Source of the DNA: Synaphobranchus kaupii
Taxonomy: Eukaryota > Chordata > Actinopteri > Anguilliformes > Synaphobranchidae
NCBI GenBank assembly: GCA_029718625.1
Contig: CM056389.1
Location: 17,151,670-17,215,669, forward strand
DNA: 64,000 nucleotides
Reading direction: 5' to 3'
Part shown: piece after piece, positions 1 to 64,000 of the stretch
How the letters are laid out: every line of letters starts with the position of its first letter
Position numbering within the stretch: the stretch's first letter is position 1
The notes under the pieces: model-generated
What the model was told of the DNA's origin: nothing
Database searches by the model: none
Seen by the model: only the letters and a program-made list of their open reading frames with translations
Program-made: the position numbers and the translations under genes

Positions 1-284
1 TATTTTAGATATGTGCTCCTCAAAAACAGCCGTCGTTATGTGTGTGCGACCCAGGAGACTGCAAATCTGCATATGACAGTTGTTAAATGTCTGCTCTTTT
101 CATTGTCGCTTACGATTGGAAAAGCTGTGTAATGTGGCCTCAGCTTAAGCCAAATAACAGCACAAAGTAAAACCCGGAATCCTATCAAATCTGGAACATG
201 GACCGAAGTAAAAAGAGCTGTTCCGGGTTATACTCAGTGCAGTCATCCAGCTAACTCAGTAATCCTGCTCCGTAGTGTAGACCC
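1..284. other. No feature recognised
   Basis: Ordinary AT-rich sequence upstream of the first MITE. I see no repeat, RNA gene or coding signal. Confidence 0.5.
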
Positions 285-1028
285 CTGGGCCCAGTAGTTA
301 AAAACTTTTAATCCCTATCCGATCGGATCAGATTTTGAAATCCCATATTTTGTGATCCTGGATCAGACAACTCCCGGTATTTGTCCTGGTATTTCAAAGC
401 AATTCAGGATAGGATCACCCTGATCCAGATTCAGACTTTTCAAGATTACCAGATCCTGAATATTGGTGCTTTAATCCTACCTATATGCACCCATTGGATA
501 TGAAGAACAACATAAGGAAGACAAACAGTCCAATTTAGAGCCATTTATTAAGGATATAATGATGAATTATATTTTATATATAATTTTAAAATCACAAACT
601 TATTATTTGGTTGAATACACTGTTCTGATAGGTAGAGAAGAGACCACTGAAAATGTGACAAAAAAAATGTCAACCATAAAGGCTACAAATGATGTATTTC
701 AATTTACAAACTTTACCATCTTATTTATATTGAAACATATTTTTTAATTAATTGTATAGTACATTTTTCTCTGTAATCCACTCGAAATCCACCCCTCCAG
801 TTGGATCAAGGTAATCCTGATTTCTGATCCCAAACCAATGTTTTTGTCCTGATCCCAAACCAATGTTTTTGTTTAGAAATACTGTACCTGTTTTGAAGAT
901 TGGATTTGATTTCCTGATCCGATCGGATATCAAAGTGATCCTAATCCTGTTTTTTGGTTTTGAACTACCCAAAATCCAAATCTGATCCAATCGGATAGGG
1001 ATTAAAAGTTTTGAACTACTGGGCCCTG
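285..1028. mobile_element. Non-autonomous DNA transposon (MITE) with hAT-like ends
   Basis: Terminal inverted repeats of about 50 bp are visible at 285-336 and 977-1028, with only about three mismatches. Both ends carry the core GGGCCCAGTAGTT. The outermost bases read CWGGGCCC, which recalls hAT elements, but no clear 8-bp target duplication is seen, so the superfamily is uncertain. The interior is built from permutations of GATCCTGATC/GATCGGAT words and a short direct repeat around 810-872. There is no transposase; the open frames across it are chance. Confidence 0.75.
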
Positions 1029-1554
1029 TTGTCCCAGGCCTGATTGTGAGGAACCATATGAATAGAATTAGTTTGGCTGTTCTCCATTTGAAAATGAAGA
1101 TAAGACTTTTTTTATGAATGTAGTTTAACCAGAAAGAAGGGGTAAAAGTTCTGCTTAAAGAAACAAAATTAGGCAAGCCTAGCTCAGCCCGGACACCTGT
1201 ATGCAGCCAGTGAGGAACATGTGACAGGGCACGGTGGATAATGGTCATGGTCTGGAGCATGCAGGTTGGCCTGCATACCGGGGCGACGGAGTGCATCTGA
1301 TTCTCAAAAGCGGGTGTGGCAGAGTATGGGAGCGGGAGTGAGCGAGGAGGGGAAGCCAACCGCCAACCTGCCACATGGAAGCGCAACACCTTAACTACAA
1401 AGCTGCAGGCACTTTCACAGTTTGTATGGTAGATAGACATGGTAGGAAACAAACCTTCTCATTGGCAGATTAAAGGTAGTTATCCAATGGAGATAATTAT
1501 TCTTTGAGGGTATGGAGGCAGGAAAAAGAAGAATAAGAAAGAGAAAAAATGTGA
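1029..1554. other. No feature recognised
   Basis: Mixed-composition flank of the MITE. The long minus-strand open frame that crosses from here into the MITE has no recognisable protein content. Confidence 0.5.
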
Positions 1555-2240
1555 AAATAACCCAAGTTTGGGGCTTTATTGTGTGGATGTGTAGCATTGT
1601 AGCAAACTCTCGGTGCTGTATAGATATGGGGCATGCCCCGCCAAGCTGCACCTTGGCGAATGGCATACCTGCCATCCCAATATTTGTATCTCTATAGCGC
1701 CACCACATGGCTCTATTGGGTTCAAACTGGAGGGCTGAAGTCTTGATGTTACTCTTAATAGACCTACCAAGTTTCATTACTTTCGGTCATAGGGTTTTGG
1801 AATTACCTTTTTTGTGATAAGGCCCACTGAAAATTCACTGGCTTGTCATTCGGTCATTTTTGGACCTAGGCATTCGAAAAGTAATGCAAATATGAAGGCA
1901 TGTGAGATGAGTCGTTCTACTTTTGTGCAAACGCGTCAAATTTTGTAGGAGGAGTAGCATTTTAAGTGTCTTAGAAAAAATGCTAATTAGCGGAAAATCC
2001 AATATGGCTGACTATATGGGTCCTTGAGGCAAATTTGTTTGACATGAGCAGTGGGACCTGTGTATCAAATTTTGTGACTCTAGGTCAAACGGGGTGCACT
2101 TTTCAACACTCGCAATTTACGCTTTTCAACAACAGGGGATCAGTCAGGCAGCCAGCCAGCCAGTCAGTCAGTGACCCACATTCAGTCATTTAGGCCCGCC
2201 CCTTCTGCGTCTGGGCAAAAATAACCTCAGAAATATATGC
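1555..2240. repeat. Possible dispersed non-coding repeat, unassigned
   Basis: The text around 1690-1790 (TATAGCGCCACC, then a GGGTTCAAACTGGAGG word) and the CAGCCAGCCAGCCAGTCAGT stretch near 2150 resemble interspersed non-coding repeats I associate with teleost genomes. I see no terminal repeats, A/B boxes or ORF, so neither class nor ends can be fixed. Confidence 0.3.
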
Positions 2241-3985
2241 AAATGCAAATGACATACCTTAGGTTTGATGTTCATACAGTAGGTCTTAGAACAAAGCAAA
2301 GGTGTAATGTGCTCTTGTGTAAAACAAATGAGCAGCACCAGTCCGAAATTCAACGTCAGTAATATGGAGAATTTCCAGAAGGGTACTGATCCTTGACATT
2401 TGTATTAAGAGCAAATGGGCACCACGTAACACAGCATGATTCTTAAAGAATATTTAATTAATGTACTCCAATAAAAATAAAAAATTATTATGCAACAGTA
2501 AACCTACTGTACTGCACATATGGTTACGAGCTACAGTTACTGAGCTTGTAAGGGAAACATGCATATAAAAGTTGACACATTTACAAGATTTCTGCTGAAT
2601 TTAAAGACATTGCCCCAGCTGGATATCTGTCCTTGTCTCAGCTTTTGCCTTATTAGAACATATATATATTTTTTAAACCAGCCCTACTCTTGGATCCTAA
2701 CTTCAGACAAGGAAGGTCACCATATAAATTTAAATTTTTACCCATACAGGAATGTAAATAATGGTTTTCTGTGACAATATTAAATGCCATTACCTCAGAA
2801 CATATGACACGGAGGCTAGAGAAGGTCATGGTCATGGTCCTTTTTGAATGCTTGTAGAAGTGCAATAAAGAAGTGTGGTAAAAGTGTGCTGTAAAATGAT
2901 CGCTGTCTTTCCGTTGTTTCAGGCCCATGGTTTACTGCGCGTAATGAAAAAGCGCTGGGATTCATTCAGGCTCAAGGATTATCTGCTTTGAACGCTTTTC
3001 TCTGATGTCCAGTACAGCAACGGGCCAGTGGTGATTGTGTTCCCATGAACGATGGGTAATCAATGAGCATTTTAGTTGTTTATCTTAACTCATTTCCAGT
3101 TATGGTGAATACCAAATACCATATTGCTGAGCTGAAAAATATTGTTGAAATACTGCTGCTGCTACTGCTACTGCTACTACTACTAGAAGAAGAAGAAAAA
3201 CATAATTACACATATTTGCATATTTCTTCATGTCTGGTGTGTCTGCTTGATGTTTCTTTGATGTTGTTTCCAGCTTATTTTCAGCCTCATACTGTATCTT
3301 CAAATGACCAGTCTCCTAACAGACTGTGATGTATCATTTTGCACATCCCCTTCAGATTATGCACAGCTGTCCCTTAGGACAATGTACACGTAAAAAAAAA
3401 AATTTTTTTTTAAAAATGCCACGATATGAAATCATGCATGTAATATATGCATGATTGTAAGATGCACATGTAAACTCCAAACTCTTAAGTACAGTTTGGT
3501 GAGATTAATGATCAGCATTAGATGTAACACCTGCATAAATATGTAATCTCCAAAATATGTCACCCCCCCCCCGTAAGAAGCCACTAAGTCTGAAAAGTCT
3601 GTGCCTTTATTGATGTCAGTAAATCCAGCTGTCTGCAGAGGGCTGTGCACATGGGCATATCGACACAAGCAGCCCAACACTGGACTTGACGCGCTACCAT
3701 TAGCGCACTGGAAGCATGCCGAGATACACGCTCGTGAGCAGAGTGGCTGATGCCCGGCGGGGTGATTTCGACCAAAGTGCTGTCCCCTGACACATTGGGT
3801 GGGGAGGAGAGAGGGGGGGTTACCCCCCTTTGGCAGAAAGCTCAACTGTGTCATGGAGGGTTTGTAGGACCTATTGATTCCCACTAAAGCCACAGAGGGC
3901 TGAGACAGTGCACTTTGTTTTCCTTAAGTAACACTGTTTGAAAAGATTACAGTGCACAACCCAACCTCCTAAATCACCCCGGGGT

Positions 3986-3988
<3 letters not shown>
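2241..3988. other. Mostly unassigned; short triplet repeat
   Basis: A CTG/CTA-type triplet run followed by GAA triplets lies at about 3152-3200. A short A-run/T-run lies near 3393. No other structure is recognised. Confidence 0.45.

Positions 3989-4018
<30 letters not shown>
3989..4018. repeat. (CA)n microsatellite
   Basis: About 15 perfect CA dinucleotides. Confidence 0.95.
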
Positions 4019-4022
<4 letters not shown>

Positions 4023-4760
4023 TCCCGACTGATTCTTCCTCAGACATCATCAGTCTCCTCTTCTCTCAATAGAGTTTTTCCTCTTCAGGACATTTGTACA
4101 GACCTTGCCAAACAGCATGTGTTATTCCAGTAATGGTCCGTCTATTGACTCAAACGCACAATCTCCTAAATCACCCCGGCACTTTCTCCAGTCTGATTAG
4201 ATTCTCTCCTTTGATTTAGACTTATCTCATCTCTCCTTGGCTTGTTCCGCCCTGATGAAAACAAGGTCTGGGAACATCATTCTACTTTTCAATTTTCAAT
4301 GTTCTCATCTTGTAATTGTTTTTCTAGCTCTGGTTATCGACACAGAAGAGACTTTGTTTAAACCCTTTTGAAGTAAGGACAATTTAACAAGAACGCGAGG
4401 AAGAAAGATACGTTCACGAGGCAAAAACAATTATTTGGGATCATTATGGTTTTCACCTTTCACTCTCTAACTGCATGTTTACCACCGGCGGAACGAGGCG
4501 GCAATTTTTCTTTCAGCCGCTGTAAATGCACCCATCAAGACAAGCCGAACCAGGTGAAACTGCACCTTGTGCATGGCCAAAAATATATAAAACATTGAAA
4601 CATGTTTGTCAGTAGAAAATCAACCAAAGAGAATGAAACGCTGTGTAAAATGCATTGCATGCATATGCCTGTGCCTGTGCCCATGCCCATGCCAACCCGA
4701 ATGTTCATGTTCACATGATGAGGCATCAGGCAAAAATATATTTAAAAAGCAGCTCCTCTA
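4019..4760. other. No feature recognised
   Basis: Apart from a small cluster of TGCCTGTGCC/CATGCC words near 4665-4695, I see nothing here. Confidence 0.5.
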
Positions 4761-5028
4761 CACTGCAAAAAATGTCTGTCTTAACAAGTGTTTTAGTCTT
4801 GTAATGAGACTTAAAATCTTTTTTTTCTTTCTCAATAGTGGAAAATATTAGCTTGTTTTAAGTTACTTTTTGCTTGACAAGTGAAATTCTTACCCCACTG
4901 GAAAATCTTGAAATGAGGAAAACTATCTCACCCCACTGGCAGATAGCAAAAAAAAGTTAAAGAAATACGCTTCGAAAGTCTAAATATAAGATTAAAATGC
5001 TTGTTGAGATGAGTTTTTTTTTGCAGTG
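4761..5028. mobile_element. Short MITE with CACTGCAAAAAA termini
   Basis: The left end CACTGCAAAAAA (4761) is mirrored by TTTTTTTTGCAGTG ending at 5028, with TA on both outer sides (4759-4760 and 5029-5030). The mirror extends to CTCTA/TAGAG outside, so either the terminal repeat is longer or the target duplication is only TA. The interior has no coding capacity and carries two copies of a TCTTACCCCACTGG/TCTCACCCCACTGG phrase. The autonomous superfamily cannot be fixed by eye. Confidence 0.7.
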
Positions 5029-6845
5029 TAGAGCAGTTGAGATGTTTCCAGCTGGCTGTTGCTGTGTTGAAACTACACAGCATCACCTGGCATTCATTCC
5101 CCTGGCAGAAAGAGAGAGAACTGCCCCCTGAAATCTCAGCCCTCACGCTGCAGGCATTATGCCTGCACGGATCAGAAATGCTGGGCCGAGTGTAACTGCA
5201 GCAGACCACTGAGAAATGGGCTCCCGTTCAAATGAGTCACCATTCGATTCCTTAGCGCTTGGAGCTTTGTACGGCCATGGCTGAAATAGCTAGCGAATAA
5301 AGAGCCTTTTTTCAGCACAGAATGGTATATCATGTAGACCTACCATCTAGGCCTATACCATCTATTCATCAAATTCATCAATAGTCTATGCATCAATAGT
5401 TCGTACGCAGACCTACTGTCTATGTATCAATAGTTATTGTTCTTGCACAATATTTGATTCTACATAAGTGTTGTAGCACTCGAGTCCGGGACTTAAACTG
5501 GAGTTAGACTGAATTGTACGCGTGTCTAGAATTGGATTTAATTGTATACATGAATACATTGGAAAAACAAGTGGTTTTATAATTATTACGTTGCAATGAT
5601 CACCGTCAATATCCTCCCTAATCCCTTTTAACGCGCATTAGCATCAATGACTTGCGACATTTATTTAGTTCTTTGGTCAACAAGTTGCCAGCGTCCACCA
5701 TGAAGACAAAATGTCGGCACTACTATCTTCATGTGAAAAAACATGGAATAATTTCACATTTTGTGAGGCACGCCGCATGCACCTTGAGAGGGAAATCAGT
5801 TCGTATTGAACTAATGCGATTTTAGCCAGATAAATTAGGAAAACCAGCTAACTTTACAGTAACAACCCATAGCATTGGTAATCCAGTCAGTCTTGGTTTG
5901 CTCACACTGCTTACCAGTTTGAATAATCATCTCGCTAACAAGCTTTTCAACTCTAGACTAGGCATGAGACATGGCATCCGGAAAGTTTACGTAAATCAAT
6001 GCAAATATTGTGAGGTAATGTAATATACTGACTATTTCTTTAAAATTACTATTTTACTAGCATTTCACCCACAATAACAGTCAGACCCTGTATTGAAAAC
6101 AAACAGCCTTTACTGAGTTGTTTGGATTTATTGAATTCTGAAACATTGATCCGCATTTAACAACAAACAAGTTAACAAGTTGACAATGGCTCTTCTATAT
6201 ACGGTCTATATACGGTCATTTCTTATGGAAAATTACTCAATCCAAAATGAAAAGGGAAAATGAAAATGGAAAAAGAGGATTATTCAGTTAAAAAAAAAAA
6301 GTTAAAGTTGAAAGGATATTTTCAATTTTCATTTGAGTTTTTCCATTTTTGTTTTTAACTTTCTTTTTTAATTTTTAAGTTGTTTGTAAATGAAGGGGTT
6401 TGGCACTACTGTCAATCAAAACAAACAGGGTGGGTCTCATACAGGCACTTTTTCGGACATCATAGCGCATGAGACAGGTAATGGGTAACTTGACACAGGA
6501 CTCCAAAATACTCAAGGCATTCGTAGGTTTTAACAGATCTTTGGTTGCTATACAGTTCTGCGGTTTTAATGGATGAGATGATGATGAATCTGAGCATTTC
6601 TCAAAGCACATGTTATGCTATTAAGCTATGTCATAAGTATGCTACGTAGATCGGGTTAGTCTAACTACAAAGGTCAAACAAAAGAAAGGAGTATACACTC
6701 AAGAAATGGGAAATGGCAGTTAAGAACAAGGGAAGGTCAAAGACATTATCTAGTTAAGAACACCTCTGATTAAGAACCTATTGCTAGCTAACTAGTGGGG
6801 ATAATCCCACTGAGCTATCTCCTGGAACACCAAAAACTAGGAAGC
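5029..6845. other. AT-rich sequence, no gene recognised
   Basis: Contains an A-run at about 6290 and a loosely palindromic A-rich/T-rich tract at 6240-6375. No reading frame here resembles a known protein. Confidence 0.5.
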
Positions 6846-7765
6846 AAGTTTTAATTGGCCTCTACCCATCCCACTCACAGTTTCTGGCCAGCAGAAGCTA
6901 TAAGCTAGTTTTCACTGGCCTCCTACCCATCCAACTCACAGTTCCTAGGCAGCAGAAGCTAGAAAGCTAGTTTTAACTGGCCTCTATCCATCCCACTCAC
7001 AGTTCCTAGCCCGCAGAAGCTATAAGCTAGTTATAACTGGCCTATACCCATCTCACTCACAGGTCTTGGCCAGCAGAAGCTATAAGCTAGTTTTAACTGG
7101 CCTCTACCCACCCCACTCACAGTTCCTAGCCAGCAAAAGCTAGTTTTAACTGGTCTCTACCCACCCCACTCACAGTTCCTGGCCAGCAGAAGCTAGTTTT
7201 AACTGGCCTCTACCCACCCCACTCACAGTTCCTGGCCAGCAGAAGCTAGTTTTAACTGGCCTCTACCCATCTCACTCACAGTTCCTGGCCAGGAGAAGCT
7301 AGTTTTAACTGGCCTCTACCCACCCCACTCACAGTTCCTGGCCAGCAGAAGCTAGTTTTAACTGGCCTCCTACCCACCCCACTCACAGTTCCTGGCCAGC
7401 AGAAGCTATAAGCTAGTTATAACTGGCCTCTACCCACCCCACTCACAGTTCCTGGCCAGCAGAAGCTAGTTTTAACTGGCCTCTACCCATCTCACTCACA
7501 GTTCCTGGCCAGGAGAAGCTAGTTTAATTGGCCTCTACCCACCCCACTCACAGTTCCTGGCCAGCAGAAGCTAGTTTTAACTGGCCTCTACCCACCCCAC
7601 TCACAGTTCCTGGCCAGCAGAAGCTATAAGCTAGTTATAACTGGCCTATACCCATCCCACTCACAGTTCCTGGCCAGCAGAAGCTAGTTTTAACTGGCCT
7701 CTACCCACCCCACTCACAGTTCCTGGCCAGCAGAAGCTAGTTTTAACTGGCCTCTATCCCACTGG
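6846..7765. repeat. Minisatellite, 53-bp and 60/61-bp units, about 16 copies
   Basis: The phrase CTCACAGTTCCTGGCCAGCA recurs about 16 times. Spacing from start to end is 61, 61, 60, 60, 53, 53, 53, 53, 54, 60, 53, 52, 53, 60, 53. Long units differ from short ones by an extra ATAAGCT-type segment after AGAAGCT. The variant GCCAGGAGAAGCT occurs in two units about 220 bp apart, which suggests that blocks of several units were duplicated together. A seventeenth partial unit closes the array. Confidence 0.95.
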
Positions 7766-8179
7766 GTGATGAGCTGTCCTCATGGCTCACTGACTGGAGC
7801 TAGAAGGCTAGTGATTATTTTCACCCAGAACACAAGCATTGGCATAAAATTGTATTCATTTTATGTATTTCTTTACCCACATGTAGTACAAGCATTCAGG
7901 TTTAGTATGTTTACATGTTAGGATGACTGTTAAACTTTCATGTCAACATGTATTTTATCGTGGTTTCATAAATTTCAAAAATAAACCGCTTCAAAACTCA
8001 CAGCTGCAACCAGATTATGAAGTTCGACGATATTGCAATATTGAGCACATATAGACATGCTTCTGAAATGAAAAATTTAATAATTCATTTTTGGCTACTT
8101 GTGACAGTATACATTATGAATGAAGATTAGGTAGGCCTATGGTATTTCATTTCAATTAAAATTTTGGGCTGAATGATAA
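7766..8179. other. No feature recognised
   Basis: AT-rich sequence between the minisatellite and a SINE. Confidence 0.5.
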
Positions 8180-8429
8180 CATTACATTATATTACAGGCA
8201 TTTAGCAGACGTTCTTATCCAGAGCGACTTACACAACTTTTTTAGCATTTTTTTTTAAACATATTATCCATTTATACAGCTGGATATATACTGAAGCGAT
8301 TCAGGTTAAGTAGGTTCAGCCTTGTTCAAGGGTTCAAGGGTACAACGGCAGTGTCCTACCTGGGAATCGAACCTGCAACCTTTCGGTTACAAGGCCAGTT
8401 CCTTAACCATTATACTACACTGCCGCCCC
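8180..8429 (-). mobile_element. tRNA-derived SINE with L2-type tail
   Basis: Read on the minus strand, the element starts GCGGCAGTGTAGTATAATGG and contains a tRNA-like B box (GGTTCGATTCCCA, complement near 8367-8380). It ends in GCTCTGGATAAGAACGTCTG, then CTAAATG and ATGTAATG repeats. The tail matches the L2-clade LINE ends elsewhere in this window (for example 11697-11745), so this SINE probably uses that LINE's machinery. It is a retroposon, not a tRNA gene: the anticodon arm is not tRNA-like and the copy carries a long unrelated 3' body. Confidence 0.88.
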
Positions 8430-9453
8430 AATGGTCCTCCATAATTTCTGGCTGTTGCATAAGACATTTACATACAGTGAGTTACCCGCATGCTGTACAC
8501 TGTTGACCTAGTTTGTACTTTATCTAATATTTTTTTAATTCAACTTTCATTATCAAAGTCCCTGCTGGCCATTCTATGTTGTGTTGTCATAATTAAAGTT
8601 TCTCATGGACTTTTGCAACTTAAACCACTTATCATATTGAGAGCATTTATCCAATCCAGTCATTAAAAAAAAAAACATATCATTTGGATTCAGTGCCCGT
8701 TCAATTCTTACAATCTCAAATCTGAATATTAGATCATTGATAGTGGTAGCTGGAAGTTAAAATTATATATCTTTTCATTCCCAACTTCTTGACTCAATTT
8801 GAGCACTGGCGGCTTGGCCATTAACGCAGACTTGAATACAAGTGACAATATTTTCGGAAGATATTTTCTTCGACAGTCAACTGCAAAAATTGAAGATGCT
8901 GACCGTGCAATCGGTACGTACATTTTTGGTTTATTCATCCTTCAAGATAATATGCCAGAGGGCTGCAATCATACACTATTGTCACATCATCATAACACTA
9001 AGATCAACTGGAGTCATCAATTTATGTTGTTTTGCAGTTTGTTTCATTTTGTTTTGGTTCCATGTCACCGTGCCACTGCACTGTTGTATGTAAGCAGGAG
9101 TTAGCTTCCTCCGCTCCACTGACCCGGAGCCTGTATTGTTGTTTCCCCCCCCCCTCTGTGAGGCCAGACCACACTCATCACGCCGTAATTAGGCCTGACT
9201 GTGAGTACCAAAGTGCCACCGATGCTCTGACGCACTGTCGGCTGCTGCGCTGATCTCACAGGCCACCCCCCCCCCCCCCCCCCGCTGCCCCGATCTCACA
9301 GGCCCCCCCCCCCCCCCCCCCCCCCGCTGCCCCCCGTGACTAAAGCCTTGGTCATGGAACAGAGGCTGAAACCTCTGTCACTGGAAGCTTGTTGCTCGGA
9401 GACCTTTGAATGAAATTGAAAACAAAATACGCCACGGACTGGCTATGAAAGCT
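8430..9453. other. Unassigned sequence with C-tracts
   Basis: Holds two long C-runs (9266-9283 and 9303-9325), each preceded by GATCTCACAGGCC and followed by GCTGCCCC, so they are a short tandem duplication. I see no gene. Confidence 0.5.
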
Positions 9454-9789
9454 CTCCCAGTTGAGAGTGCATCGAGGGGGACCATTGCGGAAACGGCTAT
9501 ATTGTAATACTCCCAGTTGAGAGTGCATCGAGGAGGACCATTGCGGAAACGGCTATATTGTAATACTCCCAGTTGAGAGTGCATCGAGGGGGACCATTGC
9601 GGAAACGGCTATATTGTAATACTCCCAGTTGAGAGTGCATCGAGGGGGACCATTGCGGAAACGGCTATATTGTAATACTCCCAGTTGAGAGTGCATCGAG
9701 GAGGACCATTGCGGAAACGGCTATATTGTAATACTCCCAGTTGAGAGTGCATCGAGGAGGACCATTGCGGAAACGGCTATATTATTTTC
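9454..9789. repeat. Minisatellite, six 56-bp units
   Basis: CTCCCAGTTGAGAGTGCATC starts at 9454, 9510, 9566, 9622, 9678 and 9734, an exact 56-bp period. Units are almost identical; the only obvious variant is GAGGGGG versus GAGGAGG, in order G, A, G, G, A, A. Such uniformity suggests recent expansion. Confidence 0.97.
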
Positions 9790-11290
9790 AGATCTTCTCC
9801 ATGCGCAAGTTGCCTCTGTTCATATTTCCCTGCGTCAAAGTGCATTTACGTCCTGACAACTTGGCTTGCTATAAGATGCACAAGTGAACCTCACTAAGGT
9901 CAAGCTATTTACCAGCGGGGGGTTCTTTTGGTACTTTTCCCCCTCCATCAACAAATCATCAAAAAAAAAACACTTTGCTGAAGCAGCAAGGGGCAATCAT
10001 TTTGGACTGTTGCAGTAAATGAATGGGTAGATGGCAGAAGACTGACTTGGTGAATAAAGTAGGAAATTGAATGGAAGTTTATACTTTCAGTTACAGCACA
10101 AGAGGTAATTTTGTACTGTTACTGCAGATTCCTTGTACTGCTGTACATTACGATCTTACCGTAAAACCTGATACACTGGCGTTTCGTGTCTATGAGACCA
10201 ACCCACCTTTTTTTTGCTCTAAAAATGTTCAATTCATTATTACTCACAAAATGATATTATGAATCTGTGTAGTTTATATGGGACACATAATTACACATCC
10301 TGAACTGTATGGTAATGGCATGAGGGACAACACAACTGTATGTTTGTCAGTTTGCAAGCAATGGATTCTCATATATGTATTACCATTGTTTGTAACCAGA
10401 TTGCTAGCTATTTAATCAGTTAGCTAGGCTAATTGCTCTTCTCACCACACTGATCCACAGATTTTCTGTCTCAGACGGCTGTAATGTACAAGGCTATATC
10501 TCAACTGATGCACTTGCATAACTGTGATGCTTGGTAATTGAAAATTATATAAACACTGGATCTTATCTAAATGGTTTCACAGAATGTTTTAACAGAGAAG
10601 AACTTTTAAAAAAAAATTTGATTTTATAAAGTGTGCAGTAAATCTTGTGTGGGCTGGTGGTGACTATGAAAACATAAGGACAAGCATATTTTCTTACTCA
10701 TATTTGTTCTTTCTGAGATGATACTCACAGTCTTTGACCTTCCCTTGATTCACGAATCTGTCTTCATTGTTTCCTACTTTCTCTATAAAGTCGAGAAGCT
10801 TGTTGTGCTCTCTCCCTCCTTTTTAAATGTCCAAAGGACTCTGACCTCCAGGCATGAAGCGAATTGCTTTTCTCGCCCCGCGAAGTGGTGGAAACGGGCC
10901 GCGCCTTTGGGAATTCTCACATAATGGCTTTTTTCATGGCTACATCTGTAATGTTTACACCAATGTTCTCCTTGACTGGGTTTCTGTCTTTCCTCTTCAG
11001 TAGAAAAGAAAGGGAACACGTGCAGTCTTTGTTGTAATAATAAGTGAATGCATGTTTGGTTTAAAGGCAAAGGGCAACTGACGGAGTGAAACACTGAGTT
11101 GGCAGGATGCAATGTCAACACTTTTCAATACGGCCACCAAAGGACTGAAACCATTTGTGATCGTCTCAGTCACTTTTGCACGTCCTACTACCAGGTAGTT
11201 TAATATCTTAGCTTGTAACCTGCTCAACTCATTCGATTATTTGCTGTGATAGATCCCTCATTACATTTCTGTTCATTCCATCTTTACTTT
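9790..11290. other. No gene recognised
   Basis: Sequence without visible repeats apart from A-runs near 9962 and 10609. The stretch at 10850-11120 has higher complexity and GC than its surroundings but no recognisable coding content. Confidence 0.45.
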
Positions 11291-11446
11291 AAACCGGGCT
11301 GGCCAGCGGAGGATGGGCTCCCTCTCTCTAGTCAGATTCCTCCCGAGATTTCTTCCCAGTGGGGAATTTTTTCTCACCACCGTTTGAGTTTTTCTTCCCA
11401 CTGGGGAGTTTTTAACTTTGCTTGCTTTTTTGGGGGTTCAGGCCTG
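11291..11446 (+). mobile_element. Retroelement 3' end, left part (split by MITE)
   Basis: The GAGGATGGGCTCCCT, CAGTGGGGAATTTTT, GGGGGTTCAGGCCTGG words belong to a dispersed fish retroelement 3' untranslated region. It resumes after the MITE at 13522 with GGCTGTTTCTGTTTCTCTGT and ends at about 13590 with a GTGCTGTACAAATAAAATTT phrase. I recognise the layout but cannot name the family. Confidence 0.5.
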
Positions 11447-11696
11447 GGACCTCATTTATAAAAAAAAAAAGTACTTTGAATCAAATTTGATCTTACGTGT
11501 GCCATACGTAGAAAATCACAACAAAGTAGTGATTTATAAAATTTCGACGTGACTGTGGAAACGGTCGTAGCTCCACATCAGGTCTTCACTTGACATATGC
11601 ACATTACCTGCTGGTTATGCCGAGGTATAACAGGCTTGAGAGCCGCACGTGAACACTTATTGGTGTTGAAAGTTTCTATTAAATGTATGTGACCAG

Positions 11697-13382
11697 TTAC
11701 ATTACATTACATTCATTTAGCAGACACTTTTATCCAAAGCGACGTACAATATGTGCATACAGAGACATCATCAAGATCACTACAGAACAGACAAGACAAA
11801 GCACATCCTTCCCATAATGTAGCAGCTATCCCTAGTAATGAACGTTGACTGTAGTTCACAGTAAGCTGTGGGTAAATCAGCAATACTACACTTCTATTCT
11901 AAATACTATTATAAACTATAATGAACAGACAGGAAAACACAGGGAACTAGTAAACACAGGGAACTGATATTCCTAGGTTAGAATATCAGTCAAGGTGGAG
12001 TCTGAAGAGGTGTGTCTTCAGGCCTCAACGGAATGCAGGCAGGGTTGGAGTAGAACGTAGGGGAATGGGAAGTTCATTCCACCACTGAGGAGCTAAGGTG
12101 GAAAAACTCCGCAGTTGGGACGAGCAAGAGCCTTTGACACAGAGGGGGGGAAGTGCCAGTCACCCTGCTGTAGAAGAGCGAAGTGGTCGAGCAGGAACAT
12201 AGTTCTGGATTAAGTCCTGCAGGTAGGCGGGGCCTGTCCTATTGGCTGCAGTGTAGGCCCGGGTCAGAACTTTGAACCTGATCCTGGCTGCAACTGGCAG
12301 CCAGTGGAGTGACCTCAGCAGGGGGGTTACATGGGAAAATTTCGGGAGGTTGAACACAAACCGGGATTAGCTGCATTCTGGATTAGTTGAAGAGGCAGAA
12401 TGGTGCAGGCCGGTAGGCTTGCGAGCAGGGAGTTGCAGTAGTCCAGGCGTGAGGTGACCATGGTCTGGACAAGAAGCTGGGTGGAGTAGGTGGTCAGGTA
12501 CGGTCGAATCCTCCTGATGTTGTACAGGAGGAACCTGCAGGACTGAGCCGTGGCCCTGATGTACTCTTTGAAGTCCAGCCGGTCGTCCAGGACCACCCCC
12601 AGGTTCCTTGCAGAGTGGGAGGCTGCCACCACGGTCCTGTCAATGGTGATGGAGAGGTCATGTAGTGGGGAGGTCTTGTATGGCATGAAGAGGAGCTCTG
12701 TCTTGTCAAGGTTGAGCTTCAGGTGATGGGTAGCCATCCACTCAGAGATGTCAGTCAGACAAGCAGATATCCTCTCCTTAACCTGTGGGGTAGAGGGAGG
12801 GAAAGAGAGGAAGAGTTGAGTATCATCAGCATAGCTATGGTATGAGAAGCCATGTGAATTAATTACTGAGCCAAGAGACTTAGTATACATAGAACAGCAG
12901 AGGACCCAGTACAGATCCCTGCGGGACTCCTGTAGACAGGGGATGGGGAGCAGAGACGGAACCCTTCCAGGAGACTTGGTCTATCAGTGAGATACGATAC
13001 AAACCAAGAGAGGGCAGTTCCAGAAATGCCCATCTCAGCGAGTGTGGAGATGAAGAGTTTGTGGTTGACCGTGTCGAATGCCGCAGACAGGTCAAGGAGA
13101 ATCAGAACAGAGGCTCTAGCAGTGGCGAGTGCCTCCGTCACAGCCAGGAGAGCAGTTTCAGTGGAATGGCCGATTCTGAGGCCGGACTGATGCGGGTCAA
13201 GCAGGTTGTTCTGGTGGAGAAAAACAGACAGTTGGTTAAGGACAGCACGTTCAATTGTTTTGGACAGGAAGGGCAAGAGAGATACAGGACAGTAGTTCCT
13301 GACATCAGTGGGATCCAAGCTAGGTTTTTTAAGGAGTGGGGTTACACGGGCAATTTTAAAGGCAGCAGGAACATGGCCACAG
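11697..13382 (-). mobile_element. L2-clade LINE, 5'-truncated
   Basis: The minus strand ends in a GTCGCTTTGGATAAAAGTGT stem-loop followed by CTGCTAAATG and ATGTAATG repeats, the 3' signal known from UnaL2-type elements. The reverse-transcriptase remnant lies at 13318-12160. The 5' end is truncated at about 13382, as is usual for LINEs. It sits inside a MITE. The reading frame is shifted at least twice, so the copy is dead. Confidence 0.88.
12160..13318 (-). pseudogene. L2 reverse transcriptase, broken
   Basis: Three overlapping minus-strand frames together cover the fingers, palm and C-terminal part of an L2/CR1-type reverse transcriptase. Frame one (13318-12863) has YCPVSLLPFLSKTIERAV, then [11 protein letters not shown], the palm motif with the first catalytic Asp. 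Frame two (12890-12327) has SYADDTQLF, the catalytic YADD box, then TSRLDYCNSLLASLP. Frame three (12357-12160) has LRSLHWLPVAARIRFKVLT. The normal protein also has an upstream endonuclease, absent here. Frameshifts near 12880 and 12340 and a damaged VPQGSVLGP region in frame one rule out function. Confidence 0.88.
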
Positions 13383-13521
13383 ATTTATAGACAGAAGTAC
13401 GCTATTTTAAACAAGCGCAGCCAATTTTATAAATAACGCTTACGTCCATTTAAGAAATGTGCTTACGTGAAAGTTAAAGATGACGTCCAAGTACTTTTTT
13501 TTATTTTTATAAATGAGGTCC

Positions 13522-13592
13522 TTGGTTTTTGGCTGTTTCTGTTTCTCTGTAAAAAGTGCTGTACAAATAAAATTTAATTTATTTGAACAAAT
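13522..13592 (+). mobile_element. Retroelement 3' end, right part
   Basis: Continuation of the element begun at 11291; it ends in GTGCTGTACAAATAAAATTT and an AT-rich tail. Confidence 0.45.
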
Positions 13593-14075
13593 TACAACAA
13601 GAATGCCCGGCATAGACTGAGGTGTGGTTTTGGCCAAATATACTTGTCCTCTAGACCTCTTCTGATGGGTTAAACTTACTTGTATTAACATCCTCAGTAC
13701 TGTGCATGCCTCATTAGATGAAAGCACTACAACAAACCCTCATGTGACACTGTCCCAATTAACAAAAAAAGTATCGGTCGCGGTCTCTGTCATCAGGCCG
13801 TTCGTTTTATTTGCATTCTGAAGTGTAGAATTGTGAAATGTCATTGCAAATGGAAATGTTTCCCAAATGAACACAGCACTTCCCAGCTGGTCAAATGCAA
13901 GCTGAGGTGACTGATGTATCCAGTGTGCTGACAGTTTGGCTCTTTGAGTCCCTGCGCTGCTGCTGCTCCCCTGTGTCAATTATTTCTTTATTTATTATTT
14001 TAAATGAGTCACGTTAGAAGATGAATCATAATTTTAAATTGCTGCAATGCTGAAATGGTGTTCAACTCATTACTC
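13593..14075. other. No feature recognised
   Basis: No repeat or coding signal seen. Confidence 0.5.
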
Positions 14076-14197
14076 AATTGGCGACCTGTCCAGGGGGTAT
14101 TCCTGCCTCTCGCCCATTGTATGCTGGGATAGGCTCAAGCCCCCGAACCACCCCCCGTGACCCTGACCGGGAATAAGCGGGTTAGATAATGGATGGA
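14076..14197 (+). mobile_element. Dispersed retroposon 3' fragment
   Basis: Contains GGCGACCTGTCCAGGGGGTA, then GCTGGGATAGGCTC and the end word GCGGGTTAGATAATGGATGG. The same family recurs at 48150-48235 (plus) and 45198-45261 (minus). This is a widespread fish retroposon tail; I do not assign its LINE clade. Confidence 0.6.
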
Positions 14198-14948
14198 ACT
14201 CATTACTCATTTCACTGTATTTATACAGAATATTTATAATATAATAGGATTATACTGTATATACTGTATGTATATGCGTATAATATGATATTATACTGTA
14301 TGCAATACTGCCATAAAAATGTCATATATACAACTTTTCCACAGTATTTCTTATGGTTTCAAACATTTTTTGTACACAACAATGTTGTTTTAATTTCCAT
14401 GCATAGCAGTTTTCTCTGCACTAAAGGCCACACATTGCATTACTAAGATGAAGCTGGATGAAAGTGCTTGTGTGGATGAGGAATCAATAGCATTGCCTGC
14501 CAAAGCCAATGACAGGATTTACACCCGCAGCAGTGCAGTGGGGCAACAGTGCAGTGTCTTTATTTGACAGTAAGTGCTGTATTACCCTTGTTGGACAATG
14601 GCTACCGTAAGTCCCTTTACACTGCAGTCCGGGACCTTGGGTTATGGAGGACCTGCTGGTGTTCCAGTGTCAGCTGCACGCATTTGGAGGGCCTTCTCCG
14701 AGCACAGCTTCAGCTGTTGGGCTTAGAGCCCGGGCAGATCTCCGATATGAGTTTTCTGTGTTTCCAGGGGAGAAATGCAATTATGTCCGGCCCTCAAATA
14801 TGAGGTCCATTCCTCTCTGTCTGCCCCTCAGCAAGCCGACAACGCTTTGATTCAAAATGATGAATGATACGTGGGTTTGGAAGGAGAGGGAGAGAGACAG
14901 ATGGAACAACCACCCCTCCACAAAAAAATATATAATAATAAAAACATT
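14198..14948. other. No feature recognised
   Basis: AT-rich with TATA/ATAT words near 14260-14330. No gene seen. Confidence 0.5.
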
Positions 14949-14981
<33 letters not shown>

Positions 14982-15310
14982 GGAAAAAAAGGGGAAAACG
15001 CCTTGTGCACAAACGTGTCTCCATCAAAGAGGTGCTGGTGTCGGCAAGATGAAGAAACATGAAAAAAGAGAGAAAACCAGGGCGAAAATCTGCAATACCC
15101 AGCTCCAATGTTCAATCCGCACACTCAAACGAACGAACCTGACGAAGACACGCCGAAACGCGCGTTGTTCGTTCCACTTTTCAATAAACCTTTTTTTGCA
15201 TCTATATACTTTTTGCCTCTGAAGGTCAGTCTTTTAACTTTTTCGTTTGAGTGTGCGGATTGAACATTGGAGCTGGGTATTGCAGATTTTCGCCCTGGTT
15301 TTCTCTCTTT

Positions 15311-15354
<44 letters not shown>

Positions 15355-15365
15355 TATATATATAA
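14949..15365. mobile_element. Inverted-repeat element with (TA)n flanks and hammerhead-like core
   Basis: Two (TA)n arrays (about 14949-14980 and 15315-15364) enclose a perfect 75-bp inverted repeat, arms 15059-15133 and 15242-15316. The 108-bp spacer holds CCTGACGAAGACACGCCGAA followed by ACGCGCG, close to the conserved hammerhead ribozyme order CUGANGA...GAAAC, then TCAATAAACC. Comparable motifs occur in terminal repeats of Penelope-like retroelements, which may lie in inverted orientation. No reverse transcriptase is present, so the family is an inference. Confidence 0.6.
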
Positions 15366-17235
15366 TGAAAAAACAAATACATTAAGTAAATACACAAGTA
15401 AACAAAATTAGGTCTATGTCCCCATCATGCTGAGATTGCCTTGAATGAAACTTGAAGTCACACTCAAATACTAGAAGTGTATTTGAAGGTGGTAATTGTA
15501 TCGTACTTTACTCAGGAATAACTATAATGCTTTGCTTGCGGCCATGATTTATTTTCCAGAGTTTGTTTTCACTTGTCCCTGCAAACCAGGCCCGTGGCTT
15601 CTGCTAATAATCTAATTACATTTGGTAGGAACGGTCCTGACGGATGTCTACACTCACCAAACAGGGTGAGATTCACTCCTTTTTTTTAAGGGGAAATTGA
15701 TTTTCAAGAGAAGGGGCTTGATTGTGCCCTGGATTCCAGACAGCTGGACATAAATTGGGATGGGTATTTTTAATCAAAATGGGGGTCAGTTCCATTTCAC
15801 ACACGCACAAGTACATGCCCTCATCCTATCACCCCCGATCTTATGAAGTAAGTTTTTTTTTTTTTTTTATAAAATAAAAAAAGAGGAAAGTTATCTTTTA
15901 TAAACCAGTGACTGGGTACAGTGGGTAGAAACTGCTGTGGGTCAGAATCTGTGTTAAGCTCCCACACAATTATTTTTTTGTCGTGTATTCTTGTGTTTCG
16001 CTCTAGGACTTTCTTTCAAGGGAACAAAGGAAACGAACGCATTCAATTCTCATGAACAAAAAAAAACGGTGGACAACAAAAAGCTTGGGGCTTACATAAT
16101 CAGTCGTGAAATGTATTCATCCCGTGTATAGAAAACAAACAAAAAAAGGCTTCCATTGTCCGCACTGGCCGTAAAGGTTTGAGCCTATTTTTTTTGAAGG
16201 TTTGAATCTCATTATTCTCAAGCCATGCCCATTTTCCTTCAATATCTTCACCACTACCCTGCTTCACCGCATTGTAAAAAAAAAAAAAAAAAAAAAAATC
16301 CCCTTCAAAAAACGGCAGCAATATTTCCAGTGAAAACTCATTTAACAAAGGGGAAAAACTGTATAAATCCAGTTATTGTATGGGGATGTTAAATAACAAG
16401 TTATTGCCGTTAGACTTGGACTGTGTTTTGAAAAAAACTGTGAAATCCTATACATTTTCACAAACATTTTATTCTTTACAAAAATGTTTTTTTTACAGTG
16501 CAGGTATTCGGTATTTTTGGAAATATTACTCCTTGGGACTTTTGGAAAGGTTACGGTGACATTTCCTTATGCTGTAGGCGCTGTAGATAATTAAATGTTT
16601 CTCCAGAGACTCTGACACTTTTGTTTGTGCATCTAATCACGGTGCTGGAACAACATTAGTCATTCTGACCAGTGGCCATGAATATCGGCAGCTACATGAC
16701 ATCGGAGCAACAGATTCAACACGTAGAGCTGAAACCCATCCAGAAGGCACAGCAACACAAAAACACAAAATTTGAACCAAATCCATCTTCAAAATCATTG
16801 AGTGTAGTTGTACTGAATAATTAACTCTCTCTCTGTTAATATCTCCATGGCAAAACATTGCTATGTGCACAGAAAAAATGGTGGTGTACATTTAACACCC
16901 GTGGGTATTAAATGTACACAAGTAGTGTGTACATAAAGGTCGATACATTAAGTGGATTCCAACATTTCCTGGTGTATACAAAGTGGACAAAAGATGTTGT
17001 CTTTTGAAAAGCGATAATCTTTTAAACGGCTCATCTTTCATTTCCCTTTCAAGTTTAATTTTCAGTCACTGTTCATAAAACGGTTCCGTCTCTCTCCATT
17101 AGTAAGTGAAGGACACTGAAACACAAAATGAAAATAGGCTCAGGTCTTTAAATTGCTTCATTGCTTTCAGCTTTGATGGTGCTATTGATTTAATTCGCTG
17201 GCTATTTTTGTACAAATACAGGTACTCTGACACCT

Positions 17236-17236
<1 letters not shown>
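15366..17236. other. No gene recognised
   Basis: Includes a T-run near 15850, an A-run at about 16277-16298, and a 17-bp palindrome at 16884-16919. Otherwise unassigned. Confidence 0.5.
16884..16919. repeat. Near-perfect short palindrome
   Basis: Arms GTGTACATTTAACACCC and GGGTATTAAATGTACAC differ by one pair and are separated by two bases. The word GGTGTACATTTAACACCC recurs at about 37910-37927, so it is probably the end of a small repeat family. Confidence 0.65.
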
Positions 17237-17534
<298 letters not shown>

Positions 17535-17542
<8 letters not shown>

Positions 17543-17679
17543 GTATAATGGTTAGGGAACCCAAAGGTTGCAGGTTGGCTTCCCAGGGAGGGCAAATGGG
17601 TAGTATGTAAAAACGTTAAATTGTGTTTAAATTCCTCTGGATTAGAGCATCTGTTAAATGCCGTTAATGTAATGTAATG
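17535..17679 (+). mobile_element. Short tRNA-derived SINE
   Basis: Starts GTAGTATAATGGTTAGGGAA, has a degenerate B box (GGTTGGCTTCCCAG), and ends GGATTAGAGCATCTGTTAAA with an AATGTAATG tail. The middle is shortened relative to the copies at 8180 and 19048. The GT array abuts its 5' end. Confidence 0.8.
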
Positions 17680-19047
17680 ACAGCTGGTAGCTGCTATTGC
17701 GAATATACAGTGGGGACCAATAGTGTGAGGACACTACCAAGTCCTGTTTGTTTTCATTACTTAGCAAGAAACAATGCAATTATGATACTCCAATTACATT
17801 TCTTATTCAAGAATACATTATTGAGAACAGCTACAAACAAATATTTTAACACATTTCTGAAATGCTCAAATGTAATGGGAAGCCGTTTATTCCGTTCAAA
17901 TATTAACATGTGTTCCTAAAGCAGAATATGCAAATATCTGGGCTATTAACAACTAAAACCATCTATTAACTGAATGAATCTGCCATTATACCCATTAATG
18001 TTGGTAGTGCTAGTGTTCTTATGTATTAATTCCTACACACCTTTTTGACTTATACAAGAATACATTATTTTGTAATAATATAACAAGTACTATGAATGGA
18101 GTATCGTAAGTACCCTTGATAAATAATGAAAACAGTCAGTTCTTGTTGTAATGTCCTCAGACCTTTTGGACACCATTTTATAGTAGACGTATAGATGTAT
18201 TAGAAGACAGTTGTAGTTGGAAGTTATATTCTGGCAGTTGGCCTCTTGTTCAGGGTTAGACGACAAACATTTACAACTAGCTTCCAAGCAGGCCTTTCTG
18301 TATAAGGGTGATTTTCTATCGCAAATAAGAGTGTTTCACTTTCCTTCTACCTCCAAGGATCTAACTTTTTAAGGTTCATAGCGAGAGCTTTTTGATGACG
18401 GCGATAAAAATGTTGTTGTAAATAACTTGCACCCACTGGCACTTGATTGTCAACGGTCTGCAGCAACAGCAGTCTCCCGCTGCGATAATGCACCGGCGTG
18501 GTTATGTACTTTGGCAGAGGATTTCTCTGGTTGAGAGAGATCTTGCTGTGGAGAGGCATTTAGCTTACTCCCCTGGAGTTTACTCCTCCCCTGGAGTTTA
18601 CTCCCCTGTTATGTGGGCTGGACTAAGAAAAGGGCAGTGAAGGAATTCTACCGGTGCTGGAGATGAGAAATATTTGTAAACTGAAAATGCACACGCGCGT
18701 TCTCTGTAGCGTATATACACATGTAAATGTGTTCGCCATATTTATGTCCAAAAAGCTTCTTTTTTCCGAAATGAGAAACTAATTTAGTAACGAAGACGTC
18801 GGTTTATTTTTTGTCTCTGTTGCATAACATGTTTTTTGACTGACTATTTAGGTTTGAAATAACTAAAATATGTTGTAAGTATATAAGTAAACGCAGCTGG
18901 GATGATGGATATCTCTCAAATATACAGGAATTTTACAGGTTTATTATATATACATTTTTTTGCTTGAATCACAGGATATCTGTCAGTTCACTGAATATTA
19001 TTATTTTTTACTTTATTCACTGGATATATATTATGTAAGACACTGTT
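17680..19047. other. No gene recognised
   Basis: A short CTCCCCTGGAGTTTACTC tandem lies at about 18568-18608. Nothing else is recognised. Confidence 0.5.
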
Positions 19048-19278
19048 CATTACATTACATTACAGGCATTTAGCAGACACTCTTATCCAGTGACTTACCC
19101 AACTTTTTATTTTTTTATTTTTTGCATATTATCCATTTTAACAGCTGGATACATACTGAAGCAATGCGGGATGAAGTACCTTGCTCAAGGGTACACTGGC
19201 AGTGTCCTACCTGGGAATCGAACCTGCAACCTTTCAGTTACAAGGCCAATTCCATAACCATTATACTATACTGCCGCC
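19048..19278 (-). mobile_element. tRNA-derived SINE with L2-type tail
   Basis: Same layout as the copy at 8180-8429: on the minus strand GCGGCAGTATAGTATAATGG, B box GGTTCGATTCCCAGG, GCTCAAGG..., and the CACTGGATAAGAGTGTCTGC tail with TAATG repeats. Confidence 0.88.
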
Positions 19279-20630
19279 ATTATACTACAGTGTTCAGAGA
19301 GATGAACTGACTATGCTAGGGCAAGCTCTTCAGCACATAATACTCATTGCAGGCATAAGCGGCAGTTGACATTTGAATCTTCACTGCAGGGGCTAGCTGG
19401 GTATGGTGAAAACAAAGCTATCATGACCGACCACCTTTTCAAATTGGTGTTTGGGAATTGAGAGCATGGGAAGATAGATTTTTTACCTGAGGCCTTTTTT
19501 TTTGTTGTTGCAGAAAACACCTATTTCAGGTACTGCACTGTCAGGGGAACCCTATCGAACCCTTTTCTGTACTCAGATCTGTGTACAATGTGTACCTCCC
19601 TTACTGTTGGAGAATCAGTCAGTCGTAACCAGTCGAGTTATTTTCATCACCTAGTGTAGGCGGTGTTTAGGTAACAGTGAGTTAGTTATAGCTATTTGGC
19701 CAACAGGATGAATTTGATATTTTGGACTAAAATTGATGACCCTGGACTTCGACAGTCAAATATATAAGTACTCTCTGCTCTAACTGTCTGACAGCATCAG
19801 CGTCTTTCAATATTCTTGGTGCAATGGTGCCATATGCATGATGGAAAAAGTCTTCTGCCATGTTTTTCAATGATAAAGAATCATGTCATTACATTCATTT
19901 TTATTTTTAAAAGGATACATTTTTTTTATTATTTTAATATAAATTAGATGTAACATCTGGCACACCAGTGGTATTCCTACTACGGTCAGTGATATTCTTC
20001 CAATGGTAGAAATTGAGTGGTTAATCCGCCGCTCTTTAGACATAGAAAACTTGTGTATGCGTAGGTCACTGTCCTTGTTTCTATCCCCAGTGAAGAGGCA
20101 CCACCATGAACTGTTTGTTCTCTCTCTAAACCTCAAAACTCCTCCATAATAATGCATTCACTGCTGTTTGTAATCCTGGAATACTTGTTTACTCGAGCAG
20201 TCCAGTTCCACCCTTAAATACAATCATATGTCTATAATAATTATGCAATGCCTGGCAGTTTTTTTCAAAAGCATAAGAGCAGATAATAAGCATGTAATTT
20301 AGGCAACATTATATTTGCATATGCTTTTCTGCACCTTTAATCTCCAAACTAATGCTCATTCTCAATCAGTGAGAGGCAAAAATGACTACGCTTGTCATTG
20401 TTCATTAGTTTACTGTAGGTGTCAGTGCTGTTTGTTAACGGATATGAACGAGTTCCATATCTCCTGTGTCTTTCAATTATCCGCTTATTTCCCTCACAAA
20501 TGCAGTTTGCCTAGTGGATTATGGTGGTTGTTCTCAACTGCGTTTGTGATGGACAAAAAAAAGTGAACTATTTATTCATTAACAGATCCAAAGTTATGGA
20601 AAAGTCTTGATTGAGTCAAGGCGTTTGAGT
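19279..20630. other. No feature recognised
   Basis: No repeat or coding signal seen. Confidence 0.5.
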
Positions 20631-21022
20631 TTACATTACATCATTTACATTACATTTATTTAGCAGACGCTTTTATCCAAAGCGACGTACAGTAAGTGCG
20701 TACAGAGACATCATCATCATTACAGAACAGACAAGGCAAAGCACATCCTTTGCATAATGTAGCAGCTATCCCTAGCAATGAACGTTTGACTGTAGTTCAC
20801 AGTAAGCTGTGGGCAAATCAGCAACACCACACTTTCATTCCAAATACTATTATAAACTATACTATTATAAACCATTCCAAATACTATTATAAACTATGCT
20901 ATTATAAACCATTCCAAATACTATTATAAACTATAATAAACAAACAGGAAAACACAGGGAACAGGGAACTGATATTCCTAGGTGAGGATATCAGTCAAGG
21001 TGGAGTCTGAAGAGGTGTGTCT
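20631..21022 (-). mobile_element. L2-clade LINE, 3' part (split by LTR element)
   Basis: Has the same 3' stem-loop as the copy at 11697 (GTCGCTTTGGATAAAAGCGT) and parallels it base for base with small changes. It carries an extra 37-bp tandem at 20837-20935 (ATTCCAAATACTATTATAAA word). The element breaks at 21022 and resumes at 26612, exactly flanking the LTR retrotransposon. Confidence 0.88.
21019..21022. repeat. Target-site duplication GTCT, left
   Basis: GTCT here and at 26612-26615. The uninterrupted L2 copy (12011-12022) has the site once, as TGTGTCTTCAGG. Confidence 0.85.
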
Positions 21023-21765
21023 TGTCGGGTAAGTGAGGACTAGGTAAAATGTGTATTTTCTGAATCCAGCGGTTCCAACAGTCAATACCCTTGTTAAAAC
21101 GTTCGGCACTCTGAATACTGAACACAAGCGATATTGCGTGCTAGAACCCCTCACTTAACCTACATTCAAAATAAGTTTTACGTGATTTAATTGAATTATT
21201 ATTATTAAAAATTACAATCATCAATTAAATCGCCAAATTCGTTAATAGGTAAGTCGAACTGTAACCTGGTGGATCAACTAACAAGCCAAAACAAAGTCTA
21301 AATCAGGTCTTGAGATTAAGTAATTTTATTAAATGAAAACATTCAATTAGAATAATGACTGGGAATCATACATTCACAAAGGATTGTAGGCTGACTACTT
21401 ATAATTCACAAAAGTGAAGACATTAAACCAGACATTAATTGGGAAATATACCAGAAAAGAGAGAGATAAGCCAAAAATTGTCAAATTATTTACCCTCCAG
21501 CGGAACAGGAACAAAAGGAAACGCACGAGGAACCAAAAAGAATGACTTCTTCACACAAACTCCACAATTGACTAACTTCTTTTTCTGCGGTACACTCATA
21601 AAATACCTCCACAGGAAGACCATCCCTGTCCTGATTGGGTTAAGGTGTGGGGGAGGGGGGGGAGAGGGGTCATTTATGACAGACTGGCTTATCTTTGATG
21701 GGGGGTTGAGAATGAGAGAGAGAGACAGAGATAGAGAGAAGGGGGGAAATATTAGATATCCTACA
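21023..21765 (-). repeat. 3' LTR of the LTR element
   Basis: 743 bp, identical to the other LTR except for one G fewer in the G-run near 21655. On the minus strand it opens TGTAGGATATCTAATATTTC and closes CTCACTTACCCGACA. A TATAAG box (complement 21398-21403) lies about 70 nt before an AATAAA signal (complement 21325-21330), a spacing compatible with a U3-R boundary between them. Confidence 0.93.
21325..21330 (-). promoter_or_regulatory. Probable LTR polyadenylation signal AATAAA
   Basis: TTTATT on the plus strand; repeated at the equivalent place in the other LTR. Function is inferred from position after a TATAAG box. Confidence 0.45.
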
Positions 21766-21775
21766 TCCCTCTCTT
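21766..21775 (-). other. Polypurine tract
   Basis: On the minus strand AAGAGAGGGA directly abuts the TG of the 3' LTR, the place where plus-strand DNA synthesis is primed. A second copy of this tract lies at 22803-22812. Confidence 0.85.
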
Positions 21776-21816
21776 GTAAGAATAGGTGCATGCACCTGCT
21801 AAAAACCTATTCTTAC
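21776..21816 (-). other. RNA hairpin A beside the polypurine tract
   Basis: Arms GTAAGAATAGG (21776-21786) and CCTATTCTTAC (21806-21816) pair perfectly over 11 bp with a 19-nt loop containing TGCATGCA. The counterpart at 22813-22853 pairs equally well although three pairs differ. Confidence 0.8.
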
Positions 21817-22734
21817 ATCACCAAATAGGAATCACATTACACATTTGGACATTGAAGATGCAGTTACCTGCTAACAACAAAAACAACTGTCCAAATGGTT
21901 CACCAACCATTTTTAAAACATTTAGTCCATGCCCAGTTTAATAGTCCCTTTGTGATCTAGAGTCATATCTCTATTAGACACTCTTTTGTGTCGCTGCTGT
22001 TATGACACCCTGGTTCAGTCTCTTCCTTCTCCAGTGTCCGGGTATCTAGACTGGCAAGGGACCAGAAGTTCCCTGGACTTGGGTAACATGCAGTGCTTTT
22101 TCCATTAGTGTTGCAATTGCGTGAGTGAAATGCAACCTACTCCACAGTGTCTCTACCAGTTGTGCACGGCGTGCGGGGGCTCTGTCTCCTGTGACAGGAA
22201 GCTGGACGATCCACAGGTGGCAAAGTGCAGTCAGGGCCTCTCTTCTGACGGGCGGGGAAGCTCCTCTTTCCCTGTCGGAATCCATTTTGGCTCCTTTAGC
22301 CTGGATCCAATTGGGTGGACTGCTGACGGCAGTTGCTTAGGCTAGCTTCCCGCGGCAGGGTGTGGGACCGGTTGCACTTGTTTGCACTTGTGTCTGTGGG
22401 TGTCCTTTAGGGAATGGCAGGAGAAGACTGTGGGAGTTGAGGGCTTAGGCATTAACACTCATAGCGAAGACCGGAACAATTAATGATAGCACTGCATGTT
22501 ATGACCACTGTCAGTCCATGCCGGGGAACCTTACGGACAGGGTTTACCTTCCACGGGATTGCCAGTCTAAATAATCACATGAATAGGGCTGACTTGTCCA
22601 GAAGTGTCTATGAACAGTATTTGGCGGGGCACCTACACTCTATAAAAGGGACTTAAACACAACATGGGCATGGTATTAGGTTAAAAGGTGGTGGTAGGGA
22701 TGGATGGGGGCGGGGGGGGGGCAGAGAGAGGCCG

Positions 22735-22802
22735 AGAGAGAGAGACAGAGAGAGGGAGAGAGAGAGAGAAAGAGCAAAAGACATTAGGCAACATCCCGTC
22801 AT
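22735..22802 (-). repeat. U3-start-like fragment between the two copies
   Basis: Immediately past polypurine tract B, the minus strand reads TGACGGGATGTTGCCTAATG and then a CT-rich run. The true LTR opens TGTAGGATATCTAATAT before a similar CT-rich run. The match suggests that the duplicated unit included the first ~60 bp of an LTR. Confidence 0.55.
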
Positions 22803-23755
22803 TCCCTCTCTTGGAACGATAGGTGCATGCAGCTGCTAAGAGCCTATCGTTCCATCATCATAACAACCACACATTTGGACATTATATCATTGTACAATGA
22901 TAGCTGCATGAAAACAAGTGTCCTAATGGTTCACTAACCATCTTTAAAACAATTAGTCCATGTCCAGTTTACTAGTCCCATTGTGATGATCCGGTGTGGT
23001 GCAGACATTTATTATTTTTTTTTCACTGCTGTCATGGCACCTTGGTTCAGTCAATTCCTTCTCCAGTGTCAGGGTATCTGGACTGGCAAGGGAAGAAGCT
23101 CCCTGGACTTCCTTGGATAACATGCAGTGCTTATTCCCCTTAATGTTGTAACTGTGTGAGTGAAAGGCGGCCTAATTTGACAGTGTCTCTACCAATTCTG
23201 CACTGCGTGCGGGGGGCTCTGTCTCCTGTGACAGGCAGCTGGACGATCCACAGGCGGAAAAGTGCGGTCAAGACCTCTCTACTGACGGGCGGGGAAGCAC
23301 CTCTTTCCCTGTCGGAATCCGTTTTGGCTCCTTGAGCTCGGGTCCAGTTGGGTGGACTGCTGACGGCAGTCGCTTAGGCTAGCTTCCCATGGCAGGGTAT
23401 GGGTCCGGTTGCACTTGTGCCTCTGGGGGTCCTTCGGGGAGTGGCAGGAGAAGACTGTGGGACTTGAGGGTTTAGGCCTTATCACTCACAGCAACATGTG
23501 AAGAGGGGAACACTGCATGTTATAAGCACTTAGTCCATTCAGGGGAACCTTACGGACAGGATTTACTATCCACAAGATTGCCAGTCCAAATAATTACCTG
23601 AATAGGGCAGACTTGTCCACAAGTGCCCAGGAACAGCATTGGAGGGGGCACCTACACTTTAAAAAAGGGACTTAAAAACATGGGCATTGTCTTATGTTAA
23701 AAGGTGGTGGTAGGGATGTGGGGGGGTGGTAAGGGGGGGGGGGGGCAGGGGCAGG
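22803..23755 (-). repeat. Internal tandem duplication, copy B
   Basis: Partner of copy A. In element orientation it starts after the ORF and ends with hairpin B (22813-22853) and polypurine tract B (22803-22812). G-runs at 22707-22722 and 23722-23745 occupy equivalent places. Confidence 0.85.
22813..22853 (-). other. RNA hairpin B
   Basis: Arms GGAACGATAGG (22813-22823) and CCTATCGTTCC (22843-22853), 11 perfect pairs, 19-nt loop again starting TGCATGCA. Compared with hairpin A, arm positions 2, 5 and 6 changed together with their partners. Confidence 0.8.
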
Positions 23756-23829
23756 CAGAGTGCCAGTTTTACCTCCTAGAACCCCAGTGTGGTTACTGGC
23801 AGTCCTTTGGCTGCAGAGGGCCACAGCGT

Positions 23830-25704
23830 TCAGCAAACCGGGATGACAGGAGGCATCCTGTCATCTTGCTTCTTCCGCACGTGGATGCCCCTTAACCACG
23901 CCCGTCTCATCTCTGTCCAGGGGTCTATGCCAGTTTTGGCTTTGGTTCCCTCTCTGGGCAGCTGGGCTGATCGTTGCTCGTAGGCATGCAGTCCATCACT
24001 GCTCTCCGAACACTTCTGATGTCGGAAAAGGGCTCTTGCACTCTCCCTGGATGACGTGTGTGTGCGAAGTTTGCAGGTGTGGCTCGGGGGTGGAGAGACG
24101 AGGGTGGGGGAAACTGTTGTGCTAAATTGGCTGCTTTCATCTTGCCTTGGATTGCAAGACAACACTCTGGCGGAGACTTTGAGGGCCAGAGGAGTCGTAA
24201 AACGGCCGGGGGTTGGCTTCCTGCTCCGTTTCTCCCGGGGTCTCTTTACAGCTCTGATAGGGGAGCGAGACTTTCGCAGAAGTCCCCCTATCTCCTCCAT
24301 CACAGGAACTGTGGAAGTGGGAGAGTCCACAGAGCACACCCCTTCTGTCTGTGCAGCAGACAGAGGTTCCCCGGATTCAGCAGGAGGGGAAGAAAAGTCC
24401 ACAAGGGGTGGGGTGGGGTCCTCGGCCTGGGTGGACTTTTCTGTGGGGGCTGACTCCACCTGTTGGGGTGCGTAGACCTCTCCACCTGGCAGGGCTGATG
24501 GGCCTGTAGAAGCCGGTTCCGCGTCCTGCGGTTCAATGGTCTCCTCACCAGGCTGGGCTGCTGTGTCTGCAGTAGCAGGTTCTGCCCCCAGGGGTTCGAC
24601 GGTCTCCTCACCAGGCTGGGCTGCTGTGTCTGCAGTAGCAGGTTCTGCCTCCAGGGGTTTGACGGTCTCCTCACCAGGCTGGGCTGCTGTGTCTGCAGTA
24701 GCAGGTTCTGCCTCCAGGGGTTTGACGGTCTCCTCACCAGGCTGGGCTGCTGTGTCTGCAGTAGCAGGTTCTGCCTCCAGGGGTTTGACGGTCTCCTCAC
24801 CAGGCTGGGCTGCTGTGTCTGCAGTAGCAGGTTCTGCCTCCAGGGGTTTGACGGTCTCCTCACCAGGCTGGGCTGCTGTGTCTGCAGTAGCAGGTTCTGC
24901 CTCCAGGGGTTCGACGGTCTCCTCACCAGGCTGGGCTGCTGTGTCTGCAGTAGCAGGTTCTGCCTCCAGGGGTTCGACGGTCTCCTCACCTGGCTCAGCT
25001 GAGAGGACTGCAGCAGCGGATTCCACGTCCTGTGGGGTCACATCCTCTGTGGTGGCTGGTGTGATACAAAACACAGAGCTGTTTCCCCCAAATTCCTCCA
25101 GGGAAGGGGGGCTCACCAGGGGGGCGGCTACATTGTCTGTGGAGGTGACAAAATCCACAGAATTGTCCAAGCCTGAAGGGGGTGGGGATGAGTCAATGGA
25201 GAGTGCTGTATTGTCCTCGGTGGGGGGTGGTGCCTGGGTTATGGCTGGAATGGCGCCATGCACTGCTCCTTCCAGCGCATGCTGGACTGCCACAGAAGAA
25301 ACTGGTTTGGCAGTAACTCCTGACTTAGAGTGGTGCTTTTCCCAAGCCAGTTTCCACATCTGGTTTACCTCCTCCCATGCCTGCTTTGACCGCCAGAGGT
25401 AGAGAAAATGTTGTCTTTTCTCTAGGTACGACCTTATCCCTTGGACAATCTTGCGCTTGGTTTCATCACTATCTGGAGAAATCAGATAGTCCAAATACTC
25501 AGTCCGCAGGTTGTAAAGGGCCTCCTCCTTCAGCTGGTCCATTGCCTTGAGCTGTTCTGCAAATTTTGGGCACTGGGCTATCAAATATTGCCGTTCTGAT
25601 AACATGAGATACCACTGCTGATCCAGCCTTGACTGGCCAGGGAATGCTGGTAGGTTAGCAGTGGAGGGTAAATGAGGCATCTCTCTCTTTGTCTGGTATG
25701 CCAT
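23830..25704 (-). CDS. Gag-position ORF of the LTR element, 624 aa, repeat-bearing, novel
   Basis: The only long protein of the element, starting 141 nt after the primer-binding site, where gag is expected. Residues 1-130 are charged and rich in Leu, Trp and Tyr (for example QQWYLMLSERQYLIAQCPKF), probably helical. Residues 131-237 are Pro/Ser/Thr-rich. Residues 238-384 are seven 21-residue repeats of the type PGEETVEPLEAEPATADTAA + Q. Residues 385-405 are an eighth, diverged, and a weaker ninth follows. Residues 477-496 are strongly basic (RKSRSPIRAVKRPREKRSRK), a possible nucleic-acid-binding or nuclear-targeting patch. No CCHC knuckle, protease or polymerase motif is seen. No stop interrupts it. 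The role as a gag-like or accessory protein is inferred from position only; I recognise no homologue. Confidence 0.75.
   Translation of the reverse strand: MAYQTKREMPHLPSTANLPAFPGQSRLDQQWYLMLSERQYLIAQCPKFAEQLKAMDQLKEEALYNLRTEYLDYLISPDSDETKRKIVQGIRSYLEKRQHFLYLWRSKQAWEEVNQMWKLAWEKHHSKSGVTAKPVSSVAVQHALEGAVHGAIPAITQAPPPTEDNTALSIDSSPPPSGLDNSVDFVTSTDNVAAPLVSPPSLEEFGGNSSVFCITPATTEDVTPQDVESAAAVLSAEPGEETVEPLEAEPATADTAAQPGEETVEPLEAEPATADTAAQPGEETVKPLEAEPATADTAAQPGEETVKPLEAEPATADTAAQPGEETVKPLEAEPATADTAAQPGEETVKPLEAEPATADTAAQPGEETVEPLGAEPATADTAAQPGEETIEPQDAEPASTGPSALPGGEVYAPQQVESAPTEKSTQAEDPTPPLVDFSSPPAESGEPLSAAQTEGVCSVDSPTSTVPVMEEIGGLLRKSRSPIRAVKRPREKRSRKPTPGRFTTPLALKVSARVLSCNPRQDESSQFSTTVSPTLVSPPPSHTCKLRTHTSSRESARALFRHQKCSESSDGLHAYEQRSAQLPREGTKAKTGIDPWTEMRRAWLRGIHVRKKQDDRMPPVIPVC
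24530..25000 (-). repeat. 63-bp coding minisatellite inside the ORF, eight units
   Basis: CTCCTCACC starts at 24541, 24604, 24667, 24730, 24793, 24856, 24919 and 24982, an exact 63-bp period that keeps the frame (21 codons). Inner units are almost identical; the edge units diverge. The main variable codon toggles Glu/Lys. Confidence 0.96.
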
Positions 25705-25845
25705 AATAATATTTTAAAAAATTTAAAAAATAAATAAATAAAATCAATAAATCTAAGACCAGTCGATTAGAAAAAGATTTGAACTTGTCTCAGAGTTTAC
25801 CGCAGTTTACTCAATAGCAAAATTTAGTATGCTATAGGACAACCT

Positions 25846-25863
25846 ATCTCGGTGGGACCTCCA
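25846..25863 (-). other. Primer-binding site for tRNA-Gln
   Basis: The plus strand reads ATCTCGGTGGGACCTCCA, which is the 3' end of a vertebrate tRNA-Gln (TTG) with CCA as I know it. The minus strand is therefore complementary over 18 nt. It lies 4 nt from the 5' LTR and fixes the element's orientation. Confidence 0.88.
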
Positions 25864-25867
25864 ATTA

Positions 25868-26611
25868 TGTCGGGTAAGTGAGGACTAGGTAAAATGTGTA
25901 TTTTCTGAATCCAGCGGTTCCAACAGTCAATACCCTTGTTAAAACGTTCGGCACTCTGAATACTGAACACAAGCGATATTGCGTGCTAGAACCCCTCACT
26001 TAACCTACATTCAAAATAAGTTTTACGTGATTTAATTGAATTATTATTATTAAAAATTACAATCATCAATTAAATCGCCAAATTCGTTAATAGGTAAGTC
26101 GAACTGTAACCTGGTGGATCAACTAACAAGCCAAAACAAAGTCTAAATCAGGTCTTGAGATTAAGTAATTTTATTAAATGAAAACATTCAATTAGAATAA
26201 TGACTGGGAATCATACATTCACAAAGGATTGTAGGCTGACTACTTATAATTCACAAAAGTGAAGACATTAAACCAGACATTAATTGGGAAATATACCAGA
26301 AAAGAGAGAGATAAGCCAAAAATTGTCAAATTATTTACCCTCCAGCGGAACAGGAACAAAAGGAAACGCACGAGGAACCAAAAAGAATGACTTCTTCACA
26401 CAAACTCCACAATTGACTAACTTCTTTTTCTGCGGTACACTCATAAAATACCTCCACAGGAAGACCATCCCTGTCCTGATTGGGTTAAGGTGTGGGGGAG
26501 GGGGGGGGAGAGGGGTCATTTATGACAGACTGGCTTATCTTTGATGGGGGGTTGAGAATGAGAGAGAGAGACAGAGATAGAGAGAAGGGGGGAAATATTA
26601 GATATCCTACA
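25868..26611 (-). repeat. 5' LTR of the LTR element
   Basis: 744 bp, TG...CA, matching the 3' LTR apart from one G in a homopolymer. The reading frame from its start resembles that in the other LTR simply because the DNA is the same; it is not a gene. Confidence 0.93.
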
Positions 26612-27230
26612 GTCTTCAGGCCTCGACGGAATGCAGGCAGGGTTGGAGTAGAACGTAGGGGAATGGGAAGTTCATTCCACCACTGAGGTGCTAATGTGGA
26701 AAAACTCCGCAGTCGGGACAAGCGAGAGCCTTTGACACGGAGGGGGGGAAGTGCCAGTCGCCCTGCTGTAGAAGAGCGAAGTGGTCGAGCAGGAACATAG
26801 TTCTGGATTAAGTCCTGCAGGTAGGCGGGGCCTGTCCTATTTGCTGCAGTGTAGGCCAGGGTCAGAACTTTGAACCTGATCCTGGCTGCAACTGGCAGCC
26901 AGTGGAGAGACCTCAGCAGGGGGGTTACGTGGGAAAATTTCGGGAGGTTGAACACAAGCCGGGCAGCTGCATTCTGGATGAGTTGAAGAGGCAGAATGGC
27001 GCAGGCCGGTAGGCTTGCGAGCAGGGAGTTGCAGTAGTCCAGGCGTGAGGTGACCATGGTCTGGACAAGAAGCTGGGTGGAGTAGGTGGTCAGGTACGGT
27101 CGAATCCTCCTGATGTTGTACAGGAGGAACCTGCAGGACCGTGCCGTCGCCCTGATGTGCTCTTTGAAGTCCAGCCGGTCGTCCAGGACCACCCCCAGGT
27201 TCCTTGCAGAGCGGGAGGCAGCCACCGCGT
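26612..27230 (-). mobile_element. L2-clade LINE, 5' part, with open RT C-terminal frame
   Basis: Resumes the L2 copy broken at 21022. On the minus strand it encodes an unbroken stretch of about 205 codons: ARNLGVVLDDRLDFKEHI, then TSRLDYCNSLLASLPAC, then LRSLHWLPVAARIRFKVLTL and PQWWNELPIPLRS. These are the RT thumb/C-terminal region of L2-type ORF2. The YADD box is not included because the copy is 5'-truncated at about 27230. The frame is intact where the 11697 copy is shifted, so this copy is the younger or better preserved. Confidence 0.85.
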
Positions 27231-27915
27231 TTGATATCGGGACTGATCCAGGGCTGCAGGCAATCCTCAGGGGGCCGCCAGGGAAGGGAAGGAGAAGAGG
27301 ACGCAGGGGAGGAGGAGTAGAGGTAGCGACTGAAGAGGCTGAGTGGGTCCGGTGCTCCGTTCCGACTGGACAGAGACTGTGCGCGTGTGGAGAAGGGTCA
27401 CGGAGGCGGAGTTTGCGCGTGTGTCGACAGGGCTCGGAGTGGAACAGATGCGATCCGAGAGACGCGTCGCTCTGCGGAAGTGGAGTTGCTCTCATTGTCT
27501 TTTAGACCCACGTATCTACCGTGAAACAGAAACAGGACTTTGGAAGGGAAGGATCTGCCGAAACGGCTTTGTCCCTGCAGCTGTTGGACTGCTTAATGAC
27601 ACTGGACGTCTGAAAACAGCGGGGGCGGATGAGGAACTGTTGTTGCTTTTGATGCTCAATTTTTCAACATAATTAATAATTGGTTAATTTAATTTGATAT
27701 TAATAGTAAAAATTATAATAGTAATTTTATTCATAATCATATTTCACTCCAGTCATGCCTTCACTTATGTGAGACATCTGATTCAATTGAATGTATTTAT
27801 TGAACATGTCTGTGTTTTGTGGGTCTGCCCCACTGTATTTGTCTTTTTTGTTGTTGGCAACTACAACTGAAGTTCCCTCACAGGAAAATAAAGGTTATTC
27901 TATTCTATTTTATTC
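27231..27915 (+). mobile_element. LINE remnant with (TTCTA)n tail
   Basis: Near the start a frame reads GPPGKGRRRGRRGGG, like the basic segment before many fish LINE endonucleases. Near 27500-27590 a frame reads RICRNGFVPAAVGLLND, like the extreme C-terminus of several fish LINE proteins. The end, CAGGAAAATAAAGGTTATTC and then TCTAT repeats, fits a LINE 3' end. The middle is missing, so this is a deletion relic. Clade not assigned. Confidence 0.5.
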
Positions 27916-27920
27916 TATTG

Positions 27921-29914
27921 TATAACACTCACTATCTGGCCTTGAACATGGATCCTAATGCCATGGAAAATACCGAGGTAGGCCTTTTACAACACTGACT
28001 TGGGAAGATTTTGTTTTGTTTTGCCGTCTTGGTGAGACAAATCACCGTTTGTCTATGGAAATAAGCTACCCAGCCCGAAGTAGCACAGCTGCTTTTACAA
28101 ATCAACATTTTTCACCTCACAAAGAACCATTTTCACTGTCAGACAGGCAATATCTGGGATAGCGGCTGGGAAAAAAAAGGTTGCTTCGCAGCCCGTGCTG
28201 CTACATAAATTTAATTAATATAGTACTCGCGGATCCTGCTGAAGTTAGGGCTCTGAAAATGTTGACCATAGCTAAGAGCATATTTCCTTCTGGAAAACAG
28301 TGTGTGTGTGTGTATGTGTGTGTGTGTGCGTGTGTGTAAATTAATGGGATGTGCTGGCCAGTCAGCATATTGTGAATGTGCTATCACTGCACATTTAATC
28401 GATCTAAACAACCGCTTAATGCATTGCTCTCGGATTCAAGGAGCAGGGCCAGAGCCTGCAAGGGACTGGCTGAGGTATAAATCTGAGCCCTGGGAGAATG
28501 CTGGTGAGGGCCCTGTGGTCAGCCAAGGTGGAAATCAAATGCTATTATTGAGGAGCCGTGGGGAGGCAGGCCTGTAATTAATCAATCCAGTCCGCTCAAT
28601 ATCGGCATCTCTCCAAATGGCCTCTCACAATCTACATCTTAGGCGTGTTGCTGTATGTATTTTGTGATTTTGGTACCGGTTATTAATGTGAATGCTCATC
28701 TGTACTTGTGTATTTCTTTTGCATTTATTAAGGTCCTGTACACTAAGTAATCTTGGATATTGATGTCTACTAATTCACGGAGTACTAGTATTTATTTTTA
28801 AAGGAGCTATATGTAACACATTTACTGTACTAAATCATAAAATTACCATGATATGTCATCAGAGATTAAGGAAACGTGCTAAGTCGAAATACTGGCTTCT
28901 CCGACAACAATGCTACAGCCAGTATGTTCTCCTTTGAAATTTCCATTCCGGGTCGGAACGTCTGTATTTGTTTTGGCCTGTGTGATTCACTATTCTCAGA
29001 GTTGACTCCGAGTCCACTGCCCATTACGAACAACCAGATGTACTCCGGCACTCAGACAGCCGATTTACAAATGCCTAAGCTAAGTTCAACATTGTTTCCA
29101 TTTAGCTAGCTAGCTAAAGATTTTAATATATATATGTATATAGTTACTCGCTAAATATACCACTAACGTTAGCTTATGTGTGACCGTAAACATAGCCAGC
29201 CATGCATCTAGCTAACATTGACAGAGTTATAAAAAATCCACATGAGCTGGTTTATAATTTGCAAACAATAAATAATAAACAAATTGCATTACATTTGTAT
29301 ATTAATATGTTAAATGTGCTGAGAATGGTCATATCTGATGCAGTTAAACTCTCTGATTTCAGTGCACAGAATTGGTATTTACTGAAAATGTATTGAAATT
29401 AATGTATTATCAAGATCAACAATGCAATGTCAATATTATCAAAAATATATGGAAAAACTTATTTTCACTCTCAAATATTGCAAGATTTATAAAAAAATCC
29501 ACTGCTGTGAAATATGTTTATCATTCTATTTTCTTAAAAAAGTCCACATATTTACAAATGTTGCAAGGAAATCAATTTCCATGAGGGAAAACCGTTTCCC
29601 TCCCCTCTTTCTGTAAAATCAATATGGGTGTTTCTGCATCTTGGATGTAATTGCGTTTCCCCAGTTCCTTTTGTACCCTGGTTTCAGATGTGCTGAATGC
29701 ATAGCTCATTCCACACTTGCAATCCGACCTCCCGCTTTGTGCCACTATGGTCAGACGTAAACCTAACGACGGAAAGGGCATGAGACCAGGCTGAAAATAA
29801 GACCGACCATTAAACTTCAAAAGTGACAGTTTTGTGTCAAAGCTGACCTTTGCAGTTCAATTTTCATCAAAGTGGAGTTTAATATTCCTTCAGATGGAAT
29901 GGCCAAAGATTACT
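27921..29914. other. No gene recognised
   Basis: A short GT run lies at 28302-28338 and a GCTAGCTAGCTA word at 29104-29115. Otherwise no feature seen. Confidence 0.5.
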
Positions 29915-29990
29915 CTTTAATAGTAATGCGTCAGATAGCCAAGCAAGCCTTGCGAGCCTTGCTTGGCTATCTGATGCATTACTGTTAAAG
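29915..29990. repeat. 33-bp hairpin, pre-miRNA-sized
   Basis: Arms 29915-29947 and 29958-29990 pair over 33 positions with a 10-nt loop. The two non-Watson-Crick positions are both G-T on the plus strand, so a plus-strand RNA would be paired throughout. It may be a small palindromic MITE; expression is unknown. Confidence 0.75.
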
Positions 29991-30023
29991 ACATTTATCT
30001 AGCTTGTTGTAAAGTGTATCATT

Positions 30024-30025
<2 letters not shown>

Positions 30026-30070
<45 letters not shown>
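30026..30070. repeat. (GT)n microsatellite
   Basis: About 22 perfect GT units between two hairpins. Confidence 0.95.
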
Positions 30071-30073
<3 letters not shown>

Positions 30074-30144
30074 CAGTTCAAAAGCAGGACTTGCTTATCG
30101 TTCACTGGCTCAAAATTTTCAAGTGAAAAGCTAGTAAGAAAGTT

Positions 30145-30244
30145 AATGTAAATATCCCAAATTCTAGATTTAAAATTTAATTGTAAATCTACGTAACTAG
30201 ATTTACAATTAAATTTTAAATATAGAATTTGGGATATTTACATT
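30145..30244. repeat. 46-bp AT-rich palindrome
   Basis: Arms 30145-30190 and 30199-30244 match with one mismatch; the loop is ACGTAACT. AT-rich palindromes like this are often foldback MITEs. Confidence 0.8.
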
Positions 30245-31629
30245 ATTTTTCTCCTGTTAAGCATTGATTGCTGGTCATGATTACAGTTGCAGTACTTTCC
30301 AGTGAGAACTTAAAAATGATTATTTTTAAATGTTATTTTCACACACCCACAGCATCATGTCTTGTATTCCATTGTGTGACAAAGATTGACAAGGACAGGA
30401 AAGGCTAACCCTGAACCGATATACAGTATTTGAGAGATTTACCAATGTAGGGAAGATTTATAGAGTCGAGCTGGAATGAGCAGGTTTCCCCAGAGAGAGA
30501 AACGCAGAAGCGCAAGCTTGTTCTGGCGCCTTCTAATCTCATGGCTATACTTGCCAGCTTAATTTCACCACTGTATTGCATATCATTTAAATTTAAATAG
30601 CATTGCTAACATGGACAATAATCCTACATAGGCTTGTTTTTTTGTAATCTTTTCTGAATGTTGTTTTTTTTTAAATACTGCTTCTTATCACTCTATTTTG
30701 TCTTTGCTTGTATGTGAGTGTATATGCTGCCTTCTCCTGTATGCAGATTAGTAGCAATTCCAGTGAAATCGGTGACCTCTGGGTCACTGTGTTCAAGGGC
30801 CATCAGCAGAGAGTGGGGGAAGAGGAACATAAATACTTTTCAATTTATTTATTAAACAATTTTTCGATAGAAATCAGTGAGTCAGTAGGCCTTTTTTCCC
30901 CCCAGTACATGAAGTAATAATTGAATCAGGCTTTTGTATCTTGACTGTGTTGTATATCAAACGCGTGAGAGGCTATATCTTAATAGCCCTTGCGTTCTTT
31001 TATCGGACCGCAAATGTTAATATGGCCAATCCGCTCACTGTTTGTGTCTGTGCCAGTTTGTGCTGGCTGTCCTGATCCACCAATGAGACGAAACCGTTCT
31101 GCGTGCGTAGTGCGTACGCGCTAGCATGTAACGGCCTTCGCCGACGCTCTCGCGGGAATGGACGAGCAGCGCGCCCTACGCTGGCCCTGACTGCAGGCCA
31201 GACAGGGCTGATGAGGGCTAAGGAGGGCCGACCTTCCCTACTCCGCCTGAGCTAGCTCTGAGCCAGCGCGGGAACGGACGGCGGCTATCGCATCTGTGAA
31301 TTCAAACTAAGTAAAGCCGAGGGAAACTAGGCCAGCCAAGCTCATCGTGTTGGGTAACAGATGGCAACCTTCACAACTGTCGGACATTTCCCGCCAGATT
31401 GTTCTGGGGATGTTCTTGTGGCTTTCGTTCATTGAGCCGAGGGTCTTAGGTAGACATTTCTTTCCAACCCTTGACCCAAGGAACGGCCTCAGTTTCAATG
31501 TTTTCAAGGGGTCTTACTCTTGCCTTTGTCAGAGGATATATTTTAGTATATTTCAAATTTATTATTGGGCAATTGTATACATGTAGGTTGATTGCTTCTA
31601 ATTTGATGGTGACTGTGAAACTGATTGTT
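30245..31629. other. Unassigned, with a small GC-rich block
   Basis: Within about 31085-31290 CpGs are frequent (for example GCGTACGCGC, GACGCTCTCGCGGG, GGAACGGACGGCGG), unlike the AT-rich surroundings. No coding frame or repeat is recognised. Confidence 0.4.
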
Positions 31630-31760
31630 TAATTGATTGTCCCCCCCTTGAGAAAGGCAATGTGCCGAAACGTCGGGAGGTAGCCTAACCGGTACGTAAA
31701 AATAAGAAGCTTTATAAGATAGATACCTTGAATTGTGTGCAGTCTCATTTATTTAAAATT
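31630..31760 (+). mobile_element. Retroelement end with hammerhead-like motif
   Basis: CTTGAGAAAGGCAATGTGCC followed by GAAACGTCGGG has the shape of a hammerhead core (GGC/GCC stem II, then GAAAC and GUC) seen in Penelope-like element ends. The CUGANGA box is imperfect. An AT-rich tail follows. Confidence 0.4.
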
Positions 31761-33480
31761 GATTATTGTGCCAATATTTTTCTGCATCTTCAAATTCAAG
31801 TTAAAAACCCTTGTTTTCCCTACTGATGTGTGACATCTAATTGAAATCAGATGGCAGTTGGGTGTGGAATATATTAACTTTCCTTTGTCACTCCTCTACA
31901 AGTTTATCCTTGTCCTGAATCTCATCTTCAACTCAGGCTTTATTTTAATCCAAGAGGGCAATTGATGTGCAGCATTAAAAACGATACAATAACACAAAAG
32001 AATCACATGAAAATATGAATCACACCCATGTCCGATATAAAAATGGTTAGTGCCTGACAGAATTTCCTCGTTACAATTTGTTCAGTAAACCGATAGCTGA
32101 GGGAACTAAATGATATTTAAATCTGGGTTAGTCCTTAATCTTTATTGGCAGACTGCAGCGCTCACCTGTGGGCAGAGGGAGAAATTCGGAGTGCAATGGA
32201 TGGTCACAGTCTGAAAGTATAGACTATGCGTTACGCTTGTCTGTCAAACGGCTCAGAAAGACATGACTGTTTTACCCCAGTTATCTTACTGCACTGATAA
32301 AAGATACGGTACATTCCTGTGTTTGACGTTCAAGTTAGCAATCCAACATATCATAGCAAAACCTAAAACTCTATTAAAGACTTGTAAAACTTTGGCATCG
32401 GAGTCTTGTCAATATTAATGGATCTGAGCTTTCTTAAGCGGAATAAGACTCATTTACAAAAGGTGCATACCCAGCGGATTTATAAAAACAACGTTGACAT
32501 CAAAACGTGCACATTTCCGCAAACTATGTCCCGTGCAAACGCACATTTTAGAGACTCTGCCATCGGAGTCGGCAATTTCCAAAGCAGTCGAGTACAGATG
32601 AATGTCCTACAGAGCCATTTCACTCAATTCCAGTTCCCACTGCAATGGCACACTTCATATCAAAGCACACAGCGTTCTAATAATCCTTGTGAGAGGAACA
32701 TACAGGCCTAAGTAGTTTTTGGCTGGGTGTTTTTGTTTTGTTGTTTTTTTGGTGATACCTTCCATGTGTTACATTTAAAGTTTCAGCTTATGCGTTCAGG
32801 GAGGCGGTACAGAGTTCCATACAGGTGCACAAAATTCAAGCGCTCTTTTATCCCAGAATCGATTTGAACGCTGAATGCGAGATCCAATAATGTGATTTCA
32901 ATTTGATGGTGAGGGGTTTAATCAGGGAGACGGATGTCTGTAACTATGTGAAACTGCCACTTTAAGACGCAAGATAACTTTCTGTGTAATCAAACCATAA
33001 TGTATTGTGTCGTATTTTGAATGAAGTCTCATCACAGCTCATAAAAGTCATGGATCAATTAATACAATTATTATTCATACCTGGCTATGGTAGTGTAACC
33101 TTATGAAATGTGCATCCACTTTAATATCCAACCACTTGTTTTTAATTTCCGAAATGGTTCGGCCGCTGTGACATGCTGCCACTCCATAAATTTTTTGCCA
33201 GAACTATTTCCACCAAACAATATAGCACGTCTGGCCCCTGCCTCTGTAACGAGCATCTCGATTTCACAGACTGTGAAGTTTCAGTCATGTTTTGTGTTCT
33301 GACATATTATTTTCTCTGACAATGAATTTGAATGACAAGCTGATTTATATGCCTATCATATTCACCTTGGGCGTTCCATTAACCATTTATGGCTATTCTT
33401 TTTTTCCTAAAACCATGTAGATGTTTTAATAATGTGTCACTTGTATGTTCTACTCACTCTTTGACCCTGTAAAGAAAACT
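31761..33480. other. No gene recognised
   Basis: Complex-looking sequence without visible repeats; no host exon seen. Confidence 0.45.
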
Positions 33481-34300
33481 GTAGCGGGTCAAACAGGTGT
33501 TGGGTTTTTTGTTTTTTTCACCAACTTCTCAAAACATTTTATAACGAATGATGTGAGGGCAACTGGCCTAAAATCATTTAGGGTCTTGTAATGTTTGGGC
33601 TTAGCTACAGGGACTACAGTGGCCCGTTTCCAGAGCTTGGGCACTACCAGATGTCACTCGGTCCGCAGGATGATGCCACTGAACACCGGGTCTAGTTTTT
33701 CGGCTCCTATCTGGCCCCAGGCTTTCTCTCACCTTGCCTTTGTTTCAGCGTCCTCATCACAGCGCTCTCATAAAAACAGCTGCTATTTCACACACTGCCT
33801 TTAACTAAAGAACATCCATTTCCTGTGTAAAGCCTGATACCTCAAAACGTAGGTAAGAATGTATTCAGGTCTTGTTGCCAGCTGTTTGTCATCAGAGCTG
33901 TTTGTCGAGTTCAACCCTGCTTTTGCCTTTACTCTTTAGTCCGTGGATCATAGTCATGCCCTCCCAAACAGAGCCCAGGTCAATTGTACTCTGTTCACTC
34001 TCCAATTTTCCTTTATAAAACACTGCTTTGCTCTCTTGATTTCACATTTTATTTCTTTCTGTATTTTATGCTTTTTCAAATTTATTTCATGAAAAGGCCT
34101 ATATTTCTCCAACTTATCAGGGTCCAGCAAAGACTGCTGTTGGGGTATCCGAATAGCCTTGTCAGGGGATAACCGTGTCCTCACAAAAGGTAACCTAGCT
34201 AGTAATAGCATCAGTGGGTTATAGCACTGCAAGGGCCTGTAAGCACATCCTAATCCGTGCATTCAAAGCAACCTTGGATAGAGCCGTTGTATGGGGTCAT
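33481..34300 (-). pseudogene. Degraded LINE ORF2 (endonuclease-RT linker and RT start)
   Basis: On the minus strand from about 33660 to 33520 a frame reads PKLWKRATVV, then after stops LNDFRPVALTS-like residues, the start of the RT domain in I/Jockey-type LINEs. Upstream (34262-33954) a frame contains KEIKCEIKRAKQCFIKENWR, similar to the charged linker after LINE endonucleases. Several stops and shifts intervene. The palm is absent from what I can read. Confidence 0.5.
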
Positions 34301-35010
34301 CAGTCCACGTTTTGATCCTCTTGGTCTGTGCTGCTTTCGCCCTCCCCGTAAAGTGGAATGGGGGGAGATAGTGTTTTGGTCAGCCTTCCCCAGAGAAGGA
34401 TATGCGATGGACTTCTAAACTCCTCTAATGGCCCCATAACATCGGTCCAGAATCTTGTTGTGGCCCGTGGGGCACGTGAAGTATTGGTGGAAATTGCGCA
34501 GGGTTTTTTCCCTCAGTGTACATCGATTAAAATCCCCCCAATATTAAGTTGGGGTTGCGTCAGGAGAGATGGACTGTTACTTGTGCACGGAGCGTTCGAC
34601 TGCCTTCATTGCGCTTGCCTCGTTTGCCGTAGGATGGATATTAACCGATGTGACGAATATCCGGTGGGAGCTCTCGGGGGAGATAGTGAGGTCGCAGTGA
34701 TATGGGGGGCCAGTTCAGTGTCTTCAGTACACAGTCTCTCCCTCACGAGAACCGAATTTTCACAAACGTTTGTTTTGTGGAGACAGACTCCCCCCGCCGT
34801 GCACTTTTCCAGTCACTACTGCATCCTGATCCAAACATAAAGGCGTTCCAAAGTCAACAATAATTAAGTCACTGTCAGCGTCCCTGTCTGTGAGCTAGGC
34901 CTCTGTGAGAGCCATAATACAGCCATCTCTGCAGTCACATTGGAAATGTAACCTTGGCTCGCAGTTTGTCGATCTTACGTTGGAGGGACTGAGCATTGGC
35001 TGAGGTTAGG
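34301..35010 (-). mobile_element. Possible LINE 5' region
   Basis: Continues directly upstream of the degraded ORF2 in element orientation and ends in a GGAGGGACTGAGCATTGGCT phrase that I associate with LINE endonuclease regions in fish. No intact frame. Confidence 0.3.
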
Positions 35011-37070
35011 GGAGGCAATGGAATCTGAGATAGGTGCCATTGTCTCCTCATTTCTTCCTCTGTTTCTGTCTATTTTTGGATTTGTCACCCCCCTCGAACG
35101 ATCCATGGTTAAAAGCAGACACCTTGTTCGGAGGATCAACAGCATAACACATATATTATTAAAATATCTACAGCATTGGAAAAGAACATTGCCTCAATCT
35201 AATTTTCTTTGATTGAAATCGATTTTATTCCCTAGGAGGAAAATCAACAAGCACTCGTACAAAATTACACGTCTCTGCCTTTTTCATATTGACCTGCCAG
35301 ATTTTCTGTACATTCGTCACTTCATGCCACAGGAAAAATTATTTACACCGAATAATAATCACACAAAAATATGTAGAAGTATTTGACGGGATATTTTCGC
35401 TTGAATATCAATATGTGCTCTAATGGTCATTCCCAATGTTCAGTCCATTTTTAAAGATAATTTCTGATTTCCTTTTAATAATATGAAGCAGTATTTTTTG
35501 CTAAAATCGTTACTTTTGTATCTGGCGTGAAATGAGCTTGGCCATTCGAATGGAGATCCCACCAGGGGTTCCTTTTATATCTTCTGTGATTCCGTTTTAC
35601 CCTCCTACCACAGAAGAAGAACTCAGCCGCATTGTTATGAAAAATTCAAATCTTGTAGGTTAATTTCAGCTGGCAAAAAAATTTACTTTGAGGGTCTTTG
35701 ATCGTTTTTGAAGCAGTTTCTGAATTCTTGATCTATGCCCCTCTGTCTAACTCAAAAGGGCTTAAATAAGAACGGAATCCATTTCCATTTAAAAAATAAA
35801 TTATTGGCAGCTTTTCGTCAATCCCAAAGGCCCAGACAGGGTCCGTTTTAATTAGAAATATTTCAGGTTTGTCGTTTCAAGAAAATTTTAGTTTAAGCTT
35901 GACGGAGAACATTTTGTGAACCACACAAAGCATTGGTGTAGAGGTTCACACCTGCAGTAGTAATATGACCGCTGGCTGTCCCGTTTCCTATGGGGTAAGA
36001 AAAATAAGAGAGTGAAGGTGAGTTTACTCACATTCTGCTGAGGAACATATTCCTCTGTAATTATTTTCACCTGGAACAGTCTCACCTTGGGGTGACGTGT
36101 CTACAAGAGTTTTAATTAGTCGGGGAGTATGTGCATTCTAGAAAACGTGCGTGGAGAAGGCTTGGAGGAGCTCTCTGGACTCTCCGACAGCAAAGATAGG
36201 GGTCAATGTGCCAGTAGGCCTTGCAACCCCCCAGTGTAACACCCTTATTGTAGACGGATTAATAAGTTTCAAAAGCACACAACTTTCCCTATTCTTTTAC
36301 AACCGTGACCTTAATTAACAAATGTATTTACTGTGACACCCCTTATTAAAATGTAACCTGACGAAGCTAGCGTTGAACTAGGAAATGACTGAATCTGAAT
36401 GGGCTGTTTTTATTTGATTTTTTTTGTCTTATATCTCAGGACGCACATCAAGCCCTCCCCCGTGACCCAATAGTTTACAAACCAGTGTTTTTACTCAGTG
36501 ATTCCTATCGTTAATCTCACTCCCAATGACGAATTGAAAGGCGTTAATTTAATTGCACCAAACTTATGTTCCAAGTCCATTTTCAAAACGACACCAAAGC
36601 GTGCGTCACATGTTCGTCTATCGATTCAAAGGCTGACCTACTGTCTGTTGGGATTAACGTCTCCAAAAGGTAAAGTGAAGACAGACCCGACAGAGAAAAC
36701 CCTGAGACCTGGGACAAAGGATATTAGTCAGTATATGGAGTCTATTAAACACACAAAGAGGGTTGTTTCATCATTTCAATCTATTAGTTTAAATGTCAAA
36801 AACATGAAAGCTTCCGCTTTTAATTTTATTCCAAAACAGTGATACCACAACAAAATTAAATTTATTTGAATACAGAGTGGCAGATGAATTGCAGTGTTCC
36901 TATTTGAAAACTGCACTTAATATGACCATTAACAGATGGCTGTCTCTGAACAGTATATGAAATAAATGTGTTACATATCCTGCTATGCACTACACTTTGT
37001 TGTGAAAGGCATTCAGCTCTCCAGAAAAATTGGCCTGGAGTCAAATATGGCCTGTGTGTATTTCAACGCA
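35011..37070. other. No gene recognised
   Basis: Complex unique-looking sequence, for example 35520-35680 and 35900-36110. No exon could be supported. Could hold conserved non-coding DNA, but that needs alignment. Confidence 0.4.
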
Positions 37071-37191
37071 GCCTTTTTGAGCAAGTGTTTTTTCATCATT
37101 TAAAAAAGCCTTTTTGAGCAAGTGTTGTTTTATCATTTAAAAAAGCCTTTTTGAGCAAGTGTTGTTTTATCATTTAAAAAAGCCTTTTTGA
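37071..37191. repeat. 37-bp tandem repeat, 3.3 copies
   Basis: GCCTTTTTGAGCAAGTGTT starts at 37071, 37108 and 37145, and a partial copy starts at 37182. Confidence 0.95.
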
Positions 37192-37369
37192 ATTTATTCT
37201 GGTGATCGCCAATCATGAAAAGCAAAGATATAAACGGAACACTTGCATTCAGCTATGACTCAGAGTTAAGGCCAGTTAGAAGGAATAACTCTAACTGAAT
37301 CCAGGCCTGTGTTTTGAAGAGTGCACTTTTGGATTTGACATTTAAACAAGTGCCATCGTTGAAGAAAGG

Positions 37370-38010
37370 GATTCTGCTTGCTTATAAAAATATGTTGGCG
37401 TCGTACAGCGGGTGACACTATTATCACAGACAGCTTTTTTTTACACTGCGAGGGAGGAGGCAGGGGGAGTCTATGTTGAGAAACTACAGGCTGACATAAA
37501 ATGGGCCACACGAGAGAGCATATTAAGCACAGAGTTAAAGGACATGGGTGGCAGTGTAGGGTAGGGAACTAGGATTGTGACTCAGGGGTTGCAGGTTCGA
37601 TTCCCAGGTGGGGCACTGCTGCTGTACCTTTGAGGAGTGCGCCTAACCCGGACTGCTTCAGGACACATCCAGCTGTGAAAATAGATTGCATGTAAAAAGA
37701 CTGTGGATACCGGGTGTCTGATGGATGCCGTAAATGTAAAGTCTTCACATTTCATATCTGTTATACCTGCCATGTTTTCTCATGACAGCGTGAGCAGGTA
37801 CAATCTCAAGCCTACAAGGGTGACGACATGAACTGATGTTGGTGGCATTCGTTGCCCAAGTTTAGCAGCAGCGCAGCAAAAATGCCGGCGCGAATATAAC
37901 ACTGCATGGTGTACATTTAACACCCAAAGGATTCTACTTGCTTATAAAATATGTTAGTGTTGTACAGCATTTGACAGGCTGTTGAATTTACACCACTATT
38001 TTTGCTGTGA
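37370..38010. repeat. Diverged duplicates on either side of a SINE
   Basis: GGATTCTGCTTGCTTATAAA at 37370 and GGATTCTACTTGCTTATAAA at about 37929 open two ~85-bp segments that stay alignable (ATATGTTGGCGTCGTACAGC versus ATATGTTAGTGTTGTACAGC). The right copy ends within a MITE-like inverted pair (CAGCAAAAAT near 37876; ATTTTTGCTG near 37997). Confidence 0.6.
37546..37740 (+). mobile_element. tRNA-derived SINE
   Basis: Starts GGGTGGCAGTGTAGGGTAGG, has a clear B box GGTTCGATTCCCAGG and a CACTGCTGCTGTACCTTTGA body, and ends in a weak GATGCCGTAAATGTAAA tail. Confidence 0.82.
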
Positions 38011-39139
38011 GTTTACTAACCTTATGTTAGTGTCTATATGACCCAAAATGACTTTTTTTGTTTTTGTATCATTTCAATTTGGTGATTTTCTTCAGCAAAT
38101 GTCTAAGACACCCTGGAGAATTAGGAAATAATTGTAAAAAAAAAAAAAGATAATTGGAACTTTTATGTTCTTTTTATATTGACCTATAACAACACCTTAA
38201 CAGAAATGGCAGTAGAAATGGTAACATAATAGCAAGGTTAAGCTCCACAATGCTGCAGTGAAAACTTCAATGAGTAGTAGGGCTGCATTTGATATGTAGA
38301 CTTGTAAATTCACCTGAAAGGGTGTTGCAAATCATTGACAATGCCGGTCACATTCCTTTCTCTTAGTCTTAATTTCTGTAAATAACTGCATCTATTTGCG
38401 TTTTTCCCCTCAGAAGTGCACTCTGTGTTGCTCTCTTCACGTTAACGACAATTTAGCGAAGGCATGTTATTTTATGCTTTGATTCGAAATGCTTGATTAT
38501 GCGTGGCAAATGGAAACCCTCTTCGCTGGACAGAATCAATTGAATTTGCAGATTGCCTTGCCTACTTTTTAGCTGTATCTGAGAGAGGGAAAATGTTAGT
38601 GTTTGAGCAGAAAATGACAGACGCGGTAAGTTTTTAACCTGTCATATTGTGATGCACATTTGACTCCTCTAATATTAGTACGGTTAGTACGGTAATACGA
38701 GTTCCAGCTTTTTTGCTCTAACTATATGTATTTATTTTCATATAGTATACATTTGTAACTATAGGTACAGTATATATAATGCAATTCTGAAAGCCATAAT
38801 TTTGTTATTTCCTTCACCTTGGCTGCCAGAGGGTGTATTCTTTCAAGTTTGGGTAATACGAGACTACAGGTATACCTACACCCTGGGGATTCATTTGCAC
38901 ACATGAATGACCCCCCCCTGCACTTTCTACAACAAATTCATTTCTCTGCACATTCCTTCCTCAAGGAAAAAATTAAGAATATCTCTATGCAGCTCATTGG
39001 TATATTCAAACAAGCTGCTGCCTGCTTGCCTACTAGATTGTCTGAAATTGTTTGAATTGATGTCAGGACAAAGTTTCGCCATCAAAGTTATGAACAAAAA
39101 AAAAAGAAAAGAAAGAAAATGATGGCCTGGTAGGCTTAG
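38011..39139. other. No feature recognised
   Basis: AT-rich, with an A-run near 38137. Confidence 0.5.
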
Positions 39140-39265
39140 CAATTTAGTTTAGTATAATGGTTAAGTAACTGGGCTTGTAATGCAAAGGTTGTTGGTTGGA
39201 TTCCCAACTCAGGTGCTGATGTTGTACCTTTGAGCAAGGTACTTAACCTGAATTGCTTAGGTAAA
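39140..39265 (+). mobile_element. SINE, 5' part (split by Tc1)
   Basis: TAGTATAATGGTTAAGTAAC, B box GGTTGGATTCCCAAC and the GTACCTTTGAGCAAGGTACT body match the SINE family here. The remainder follows the Tc1 at about 40892-40953. Confidence 0.78.
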
Positions 39266-40845
39266 CTGAGAAAAATCCAACCTTTAATTGAAGTAAATTT
39301 ATTTTGAGAAAAAAAAAATCCCTCATCAAGAAATAATTATTTTTAACAAAACCATGTGTGCCACAATTACTGGCACCCCTAGAAACTCTTAAGAACAAAA
39401 TGTAACTGAAGCATTTTTTCCATTTATATTTTACTTTTTAAAGTTGATCCGGGGCTGCATCCCAATATTCTTCACTCCCCACCTCCCGTCCTCCACTCCC
39501 CCACTACCACTCCCCTCCTACCCGGAAGTATGCAAAGCTGTCTGAACGTTTCGAGTACAAGTAATTGCATGTACAGTATACAATGTACCTGACATTGCGG
39601 TTTGCGTCGAGATATTAATTAATATGTAACCATTAGTACGTAATTAAGATATAATCAGCGACATTAGATTAAAACACAAAGATTTGTTTATAGCTACTAC
39701 CAAAAATAGCTACTCACCTGAAAATGCCCATATCTACTGTTAGGGCAATACTTAAGTTCAAAACAACTTGAACTGTTACAAACCTGCCTGGAAGAGGACC
39801 CAAGTTTAATTTGCCCCCACGCACAGTGAGGAGGATGGTAAGAGAGGCAAAAAAATCACTGTTGGAAAATTACAGAGGAAAGTAGCATCTTGGGGTAATC
39901 AAGTCTCCAAAACTACCATTAGACGTCACCTCCATGCCAACAAATTATTTGGAAGGCATGCCAGAAAAAAGCCTTTCCTGTCATTTCACCACAAACGTAA
40001 GCGCCTGGAGTTTGTTAAAGCTACTGGAACTTTGACTGGAACCGTGTTCTATGAAACAAAAATTGTCCGATGAAACAAAGAATTGAGCTTTTCCGCAAAC
40101 CAAGGTGGGTTTGGCATAAAAAGAAGGATGGCTATATCGAAAATATCCTGATCTCCACTGTTAAGTATGGTGGAGGTTCCGTGATGTTGTGGGGCTGTTT
40201 TTCCTCCAAAGGCCCTGGGAACCTTGTTAGGGTCCATGGCATCATGAACTCCATGAAATACCAGGAAATTTATTATCTGAATCTGGCTGCCTCTGCCAGG
40301 AAACTAAAACTGGGTCGTCATTGGATCTACCAGCAGGACAATGATCGAAAACATATGTCCAAATCAACACAAAAATGGTTAACTGAACAAAAAATCAAGC
40401 TTCTGCCATGGCCATCTTAGTCCCCTGACCTAACCCCCATTTAAAACCTGTGGGCTGAGCTGAAGAGGAGAGTGCACAAGAGAGGATCTAGGACTCTGGA
40501 TGATCTGGAAAGATTCTGTAAAAAGGAATGGTCTCAGATTCCTTGCTCTGTATTCTCCAACCTTATAAGATATTACGGGAGAAGACTCTGTACAACCTCC
40601 CTTTGCCAATAAAACAGCACAAAGTATTAAATGCAGGGGTGCGAATAATTGTGGCACACGTGGTTTTGTTAAAAATTATTATTTCTTGATGAGGGATATT
40701 TCCTCAGAATAAATTTACTTCAATGAAAGGTTGGATGTTTGTCATTTCTTCAGTGTGAGATTAAGCTAATTCACAAAACGGTGAATTTTTTATAACCCTT
40801 TTTACTCATCTTTACCAGGGGTGCCAATAATTGTGGAGGGCACTG
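39266..40845 (+). mobile_element. Decayed Tc1-type transposon
   Basis: The right end reads GGGTGCCAATAATTGTGGAG and closes CACTG next to TA (40846-40847). The left inverted repeat starts internally at CTGAGAAAAATCCAACCTTT, so its outer ~70 bp are missing. Inner inverted matches include CCCTCATCAAGAAATAAT and CAAAACCA(T/C)GTGTGCCAC. About 39450-39770 looks foreign to Tc1 and replaces the transposase N-terminus. Confidence 0.82.
39785..40629 (+). pseudogene. Tc1 transposase, inactivated
   Basis: Tc1/mariner DDE transposases cut and paste DNA at TA. Here the first helix-turn-helix region is gone. The middle reads RRHLHANKLFGRHA-like; the first catalytic Asp lies in SDETK at about 40069-40080, where the frame is disturbed. 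The best frame (40070-40420) has KYGGGSVMLWGCFSS and YQQDNDRKH, which holds the second Asp. It then hits TAG, and shortly after, the codon for the catalytic Glu (in PI-E-NLW) is TAA. Clearly non-functional. Confidence 0.88.
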
Positions 40846-40856
40846 TATATGGATGT

Positions 40857-40898
40857 ATTAATGTATCGTATGTAAACATGTACATACGATACATTAAT
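40857..40898. repeat. 18-bp perfect palindrome beside the Tc1 end
   Basis: Arms ATTAATGTATCGTATGTA (40857-40874) and TACATACGATACATTAAT (40881-40898), loop AACATG. It sits between the Tc1 right end and the SINE remainder. Confidence 0.85.
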
Positions 40899-40953
40899 TG
40901 CCCTGGATGAAAGTGTCTGCTAAATACTGAAATGCAATGTAAATGTAATTAAT
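40892..40953 (+). mobile_element. SINE, 3' tail
   Basis: CCCTGGATGAAAGTGTCTGC, TAAATACTG and AATGTAAATG are the L2-type tail that completes the SINE begun at 39140. Confidence 0.72.
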
Positions 40954-41995
40954 TTGAATAATGATGTACAATTACTGAAATATGATATAGTGATGTAGAA
41001 TAATGTGGTTGTAAATATCTAAATATCACTTTCTGTGTCATTTACATAGCTATACTCTGCAAGCTTTGCTGTTCTTTTTTAACCATTTCAGCAACTAGAA
41101 ATCATATAGATTAGTATTGTAATGCCATTAATAATGTGTCTAATTAATAATGTGCCCCTCAAAAAATAAAAAATAATTTAGAAATATGTTGACACGAGAT
41201 AGCAACAGTGAAGAGACAAAAACTGCCTATCCATCAGCACATTTAGACAGTCATCTCAATATGCATCTGCGATCACAAATAAAAAATTTAATTTTCCCAT
41301 TAATTTAATTGCTTTTACATGCATTTAATTAGTGAGTTATGTAGTTGCTTAAATAGTTTAAGTACAGTTACCCTACATGATGGGAGAGTACATGTTTGCT
41401 ATGGAGCAGAAGACCATACATAACCTGCTGATTCCGCGCAATCTAAGACATTTTTCACAAGTCTGTTCAAGCATAAAACACAATACTGCAGACTCATTGC
41501 TTAGGTTGTCTTTGCACATATTTATATCTGTTAGACATATCGGTTGACATATTGACAACACTTTTTAGAAGTACATGTCACTACATGATGATAATAAATA
41601 ATTATGGCTTAATGATTTATTGCTTAATGAATTCATATCACTTCCACAATGCACAAGTGTAAATCATGTGTAATGTGGCCATCTCATTGAGCTCTGATGT
41701 CCATTATAGACGGTGTTTTCTAATTTGGTCGCAAGTCAAGCGAATGGCACCAGAGTTTATTTGTTCACCATCTAGGCAAGCTTCAAGGCCGCCATATGTT
41801 TTCCTTTGAATTCATAGTGCAGGGAAGCATGGAAACACATCTTTAACAAATATGGGTGGAAATATCAGGTCTGAGCACTTTCAGTACAGGACTACATCAA
41901 CAACGTATTTTGAAAAAAACATCCCCATCCAGCATTAAGAGATCCATTTTGTTGTTGCACTGGTGCAAATTGCAGGGTGTGAATTATTCCTTTTT

Positions 41996-41996
<1 letters not shown>
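40954..41996. other. No feature recognised
   Basis: AT-rich; nothing recognised. Confidence 0.5.

Positions 41997-42053
<57 letters not shown>
41997..42053. repeat. (TAA)n microsatellite
   Basis: About 18 TAA units, unbroken. Confidence 0.97.
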
Positions 42054-42054
<1 letters not shown>

Positions 42055-44031
42055 GCACAAATAACTTTCAAGTGAAGGTTTTCTGAATGTTGAATGATGT
42101 TTTTGTTTGTCTTTCAAATGAACCTCCTCAAAATACTGACCCATGGCTAGACACGTCTTGGCATCACTTGGTCAGATTACCTTGGGAAAACAAAAATCAA
42201 GATTTCTAAAGCCACCCAGTGTCTGCACCAATAATAAATGCAACAGAAAATGTCCTTTTTGATTATTCAAAAACTGCCAACTGAATGTGGTGATAAGCCT
42301 AGGCACACTTATCCCTTCTTATCTATGAGTATTCAACAGCATGAACTTGCGATGGGTATTCAAATGTTTTTGTATGAGCAGACAATAGTTTGAGTCGGAC
42401 AAACAAAGAATCCAGTCTGTCTGTTTTGCATTAAGAAGATGCACACGTAAATGTGTGAATCGATGAAAGCTGAAATCTGAAAGTGGCAGACAGGTTTGCT
42501 GGTTACGCCTGTCTGCCTAACTGAAACTTACGGACTTGCTGAGTCAGTGTTCCAGGTGCATACCACTTGCTGATACAGCAATGTCAGTTTTTCAAGTTCA
42601 CTTGTAGAGAACATTATGACCTCATATTTACCTTTGTGGTGTTGTGGTTGCTATGAAAAATGACATCGCTAAGTCAACCCTAAGAAGGACACGATTTACC
42701 ATTTTTAACATCTTTATTTAAATATCAGGAGCGTCACACTGGAACTTTGTGCCTTAGAGCCTGCCATTAATTATTTCATCTTAAATTAACTAGGAAGTTT
42801 GACTAAACTATTTTTTCACAGTGAAAACATGGCACAGACAAGGTTAATAGGGCGCGCAAGGGATCAGCAGTAGGAGGGAATTTGCGAGATGGGAGATTCA
42901 GTTTGGCACATTAAATAGGTTACATTTCTCAACCACATTGAATCAGGACTTATGTGTAACATTTCATTCAAAGGATCGATGTAACCTTTCTCATGTTTAC
43001 ACATCTAGGTACCAATTGCATCAAAGATCAGTACAATTTCACATTATTCCCCTCAGTGGCATCAAGTGCATCAGCTCATCTCGGGTCTTTTGAGACCAAC
43101 TGAGATGTTTCGATATGAACTTTGATAGCAATCTTGAAATTCCCCGTTTGTACCTCAAATAAATTGTTCCAGTCCTAGAAGATGTGCAGCTGCTTCAGCA
43201 TCAAATCAAAGTTTTCAATAGTAGTTGATCTGTATTGCTGTGAAATAAGTATGGTACTAATGCTTGTCAATCGCATCCAGTCTCCCTGCTTTACACAGAC
43301 TACAAAATGTTTTCCAACGCATGCTCATTGGCCATTGATGCCCACTTTTTACAGGGTGTAAATGCAACCCCAACTATACCACTACACTGGAGCAATTGTG
43401 TAGAAACCAAACTAAATTGATAAAAAATATGAATTGTTGAATATTTATAACAAGTTTTTTTTTCCCCACCTCCACAGATCTTGGCTGTAACTAGAAATCA
43501 TGCTGCTTCGCACCTCTCTCTAACAGCGATTTCTTCACTCTTTCACTACACATGCATTCTGTTTGAGCATCAACAGTTAGAACTGGCAGCAATTAACCAT
43601 TTTAATGATACAAGTGTGCATGCAAAGTTTTGCTGCCATAGTCTCAGCCAGCTACCCAACTAAATGTGAATTAAATGATGTAATGCATGAACAGTCCTCA
43701 CCGAGAGCTTCACTGTTGCCTACCTCAGAAGGTGCCATTTCACTTTAAAACTGAAGCGCTTTTATTTATGCTTGTAGTGTGGGGCCTTGGTACATGATTT
43801 CTGACAGGCTAATGCATCATTGACATAAGATCTGTGTAAGTAATGCATGAACAATGGTTTTGCAGTACTCTAACTCATGTAGTCCTCATACTGCAATACA
43901 ATGATAAGTACTAAGTCTATCTGGCTGAGAGCAGGTGTAAGCATGGGTGAGTAGTTAAGGGGATATGAGGCTTTCATATTTAATATAGAAATATGAAACT
44001 TTATGTTAAATATATAAAATAAAAATTGGGC
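42054..44031. other. No feature recognised
   Basis: No coding or repeat signal seen. Confidence 0.5.
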
Positions 44032-44785
44032 TGCTGGGTGGCTCATCCTGTAAAGGCACTGTACTAGTGCTTGGATGGGCCCTAGTTAACCGGGATGGCC
44101 TGGGCTGTGTAAGAATCAGAGCCCTGTGCAATTTACTGTATACTGTTTAGTAGGCAACGTGCAGTATGCAAAAAAAAATTAAAATCCTCCATACTTTTTC
44201 CAACCGTACTCTGGATGTGTCGTAAGATGTCCCACCCTTATGTGGCCATGTCACATGTTGTTTTTGTTGTTATTGATAGAAAACCTCAGCGAAGCTGCAC
44301 CTAATTGTTAAAGCGAAGCTGCACGTCATGTTTATGCGACCAAAATGTTCATATACTTGAAAAGTATGCTCTTGAATATACTCAGCGAAACCCTCGAAGT
44401 GAGTAAATCATCTGGGGGTTTTAAGTATACTACATTTCGAGAAAAACTTGCTTATTTAACTACTTTCTTAATTAAGTGTACTCAACAAGCATACTCAATA
44501 GTATGGAAGGGTGCTGATTTGGACACAGTCCGTGTCTGATCGCTCACCAGCAACCCCCACTGGTCAAATATGTGTCCACTGTGCTTGCTTAAGCTCTACA
44601 TGACGTCTTTCTCTGACTCATGTCTGTGCAAGCTCAGAGTGTGGACTCTGGTGTGAAAAGAGGCAGAGGAGAGCTGTGTGCCTGTCTGCACTCTCCCCAA
44701 TTGATAATCGATCTCGCAGCAGTGAGCATCACTAGTGAATAATGACTGGGCATTGTAAATTTGGGGAAAAAGGAGAAAAGGTATT
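44032..44785 (+). mobile_element. Possible SINE interrupted by a second repeat
   Basis: The 5' text GGGCTGCTGGGTGGCTCATC and the 3' text AGTGAATAATGACTGGGCAT then TTTGGGGAAAAAGG look like the two ends of a fish SINE. Between them (about 44130-44540) lies a different repeat, with ACTGTATACTGTTTAGTAGG and CATACTCAATAGTATGGAAG at its edges. No boxes are clear, so confidence is low. Confidence 0.3.
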
Positions 44786-45197
44786 CAAATTAAAGGCCTA
44801 GAATTGGATAAGTATTGTCATGGTTTCACTTGCTCTTACGGTAACTGCCATACAGAAACACAGGACAGATAGAATGCTTTCTTATTGCTGTGCAGTATAT
44901 AGCGTTATAGCATTTTCTATTGTTCTAGCGTGTTACTGTTGTTATTTATTTGGCTGTCTGGCATGAGATTGACCAACATTTGACTTTCAAATAATTTCAA
45001 GTGTTGATTCCCAACCCACATTTAAGTTCAGCAATTATTACACTTGTGCCTCTGAAGAATGCGCCCTTGCATTTACTTGTAAGTCAGAGTTAAGGACAAT
45101 TGTTGTTGAATCCAGGCCTCCCTCATTGTGGATGATTTACAGAGCACAGAATCTTCTAGTGAAGAAACCATTAAAAAAAAAGTTTTAGTTTCAGGCT
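44786..45197. other. No feature recognised
   Basis: Nothing recognised apart from an A-run at 45173-45181. Confidence 0.5.
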
Positions 45198-45261
45198 ATA
45201 AAATCCATCCATCCATCCATTATCCATTAACCCGCTTATTCCTGGTCAGGGTCGCGGGAGG
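45198..45261 (-). mobile_element. Retroposon 3' fragment
   Basis: TCCATCCATCCATCCATTAT, AACCCGCTTATTCCTGGTCA and GGGTCGCGGGAGG are the complement of the family end at 14100-14197. Confidence 0.6.
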
Positions 45262-47905
45262 CTATAAAATACAAATCAAAATATGACACAAAAATCTTCA
45301 ATTATGCACAATACAGATGGAAATACAATTCCTTCATAATATGAGCTTTGTAGCAGTCAAAACACATTGCTTATGAGTTATAGTTGTATCAGTCATATTT
45401 CTGAACATGAAAGATATGAAATGTGAAAGCCTCTGCTGGATGAATCCAAAATAGAAAAAAAGGTGATCTCATTTTCACACCTCCACCCCCATCACTCGGA
45501 TGAGGAGTGCGAAGTGGCTTCCGGTGCATTCTTTGTACTCTGCGTTTCCCTTTCGAACCCACTCTCAGGTTTATAATTATCTGTTTTTGGCGACTATTTA
45601 GCGGTAAACATGAGACTCTAAGCGCTATGGTTTCAGTGGGACGGGCAGTAGTCTTCTCCATTCCTATTCAGCCTGTAAAAAAAAAAAAGCAACTGAACTT
45701 ATACCTGGAGTCACAGGTGATCGTATTTTTACTGACTCATGCTGAGGGTTCCACATTGGGATCAATAGTCAGTCATTCCGAGGCATGTCAGGGCCGAGCT
45801 GCGGGAGTTAAAATCCCAGGCGCACCTGCCATCTCATGCAGGGCGTCTGTCAGAGCAGAGAGCTGGCCACTCTCACTCTCGCTCTCGCTCTCCGCGAGAG
45901 AGCTCATAGCAACTACAGGAAGAAATTTGAATAAACCGGGGCCTCGCTTGATAAAAGACACGTCAAAGAAATGTGTGTAGGCTACATTAGAAAGTCTGGA
46001 ATCTTCCATTGTCTGTACACGTCATGTTTGGGTGATTTGACTCAAAGTTGGAGATGTTTTTGTTTGAGAAAAAGAGGGGGCAGGGAGTAAAGGGGGGTCT
46101 GGGGGCCTGCAGATGGAATGATAAAATATTGGAGGCTGCATGGGTCAGAGGTTGTAGGTTTCAATAATCCTATCAGCATCCAAATAGGGTCATAAAGGGG
46201 AACCATGGCACATATAAATGCTTCAGCCACTCTGGTCATAGAAAGCCCTGTGCATGAGCTCCAATAACAACAGTAACAATACCTGTAATCAATCATGCAT
46301 TTGATGGGCACCCTGTGGTATACTGCAGAGAACTGGAGTGGCTGGCCATTTGTAGGGTGCGCACGTAATCCCATGCGGGCAGATTATCCGCGCGTTGAAA
46401 GGCATAGTCGTTTGTTAAGGATTGAAAATCTCCGCAGTCTAGCTGGGAGCCCCAGCCAGGAACACGTTAAATGCACAGGAAAACAAATTGAAATGTTGTG
46501 GCCTAATGTCCTGTGGGGAAAAAATAAAAATAAAATAAAGAAATCCAAAGGCTAAACAAAAAGGAACTCGGGATGTCCCCTGCAGTTCCCAAACAGTTGT
46601 TTATAGCATGCAAGGCTCGTAAATCATATCGCGGTGATTTATGGCTCGCGTTAAAAGTCTAGGAGGAGCTGTGAGGTAATTTGGGCGGCCCGGCCTGTGG
46701 AGTTCCGTCAAGACGTTAGCTCTCTTAAACCTCTCATTTTACGTAACTAGACACGCAATTTAAATAACGCATCTCCGCGGGTTCTGATTAAATGATCGGA
46801 GAACTGTTACACACGGCGTGAATTCTCACTTTAATGCGTTGCTGGGGTAGGTTTTTTTCCCCCCGCTGGTCAGCCAAATGCAAATAGAAAATAATTAAAA
46901 ATATAACACTGTACTCCTTTACCATGTAAATCTATTAACACTGGGGAGGATGCAATTCCCTCTCCTAATGTCATGAAGTGGATGTTAATAAATCTTTCAT
47001 CACCAAGAGGGTTCAAATTAAAACGTGTCACCACAGTAAGTGCTGGTCATCTATCTGCATTACACAAAACAGTTGTAATTCTTCAGAAATAATTCAAACT
47101 CCCCATGAATCTGTCAACATATTTTACACCGGAAAATAAATAAATATCAGTCCTTTCGCGAGAAACTGAGATGCTGTGTATTTTGACGTTGGAATGAAAA
47201 AACAGGAAAATGTATTCTTATGACTTGAAGCAGTCTAAGGTAAAATGATTTACCGTCAGTAGTTATAGACACATAATTCCTTATCACAGGTAGTGAAGTG
47301 CTGGGCCTGGCGGCGAAATTATCCAGCTGACAGGAAGTAAGGAAAACTGCATATCCATTGGAGGTAAGACAGAAAAACCAATGCTTCCAATTAATTGGAA
47401 AAAATATTGGAGAAAGCAATAGAGAAAAGTACTTTCCCCTCCTACAGTGAGATGTTACTGTACTGATTAGAGAAGATGCCATACAGCTTAATCAATTGCC
47501 TGGATTCAGTAGACCTTTGTTTGTGCCTTTTACACAATTAAATTAAAGTGTATGTATAAAAAATATGTGAAGTAAAAACACTTAACCATCATTAAAGATT
47601 CATTATTTTATCCACATACAGTAATAGACGAGGCTTATAGTTTATGTAGGAAAAAGCAATTGCTCACCTGAAATACACTTTACTTTCAACGCGCGTTCGT
47701 CTTACCTGCTATTAAAATGCATAATGCTTTCCTCAAAGATTGTAAATATATATTTTTTGTTTACATACCGATAGATTACAAAATACTAAACCAACAATGG
47801 TGAAGCATATACATATTCATAAGATATTGCAGTATAATCCATTTCGATAAGAAACAAGAAGGTTTTATTGTTCCGATGTGTGCCATATCTTCAGTGACAA
47901 TAGAT
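45262..47905. other. No gene recognised
   Basis: Short CT/GA words near 45877-45902 fold back on themselves. The 46620-46850 stretch is complex, unique-looking and possibly constrained. No exon supported. Confidence 0.4.
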
Positions 47906-47965
47906 TGCATTACATTACAGTCATTTAGCAGACTTTTTTCATTCAGAATGATTATATTGTAGGAG
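47906..47965 (-). mobile_element. L2/SINE tail fragment
   Basis: GCATTACATTACAGTCATTT then AGCAGACTTTTTTCATTCAG is the complement of the shared L2/SINE 3' tail, decayed. Confidence 0.6.
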
Positions 47966-48149
47966 AAACATAAGGCATTCACCTGTTTAATATGAGCAAT
48001 CGTGCCGGACCTGGCTAATAATATTACCGGACCAGTAAGTATATACATGCAACATCGCTGAAGCAATAACACAAGTTAACCAAACATTAATCAAGAACCG
48101 AGGGGTCTTGGATACATTTCTAAAAATACATTTATCAAAATTTGCCCTG

Positions 48150-48235
48150 CGATGGATTGGCGACCTGTCCAGAGGAGTATTCCTGCCTGTCGCGCAATGC
48201 AGGCTGGGACAGGCCCCAGCCCAGGATGGATTTAT
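48150..48235 (+). mobile_element. Retroposon 3' fragment
   Basis: GCGATGGATTGGCGACCTGT and GCAGGCTGGGACAGGCCCCA match the family at 14076. Confidence 0.58.
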
Positions 48236-48904
48236 CTAGATTTCTTCGCACAGAAGTCAATAATAAGTGATCAATATGGCAGCTACACCGTGAAACACAA
48301 TACAGCACTTTATAGAGGTGAAACCCCCCCTCTATCCCTCCCTCTGCCCATCTCTCTCACTCTGCCCCCCCCCCCCCTCTCTTTTATATACAGTATTTTA
48401 CAATATATACTCAAACGTGTGCAGTATCATTTAACATATTTTCTACAGATTGATTTTATATTGCTGCATGTATTCTTTAATATGGGTACTGGATAATTAG
48501 CGTTCTTAGCAGTTTTACGCGCTGTGTGAAGAACTGCTTGCCTTCTAACAAAGTGATGTTTCTGTCACGGAGCTGCTGGTCCGTCGTATTAATGATACAT
48601 CATAAGTTCATCTGAAATACACGTGTCATCTCTAATTGGCCCTTATTTTTCAAGAGGTCTCGGCTGCATTGATGTTACCAATTGTTTCAGAATTGTCACT
48701 GGTTGTGTTTGTGTCTATGTGCATGTCTCTCTATCTGTCTGTCTTTGTGAGTGGGTGTACTTGTGTGTGTGTGTGTGTGTGTGTGTACGGTGGGGTAGTA
48801 CGGTCAAAGACGCATTAAAAGTAGTAGTTGGTGCATTCGTAGCAAAATGCCAGGAAAATGCTCTCTGAGGACCAGATTTTCTGAATAAATTAACCTGATG
48901 ATTT
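48236..48904. other. Low-complexity tracts, no gene
   Basis: CT/C-rich run at about 48327-48385 and a (GT)n run at about 48762-48786. Confidence 0.6.
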
Positions 48905-49480
48905 TTTATTTTTTTTTACCTGGAAGTGATGCGGGCAGCTTTCCTCACACAATCAGGGTCGTGGAACACAAAATCAAACGTGCCATTCTTTTCAGCGCTT
49001 CTATTACAGCTGCCATCTTTGTCATCCGTATCTTTCCCTTCCTTCATCACGGGGAAATTGTGTTCTGGCTCCACCTGCGCCTCTGTTCAAATGTGGTTTG
49101 CGCAGTTATTGAATCTGTGAATAATAACCAGCCCTTCGTCTGCGGAGATATAACTCTTCCGTAGCGGCGGTGGGAAGGGGCGACCAGGCGCTGCTGACAG
49201 CGCCGGCCTAATCGGTGGAAATAAATAGTTACAAAGTCACGGCTAATGCGCCGGCTCCGGCAGGTGCTCCGTCTGATTGCGTTCACCCCTGGCCATTAGA
49301 GGTTTATCAAAGTCAGACTTCTGGCTGTCCACCAGGAGAAGAAAGCAGTGCTATTGTAGCGAGGGCAAAGGAAACCGAGCGCTTTTGTTCAGCATATTGC
49401 TTCTTAGGAAGATGGAAGAGGTACAGTATAAAAGACAAACTCAGCAAATAAAACAATGGCTTCCAAACTGTCTATAAGGC
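48905..49480. other. Unique, possibly conserved non-coding block
   Basis: High-complexity sequence without repeats or long meaningful frames and with several homeodomain-like TAAT words. It resembles conserved non-coding elements in texture only; this is a guess. Confidence 0.25.
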
Positions 49481-49538
49481 CAGACCAGTCGAAATGTATG
49501 TTTATAATTAATCTTTGTATTGTGTGTATCGCATCATC

Positions 49539-50018
49539 CAGTGCCTACAAGAATTATTGGCTACCTCAATTAATGTGAGAAAAAGGTGCAGGATTCAATT
49601 CAGTTTATTATTCATCAAATGTCATCTATGCTCATAAATTATTTGTAAATTATACAGCTTAATTGTGATAGCATTGACAGGAAGAAAAACAACTTTTTAA
49701 TGCAAAATACGTTTTTTTTGATGTGTCACAATTATTGGCATCCCTGTATTTAGTACTTTGTGCACCCTCCCTTTGTGAAGGTAACACCATTGTGTCTTCT
49801 CCTGTAATGTTTGATGAGGTTGGAGAACACATTGCAAAGGATTTGAGACCATTCCTCTATATAAAACTTCTCCAGATCCTTCAGAGTCCTTGGTCTTTGC
49901 TTGTGGACTCTCCTCTTCAGCTCACCCCACAGGTTTTCAATGGGGTTCAGGTCAGGCATTTTTTATTGCCTTTTTTGCTCATATTTTCCAGGGTTACCAA
50001 TAATTCTTGTGGGCACCG
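49539..50018 (-). mobile_element. Tc1 element, internally deleted
   Basis: Ends CAGTGCCTACAAGAATTATT (49539) and TACCAATAATTCTTGTGGGC closing in CACCG next to TA (50019-50020) are inverted copies. Only 480 bp remain. The transposase start and middle are deleted; the C-terminal frame survives. Confidence 0.82.
49750..49959 (-). pseudogene. Tc1 transposase C-terminal fragment
   Basis: About 69 codons starting at the [16 protein letters not shown] motif, which holds the catalytic Glu of the DD34E triad, and ending GCTKY, the usual Tc1 C-terminus. The two Asp residues and the DNA-binding domain are gone. It may still be mobilised in trans through its ends if related transposase exists. Confidence 0.88.
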
Positions 50019-51206
50019 TATATCTCTGATCTGCGTATTCACATTCTGATCTGTTTATTTATCGTTAGGTAAAGCACAGAATTGTGCGAAAACGCATTCT
50101 TCTTACAGGTAATGCTTGTATGTTCTTCACATGAATATGAATGGTGGAAATGGAACAATGGAACATTTTCACAAGAGCTCAAGTGGATTAGGCACGGCCA
50201 TTTCACTGCAATTATATTATTTGCATCTTCCTGTGTGAGCATAGCCTATTTAGCAAGTTCCACCAATTCCATGTATAATTCCAACTAATGCATAATTTGC
50301 ATCAGTGAATTAAATACAATGATGCATACTGGATATGACACATTTAAGGAGAGATTACAATAGGTGGGCGGTTTGATCTTTCATTAAAACATTTTTTAAA
50401 AACATAAAGTGTTGAAGCAAAAATATGGTGTGCTTTTAAATCTTTTCTTATAATCCCCTGCTATTTACTTCTGCCAAAGAAATTACCCAATTTGAGTGGT
50501 GCAATAAACGTTCTCCCACGTGGGAGTTTAACGCATGGGATTATGGGTAAATGTAGGTGACTCTTTCAGTGGAGCTGCTCAGGTGACGTCTTCAGGGGGC
50601 CCATTTTGTGTTTCTTCTTTACTGTTTAATTGGCCTCCTGTAGAGGATAGAGGAAGAGTACCAGCCTTTTAAACTGAGAAGAGAAATGGGGGGGGGGGGG
50701 GGGGGTTAGGTCTCAAGCGGTGTCACTCCTTGGACAGACTCCCTTCTTCCTGCTCGGCAAACCCTGCCTTCATGGCTGGCGGCGTGCGAGTGAGTGAGCC
50801 GCTCCGACTCGCCTGCCTCCGTCCTGGAGCGTCGCGGATGACTAATGACCGTCCCGGAACTGTCCGCCATCTGTGGGCGAACGCCGAGGGCATCCGCATC
50901 GCCTGTGACAGACATTTAAACGGCAGGCCTTCTTGTTGCCAGCCTCCCTGTGCTGATGTAGCCGACGGCTATGGCCATTGCCAGGGAGGGAGGAGACATA
51001 GGGAACGCCAAAGGTTTCACGTTGGATAAGAATTTTCGGTGAGTAGACTTTGGTGACGTTACTGCAAGTCCGCTTGGGTCCGTCCGTGGGCTTTGTTTTC
51101 AACTGACAGAGGAAGGTCAAAGGTCACTGCAGCTCAGAACATCAGCAGGGTGACTGCAAGGTGACAGAAAGGCTTGTCAGCACTGGGAGCCTTTCCAATA
51201 TGAATG
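50019..51206. other. No gene recognised
   Basis: G-run at 50689-50706; CTCCCACGTGGGAG palindrome at 50513-50526. The 50700-51010 stretch is GC-rich and unique-looking; no exon supported. Confidence 0.45.
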
Positions 51207-51283
51207 AGACATCAGGAAGTGAAATTAGACATCAGGAAGTGAAATTAGACATCAGGAAGTGAAATTAGACATCAGGAAGTGAA
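51207..51283. repeat. 20-bp tandem repeat, about four copies
   Basis: AGACATCAGGAAGTGAAATT repeats with a 20-bp period. Confidence 0.95.
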
Positions 51284-54200
51284 CTCATCACGAGGTCTGC
51301 GAAATGAAACCGTTGTAACCAGATGGTAGAAAGGCAGTGCTTTCTGAATGTCAGTGATATTTGTTTAGCTTCGTGTTTTTAATGCCACAAAATATGTCGG
51401 TTGTGAAGTGAAATATATTGTGATGTTACAATGAGTATGAACAGTCAGATGGTGGTCTGGAGGGTAAACGTGACTTGGGTCACTTGTCTGGAGGGTAAAC
51501 GTGACTTGTCACGAAGATAAAATATGGGAAGTCAAGTGTTAAAATCTGGTTAAACAGAGTGGCTATTTCTGCTTTATTAATCTATGAGACTGAGTTCCAT
51601 TTCACACAGTCTCTCAGGAAGGAAAAAGCACCCATGTGATTTCATCAGTTGTGGACTTTTAAGCTCATCCATCCTTTTTGCAAATGGTTCCAATTACCAT
51701 CCCCTGACATCTAATTCCCCCTTATGCTCCAAAACTGGGTTTTCAACGGGGGGTTCTTAAGGTACTGTAGGGGTCCCCCCCCCCCCCCCCCCAGATCTTA
51801 TACATCATTTTATTTTTTTAAATAACCCTTTTTCTCTTATGACAGAGGCCATCTGGATGCCTTTGAGCCTGGGTGGGGGGGTCCCTGGGTCAGAAACGGT
51901 TGAAAACACCCTGCTCTAAGACATTACCATATTCAGTAATGAATCTACAGAAAAGGATCTTGATTTAGACAATGTCATTACTCAGGTTCGTGCCCAGCAG
52001 ACAGCTCTCACTGTATGACCAGCTATATGGCACAACTGTCAGATTCATTCACTTCCTTCTCATTTCACCCCTCTGTCTTTATATTCCTCTATTGGCCCCA
52101 CTGCAGGGAGTCACTGGCTCTTTCTGACATAGTGTTTTATATCACAGTCCCAGGGTAAGTGGACATAGGCCACCTGTAATATCACCAAGTGGGAAAAAAA
52201 AAATAGTTCCCCCAAGTTGCTTGTGTAAGTTGGGACTACAGTAAAAAAAAAAAAAAAAAAAAAAAAAAGGTTCCAAAATAACATTTAATTTAGTCTCCTT
52301 CCCATGCCTTATCCACAATACTGTCAGGAAATGGGAATGTAAAAAAATAAAAATAAAAAATAAAAGTTTTACTTTCCCATTTCCTGACTTAATTATATGT
52401 GTATTATTATTTTATTGGAATGTGTGATGAATAGCTCAGGTATTCAGTCAAAGGGCGGCACAGAAAATAAAGCATATTGATTTGCCCTTACCACAGACAT
52501 GCACTTTGTTCCCTATTTGCATACTAAATGACAACGGCTTGGTGATAAAAGCCTACCGTGACAGCTCTTTCCCCGGGTGTATTGCTTTAATGCTGAGTGT
52601 CTTTGGTAGCAGATCCTGAGCTACATAGACTGCTCTCTGAAAGCCATTTAAATCCTGGACTCAATCAATATGTGTCTATAACACTGACTCAGTTAACACA
52701 TTCAAGTGTTAGTGCTTATCCTCACCAGTGCAGTTTGGTGAGTTCAGTCATCATTGAAATTAAGGGGAAATGTCGACTGTCTCTGCCAGTGAAGCCCCTA
52801 CTGTAAGTTTAGGGAGTCCTATTGGCTACTGTAAGTTTTGTGTCGACTTTCTCAAATTCAAATAAGTGGGTTGAATCAGAAACTACAGTTGACCAATGTG
52901 ATTGTTGTCTGGCCGGCTGACTTTTGTTGAGTCAACCGACACCGACCTGAACTGGATCTGGCATTTCAAGTAGAATCGGTCTGTAAAAGAACGCGGAAAT
53001 ACCGACCGGTCAAACTGTGTCCAGCACGTCATTGATCTGATATTCTGCCTTCCACCATGGAAATTGACCTGTAGAATGAATCGTTATGGACTTGCTATTA
53101 CACCGTGTCTCATAAATCACCTCTTTTCCGTGTGTAAGCAGAATTGGATTTCATTCATCAGAGTCACTGTCCCAATAAACCGAAGCTCATAACGTTGTTT
53201 TTCCACACGAGCTCACAGAATGGCTCACAGAAAGCCCGAAGAGGTTTCTTTTACACTTTCCACATTCAGGCTGTTTCTGCCCAATAGGATATTTACAAGC
53301 CTCTGTGCGTGGCTGTTCTGAGCGTGCGAGGCTTTTAATCTTACACATCTGAGGAATTCCTGGGAGCCACCATCAAAATGAGTCTCTCAAGCCCGTCGTC
53401 CAATGACAATCGCAGGATCTCCGCTTGCATCTCAACTGACGTCCTGTGCCCAGTTGGATTCAAACATTTTGCCCTTGTTCTATATTAAGTGCTTGGCTGC
53501 TTTTCCTGTTTATGAAGTAGACATTTTGTACACACAACACAATTTAGAAGTTTATGGGGGAGGGAGAGTATAGTTAGAGAACTTGCTGTCCCTACGCTGC
53601 CTCTTTAGTGTGCTAGATAAATGTAATGAACAACACAGATGGAAAGCATTCAGTTCTAATTTTGATTATATGGCTAATTTGTACCCTAGCCTCTGCTGCT
53701 CAGCAGTTATTTACCTGGCAAGCTGAATGAATCGTTTCTTTTCTCCCTTCCTGCCACAGTTAGCATGGAAGAAACACAGCAACTGATTTTAAAGCAGAAA
53801 ACCAGAAATGCACATCAGTTGCAATTCCATACTTGTTATGCTTCGATGATTGATAGATTGATTTGACTGATTTATTATTTTTTTGTAAGTTCCATGAATG
53901 AAGGGTTTGAAAGGCTATTGGGACGAGCATTTAAAAAGCAAAATGTCTTGCGCCAGGTAATATCTGTTGCGCTAGTACAGAGATGTGTTAGTGCTAGTAA
54001 ACGCCCATTGCAGAATGTGACAACATCCGTAGAGAAGCAACAAGAGTAGTTCCCTTGGCTGGGGACCTTGGTCTTTAGCTCTGCGAGGTAACTGTATCTC
54101 TTGTTGTGTGGAGCAGTTAGCTAGGGTTGTGGTTTGAACCCTGCAGCGTACCTATGTATATCTAATACACTAGCCTGACAATAACTGTTTCACTGGTACA

Positions 54201-54373
54201 AAACATCAGTCTATAGTCAGGGACTAGCAGTTGAGGAATCGATTGTGACTTGATTGTGCAGTAGAGGAATTTAAGTAAGTTTATGTAACCATGACAATGT
54301 TAATTGATTGGCAGTTCAATTTCACATATAACCCTAAAGACAAACATGTACATATATACACTGAACAACATCT
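51284..54373. other. No gene recognised
   Basis: Holds a short duplicated phrase (GTCTGGAGGGTAAACGTGAC at about 51456 and 51488), a C-run at about 51775-51792, an A-run at about 52241-52267, and a 22-bp stem hairpin at 52323-52388. No exon recognised. Confidence 0.45.
52323..52388. repeat. Hairpin with 22-bp arms
   Basis: GTCAGGAAATGGGA... (52323-52344) pairs with ...TCCCATTTCCTGAC (52367-52388), one mismatch, with an A-rich loop. Confidence 0.75.
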
Positions 54374-54558
54374 GGGGCCACATGTATAAACAGTGCTGAG
54401 CAGGAAAATTCCCTCAGAAAGCTGCGTAAGCGATGTATAATTCAGATGTATAATATAACACGTGCTGTTAGAATCTGCGTACCTCGAATAATAATACATT
54501 TTATTTGATTGGCACCTTTCTGGACACTCAAGGTCACCTTACATTAAAAGTACATATA

Positions 54559-56173
<1,615 letters not shown>

Positions 56174-56338
56174 TATGTATAATTAAAATAGATCAGAAAA
56201 ATTTAAACAATTGGATGAGACAGACACAATATAGATATAGACATCAAAAGGAAGAACATAAGAGCACAGACATACCATAATAATCACAATCAAAATAAAA
56301 GTGAGACAATATAGGGACAACATGGGGGGACCAGAGTG

Positions 56339-56694
56339 TTATATATTATAAGCCAGAGTGAAGAGGTGTGTTTTCAGCTGTTTTTTGAAGGAGGGTAGTG
56401 TATCTGCATGTTTGATGTGAGTGGGGAGGGAGTTCCAGAGAACGGGAGCAGCAGCACTGAAGGCTCGAGCACGAACAGTAGTGAGTCGGGTGGGAGGTAT
56501 GGCGAGGAGACCAGCAGAGGAGGAGCGTAAAGTGCAGGTTGGGGTGTAGTCCTGAAGGAGGTCAGAAAGGTAGGGGGGTGTGAGGCTGTGTAAGGCTTTG
56601 TAAGTCAACAGGAGGATTTTTAATTTAATGCGGTAGTGGACTGGTAGCCAGTGTAGCTGAATGAGGGTGGGTGTAATGTGGTCAGAGGGTTTAG
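56339..56694 (-). pseudogene. L2 ORF2 C-terminal fragment
   Basis: Frame reads TPTLIQLHWLPVHYRIKLKI, TYKALHSLTPPYLSDLLQ and VLWNSLPTHIKHADTLPSFK, the standard C-terminal end of L2-type proteins. It is cut off upstream by the inserted Tc1 at 56697. Confidence 0.87.
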
Positions 56695-56696
56695 TA

Positions 56697-57921
56697 CAGT
56701 CAAGCCGGAAAGTCTGCACACCCCTTTCACCTTCTCCACGTTTTATTACGTTACAGACATATTCTACAATAGATTGACAAAGTGAAAACAGGTTTTTAGA
56801 CATTTGTGCTAATTTATTAAAAGTTTGGAACCACCAAGAATCTTCCTAGACCTGGCCGCCCGGCCAAACTGAGCAATCGGGGAAGACGGGCCTTGGCCAG
56901 GGAGGTGAGCAGGAACCCGAGGGTCACTCTGACAGAACTCCAGCGTATCCTTGTGGAGATGGGAGAACCTCTCAGAAGATCAACCATCCAGGCAGCACTC
57001 CACCAATCAGGCCTTTATGGTAGAGTGGCCAGATGGAAGCCCCTCCTTAGTAAAAGGCACATCACAGCCCGCTTGGAGTTTGCCAAAAGGCACCTAGAGG
57101 ACTGTCAAACCATGAGAATCAAGATTCTCTGGTCTGATGAAACCAAAATGGAACCTTTTGGCCTGAATACCAAGCGTCACGTCTGGAGGAAACCAGGCAC
57201 CGCTCATCACCTGGCTAATACCATCCCTACAGTGAAGCATGGCGGTGGCAGCATCATGATGTGGGGATGTTTTTCAGCAGCGGGAACAGGGAGATTAGTC
57301 CTGATAGAGGGAAAGATGAATGCAGCTACGTACACCGAGATCCTTGAAGAAAACCTGCTCCAGAGTGCTCTGGACCTCAGACTGGGGCGAAGGTTTACCT
57401 TCCAACATGACAACGACCCGAAGCACACAGCCAAGAGAACAAAGGAGTGGCTTCGAAGAAAGTCTGTGCATGTCCTTGAGTGGCCAAGCCAGAGCCCAGA
57501 CCTGAATCCAATTGAACATCTGTGGAAAGAGCTGAAAATGGCTGTGTACCGATGCTCCCCATCCAACCTGACGGAGCTTGCAAGGATATGCCAAGAGGAA
57601 TGGGCAAAAATGTCCAGAAACAAGTGTGCCAAGCTCGTAGCTTCTTTCCCAAGACGCCTTGAAGCTGTAATCGCTGCCAAAGGTGCAGCAACCAAGTATT
57701 AGGCTAAGGGTGTGTACAGATATGTAACCCCTAAATTACCTATTTTTGTCAGTAAAATAAAATTGCATATTTTCTAAAAACCTGTTTTCACTTTGTCATT
57801 ATTGGCTATTGTGTGTAGATGTTTGAGGCAAAAAATTAACTCAATCTATTGTAGTATAAGTCTGTAATGTAATAGAACGTGGAGAAGGTGAAAGGGGTGT
57901 GCAGACTTTCCGGCTTGACTG
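56697..57921 (+). mobile_element. Tc1 transposon with 5' coding deletion
   Basis: 1225 bp. Ends CAGTCAAGCCGGAAAGTCTG at left and its complement at right, with TA at 56695-56696 and 57922-57923. This is a different Tc1 family from the 54559 element. It interrupts the L2 ORF. Confidence 0.92.
56821..57702 (+). pseudogene. Tc1 transposase lacking the first DNA-binding helix-turn-helix, otherwise open
   Basis: The frame opens right after a TAA at 56818 with [20 protein letters not shown], the normal linker after the first helix-turn-helix, so about 45-50 N-terminal residues are deleted. From there it runs unbroken to TAG at 57700. Counting from the codon at 56893, the catalytic triad is D82 (LWSDETK), D173 (QHDNDPKHT), E208 ([10 protein letters not shown]), with exact 90 and 34 spacing. 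It ends AAKGAATKY. There is no ATG at a sensible place, and DNA binding would be impaired. Confidence 0.88.
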
Positions 57922-58930
57922 TATATGTGAGGATTCGTGCAGCAGGGTTTTGGATAATTTGAAGTTTATTTATAAGCTTGAAGGGGAGTCCTGAGAGTAT
58001 ACCATTGCAATAGTCTAGTCGGGAAGTGACGAATGCGTGGATCAAAGTTTCAGCACTGGAGTGAGAAAGTGAGGGACGGAGTCGGGAGATGTTGCAGAGG
58101 TGAAAGAATGCAGTGCGTGACATATTCTTGATGTGGGGTGCGAAAAAGAGGGTTTTATCCAGAATAACCCCAAGACTTTTGACTTGGGGTGACAGGGGGA
58201 TAAGGTGGTCGTCAATAAAAGTTTTAAAGGCGGGTGCTTTTGACAGGGTGGATTTTGTACCTATGAGCATAACTTCAGTTTTGTTGGCATCGAGTTCGAG
58301 GAAATTGGTAGCCATCCAGGCCTTGATGTCAAGGAGGCAGCTGGTGAGGGAGGAGGGGGGCAGAGGGGCATTGGGTTTGGATGATATGTAGAGTTGTGTA
58401 TCGTCGGTGTAACAGTGGAAATAAATGCTATGATGCCACGTGATTCGGCCAAGGGGAAGGAGACTGAACTGGTTCTAAGAGGTTGTTACTGTCAAGGTGG
58501 GATTGGAGTTGGGCTGCTACTACACGTTCGAGAATTTTGGAGAGAAATGGGAGGTTAGAGATGGGGCGGAAGTTGTTAAGTGTGTTTGGATCTGCACCAG
58601 GCTTTTTGAGTATGGGTGAGATAGCAGCTGTATTGAGTGAAAGGGGAACAGAACTAGAGACCAGTGATGCATTGATTATCTGTGTTAACAGTGGAGAGAG
58701 GACAGGGAGTGCAACTTTAACTAGGGAAGTAGGAAGAAGGTCGAGTTTGCAGGTGGAGGACTTGGATGAAGTGGTGATTTTAACTATATAATCCTCTGTC
58801 ACTGGTGTGAAGGCAGATAAACTATTAATGTACTGGTGGTCAGTGGTGATAGTCATCCAGGGGGGCCCAGCATTGGTGGAATGGGATTGTAACAGATCTT
58901 GATGAATATTATCAATTTTACTGCAACTTA
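57922..58930 (-). pseudogene. L2 reverse transcriptase with core deleted
   Basis: From the 58930 side, the frame has STCKLDLLPTSLVKVALPVL, NNFRPISNLPFLSKILERVV and SNNLLEPVQS. It then jumps at about 58460 to PLGRI..., in a shifted frame, with CYTDDTQLY (the catalytic box as YTDD). It continues DANKTEVMLIGTKS and TSRLDYCNGILSGLPFKLIN. The stretch between, which normally holds the first palm Asp and the VPQGS motif, is missing. Confidence 0.85.
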
Positions 58931-59132
58931 CTGCAGAGGTCAATGGAAGTGTTGTACAACTGCACACGATGGACACCATACGTACGCAATGTTTGCAGTC
59001 CGTGTGATACAGTGACACCGTGCCAGAAAGGCAGAGGTAGAAAATGAAAAACATTTTTAAGCAGATTTCCGACTTTCACCCTGAGCGTTCTTTTACGCAT
59101 TCTTTTACTCAGAGTTTTATACATGTAGCCCC

Positions 59133-59883
59133 TGTTCTATATTTCTCACACAGGAATGCATATTAACCCCACAATGCTGCACACAATTATTTGTTTTCTC
59201 TAGGTAGCAATCATGCTCTATAATACCGAATAATATTCAATGTCAATTTAGTTTTGAAGTGGACGTAATTATTCCCCTACGTATTTTTTATGTGTAGGCC
59301 AGCTGCTGTTTTAGCATGCAGTGAAGTGTGCTAGCCCTTAGAAACAGTAGAAGGTCACTTTCTCAATGATAATCGAGCACTTGATTCTGTCCACATAAAC
59401 CATCAATCAAACAGTCAATCAGAACTTAATTATCCCAGCACTAGGAATGACAAGTGTGCAGCTGAATAGTGTGCAGACAGGATCAAACACAAAAAAAACA
59501 TAATTGATAAAACGCGTAATACACAGTGACACTGATTCATGAACCTCCTTACCTTAACCTGTAACCGACGATCACTCAGAAAATGGCATTCCCTGTGGCT
59601 GCCTAGTAACAGTAAATCTTACATATAGGCATGCAATTTGTAAAAGTGCACACAGTTAACTCTAAGAATTAAATTGTGAGCATTTATCAAGTCCACATTT
59701 GGCGTGGGATCATTTACATGAGTAAACGAGTACTCGCTGGCATATTCCCAATCGCTTATTAAAAAAAATAGATTTCTTTTTGTCTAATGAAAACTACAAG
59801 GTGCAACCAATACACAAAAATAAATCACTGAATATCTACTCCCATCCCATTGTGTCTGCATGGACATAAGGGGCCTAATGTGC
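59133..59883. other. No feature recognised
   Basis: AT-rich, nothing recognised. Confidence 0.5.
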
Positions 59884-60066
59884 AGGGGTGTAAAATCCAG
59901 GTTCAGAAAGTAAAAGTCATCACCAGTATTTTGTTCCAATCACCTGGATTTGCTCATTCTTCAGCCAGGAGATAGAATTAATTAGTGAAATTAATGGCTG
60001 AGTTCATGGGTGGAAGAAACACTTGGCTGGGCATTTACTTTCTGACCCCTGGACTTTCCACCTATG
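59884..60066. mobile_element. Short MITE
   Basis: Left AGGGGTGTAAAATCCAGGTT and the complement of the right end (GTGGAAAGTCCAGGGGTCAG) form an imperfect ~32-bp inverted repeat, both running into CAGAAAGTAAA. About 180 bp, no coding. Confidence 0.6.
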
Positions 60067-60700
60067 CTAATGTGTGTCAAGAAAACATTCCTCACACCAT
60101 TACACCACCACCAGCAGCCTGCACCGTTGACACAAGGCAGGATGGATCCATGCGTTGATGCTGTTTACGTAAAAAACATTGCCCTGTACCATCTGCACGT
60201 TGCAGCAGAAATCGAGATTCGTCAGACCAGGCGACCTTTTTTCAGTCTCCAATCGTCCGGTTTTGGTGATTACGTTCCCACTGCTGCCTCATCTTCCTGT
60301 TCTTTGCTGGCAGGAGTGGAACCCGGCGTGATCTTCTGCTGCTGTAGCCCATGATCACCTCAAGGTTCAACGCATTGCGTGTTCACATGAGATGCCCTTC
60401 TGCACACTACTCTTATCGACAGCTATTATTAGCGTTTGTGGTCTTTCTGTTAGCTTGAACGATTCTGCCCATTCTCCTCTGACCTCTCTCATTACCAAGG
60501 TGTTTTTTGCCCACCAAACTGCCGCCCGGTGGAAGTGTTTTTGGTTATCGCGCCATTCTCGGTAAACTCTAGCGACTGTGGTGAGTGAAAGTCCCAGTAG
60601 AGCAGCTGTTTCTGAGATGCTGGAACCACCACATCTGGCACCAACAATCATATCATAGTCAAAGTTGCTTAGATCATGCATCTTGCCCACTCTAATGTTT
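60067..60700 (-). pseudogene. Tc1-like transposase, 5' two-thirds, broken
   Basis: Minus strand starts MGKMHDLSNFDYDMIVGARC with a helix-turn-helix (SISETAALLGLSLTTVARVY). After shifts it continues with GYSSRRSRRVPLL, KVAWSDESRFLL (first catalytic Asp) and AAGGGVMVWGMFS. The second Asp and the Glu are beyond the break. This is a separate Tc1-like lineage from the other three copies (DESRF rather than DETK). Confidence 0.8.
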
Positions 60701-62474
60701 GGTGGAGCAACTTAACCTATTCAGCATGCTCCTGTACACAACCCTAATCTTGCCTCAACCCTAACTGTATCCCTTACCCTATAGCCACAACCCTAAAACG
60801 TAGCCCTCTGAATTCTGTTAAATATCTGATTTTCATGATGAAAAACAACTGAAATATCAATAATTCAGTTAAAGAAATGCAAAATAATGTTTGAAGTCAT
60901 TTTGTAAAAACAATGTCACTGGCAACACTTCTAAATATATAAAGCTATAGTGTTACATCCCGCATCCAAAATCAAAGACCAACCCCATGTCCTGACCCTT
61001 TCCCAAGCTCCTAAACATAATTTTAATCTTGCCCCAACCCTGACAATTGCACACAAACACTATGCACAATAGGGGATTGGTGTTGGAAATTGACTGGATA
61101 TGAACACACATATGATGCCTCGGGTAAGCATTGTATCATTATTTGTTTGTACTTGTCCCTAAAATTAAGAAAACACAGTATAGAGTATTGAATTCATGAT
61201 CATCTGAGAGCACTGTAGTGTCCAGCACATGATGTAAGCTCGCTGTGTTATTTCCATGTTATGAGGCGTATATGGTATATCATACTATGCTTTGGTTACC
61301 AAGGAACACACAAACTCACTCACATCATTAGTGTCAAACAGATTTTATTTGCTTTGATTGCGGTTTGCACATTTCATCTAGCATAGCAAAATAAACAGCC
61401 TTTGTAGTAAGTCTTAAATGTGAACATGATCACAGATGAATACGCAGAACCATCTGTGATCTGGTCATATCAGTTTTAAAAATATATATATATATATGAG
61501 CCTCATGCATGCATGCATGCGTGTACGCTTCACACGAGAGAGCGAAATGGGAAGACGCTACGCTCGTTTTCCCCCGTTCTCGTCACGTTCACCCCCGGCA
61601 CACTTGTCTCGGGGGCTTATTGGCATGGGTCCACGACATTCTTTACGGTTTGTTAGCGCCGCCATGACATTTCCTGGAGAATAATGTCATTGTGACGTCT
61701 GTCACACAGCTTCCCCCCCCCCCCCCCCATTCCGATAGAGGTTGGAGATTTATGGGAATACGCGACCCATGTAATTGAGACGTGATCAGAGCTCGTAACG
61801 TTCCCAGCTGTCCGCGAGGCTGTGCTCGCATCTGCATCACTGCGTCATGCCGTTCCTGTTTTATTGCATTCTATTTTATTTATTTTTTTTTCTTTCAACG
61901 TGGTTCCACTGACTGAGTGCGACGGGCAGGATGGCGTGGCATTCATTAGCCTTTAGATTGCAGGAGCGGACATTTATTACCCAAGTGGTCCGGATTTATG
62001 AATAGTGAAAGGACCTTTGTCATTCCGCCTGGCTCTCCTAATCACGGGAATAACTATGCGATCCTTTTTTCCAGTTTCTTTTATTTCCCCCCGGATATCA
62101 CAGAAAGGCAAACGGGGAGGGGTTGGGGGGACAACAACAAAAGCAGTGGTGGCTGTATAGGAGAGAATCGATAAGGCAATAAACTGACAGCGTTTGGATG
62201 GACACAGTAAAGGAGAAGATGTTTTGCCGGACGTGCCTTTAATTCAAGCTTCTGTTTATGGTATTGATGCGTACAATAACTACAGTGAGAATGATAGCCC
62301 ATTATTGTTTAACACAACCTAGGCTCATTTCTAATCTGGACATTTGGCTCTGATATCAGCGCGCAGCGCAGGCCCCTGTCCTCATCTTGAATTTAATGTG
62401 CTGCCAGAGGCATTCTTTGTTTGCAGCAGTGCCTTCATGCATTGGCTCCTCCCTATGGAGACACATTAATGACA
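60701..62474. other. No gene recognised
   Basis: Short AT run at 61481-61498, ATGCATGCATGC at 61505-61518, and a C-run at 61712-61728. The 61840-62090 stretch is complex and unique-looking. No exon supported. Confidence 0.45.
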
Positions 62475-62705
62475 CAATTCCGTATCTCCGTAAAATCCTT
62501 TCGTACGTATCTCTGTGTAAGAATTCCGTATCTCCGTACCTCTGGAAAAAGGATTTGCATACCTGTGATTAAAATGTGTATCTCCGTAAAAAGAAATTGC
62601 GCTTGTAAAAAGTATTTGCACACCTGTGATTAAAATTTGTATCTCCTTAAAAAATGTTGTGCTTGTAAAAAGGATATTCTTATCCTATTTGTGATTAAAC
62701 TTTGT
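62475..62705. repeat. Diverged tandem units of about 60 bp
   Basis: The phrases TGTGATTAAAATGTGTATCT (62560), TGTGATTAAAATTTGTATCT (62624) and TGTGATTAAACTTTGTGGTT (62689), each preceded by a TGTAAAAAG-type or GGAAAAAGG word, define about three units. Confidence 0.65.
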
Positions 62706-63280
62706 GGTTGTAGCCAACTTTTTTGTTAGGCCATTTACGAATACGAAGTGCACAAACTGAATCTGCGTGCGCTCGAAATTCTGGGATTTCTGGCAGCTTT
62801 ATCTCACGCTCGAGTTTTGTAAGCTCATAAAAAAGTTTTGTATGCTCGTAGGAGTTTTGTATCTGTGAACAGCTCACTTCGCAAGCAAAGAGGCGGGATC
62901 AGCTCTCCCCAAACCACCACAGCCAATCACATACCACTATATGCCCCAGTATCATTGGTTGGATTCGCCTGTCAATCAAATGAGCTCGAGTGGCTGGTTG
63001 ATGCCGAAAGCGATGGATTAGGCAGTCGTGTGACTCCTGAGTCAGTCGGCCTCCACCTTAGACACTCTGCGCTGATGGAGAGAGCGCACAGAGCTCACCA
63101 ACGCGTCTTGCTGATGCCATCGCTAGCAGACACGCCATCTTAAACGAAAGCCACTTAAGGCTGATCATCTCGAGAGGCTCATAGGGCTGAACCACACATC
63201 AGCTGAGGTAGAGGGGGAGAGAACAATTTTTGTAGCTAATTAAACTGGGGGATGATTAGGTGGCAGATTGAAAGAGCCAT
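62706..63280. other. Unassigned, moderately CpG-containing
   Basis: No repeat end or exon recognised. Confidence 0.4.
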
Positions 63281-63430
63281 GTTGGGAATTTAGCCAGGAC
63301 ACCGGGGAAACCCATACTCTTTACAATAAGTGTCATGGGATCTTTAATGACCACAGTGAGTCAGGACCTCGGTTTAACATCTCATCCGAAAGACGGATTA
63401 TCCGTTATCAAGTAAGGACTGTAAAAAGTC
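63281..63430. repeat. Dispersed fish repeat fragment
   Basis: AATTTAGCCAGGACACCGGG, ATGGGATCTTTAATGACCAC and GTCAGGACCTCGGTTTAACA form a phrase I associate with many fish loci. Class unknown. Confidence 0.4.
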
Positions 63431-63609
63431 CAACAGTACAGGAATCGGACAGCGTACGAGGTCCGCACCTTCCCGTAAGCACCATGTGGTAAATAGCTGC
63501 CACATACTGTATACCCATAGGCCTTCCTCGTAGAGGGTGCTCTGGAGTTAAGTAGCGTTATTTGAATCGAATGTGGACATCAGAGGCCAGTGAAGTGTGT
63601 TCTGGTGCT

Positions 63610-64000
63610 GTGGCGTGTGTGAATGTTGTCAGATTGATGGCAGGACGAGCTGCAGCAGTGGCCTGGCGGCACAGGCCGGTAAGCTAACCGGCAAGGTGCT
63701 ACGGGAGCTGAGACGAGACGATTACGAGGTCTTGTGTAGCCTCCTGGTTGAGGAAGGAGCAGATGTTTTGAGGGGAGGATGGCGTGGTTACCCGAGAAGC
63801 TCAGCTGGTCGTCCAGGGTCGCAGCAAGATTTGGGAAGAGCGGGAAGAGGATACTGACAGTGACTCTGGCATTAGTCCTCAGGGGAACCCTTCGGCAGGT
63901 GGAACAGGAGTTCTGTATTGACCCAGGGTGAGCTTCGGGTGGCGGGTGGACATCCAGGCTGCATTGTCAGCCAGGCGTGCAGAGATACGTGCCTGAACTT
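63610..64000 (-). pseudogene. L2-clade LINE fragment running off the right edge
   Basis: The plus-strand text AGGGTGAGCTTCGGGTGGCG, then ACATCCAGG, parallels AGGTTGAGCTTCAGGTGATG in the copy near 12710. On the minus strand, frames give LNQEATQDLVI, similar to the conserved L2 segment before the SRLDYCNSLL motif. Stops and indels are frequent. The copy probably extends beyond the window. Confidence 0.55.

What the first reader, a model, noticed from the sequence alone, without database searches (positions are those of the whole stretch)
21023..26611. Young non-autonomous LTR retrotransposon with a single unfamiliar gag-position protein
Seen directly: 743/744-bp LTRs with one homopolymer difference, TG...CA ends, GTCT duplication, tRNA-Gln primer site, polypurine tract, and one open 624-codon ORF with no pol. 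Known: gag-only TR-GAG elements exist in plants and need a partner. Inference: a gag-only, recently active family in a fish, with a protein lacking zinc knuckles. This is the best candidate here for an undescribed system.
Basis: partly seen in the sequence, partly recalled or inferred. Interest (0 to 1): 0.88.

Follow-up and report, generated by a model that had tools for sequence, protein, structure and literature searches.

The report
Abundant partner-dependent retrotransposon of an eel
A deep-sea eel genome carries many nearly identical copies of a jumping element that makes one protein of unknown family but none of the enzymes needed to copy itself, so it probably borrows them; similar 'one-protein' elements are already known in zebrafish and plants.

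Summary
The window holds a complete LTR element on the minus strand (21023-26611): 743/744-bp LTRs differing by one gap, GTCT duplication, Gln-type primer site (tRNA recalled), polypurine tract, one 624-codon ORF, no pol. A LINE copy elsewhere in the window shows the empty site. In the host genome (Synaphobranchus kaupii), 40 LTR hits were scored, all at 99-100%, and 150 copies of the N-terminal domain, all at >=99%; 9 of 9 elements read have an interior collinear with the window's and a perfect 4-bp duplication. Unusual here: the protein matches no known Gag, though fold tests are weak; it has a helical head, an acidic 21-residue repeat and a basic tail; the 3' region is duplicated, with two polypurine tracts, each beside a hairpin, the stems differing by three compensatory changes. 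Selection on the ORF is not proven. An Aldrovandia fragment 148/151 identical means horizontal transfer or contamination. No partner was found; three candidate families showed no matching primer site in the 5.5 kb read of each.

The parts
21019..21022 (.). target-site duplication GTCT, left
   Evidence: single copy in the paralogous empty site
21023..21765 (-). 3' LTR (element sense), 743 bp
21766..21775 (-). polypurine tract A next to the 3' LTR
   Evidence: last 12 nt of the interior identical in 9 of 9 copies
21775..21817 (-). hairpin A, 12-bp perfect outer stem, directly upstream of PPT A
   Evidence: identical in 9 of 9 copies
21766..22802 (-). 3' region copy A (about 1.03 kb; includes a C/T-rich stretch that may be a truncated LTR start)
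   Evidence: LTR-start likeness reached by 3 of 500 shuffles, weak
22803..22812 (-). internal polypurine tract B
22812..22854 (-). hairpin B, stem differs from A by three compensatory pair changes
   Evidence: identical in 9 of 9 copies
22803..23740 (-). 3' region copy B, 82% identical to A
23830..25704 (-). single ORF, 624 aa, gag position; predicted helical head (residues ~26-128), acidic repeat, basic tail predicted disordered
24483..24995 (-). in-frame 63-bp (21-aa) tandem repeat, 8.1 units, acidic
25705..25867 (-). leader between 5' LTR and ORF, 163 nt (includes the PBS)
25846..25863 (-). primer binding site TGGAGGTCCCACCGAGAT, 4 nt from the LTR (tRNA-Gln type, recalled)
   Evidence: the other 8 copies read carry T at the eighth base
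25868..26611 (-). 5' LTR (element sense), 744 bp
26612..26615 (.). target-site duplication GTCT, right

Best explanation
It is a young copy of an abundant, non-autonomous LTR retrotransposon family. SHOWN: pol-less units of one structure sit at different sites, each flanked by its own 4-bp duplication, with LTRs nearly or fully identical. INFERRED: the LTR drives one transcript that is packaged, primed by tRNA-Gln, reverse-transcribed and integrated by enzymes of an unidentified autonomous partner. INFERRED (somewhat more likely than not): the 624-aa protein is a Gag-like nucleoprotein whose helical head multimerises and whose basic tail binds the element's RNA, with the acidic repeat as a length-tolerant linker; it may also serve the partner, as proposed for plant semi-autonomous elements. 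INFERRED: the hairpin beside each polypurine tract is a cis-acting RNA signal (packaging, export or plus-strand priming).
For: Anatomy and empty site. Genome search: 40 LTR hits scored of 3157 first-look candidates, all listed at 99-100%, with nine LTR pairs 4.75-5.09 kb apart. Nine of nine pairs have perfect 4-bp duplications of different sequence, 0-3 LTR-LTR substitutions, interiors of 4009-4351 nt, both hairpins and the PPT; every base of the other eight interiors is covered by the window's interior, and none has a CCHC or [YF]XDD motif. N-terminal domain: 150 scored of 844 candidates, all >=99%, no stops, longest open frame 819 aa, so none of the 150 is fused in frame to pol. 96 of these 150 have open frames of >=550 aa (the best-scoring copies only); 6 of 9 full copies have the whole ORF, 587-628 aa. 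The PBS differs by one base between the window and the other 8 copies, as expected if different primer tRNAs template it. Net charges: head +4, middle -11, -41 and -10, tail +19. Codons 1-200 show 10 synonymous to 13 non-synonymous changes, the C-terminal part 9 to 28.
Against: No Gag, capsid or zinc-knuckle match; the head model is of low confidence (pLDDT 57.9) with no fold hit, and residues 408-624 are predicted disordered. Selection on the ORF is not established: the excess of synonymous change in codons 1-200 is weak (P 0.024 at an expected synonymous share of 0.23, 0.12 at 0.30), the C-terminal part looks neutral, and nucleotide diversity in codons 1-200 (0.0097) is close to or above that of the non-coding 3' region (0.0103 in copy B, 0.0044 in copy A). 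3 of 9 full copies have broken frames yet also inserted recently. No partner found: three integrase-bearing families show no Gln-like PBS in the 5.5 kb read of each.
Confidence: 0.55

Rival explanations
1. The ORF is not a Gag but an unrelated accessory protein (captured or newly arisen) in the gag position; capsid and enzymes both come from the partner. This resembles the wheat Sabrina_NA variants that carry unique short proteins in place of GAG-Pro.
For: No Gag or capsid similarity in Pfam, PDB or protein databases; long helices, an acidic low-complexity repeat and a disordered tail do not resemble a MA-CA-NC layout; published parallel in PMC9744471 (passages).
Against: Position, size and a basic tail fit Gag; fast-evolving Gags can escape profile searches; single-sequence models are weak tests.
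Confidence: 0.27
2. Simple internal-deletion derivative: an ordinary retroelement that lost pol, its ORF being a passenger without function, amplified from a few master copies.
For: 3 of 9 full copies have broken frames and 33 of 150 scored N-terminal hits have frames under 300 aa; the C-terminal part evolves as if neutral, and diversity in codons 1-200 is close to or above that of the 3' region.
Against: 96 of 150 scored N-terminal loci keep frames of >=550 aa; the six whole ORFs differ in length, 587-628 aa, without losing the frame; no pol-bearing version was seen; slight excess of synonymous change in codons 1-200.
Confidence: 0.16
3. Assembly artefact or chance ORF.
For: Only the repeat-rich composition, which also opens other frames of the repeat.
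Against: Nine insertion sites with nine different 4-bp duplications; ORF openness 0 of 20,000 simulations.
Confidence: 0.02

Closest known systems
BHIKHARI-1 and BHIKHARI-2 (crestin), zebrafish gag-only endogenous retroviruses (PMC10996621; outline, abstract and passages seen)
   Same: Teleost host; two LTRs; one long ORF (617 aa in Bik-1, 624 here); no pol; recent, near-identical copies; the passages seen mention no zinc knuckle; a partner must supply pol.
   Different: Bik-1 Gag is described with a coiled-coil, a capsid domain and a putative glycine-rich end; here no capsid domain is recognised, the tail is basic with 7 glycines in 154 residues, an acidic 21-aa repeat lies in the middle, and the 3' region is duplicated. 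Sequence homology could not be tested (no Bik sequence held).
Wheat RLG_Quinta/RLG_Cereba and RLG_Sabrina/RLG_WHAM/RLG_Wilma (PMC11302176, PMC9744471; passages seen)
   Same: Abundant LTR families without RT and integrase, thought to be mobilised by a partner that shares LTR ends and PBS; several keep Gag, some Sabrina variants carry unique short proteins instead.
   Different: Plant Gypsy elements, Gag recognisable in Quinta, WHAM and Sabrina_SA; a partner was proposed there, none here.
TR-GAG elements (PMC8704663, passages seen; the defining paper PMC4350172 is not held)
   Same: LTRs plus a single gag ORF; transposition of one TR-GAG was reported in Arabidopsis.
   Different: TR-GAG ORFs are Gag by homology; this ORF is not recognised as Gag.

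Membership tests
Non-autonomous LTR retrotransposon | LTRs with TG...CA ends, target duplication, PBS, PPT | tested here: met
   identity of the primer tRNA recalled
Non-autonomous LTR retrotransposon | no pol, yet dispersed as a family of like structure | tested here: met
Gag-only (TR-GAG / semi-autonomous) element | single ORF homologous to Gag | tested here: inconclusive
   no Pfam, PDB, Foldseek or VIA match that stands out; models of low confidence
Gag-only (TR-GAG / semi-autonomous) element | autonomous partner with like LTR ends and PBS | tested here: inconclusive
   3 integrase-bearing families looked at by one 5.5-kb piece each: no Gln-like PBS, no LTR similarity beyond chance; PBS-pattern search not answered
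BHIKHARI / lokiretrovirus-type gag-only ERV | sequence homology of the Gag | not testable with these tools
   no Bik or crestin sequence held; protein searches returned three S. kaupii proteins, one Aldrovandia protein and one weak repeat hit
BHIKHARI / lokiretrovirus-type gag-only ERV | coiled-coil plus capsid domain | tested here: inconclusive
   long helices in the head but pLDDT 57.9; no fold match
BHIKHARI / lokiretrovirus-type gag-only ERV | glycine-rich C-terminal patch | tested here: not met
   7 glycines in residues 471-624, 32 K+R there

The most novel reading that the evidence does not exclude
An LTR retrotransposon whose capsid gene has been replaced by an orphan three-part protein (helical head, acidic expandable repeat, basic tail), kept open in most of the best-scoring copies, with a covarying hairpin-PPT module in duplicate, and which despite lacking pol has recently crossed between fish orders (eel and halosaur).
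Probability: 0.15. Interest if true: 0.75.

Novelty: new variant of a known kind. Interest (0 to 1): 0.5.

Why it matters
It adds a further teleost case of a pol-less LTR family that keeps one protein, abundant, in a fish lineage far from zebrafish, with a protein that the profile searches used here cannot place. That makes two open questions testable: how far a structural protein can depart from Gag and still be mobilised by a partner, and whether partner-dependent elements can move between species. It also supplies a natural within-element covariation test for a hairpin beside the polypurine tract.

Full report
Observation. The window carries a complete LTR element read on the minus strand. 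The LTRs lie at 21023-21765 and 25868-26611 and differ by one gap and no substitution. GTCT flanks it on both sides. The same window holds a second copy of the LINE that was hit (11896-12633, 94.6% identical over 738 aligned columns), which spans the insertion point with a single GTCT, so the empty site is seen directly. In element order: 5' LTR, 4-nt spacer, PBS TGGAGGTCCCACCGAGAT (25846-25863), ORF of 624 aa starting 163 nt after the LTR, two diverged copies of a ~1.03-kb 3' region, polypurine tract, 3' LTR. That the PBS fits tRNA-Gln is recalled, not computed.

Host and family. The protein search returned S. kaupii proteins on a contig of 145,317,930 bases, and contig C1 of the window's own genome has exactly that length: the host is Synaphobranchus kaupii, Kaup's arrowtooth eel. 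A paper passage credits an S. kaupii assembly (GCA_029718625.1) to Parey et al. 2023 (PMC12492003, passages). The window is C14:17151670-17215669 of a 1.503-Gb genome.

Copies. The LTR search scored 40 of 3157 first-look candidates; all 40 are listed at 99-100% identity. Among them are nine LTR pairs 4751-5094 bp apart, the window's included. I read all nine (window plus L030-L037). All nine have a perfect 4-bp duplication, each of different sequence; LTR-LTR substitutions are 0, 0, 1, 3, 0, 1, 2, 0, 0; interiors are 4009-4351 nt; both hairpins and the PPT are the same in all nine. Every base of the eight other interiors is covered by the window's interior, and none of the nine has a CCHC or [YF]XDD motif, so these copies hide no pol. 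The nine come from the hits most like the window's LTR and are biased to young copies. Six of nine keep the whole ORF (587-628 aa); three are broken, with longest ATG-started ORFs of 156, 235 and 235 aa. The 135-residue head gave 844 candidates, of which 150 were scored: all >=99% identical, none with a stop; open frames 175-819 aa, 96 of 150 at >=550, 21 at 300-549, 33 below 300. No scored copy is long enough for an in-frame gag-pol fusion, and the nearest pair of a scored head and a scored integrase hit is 11.8 kb apart. Only the best candidates are scored, so an older or pol-bearing relative could be hidden.

The protein. Pfam gives no family for the whole protein and nothing over cut-off for its ends; PDB sequences give nothing credible. 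Three protein-database searches, each on a capped candidate set, found P0001 (99% over the head; it lacks the first eight residues and is three 21-aa units and 15 further residues shorter in the repeat), P0002 (a relative read partly in another frame), P0003 (repeat only), a weak repeat match P0004 (E 0.13), and P0005 from Aldrovandia. The head is predicted as long helices at low confidence (pLDDT 57.9) without a fold match that stands out; residues 408-624 are predicted disordered but for one short helix (pLDDT 48.1). Net charge runs +4 (head), -11, -41, -10 (middle), +19 (tail).

Selection. Among the nine copies, broken ones included, codons 1-200 have 10 synonymous and 13 non-synonymous changes and codons 408-624 have 9 and 28. 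The excess of synonymous change in the first is P 0.024 against a uniform expectation of 0.23 and 0.12 if the expected share is 0.30; the second is neutral. Against selection, nucleotide diversity in codons 1-200 (0.0097) is close to that of 3' copy B (0.0103) and above that of copy A (0.0044); the leader is at 0.0373 and the C-terminal part at 0.0135. Selection is hinted at by one measure and not by the other.

The 3' module. The two 3' copies are 82% identical (760 of 924 aligned positions, 53 gap columns). Each ends in a hairpin followed by AAGAGAGGGA. The two 12-bp stems are both perfect and differ at three pairs, all compensatory; the chance that six random substitutions in 24 stem bases leave perfect pairing is 6e-5 under independence. 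RNA folding z-scores are -3.3 and -2.7. Only two distinct sequences underlie this, since all nine elements carry the same pair; correction of one arm from the other at the DNA level could also keep the pairing. The duplication is in all nine copies read, so it predates the recent burst.

Mechanism. Shown: pol-less units of one structure sit at nine sites with their own 4-bp duplications and nearly identical LTRs. From established LTR-element biology: reverse transcriptase, RNase H and integrase must come from elsewhere. The PBS differs between the window (C) and the other eight copies (T) at one base; a primer tRNA copied into the new element would explain it, inferred. The Gag-like role of the protein is inference from position, size and charge. 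Candidate partners: 150 integrase hits were scored of 7788; several families have repeated equal scores and frames of 1182-1415 aa. One copy each of three families was examined in a 5.5-kb upstream piece: no Gln-like PBS within four mismatches and no similarity to this LTR beyond chance. This does not exclude them fully, since the piece may miss the PBS, and the other integrase families were not examined.

Known relatives. BHIKHARI-1 of zebrafish is a recently active ERV family with a single 617-aa Gag and no pol; BHIKHARI-2 includes crestin; depletion of either Gag is reported to disturb embryonic development (PMC10996621, abstract, outline and passages). Wheat Quinta, Sabrina and WHAM are published semi-autonomous or non-autonomous families, some Sabrina variants with unique proteins in place of GAG-Pro (PMC11302176, PMC9744471, passages). 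So the kind is known. The protein and the 3' module make this a variant rather than a plain further member.

Aldrovandia. P0005 (Aldrovandia affinis, order Notacanthiformes; longest contig 4668 bp) matches residues 55-205 at 148 of 151 positions, then leaves the frame. Two copies inside the eel (window and P0001) differ at 2 of the same 151 positions. Such similarity between fish orders is hard to square with old vertical inheritance of a mobile element (inference). It is either recent horizontal transfer or mixing of samples; the short contig, and my recollection that both genomes come from one project, favour contamination. It is left open.

Noticed in passing
P0005 (Aldrovandia affinis) against window 23830-25704: Fragment of the same ORF, 148 of 151 residues identical, in a fish of another order, on a short contig: horizontal transfer or contamination.
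   Followed up: partly
P0003 (S. kaupii, 35-Mb contig): A gene model with Ig domains contains the element's 21-aa acidic repeats (81 of 97 residues identical): exonised element or a gene-model error.
   Followed up: no
P0002 C-terminus against the 3' region of the element (frame listed): The annotated relative continues from near the ORF end into sequence of the 3' region in another frame, suggesting a predicted splice inside the element transcript.
   Followed up: no
window 12327-12980 (-), 26616-27501 (-), 57836-58474 (-): LINE remnants: RVT_1 below cut-off in the first and third, none in the second, which is linked to the first by DNA similarity; the element sits near the end of that LINE's ORF.
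   Followed up: partly
window 54880-55542 (+) and 56821-57702 (+): Tc1/mariner-type transposase frames (HTH_SB and HTH_Tnp_Tc3_2; HTH_Tnp_Tc3_2 and DDE_3).
   Followed up: no
window 6841-7762 and 9454-9783: Minisatellites of 53 bp (16.5 copies, 85% matches) and 56 bp (5.9 copies, 98% matches).
   Followed up: no
G000, e.g. C7:56697752, C13:15954677, C15:18401755: Several families with integrase frames of 1182-1415 aa in repeated copies of equal score.
   Followed up: partly
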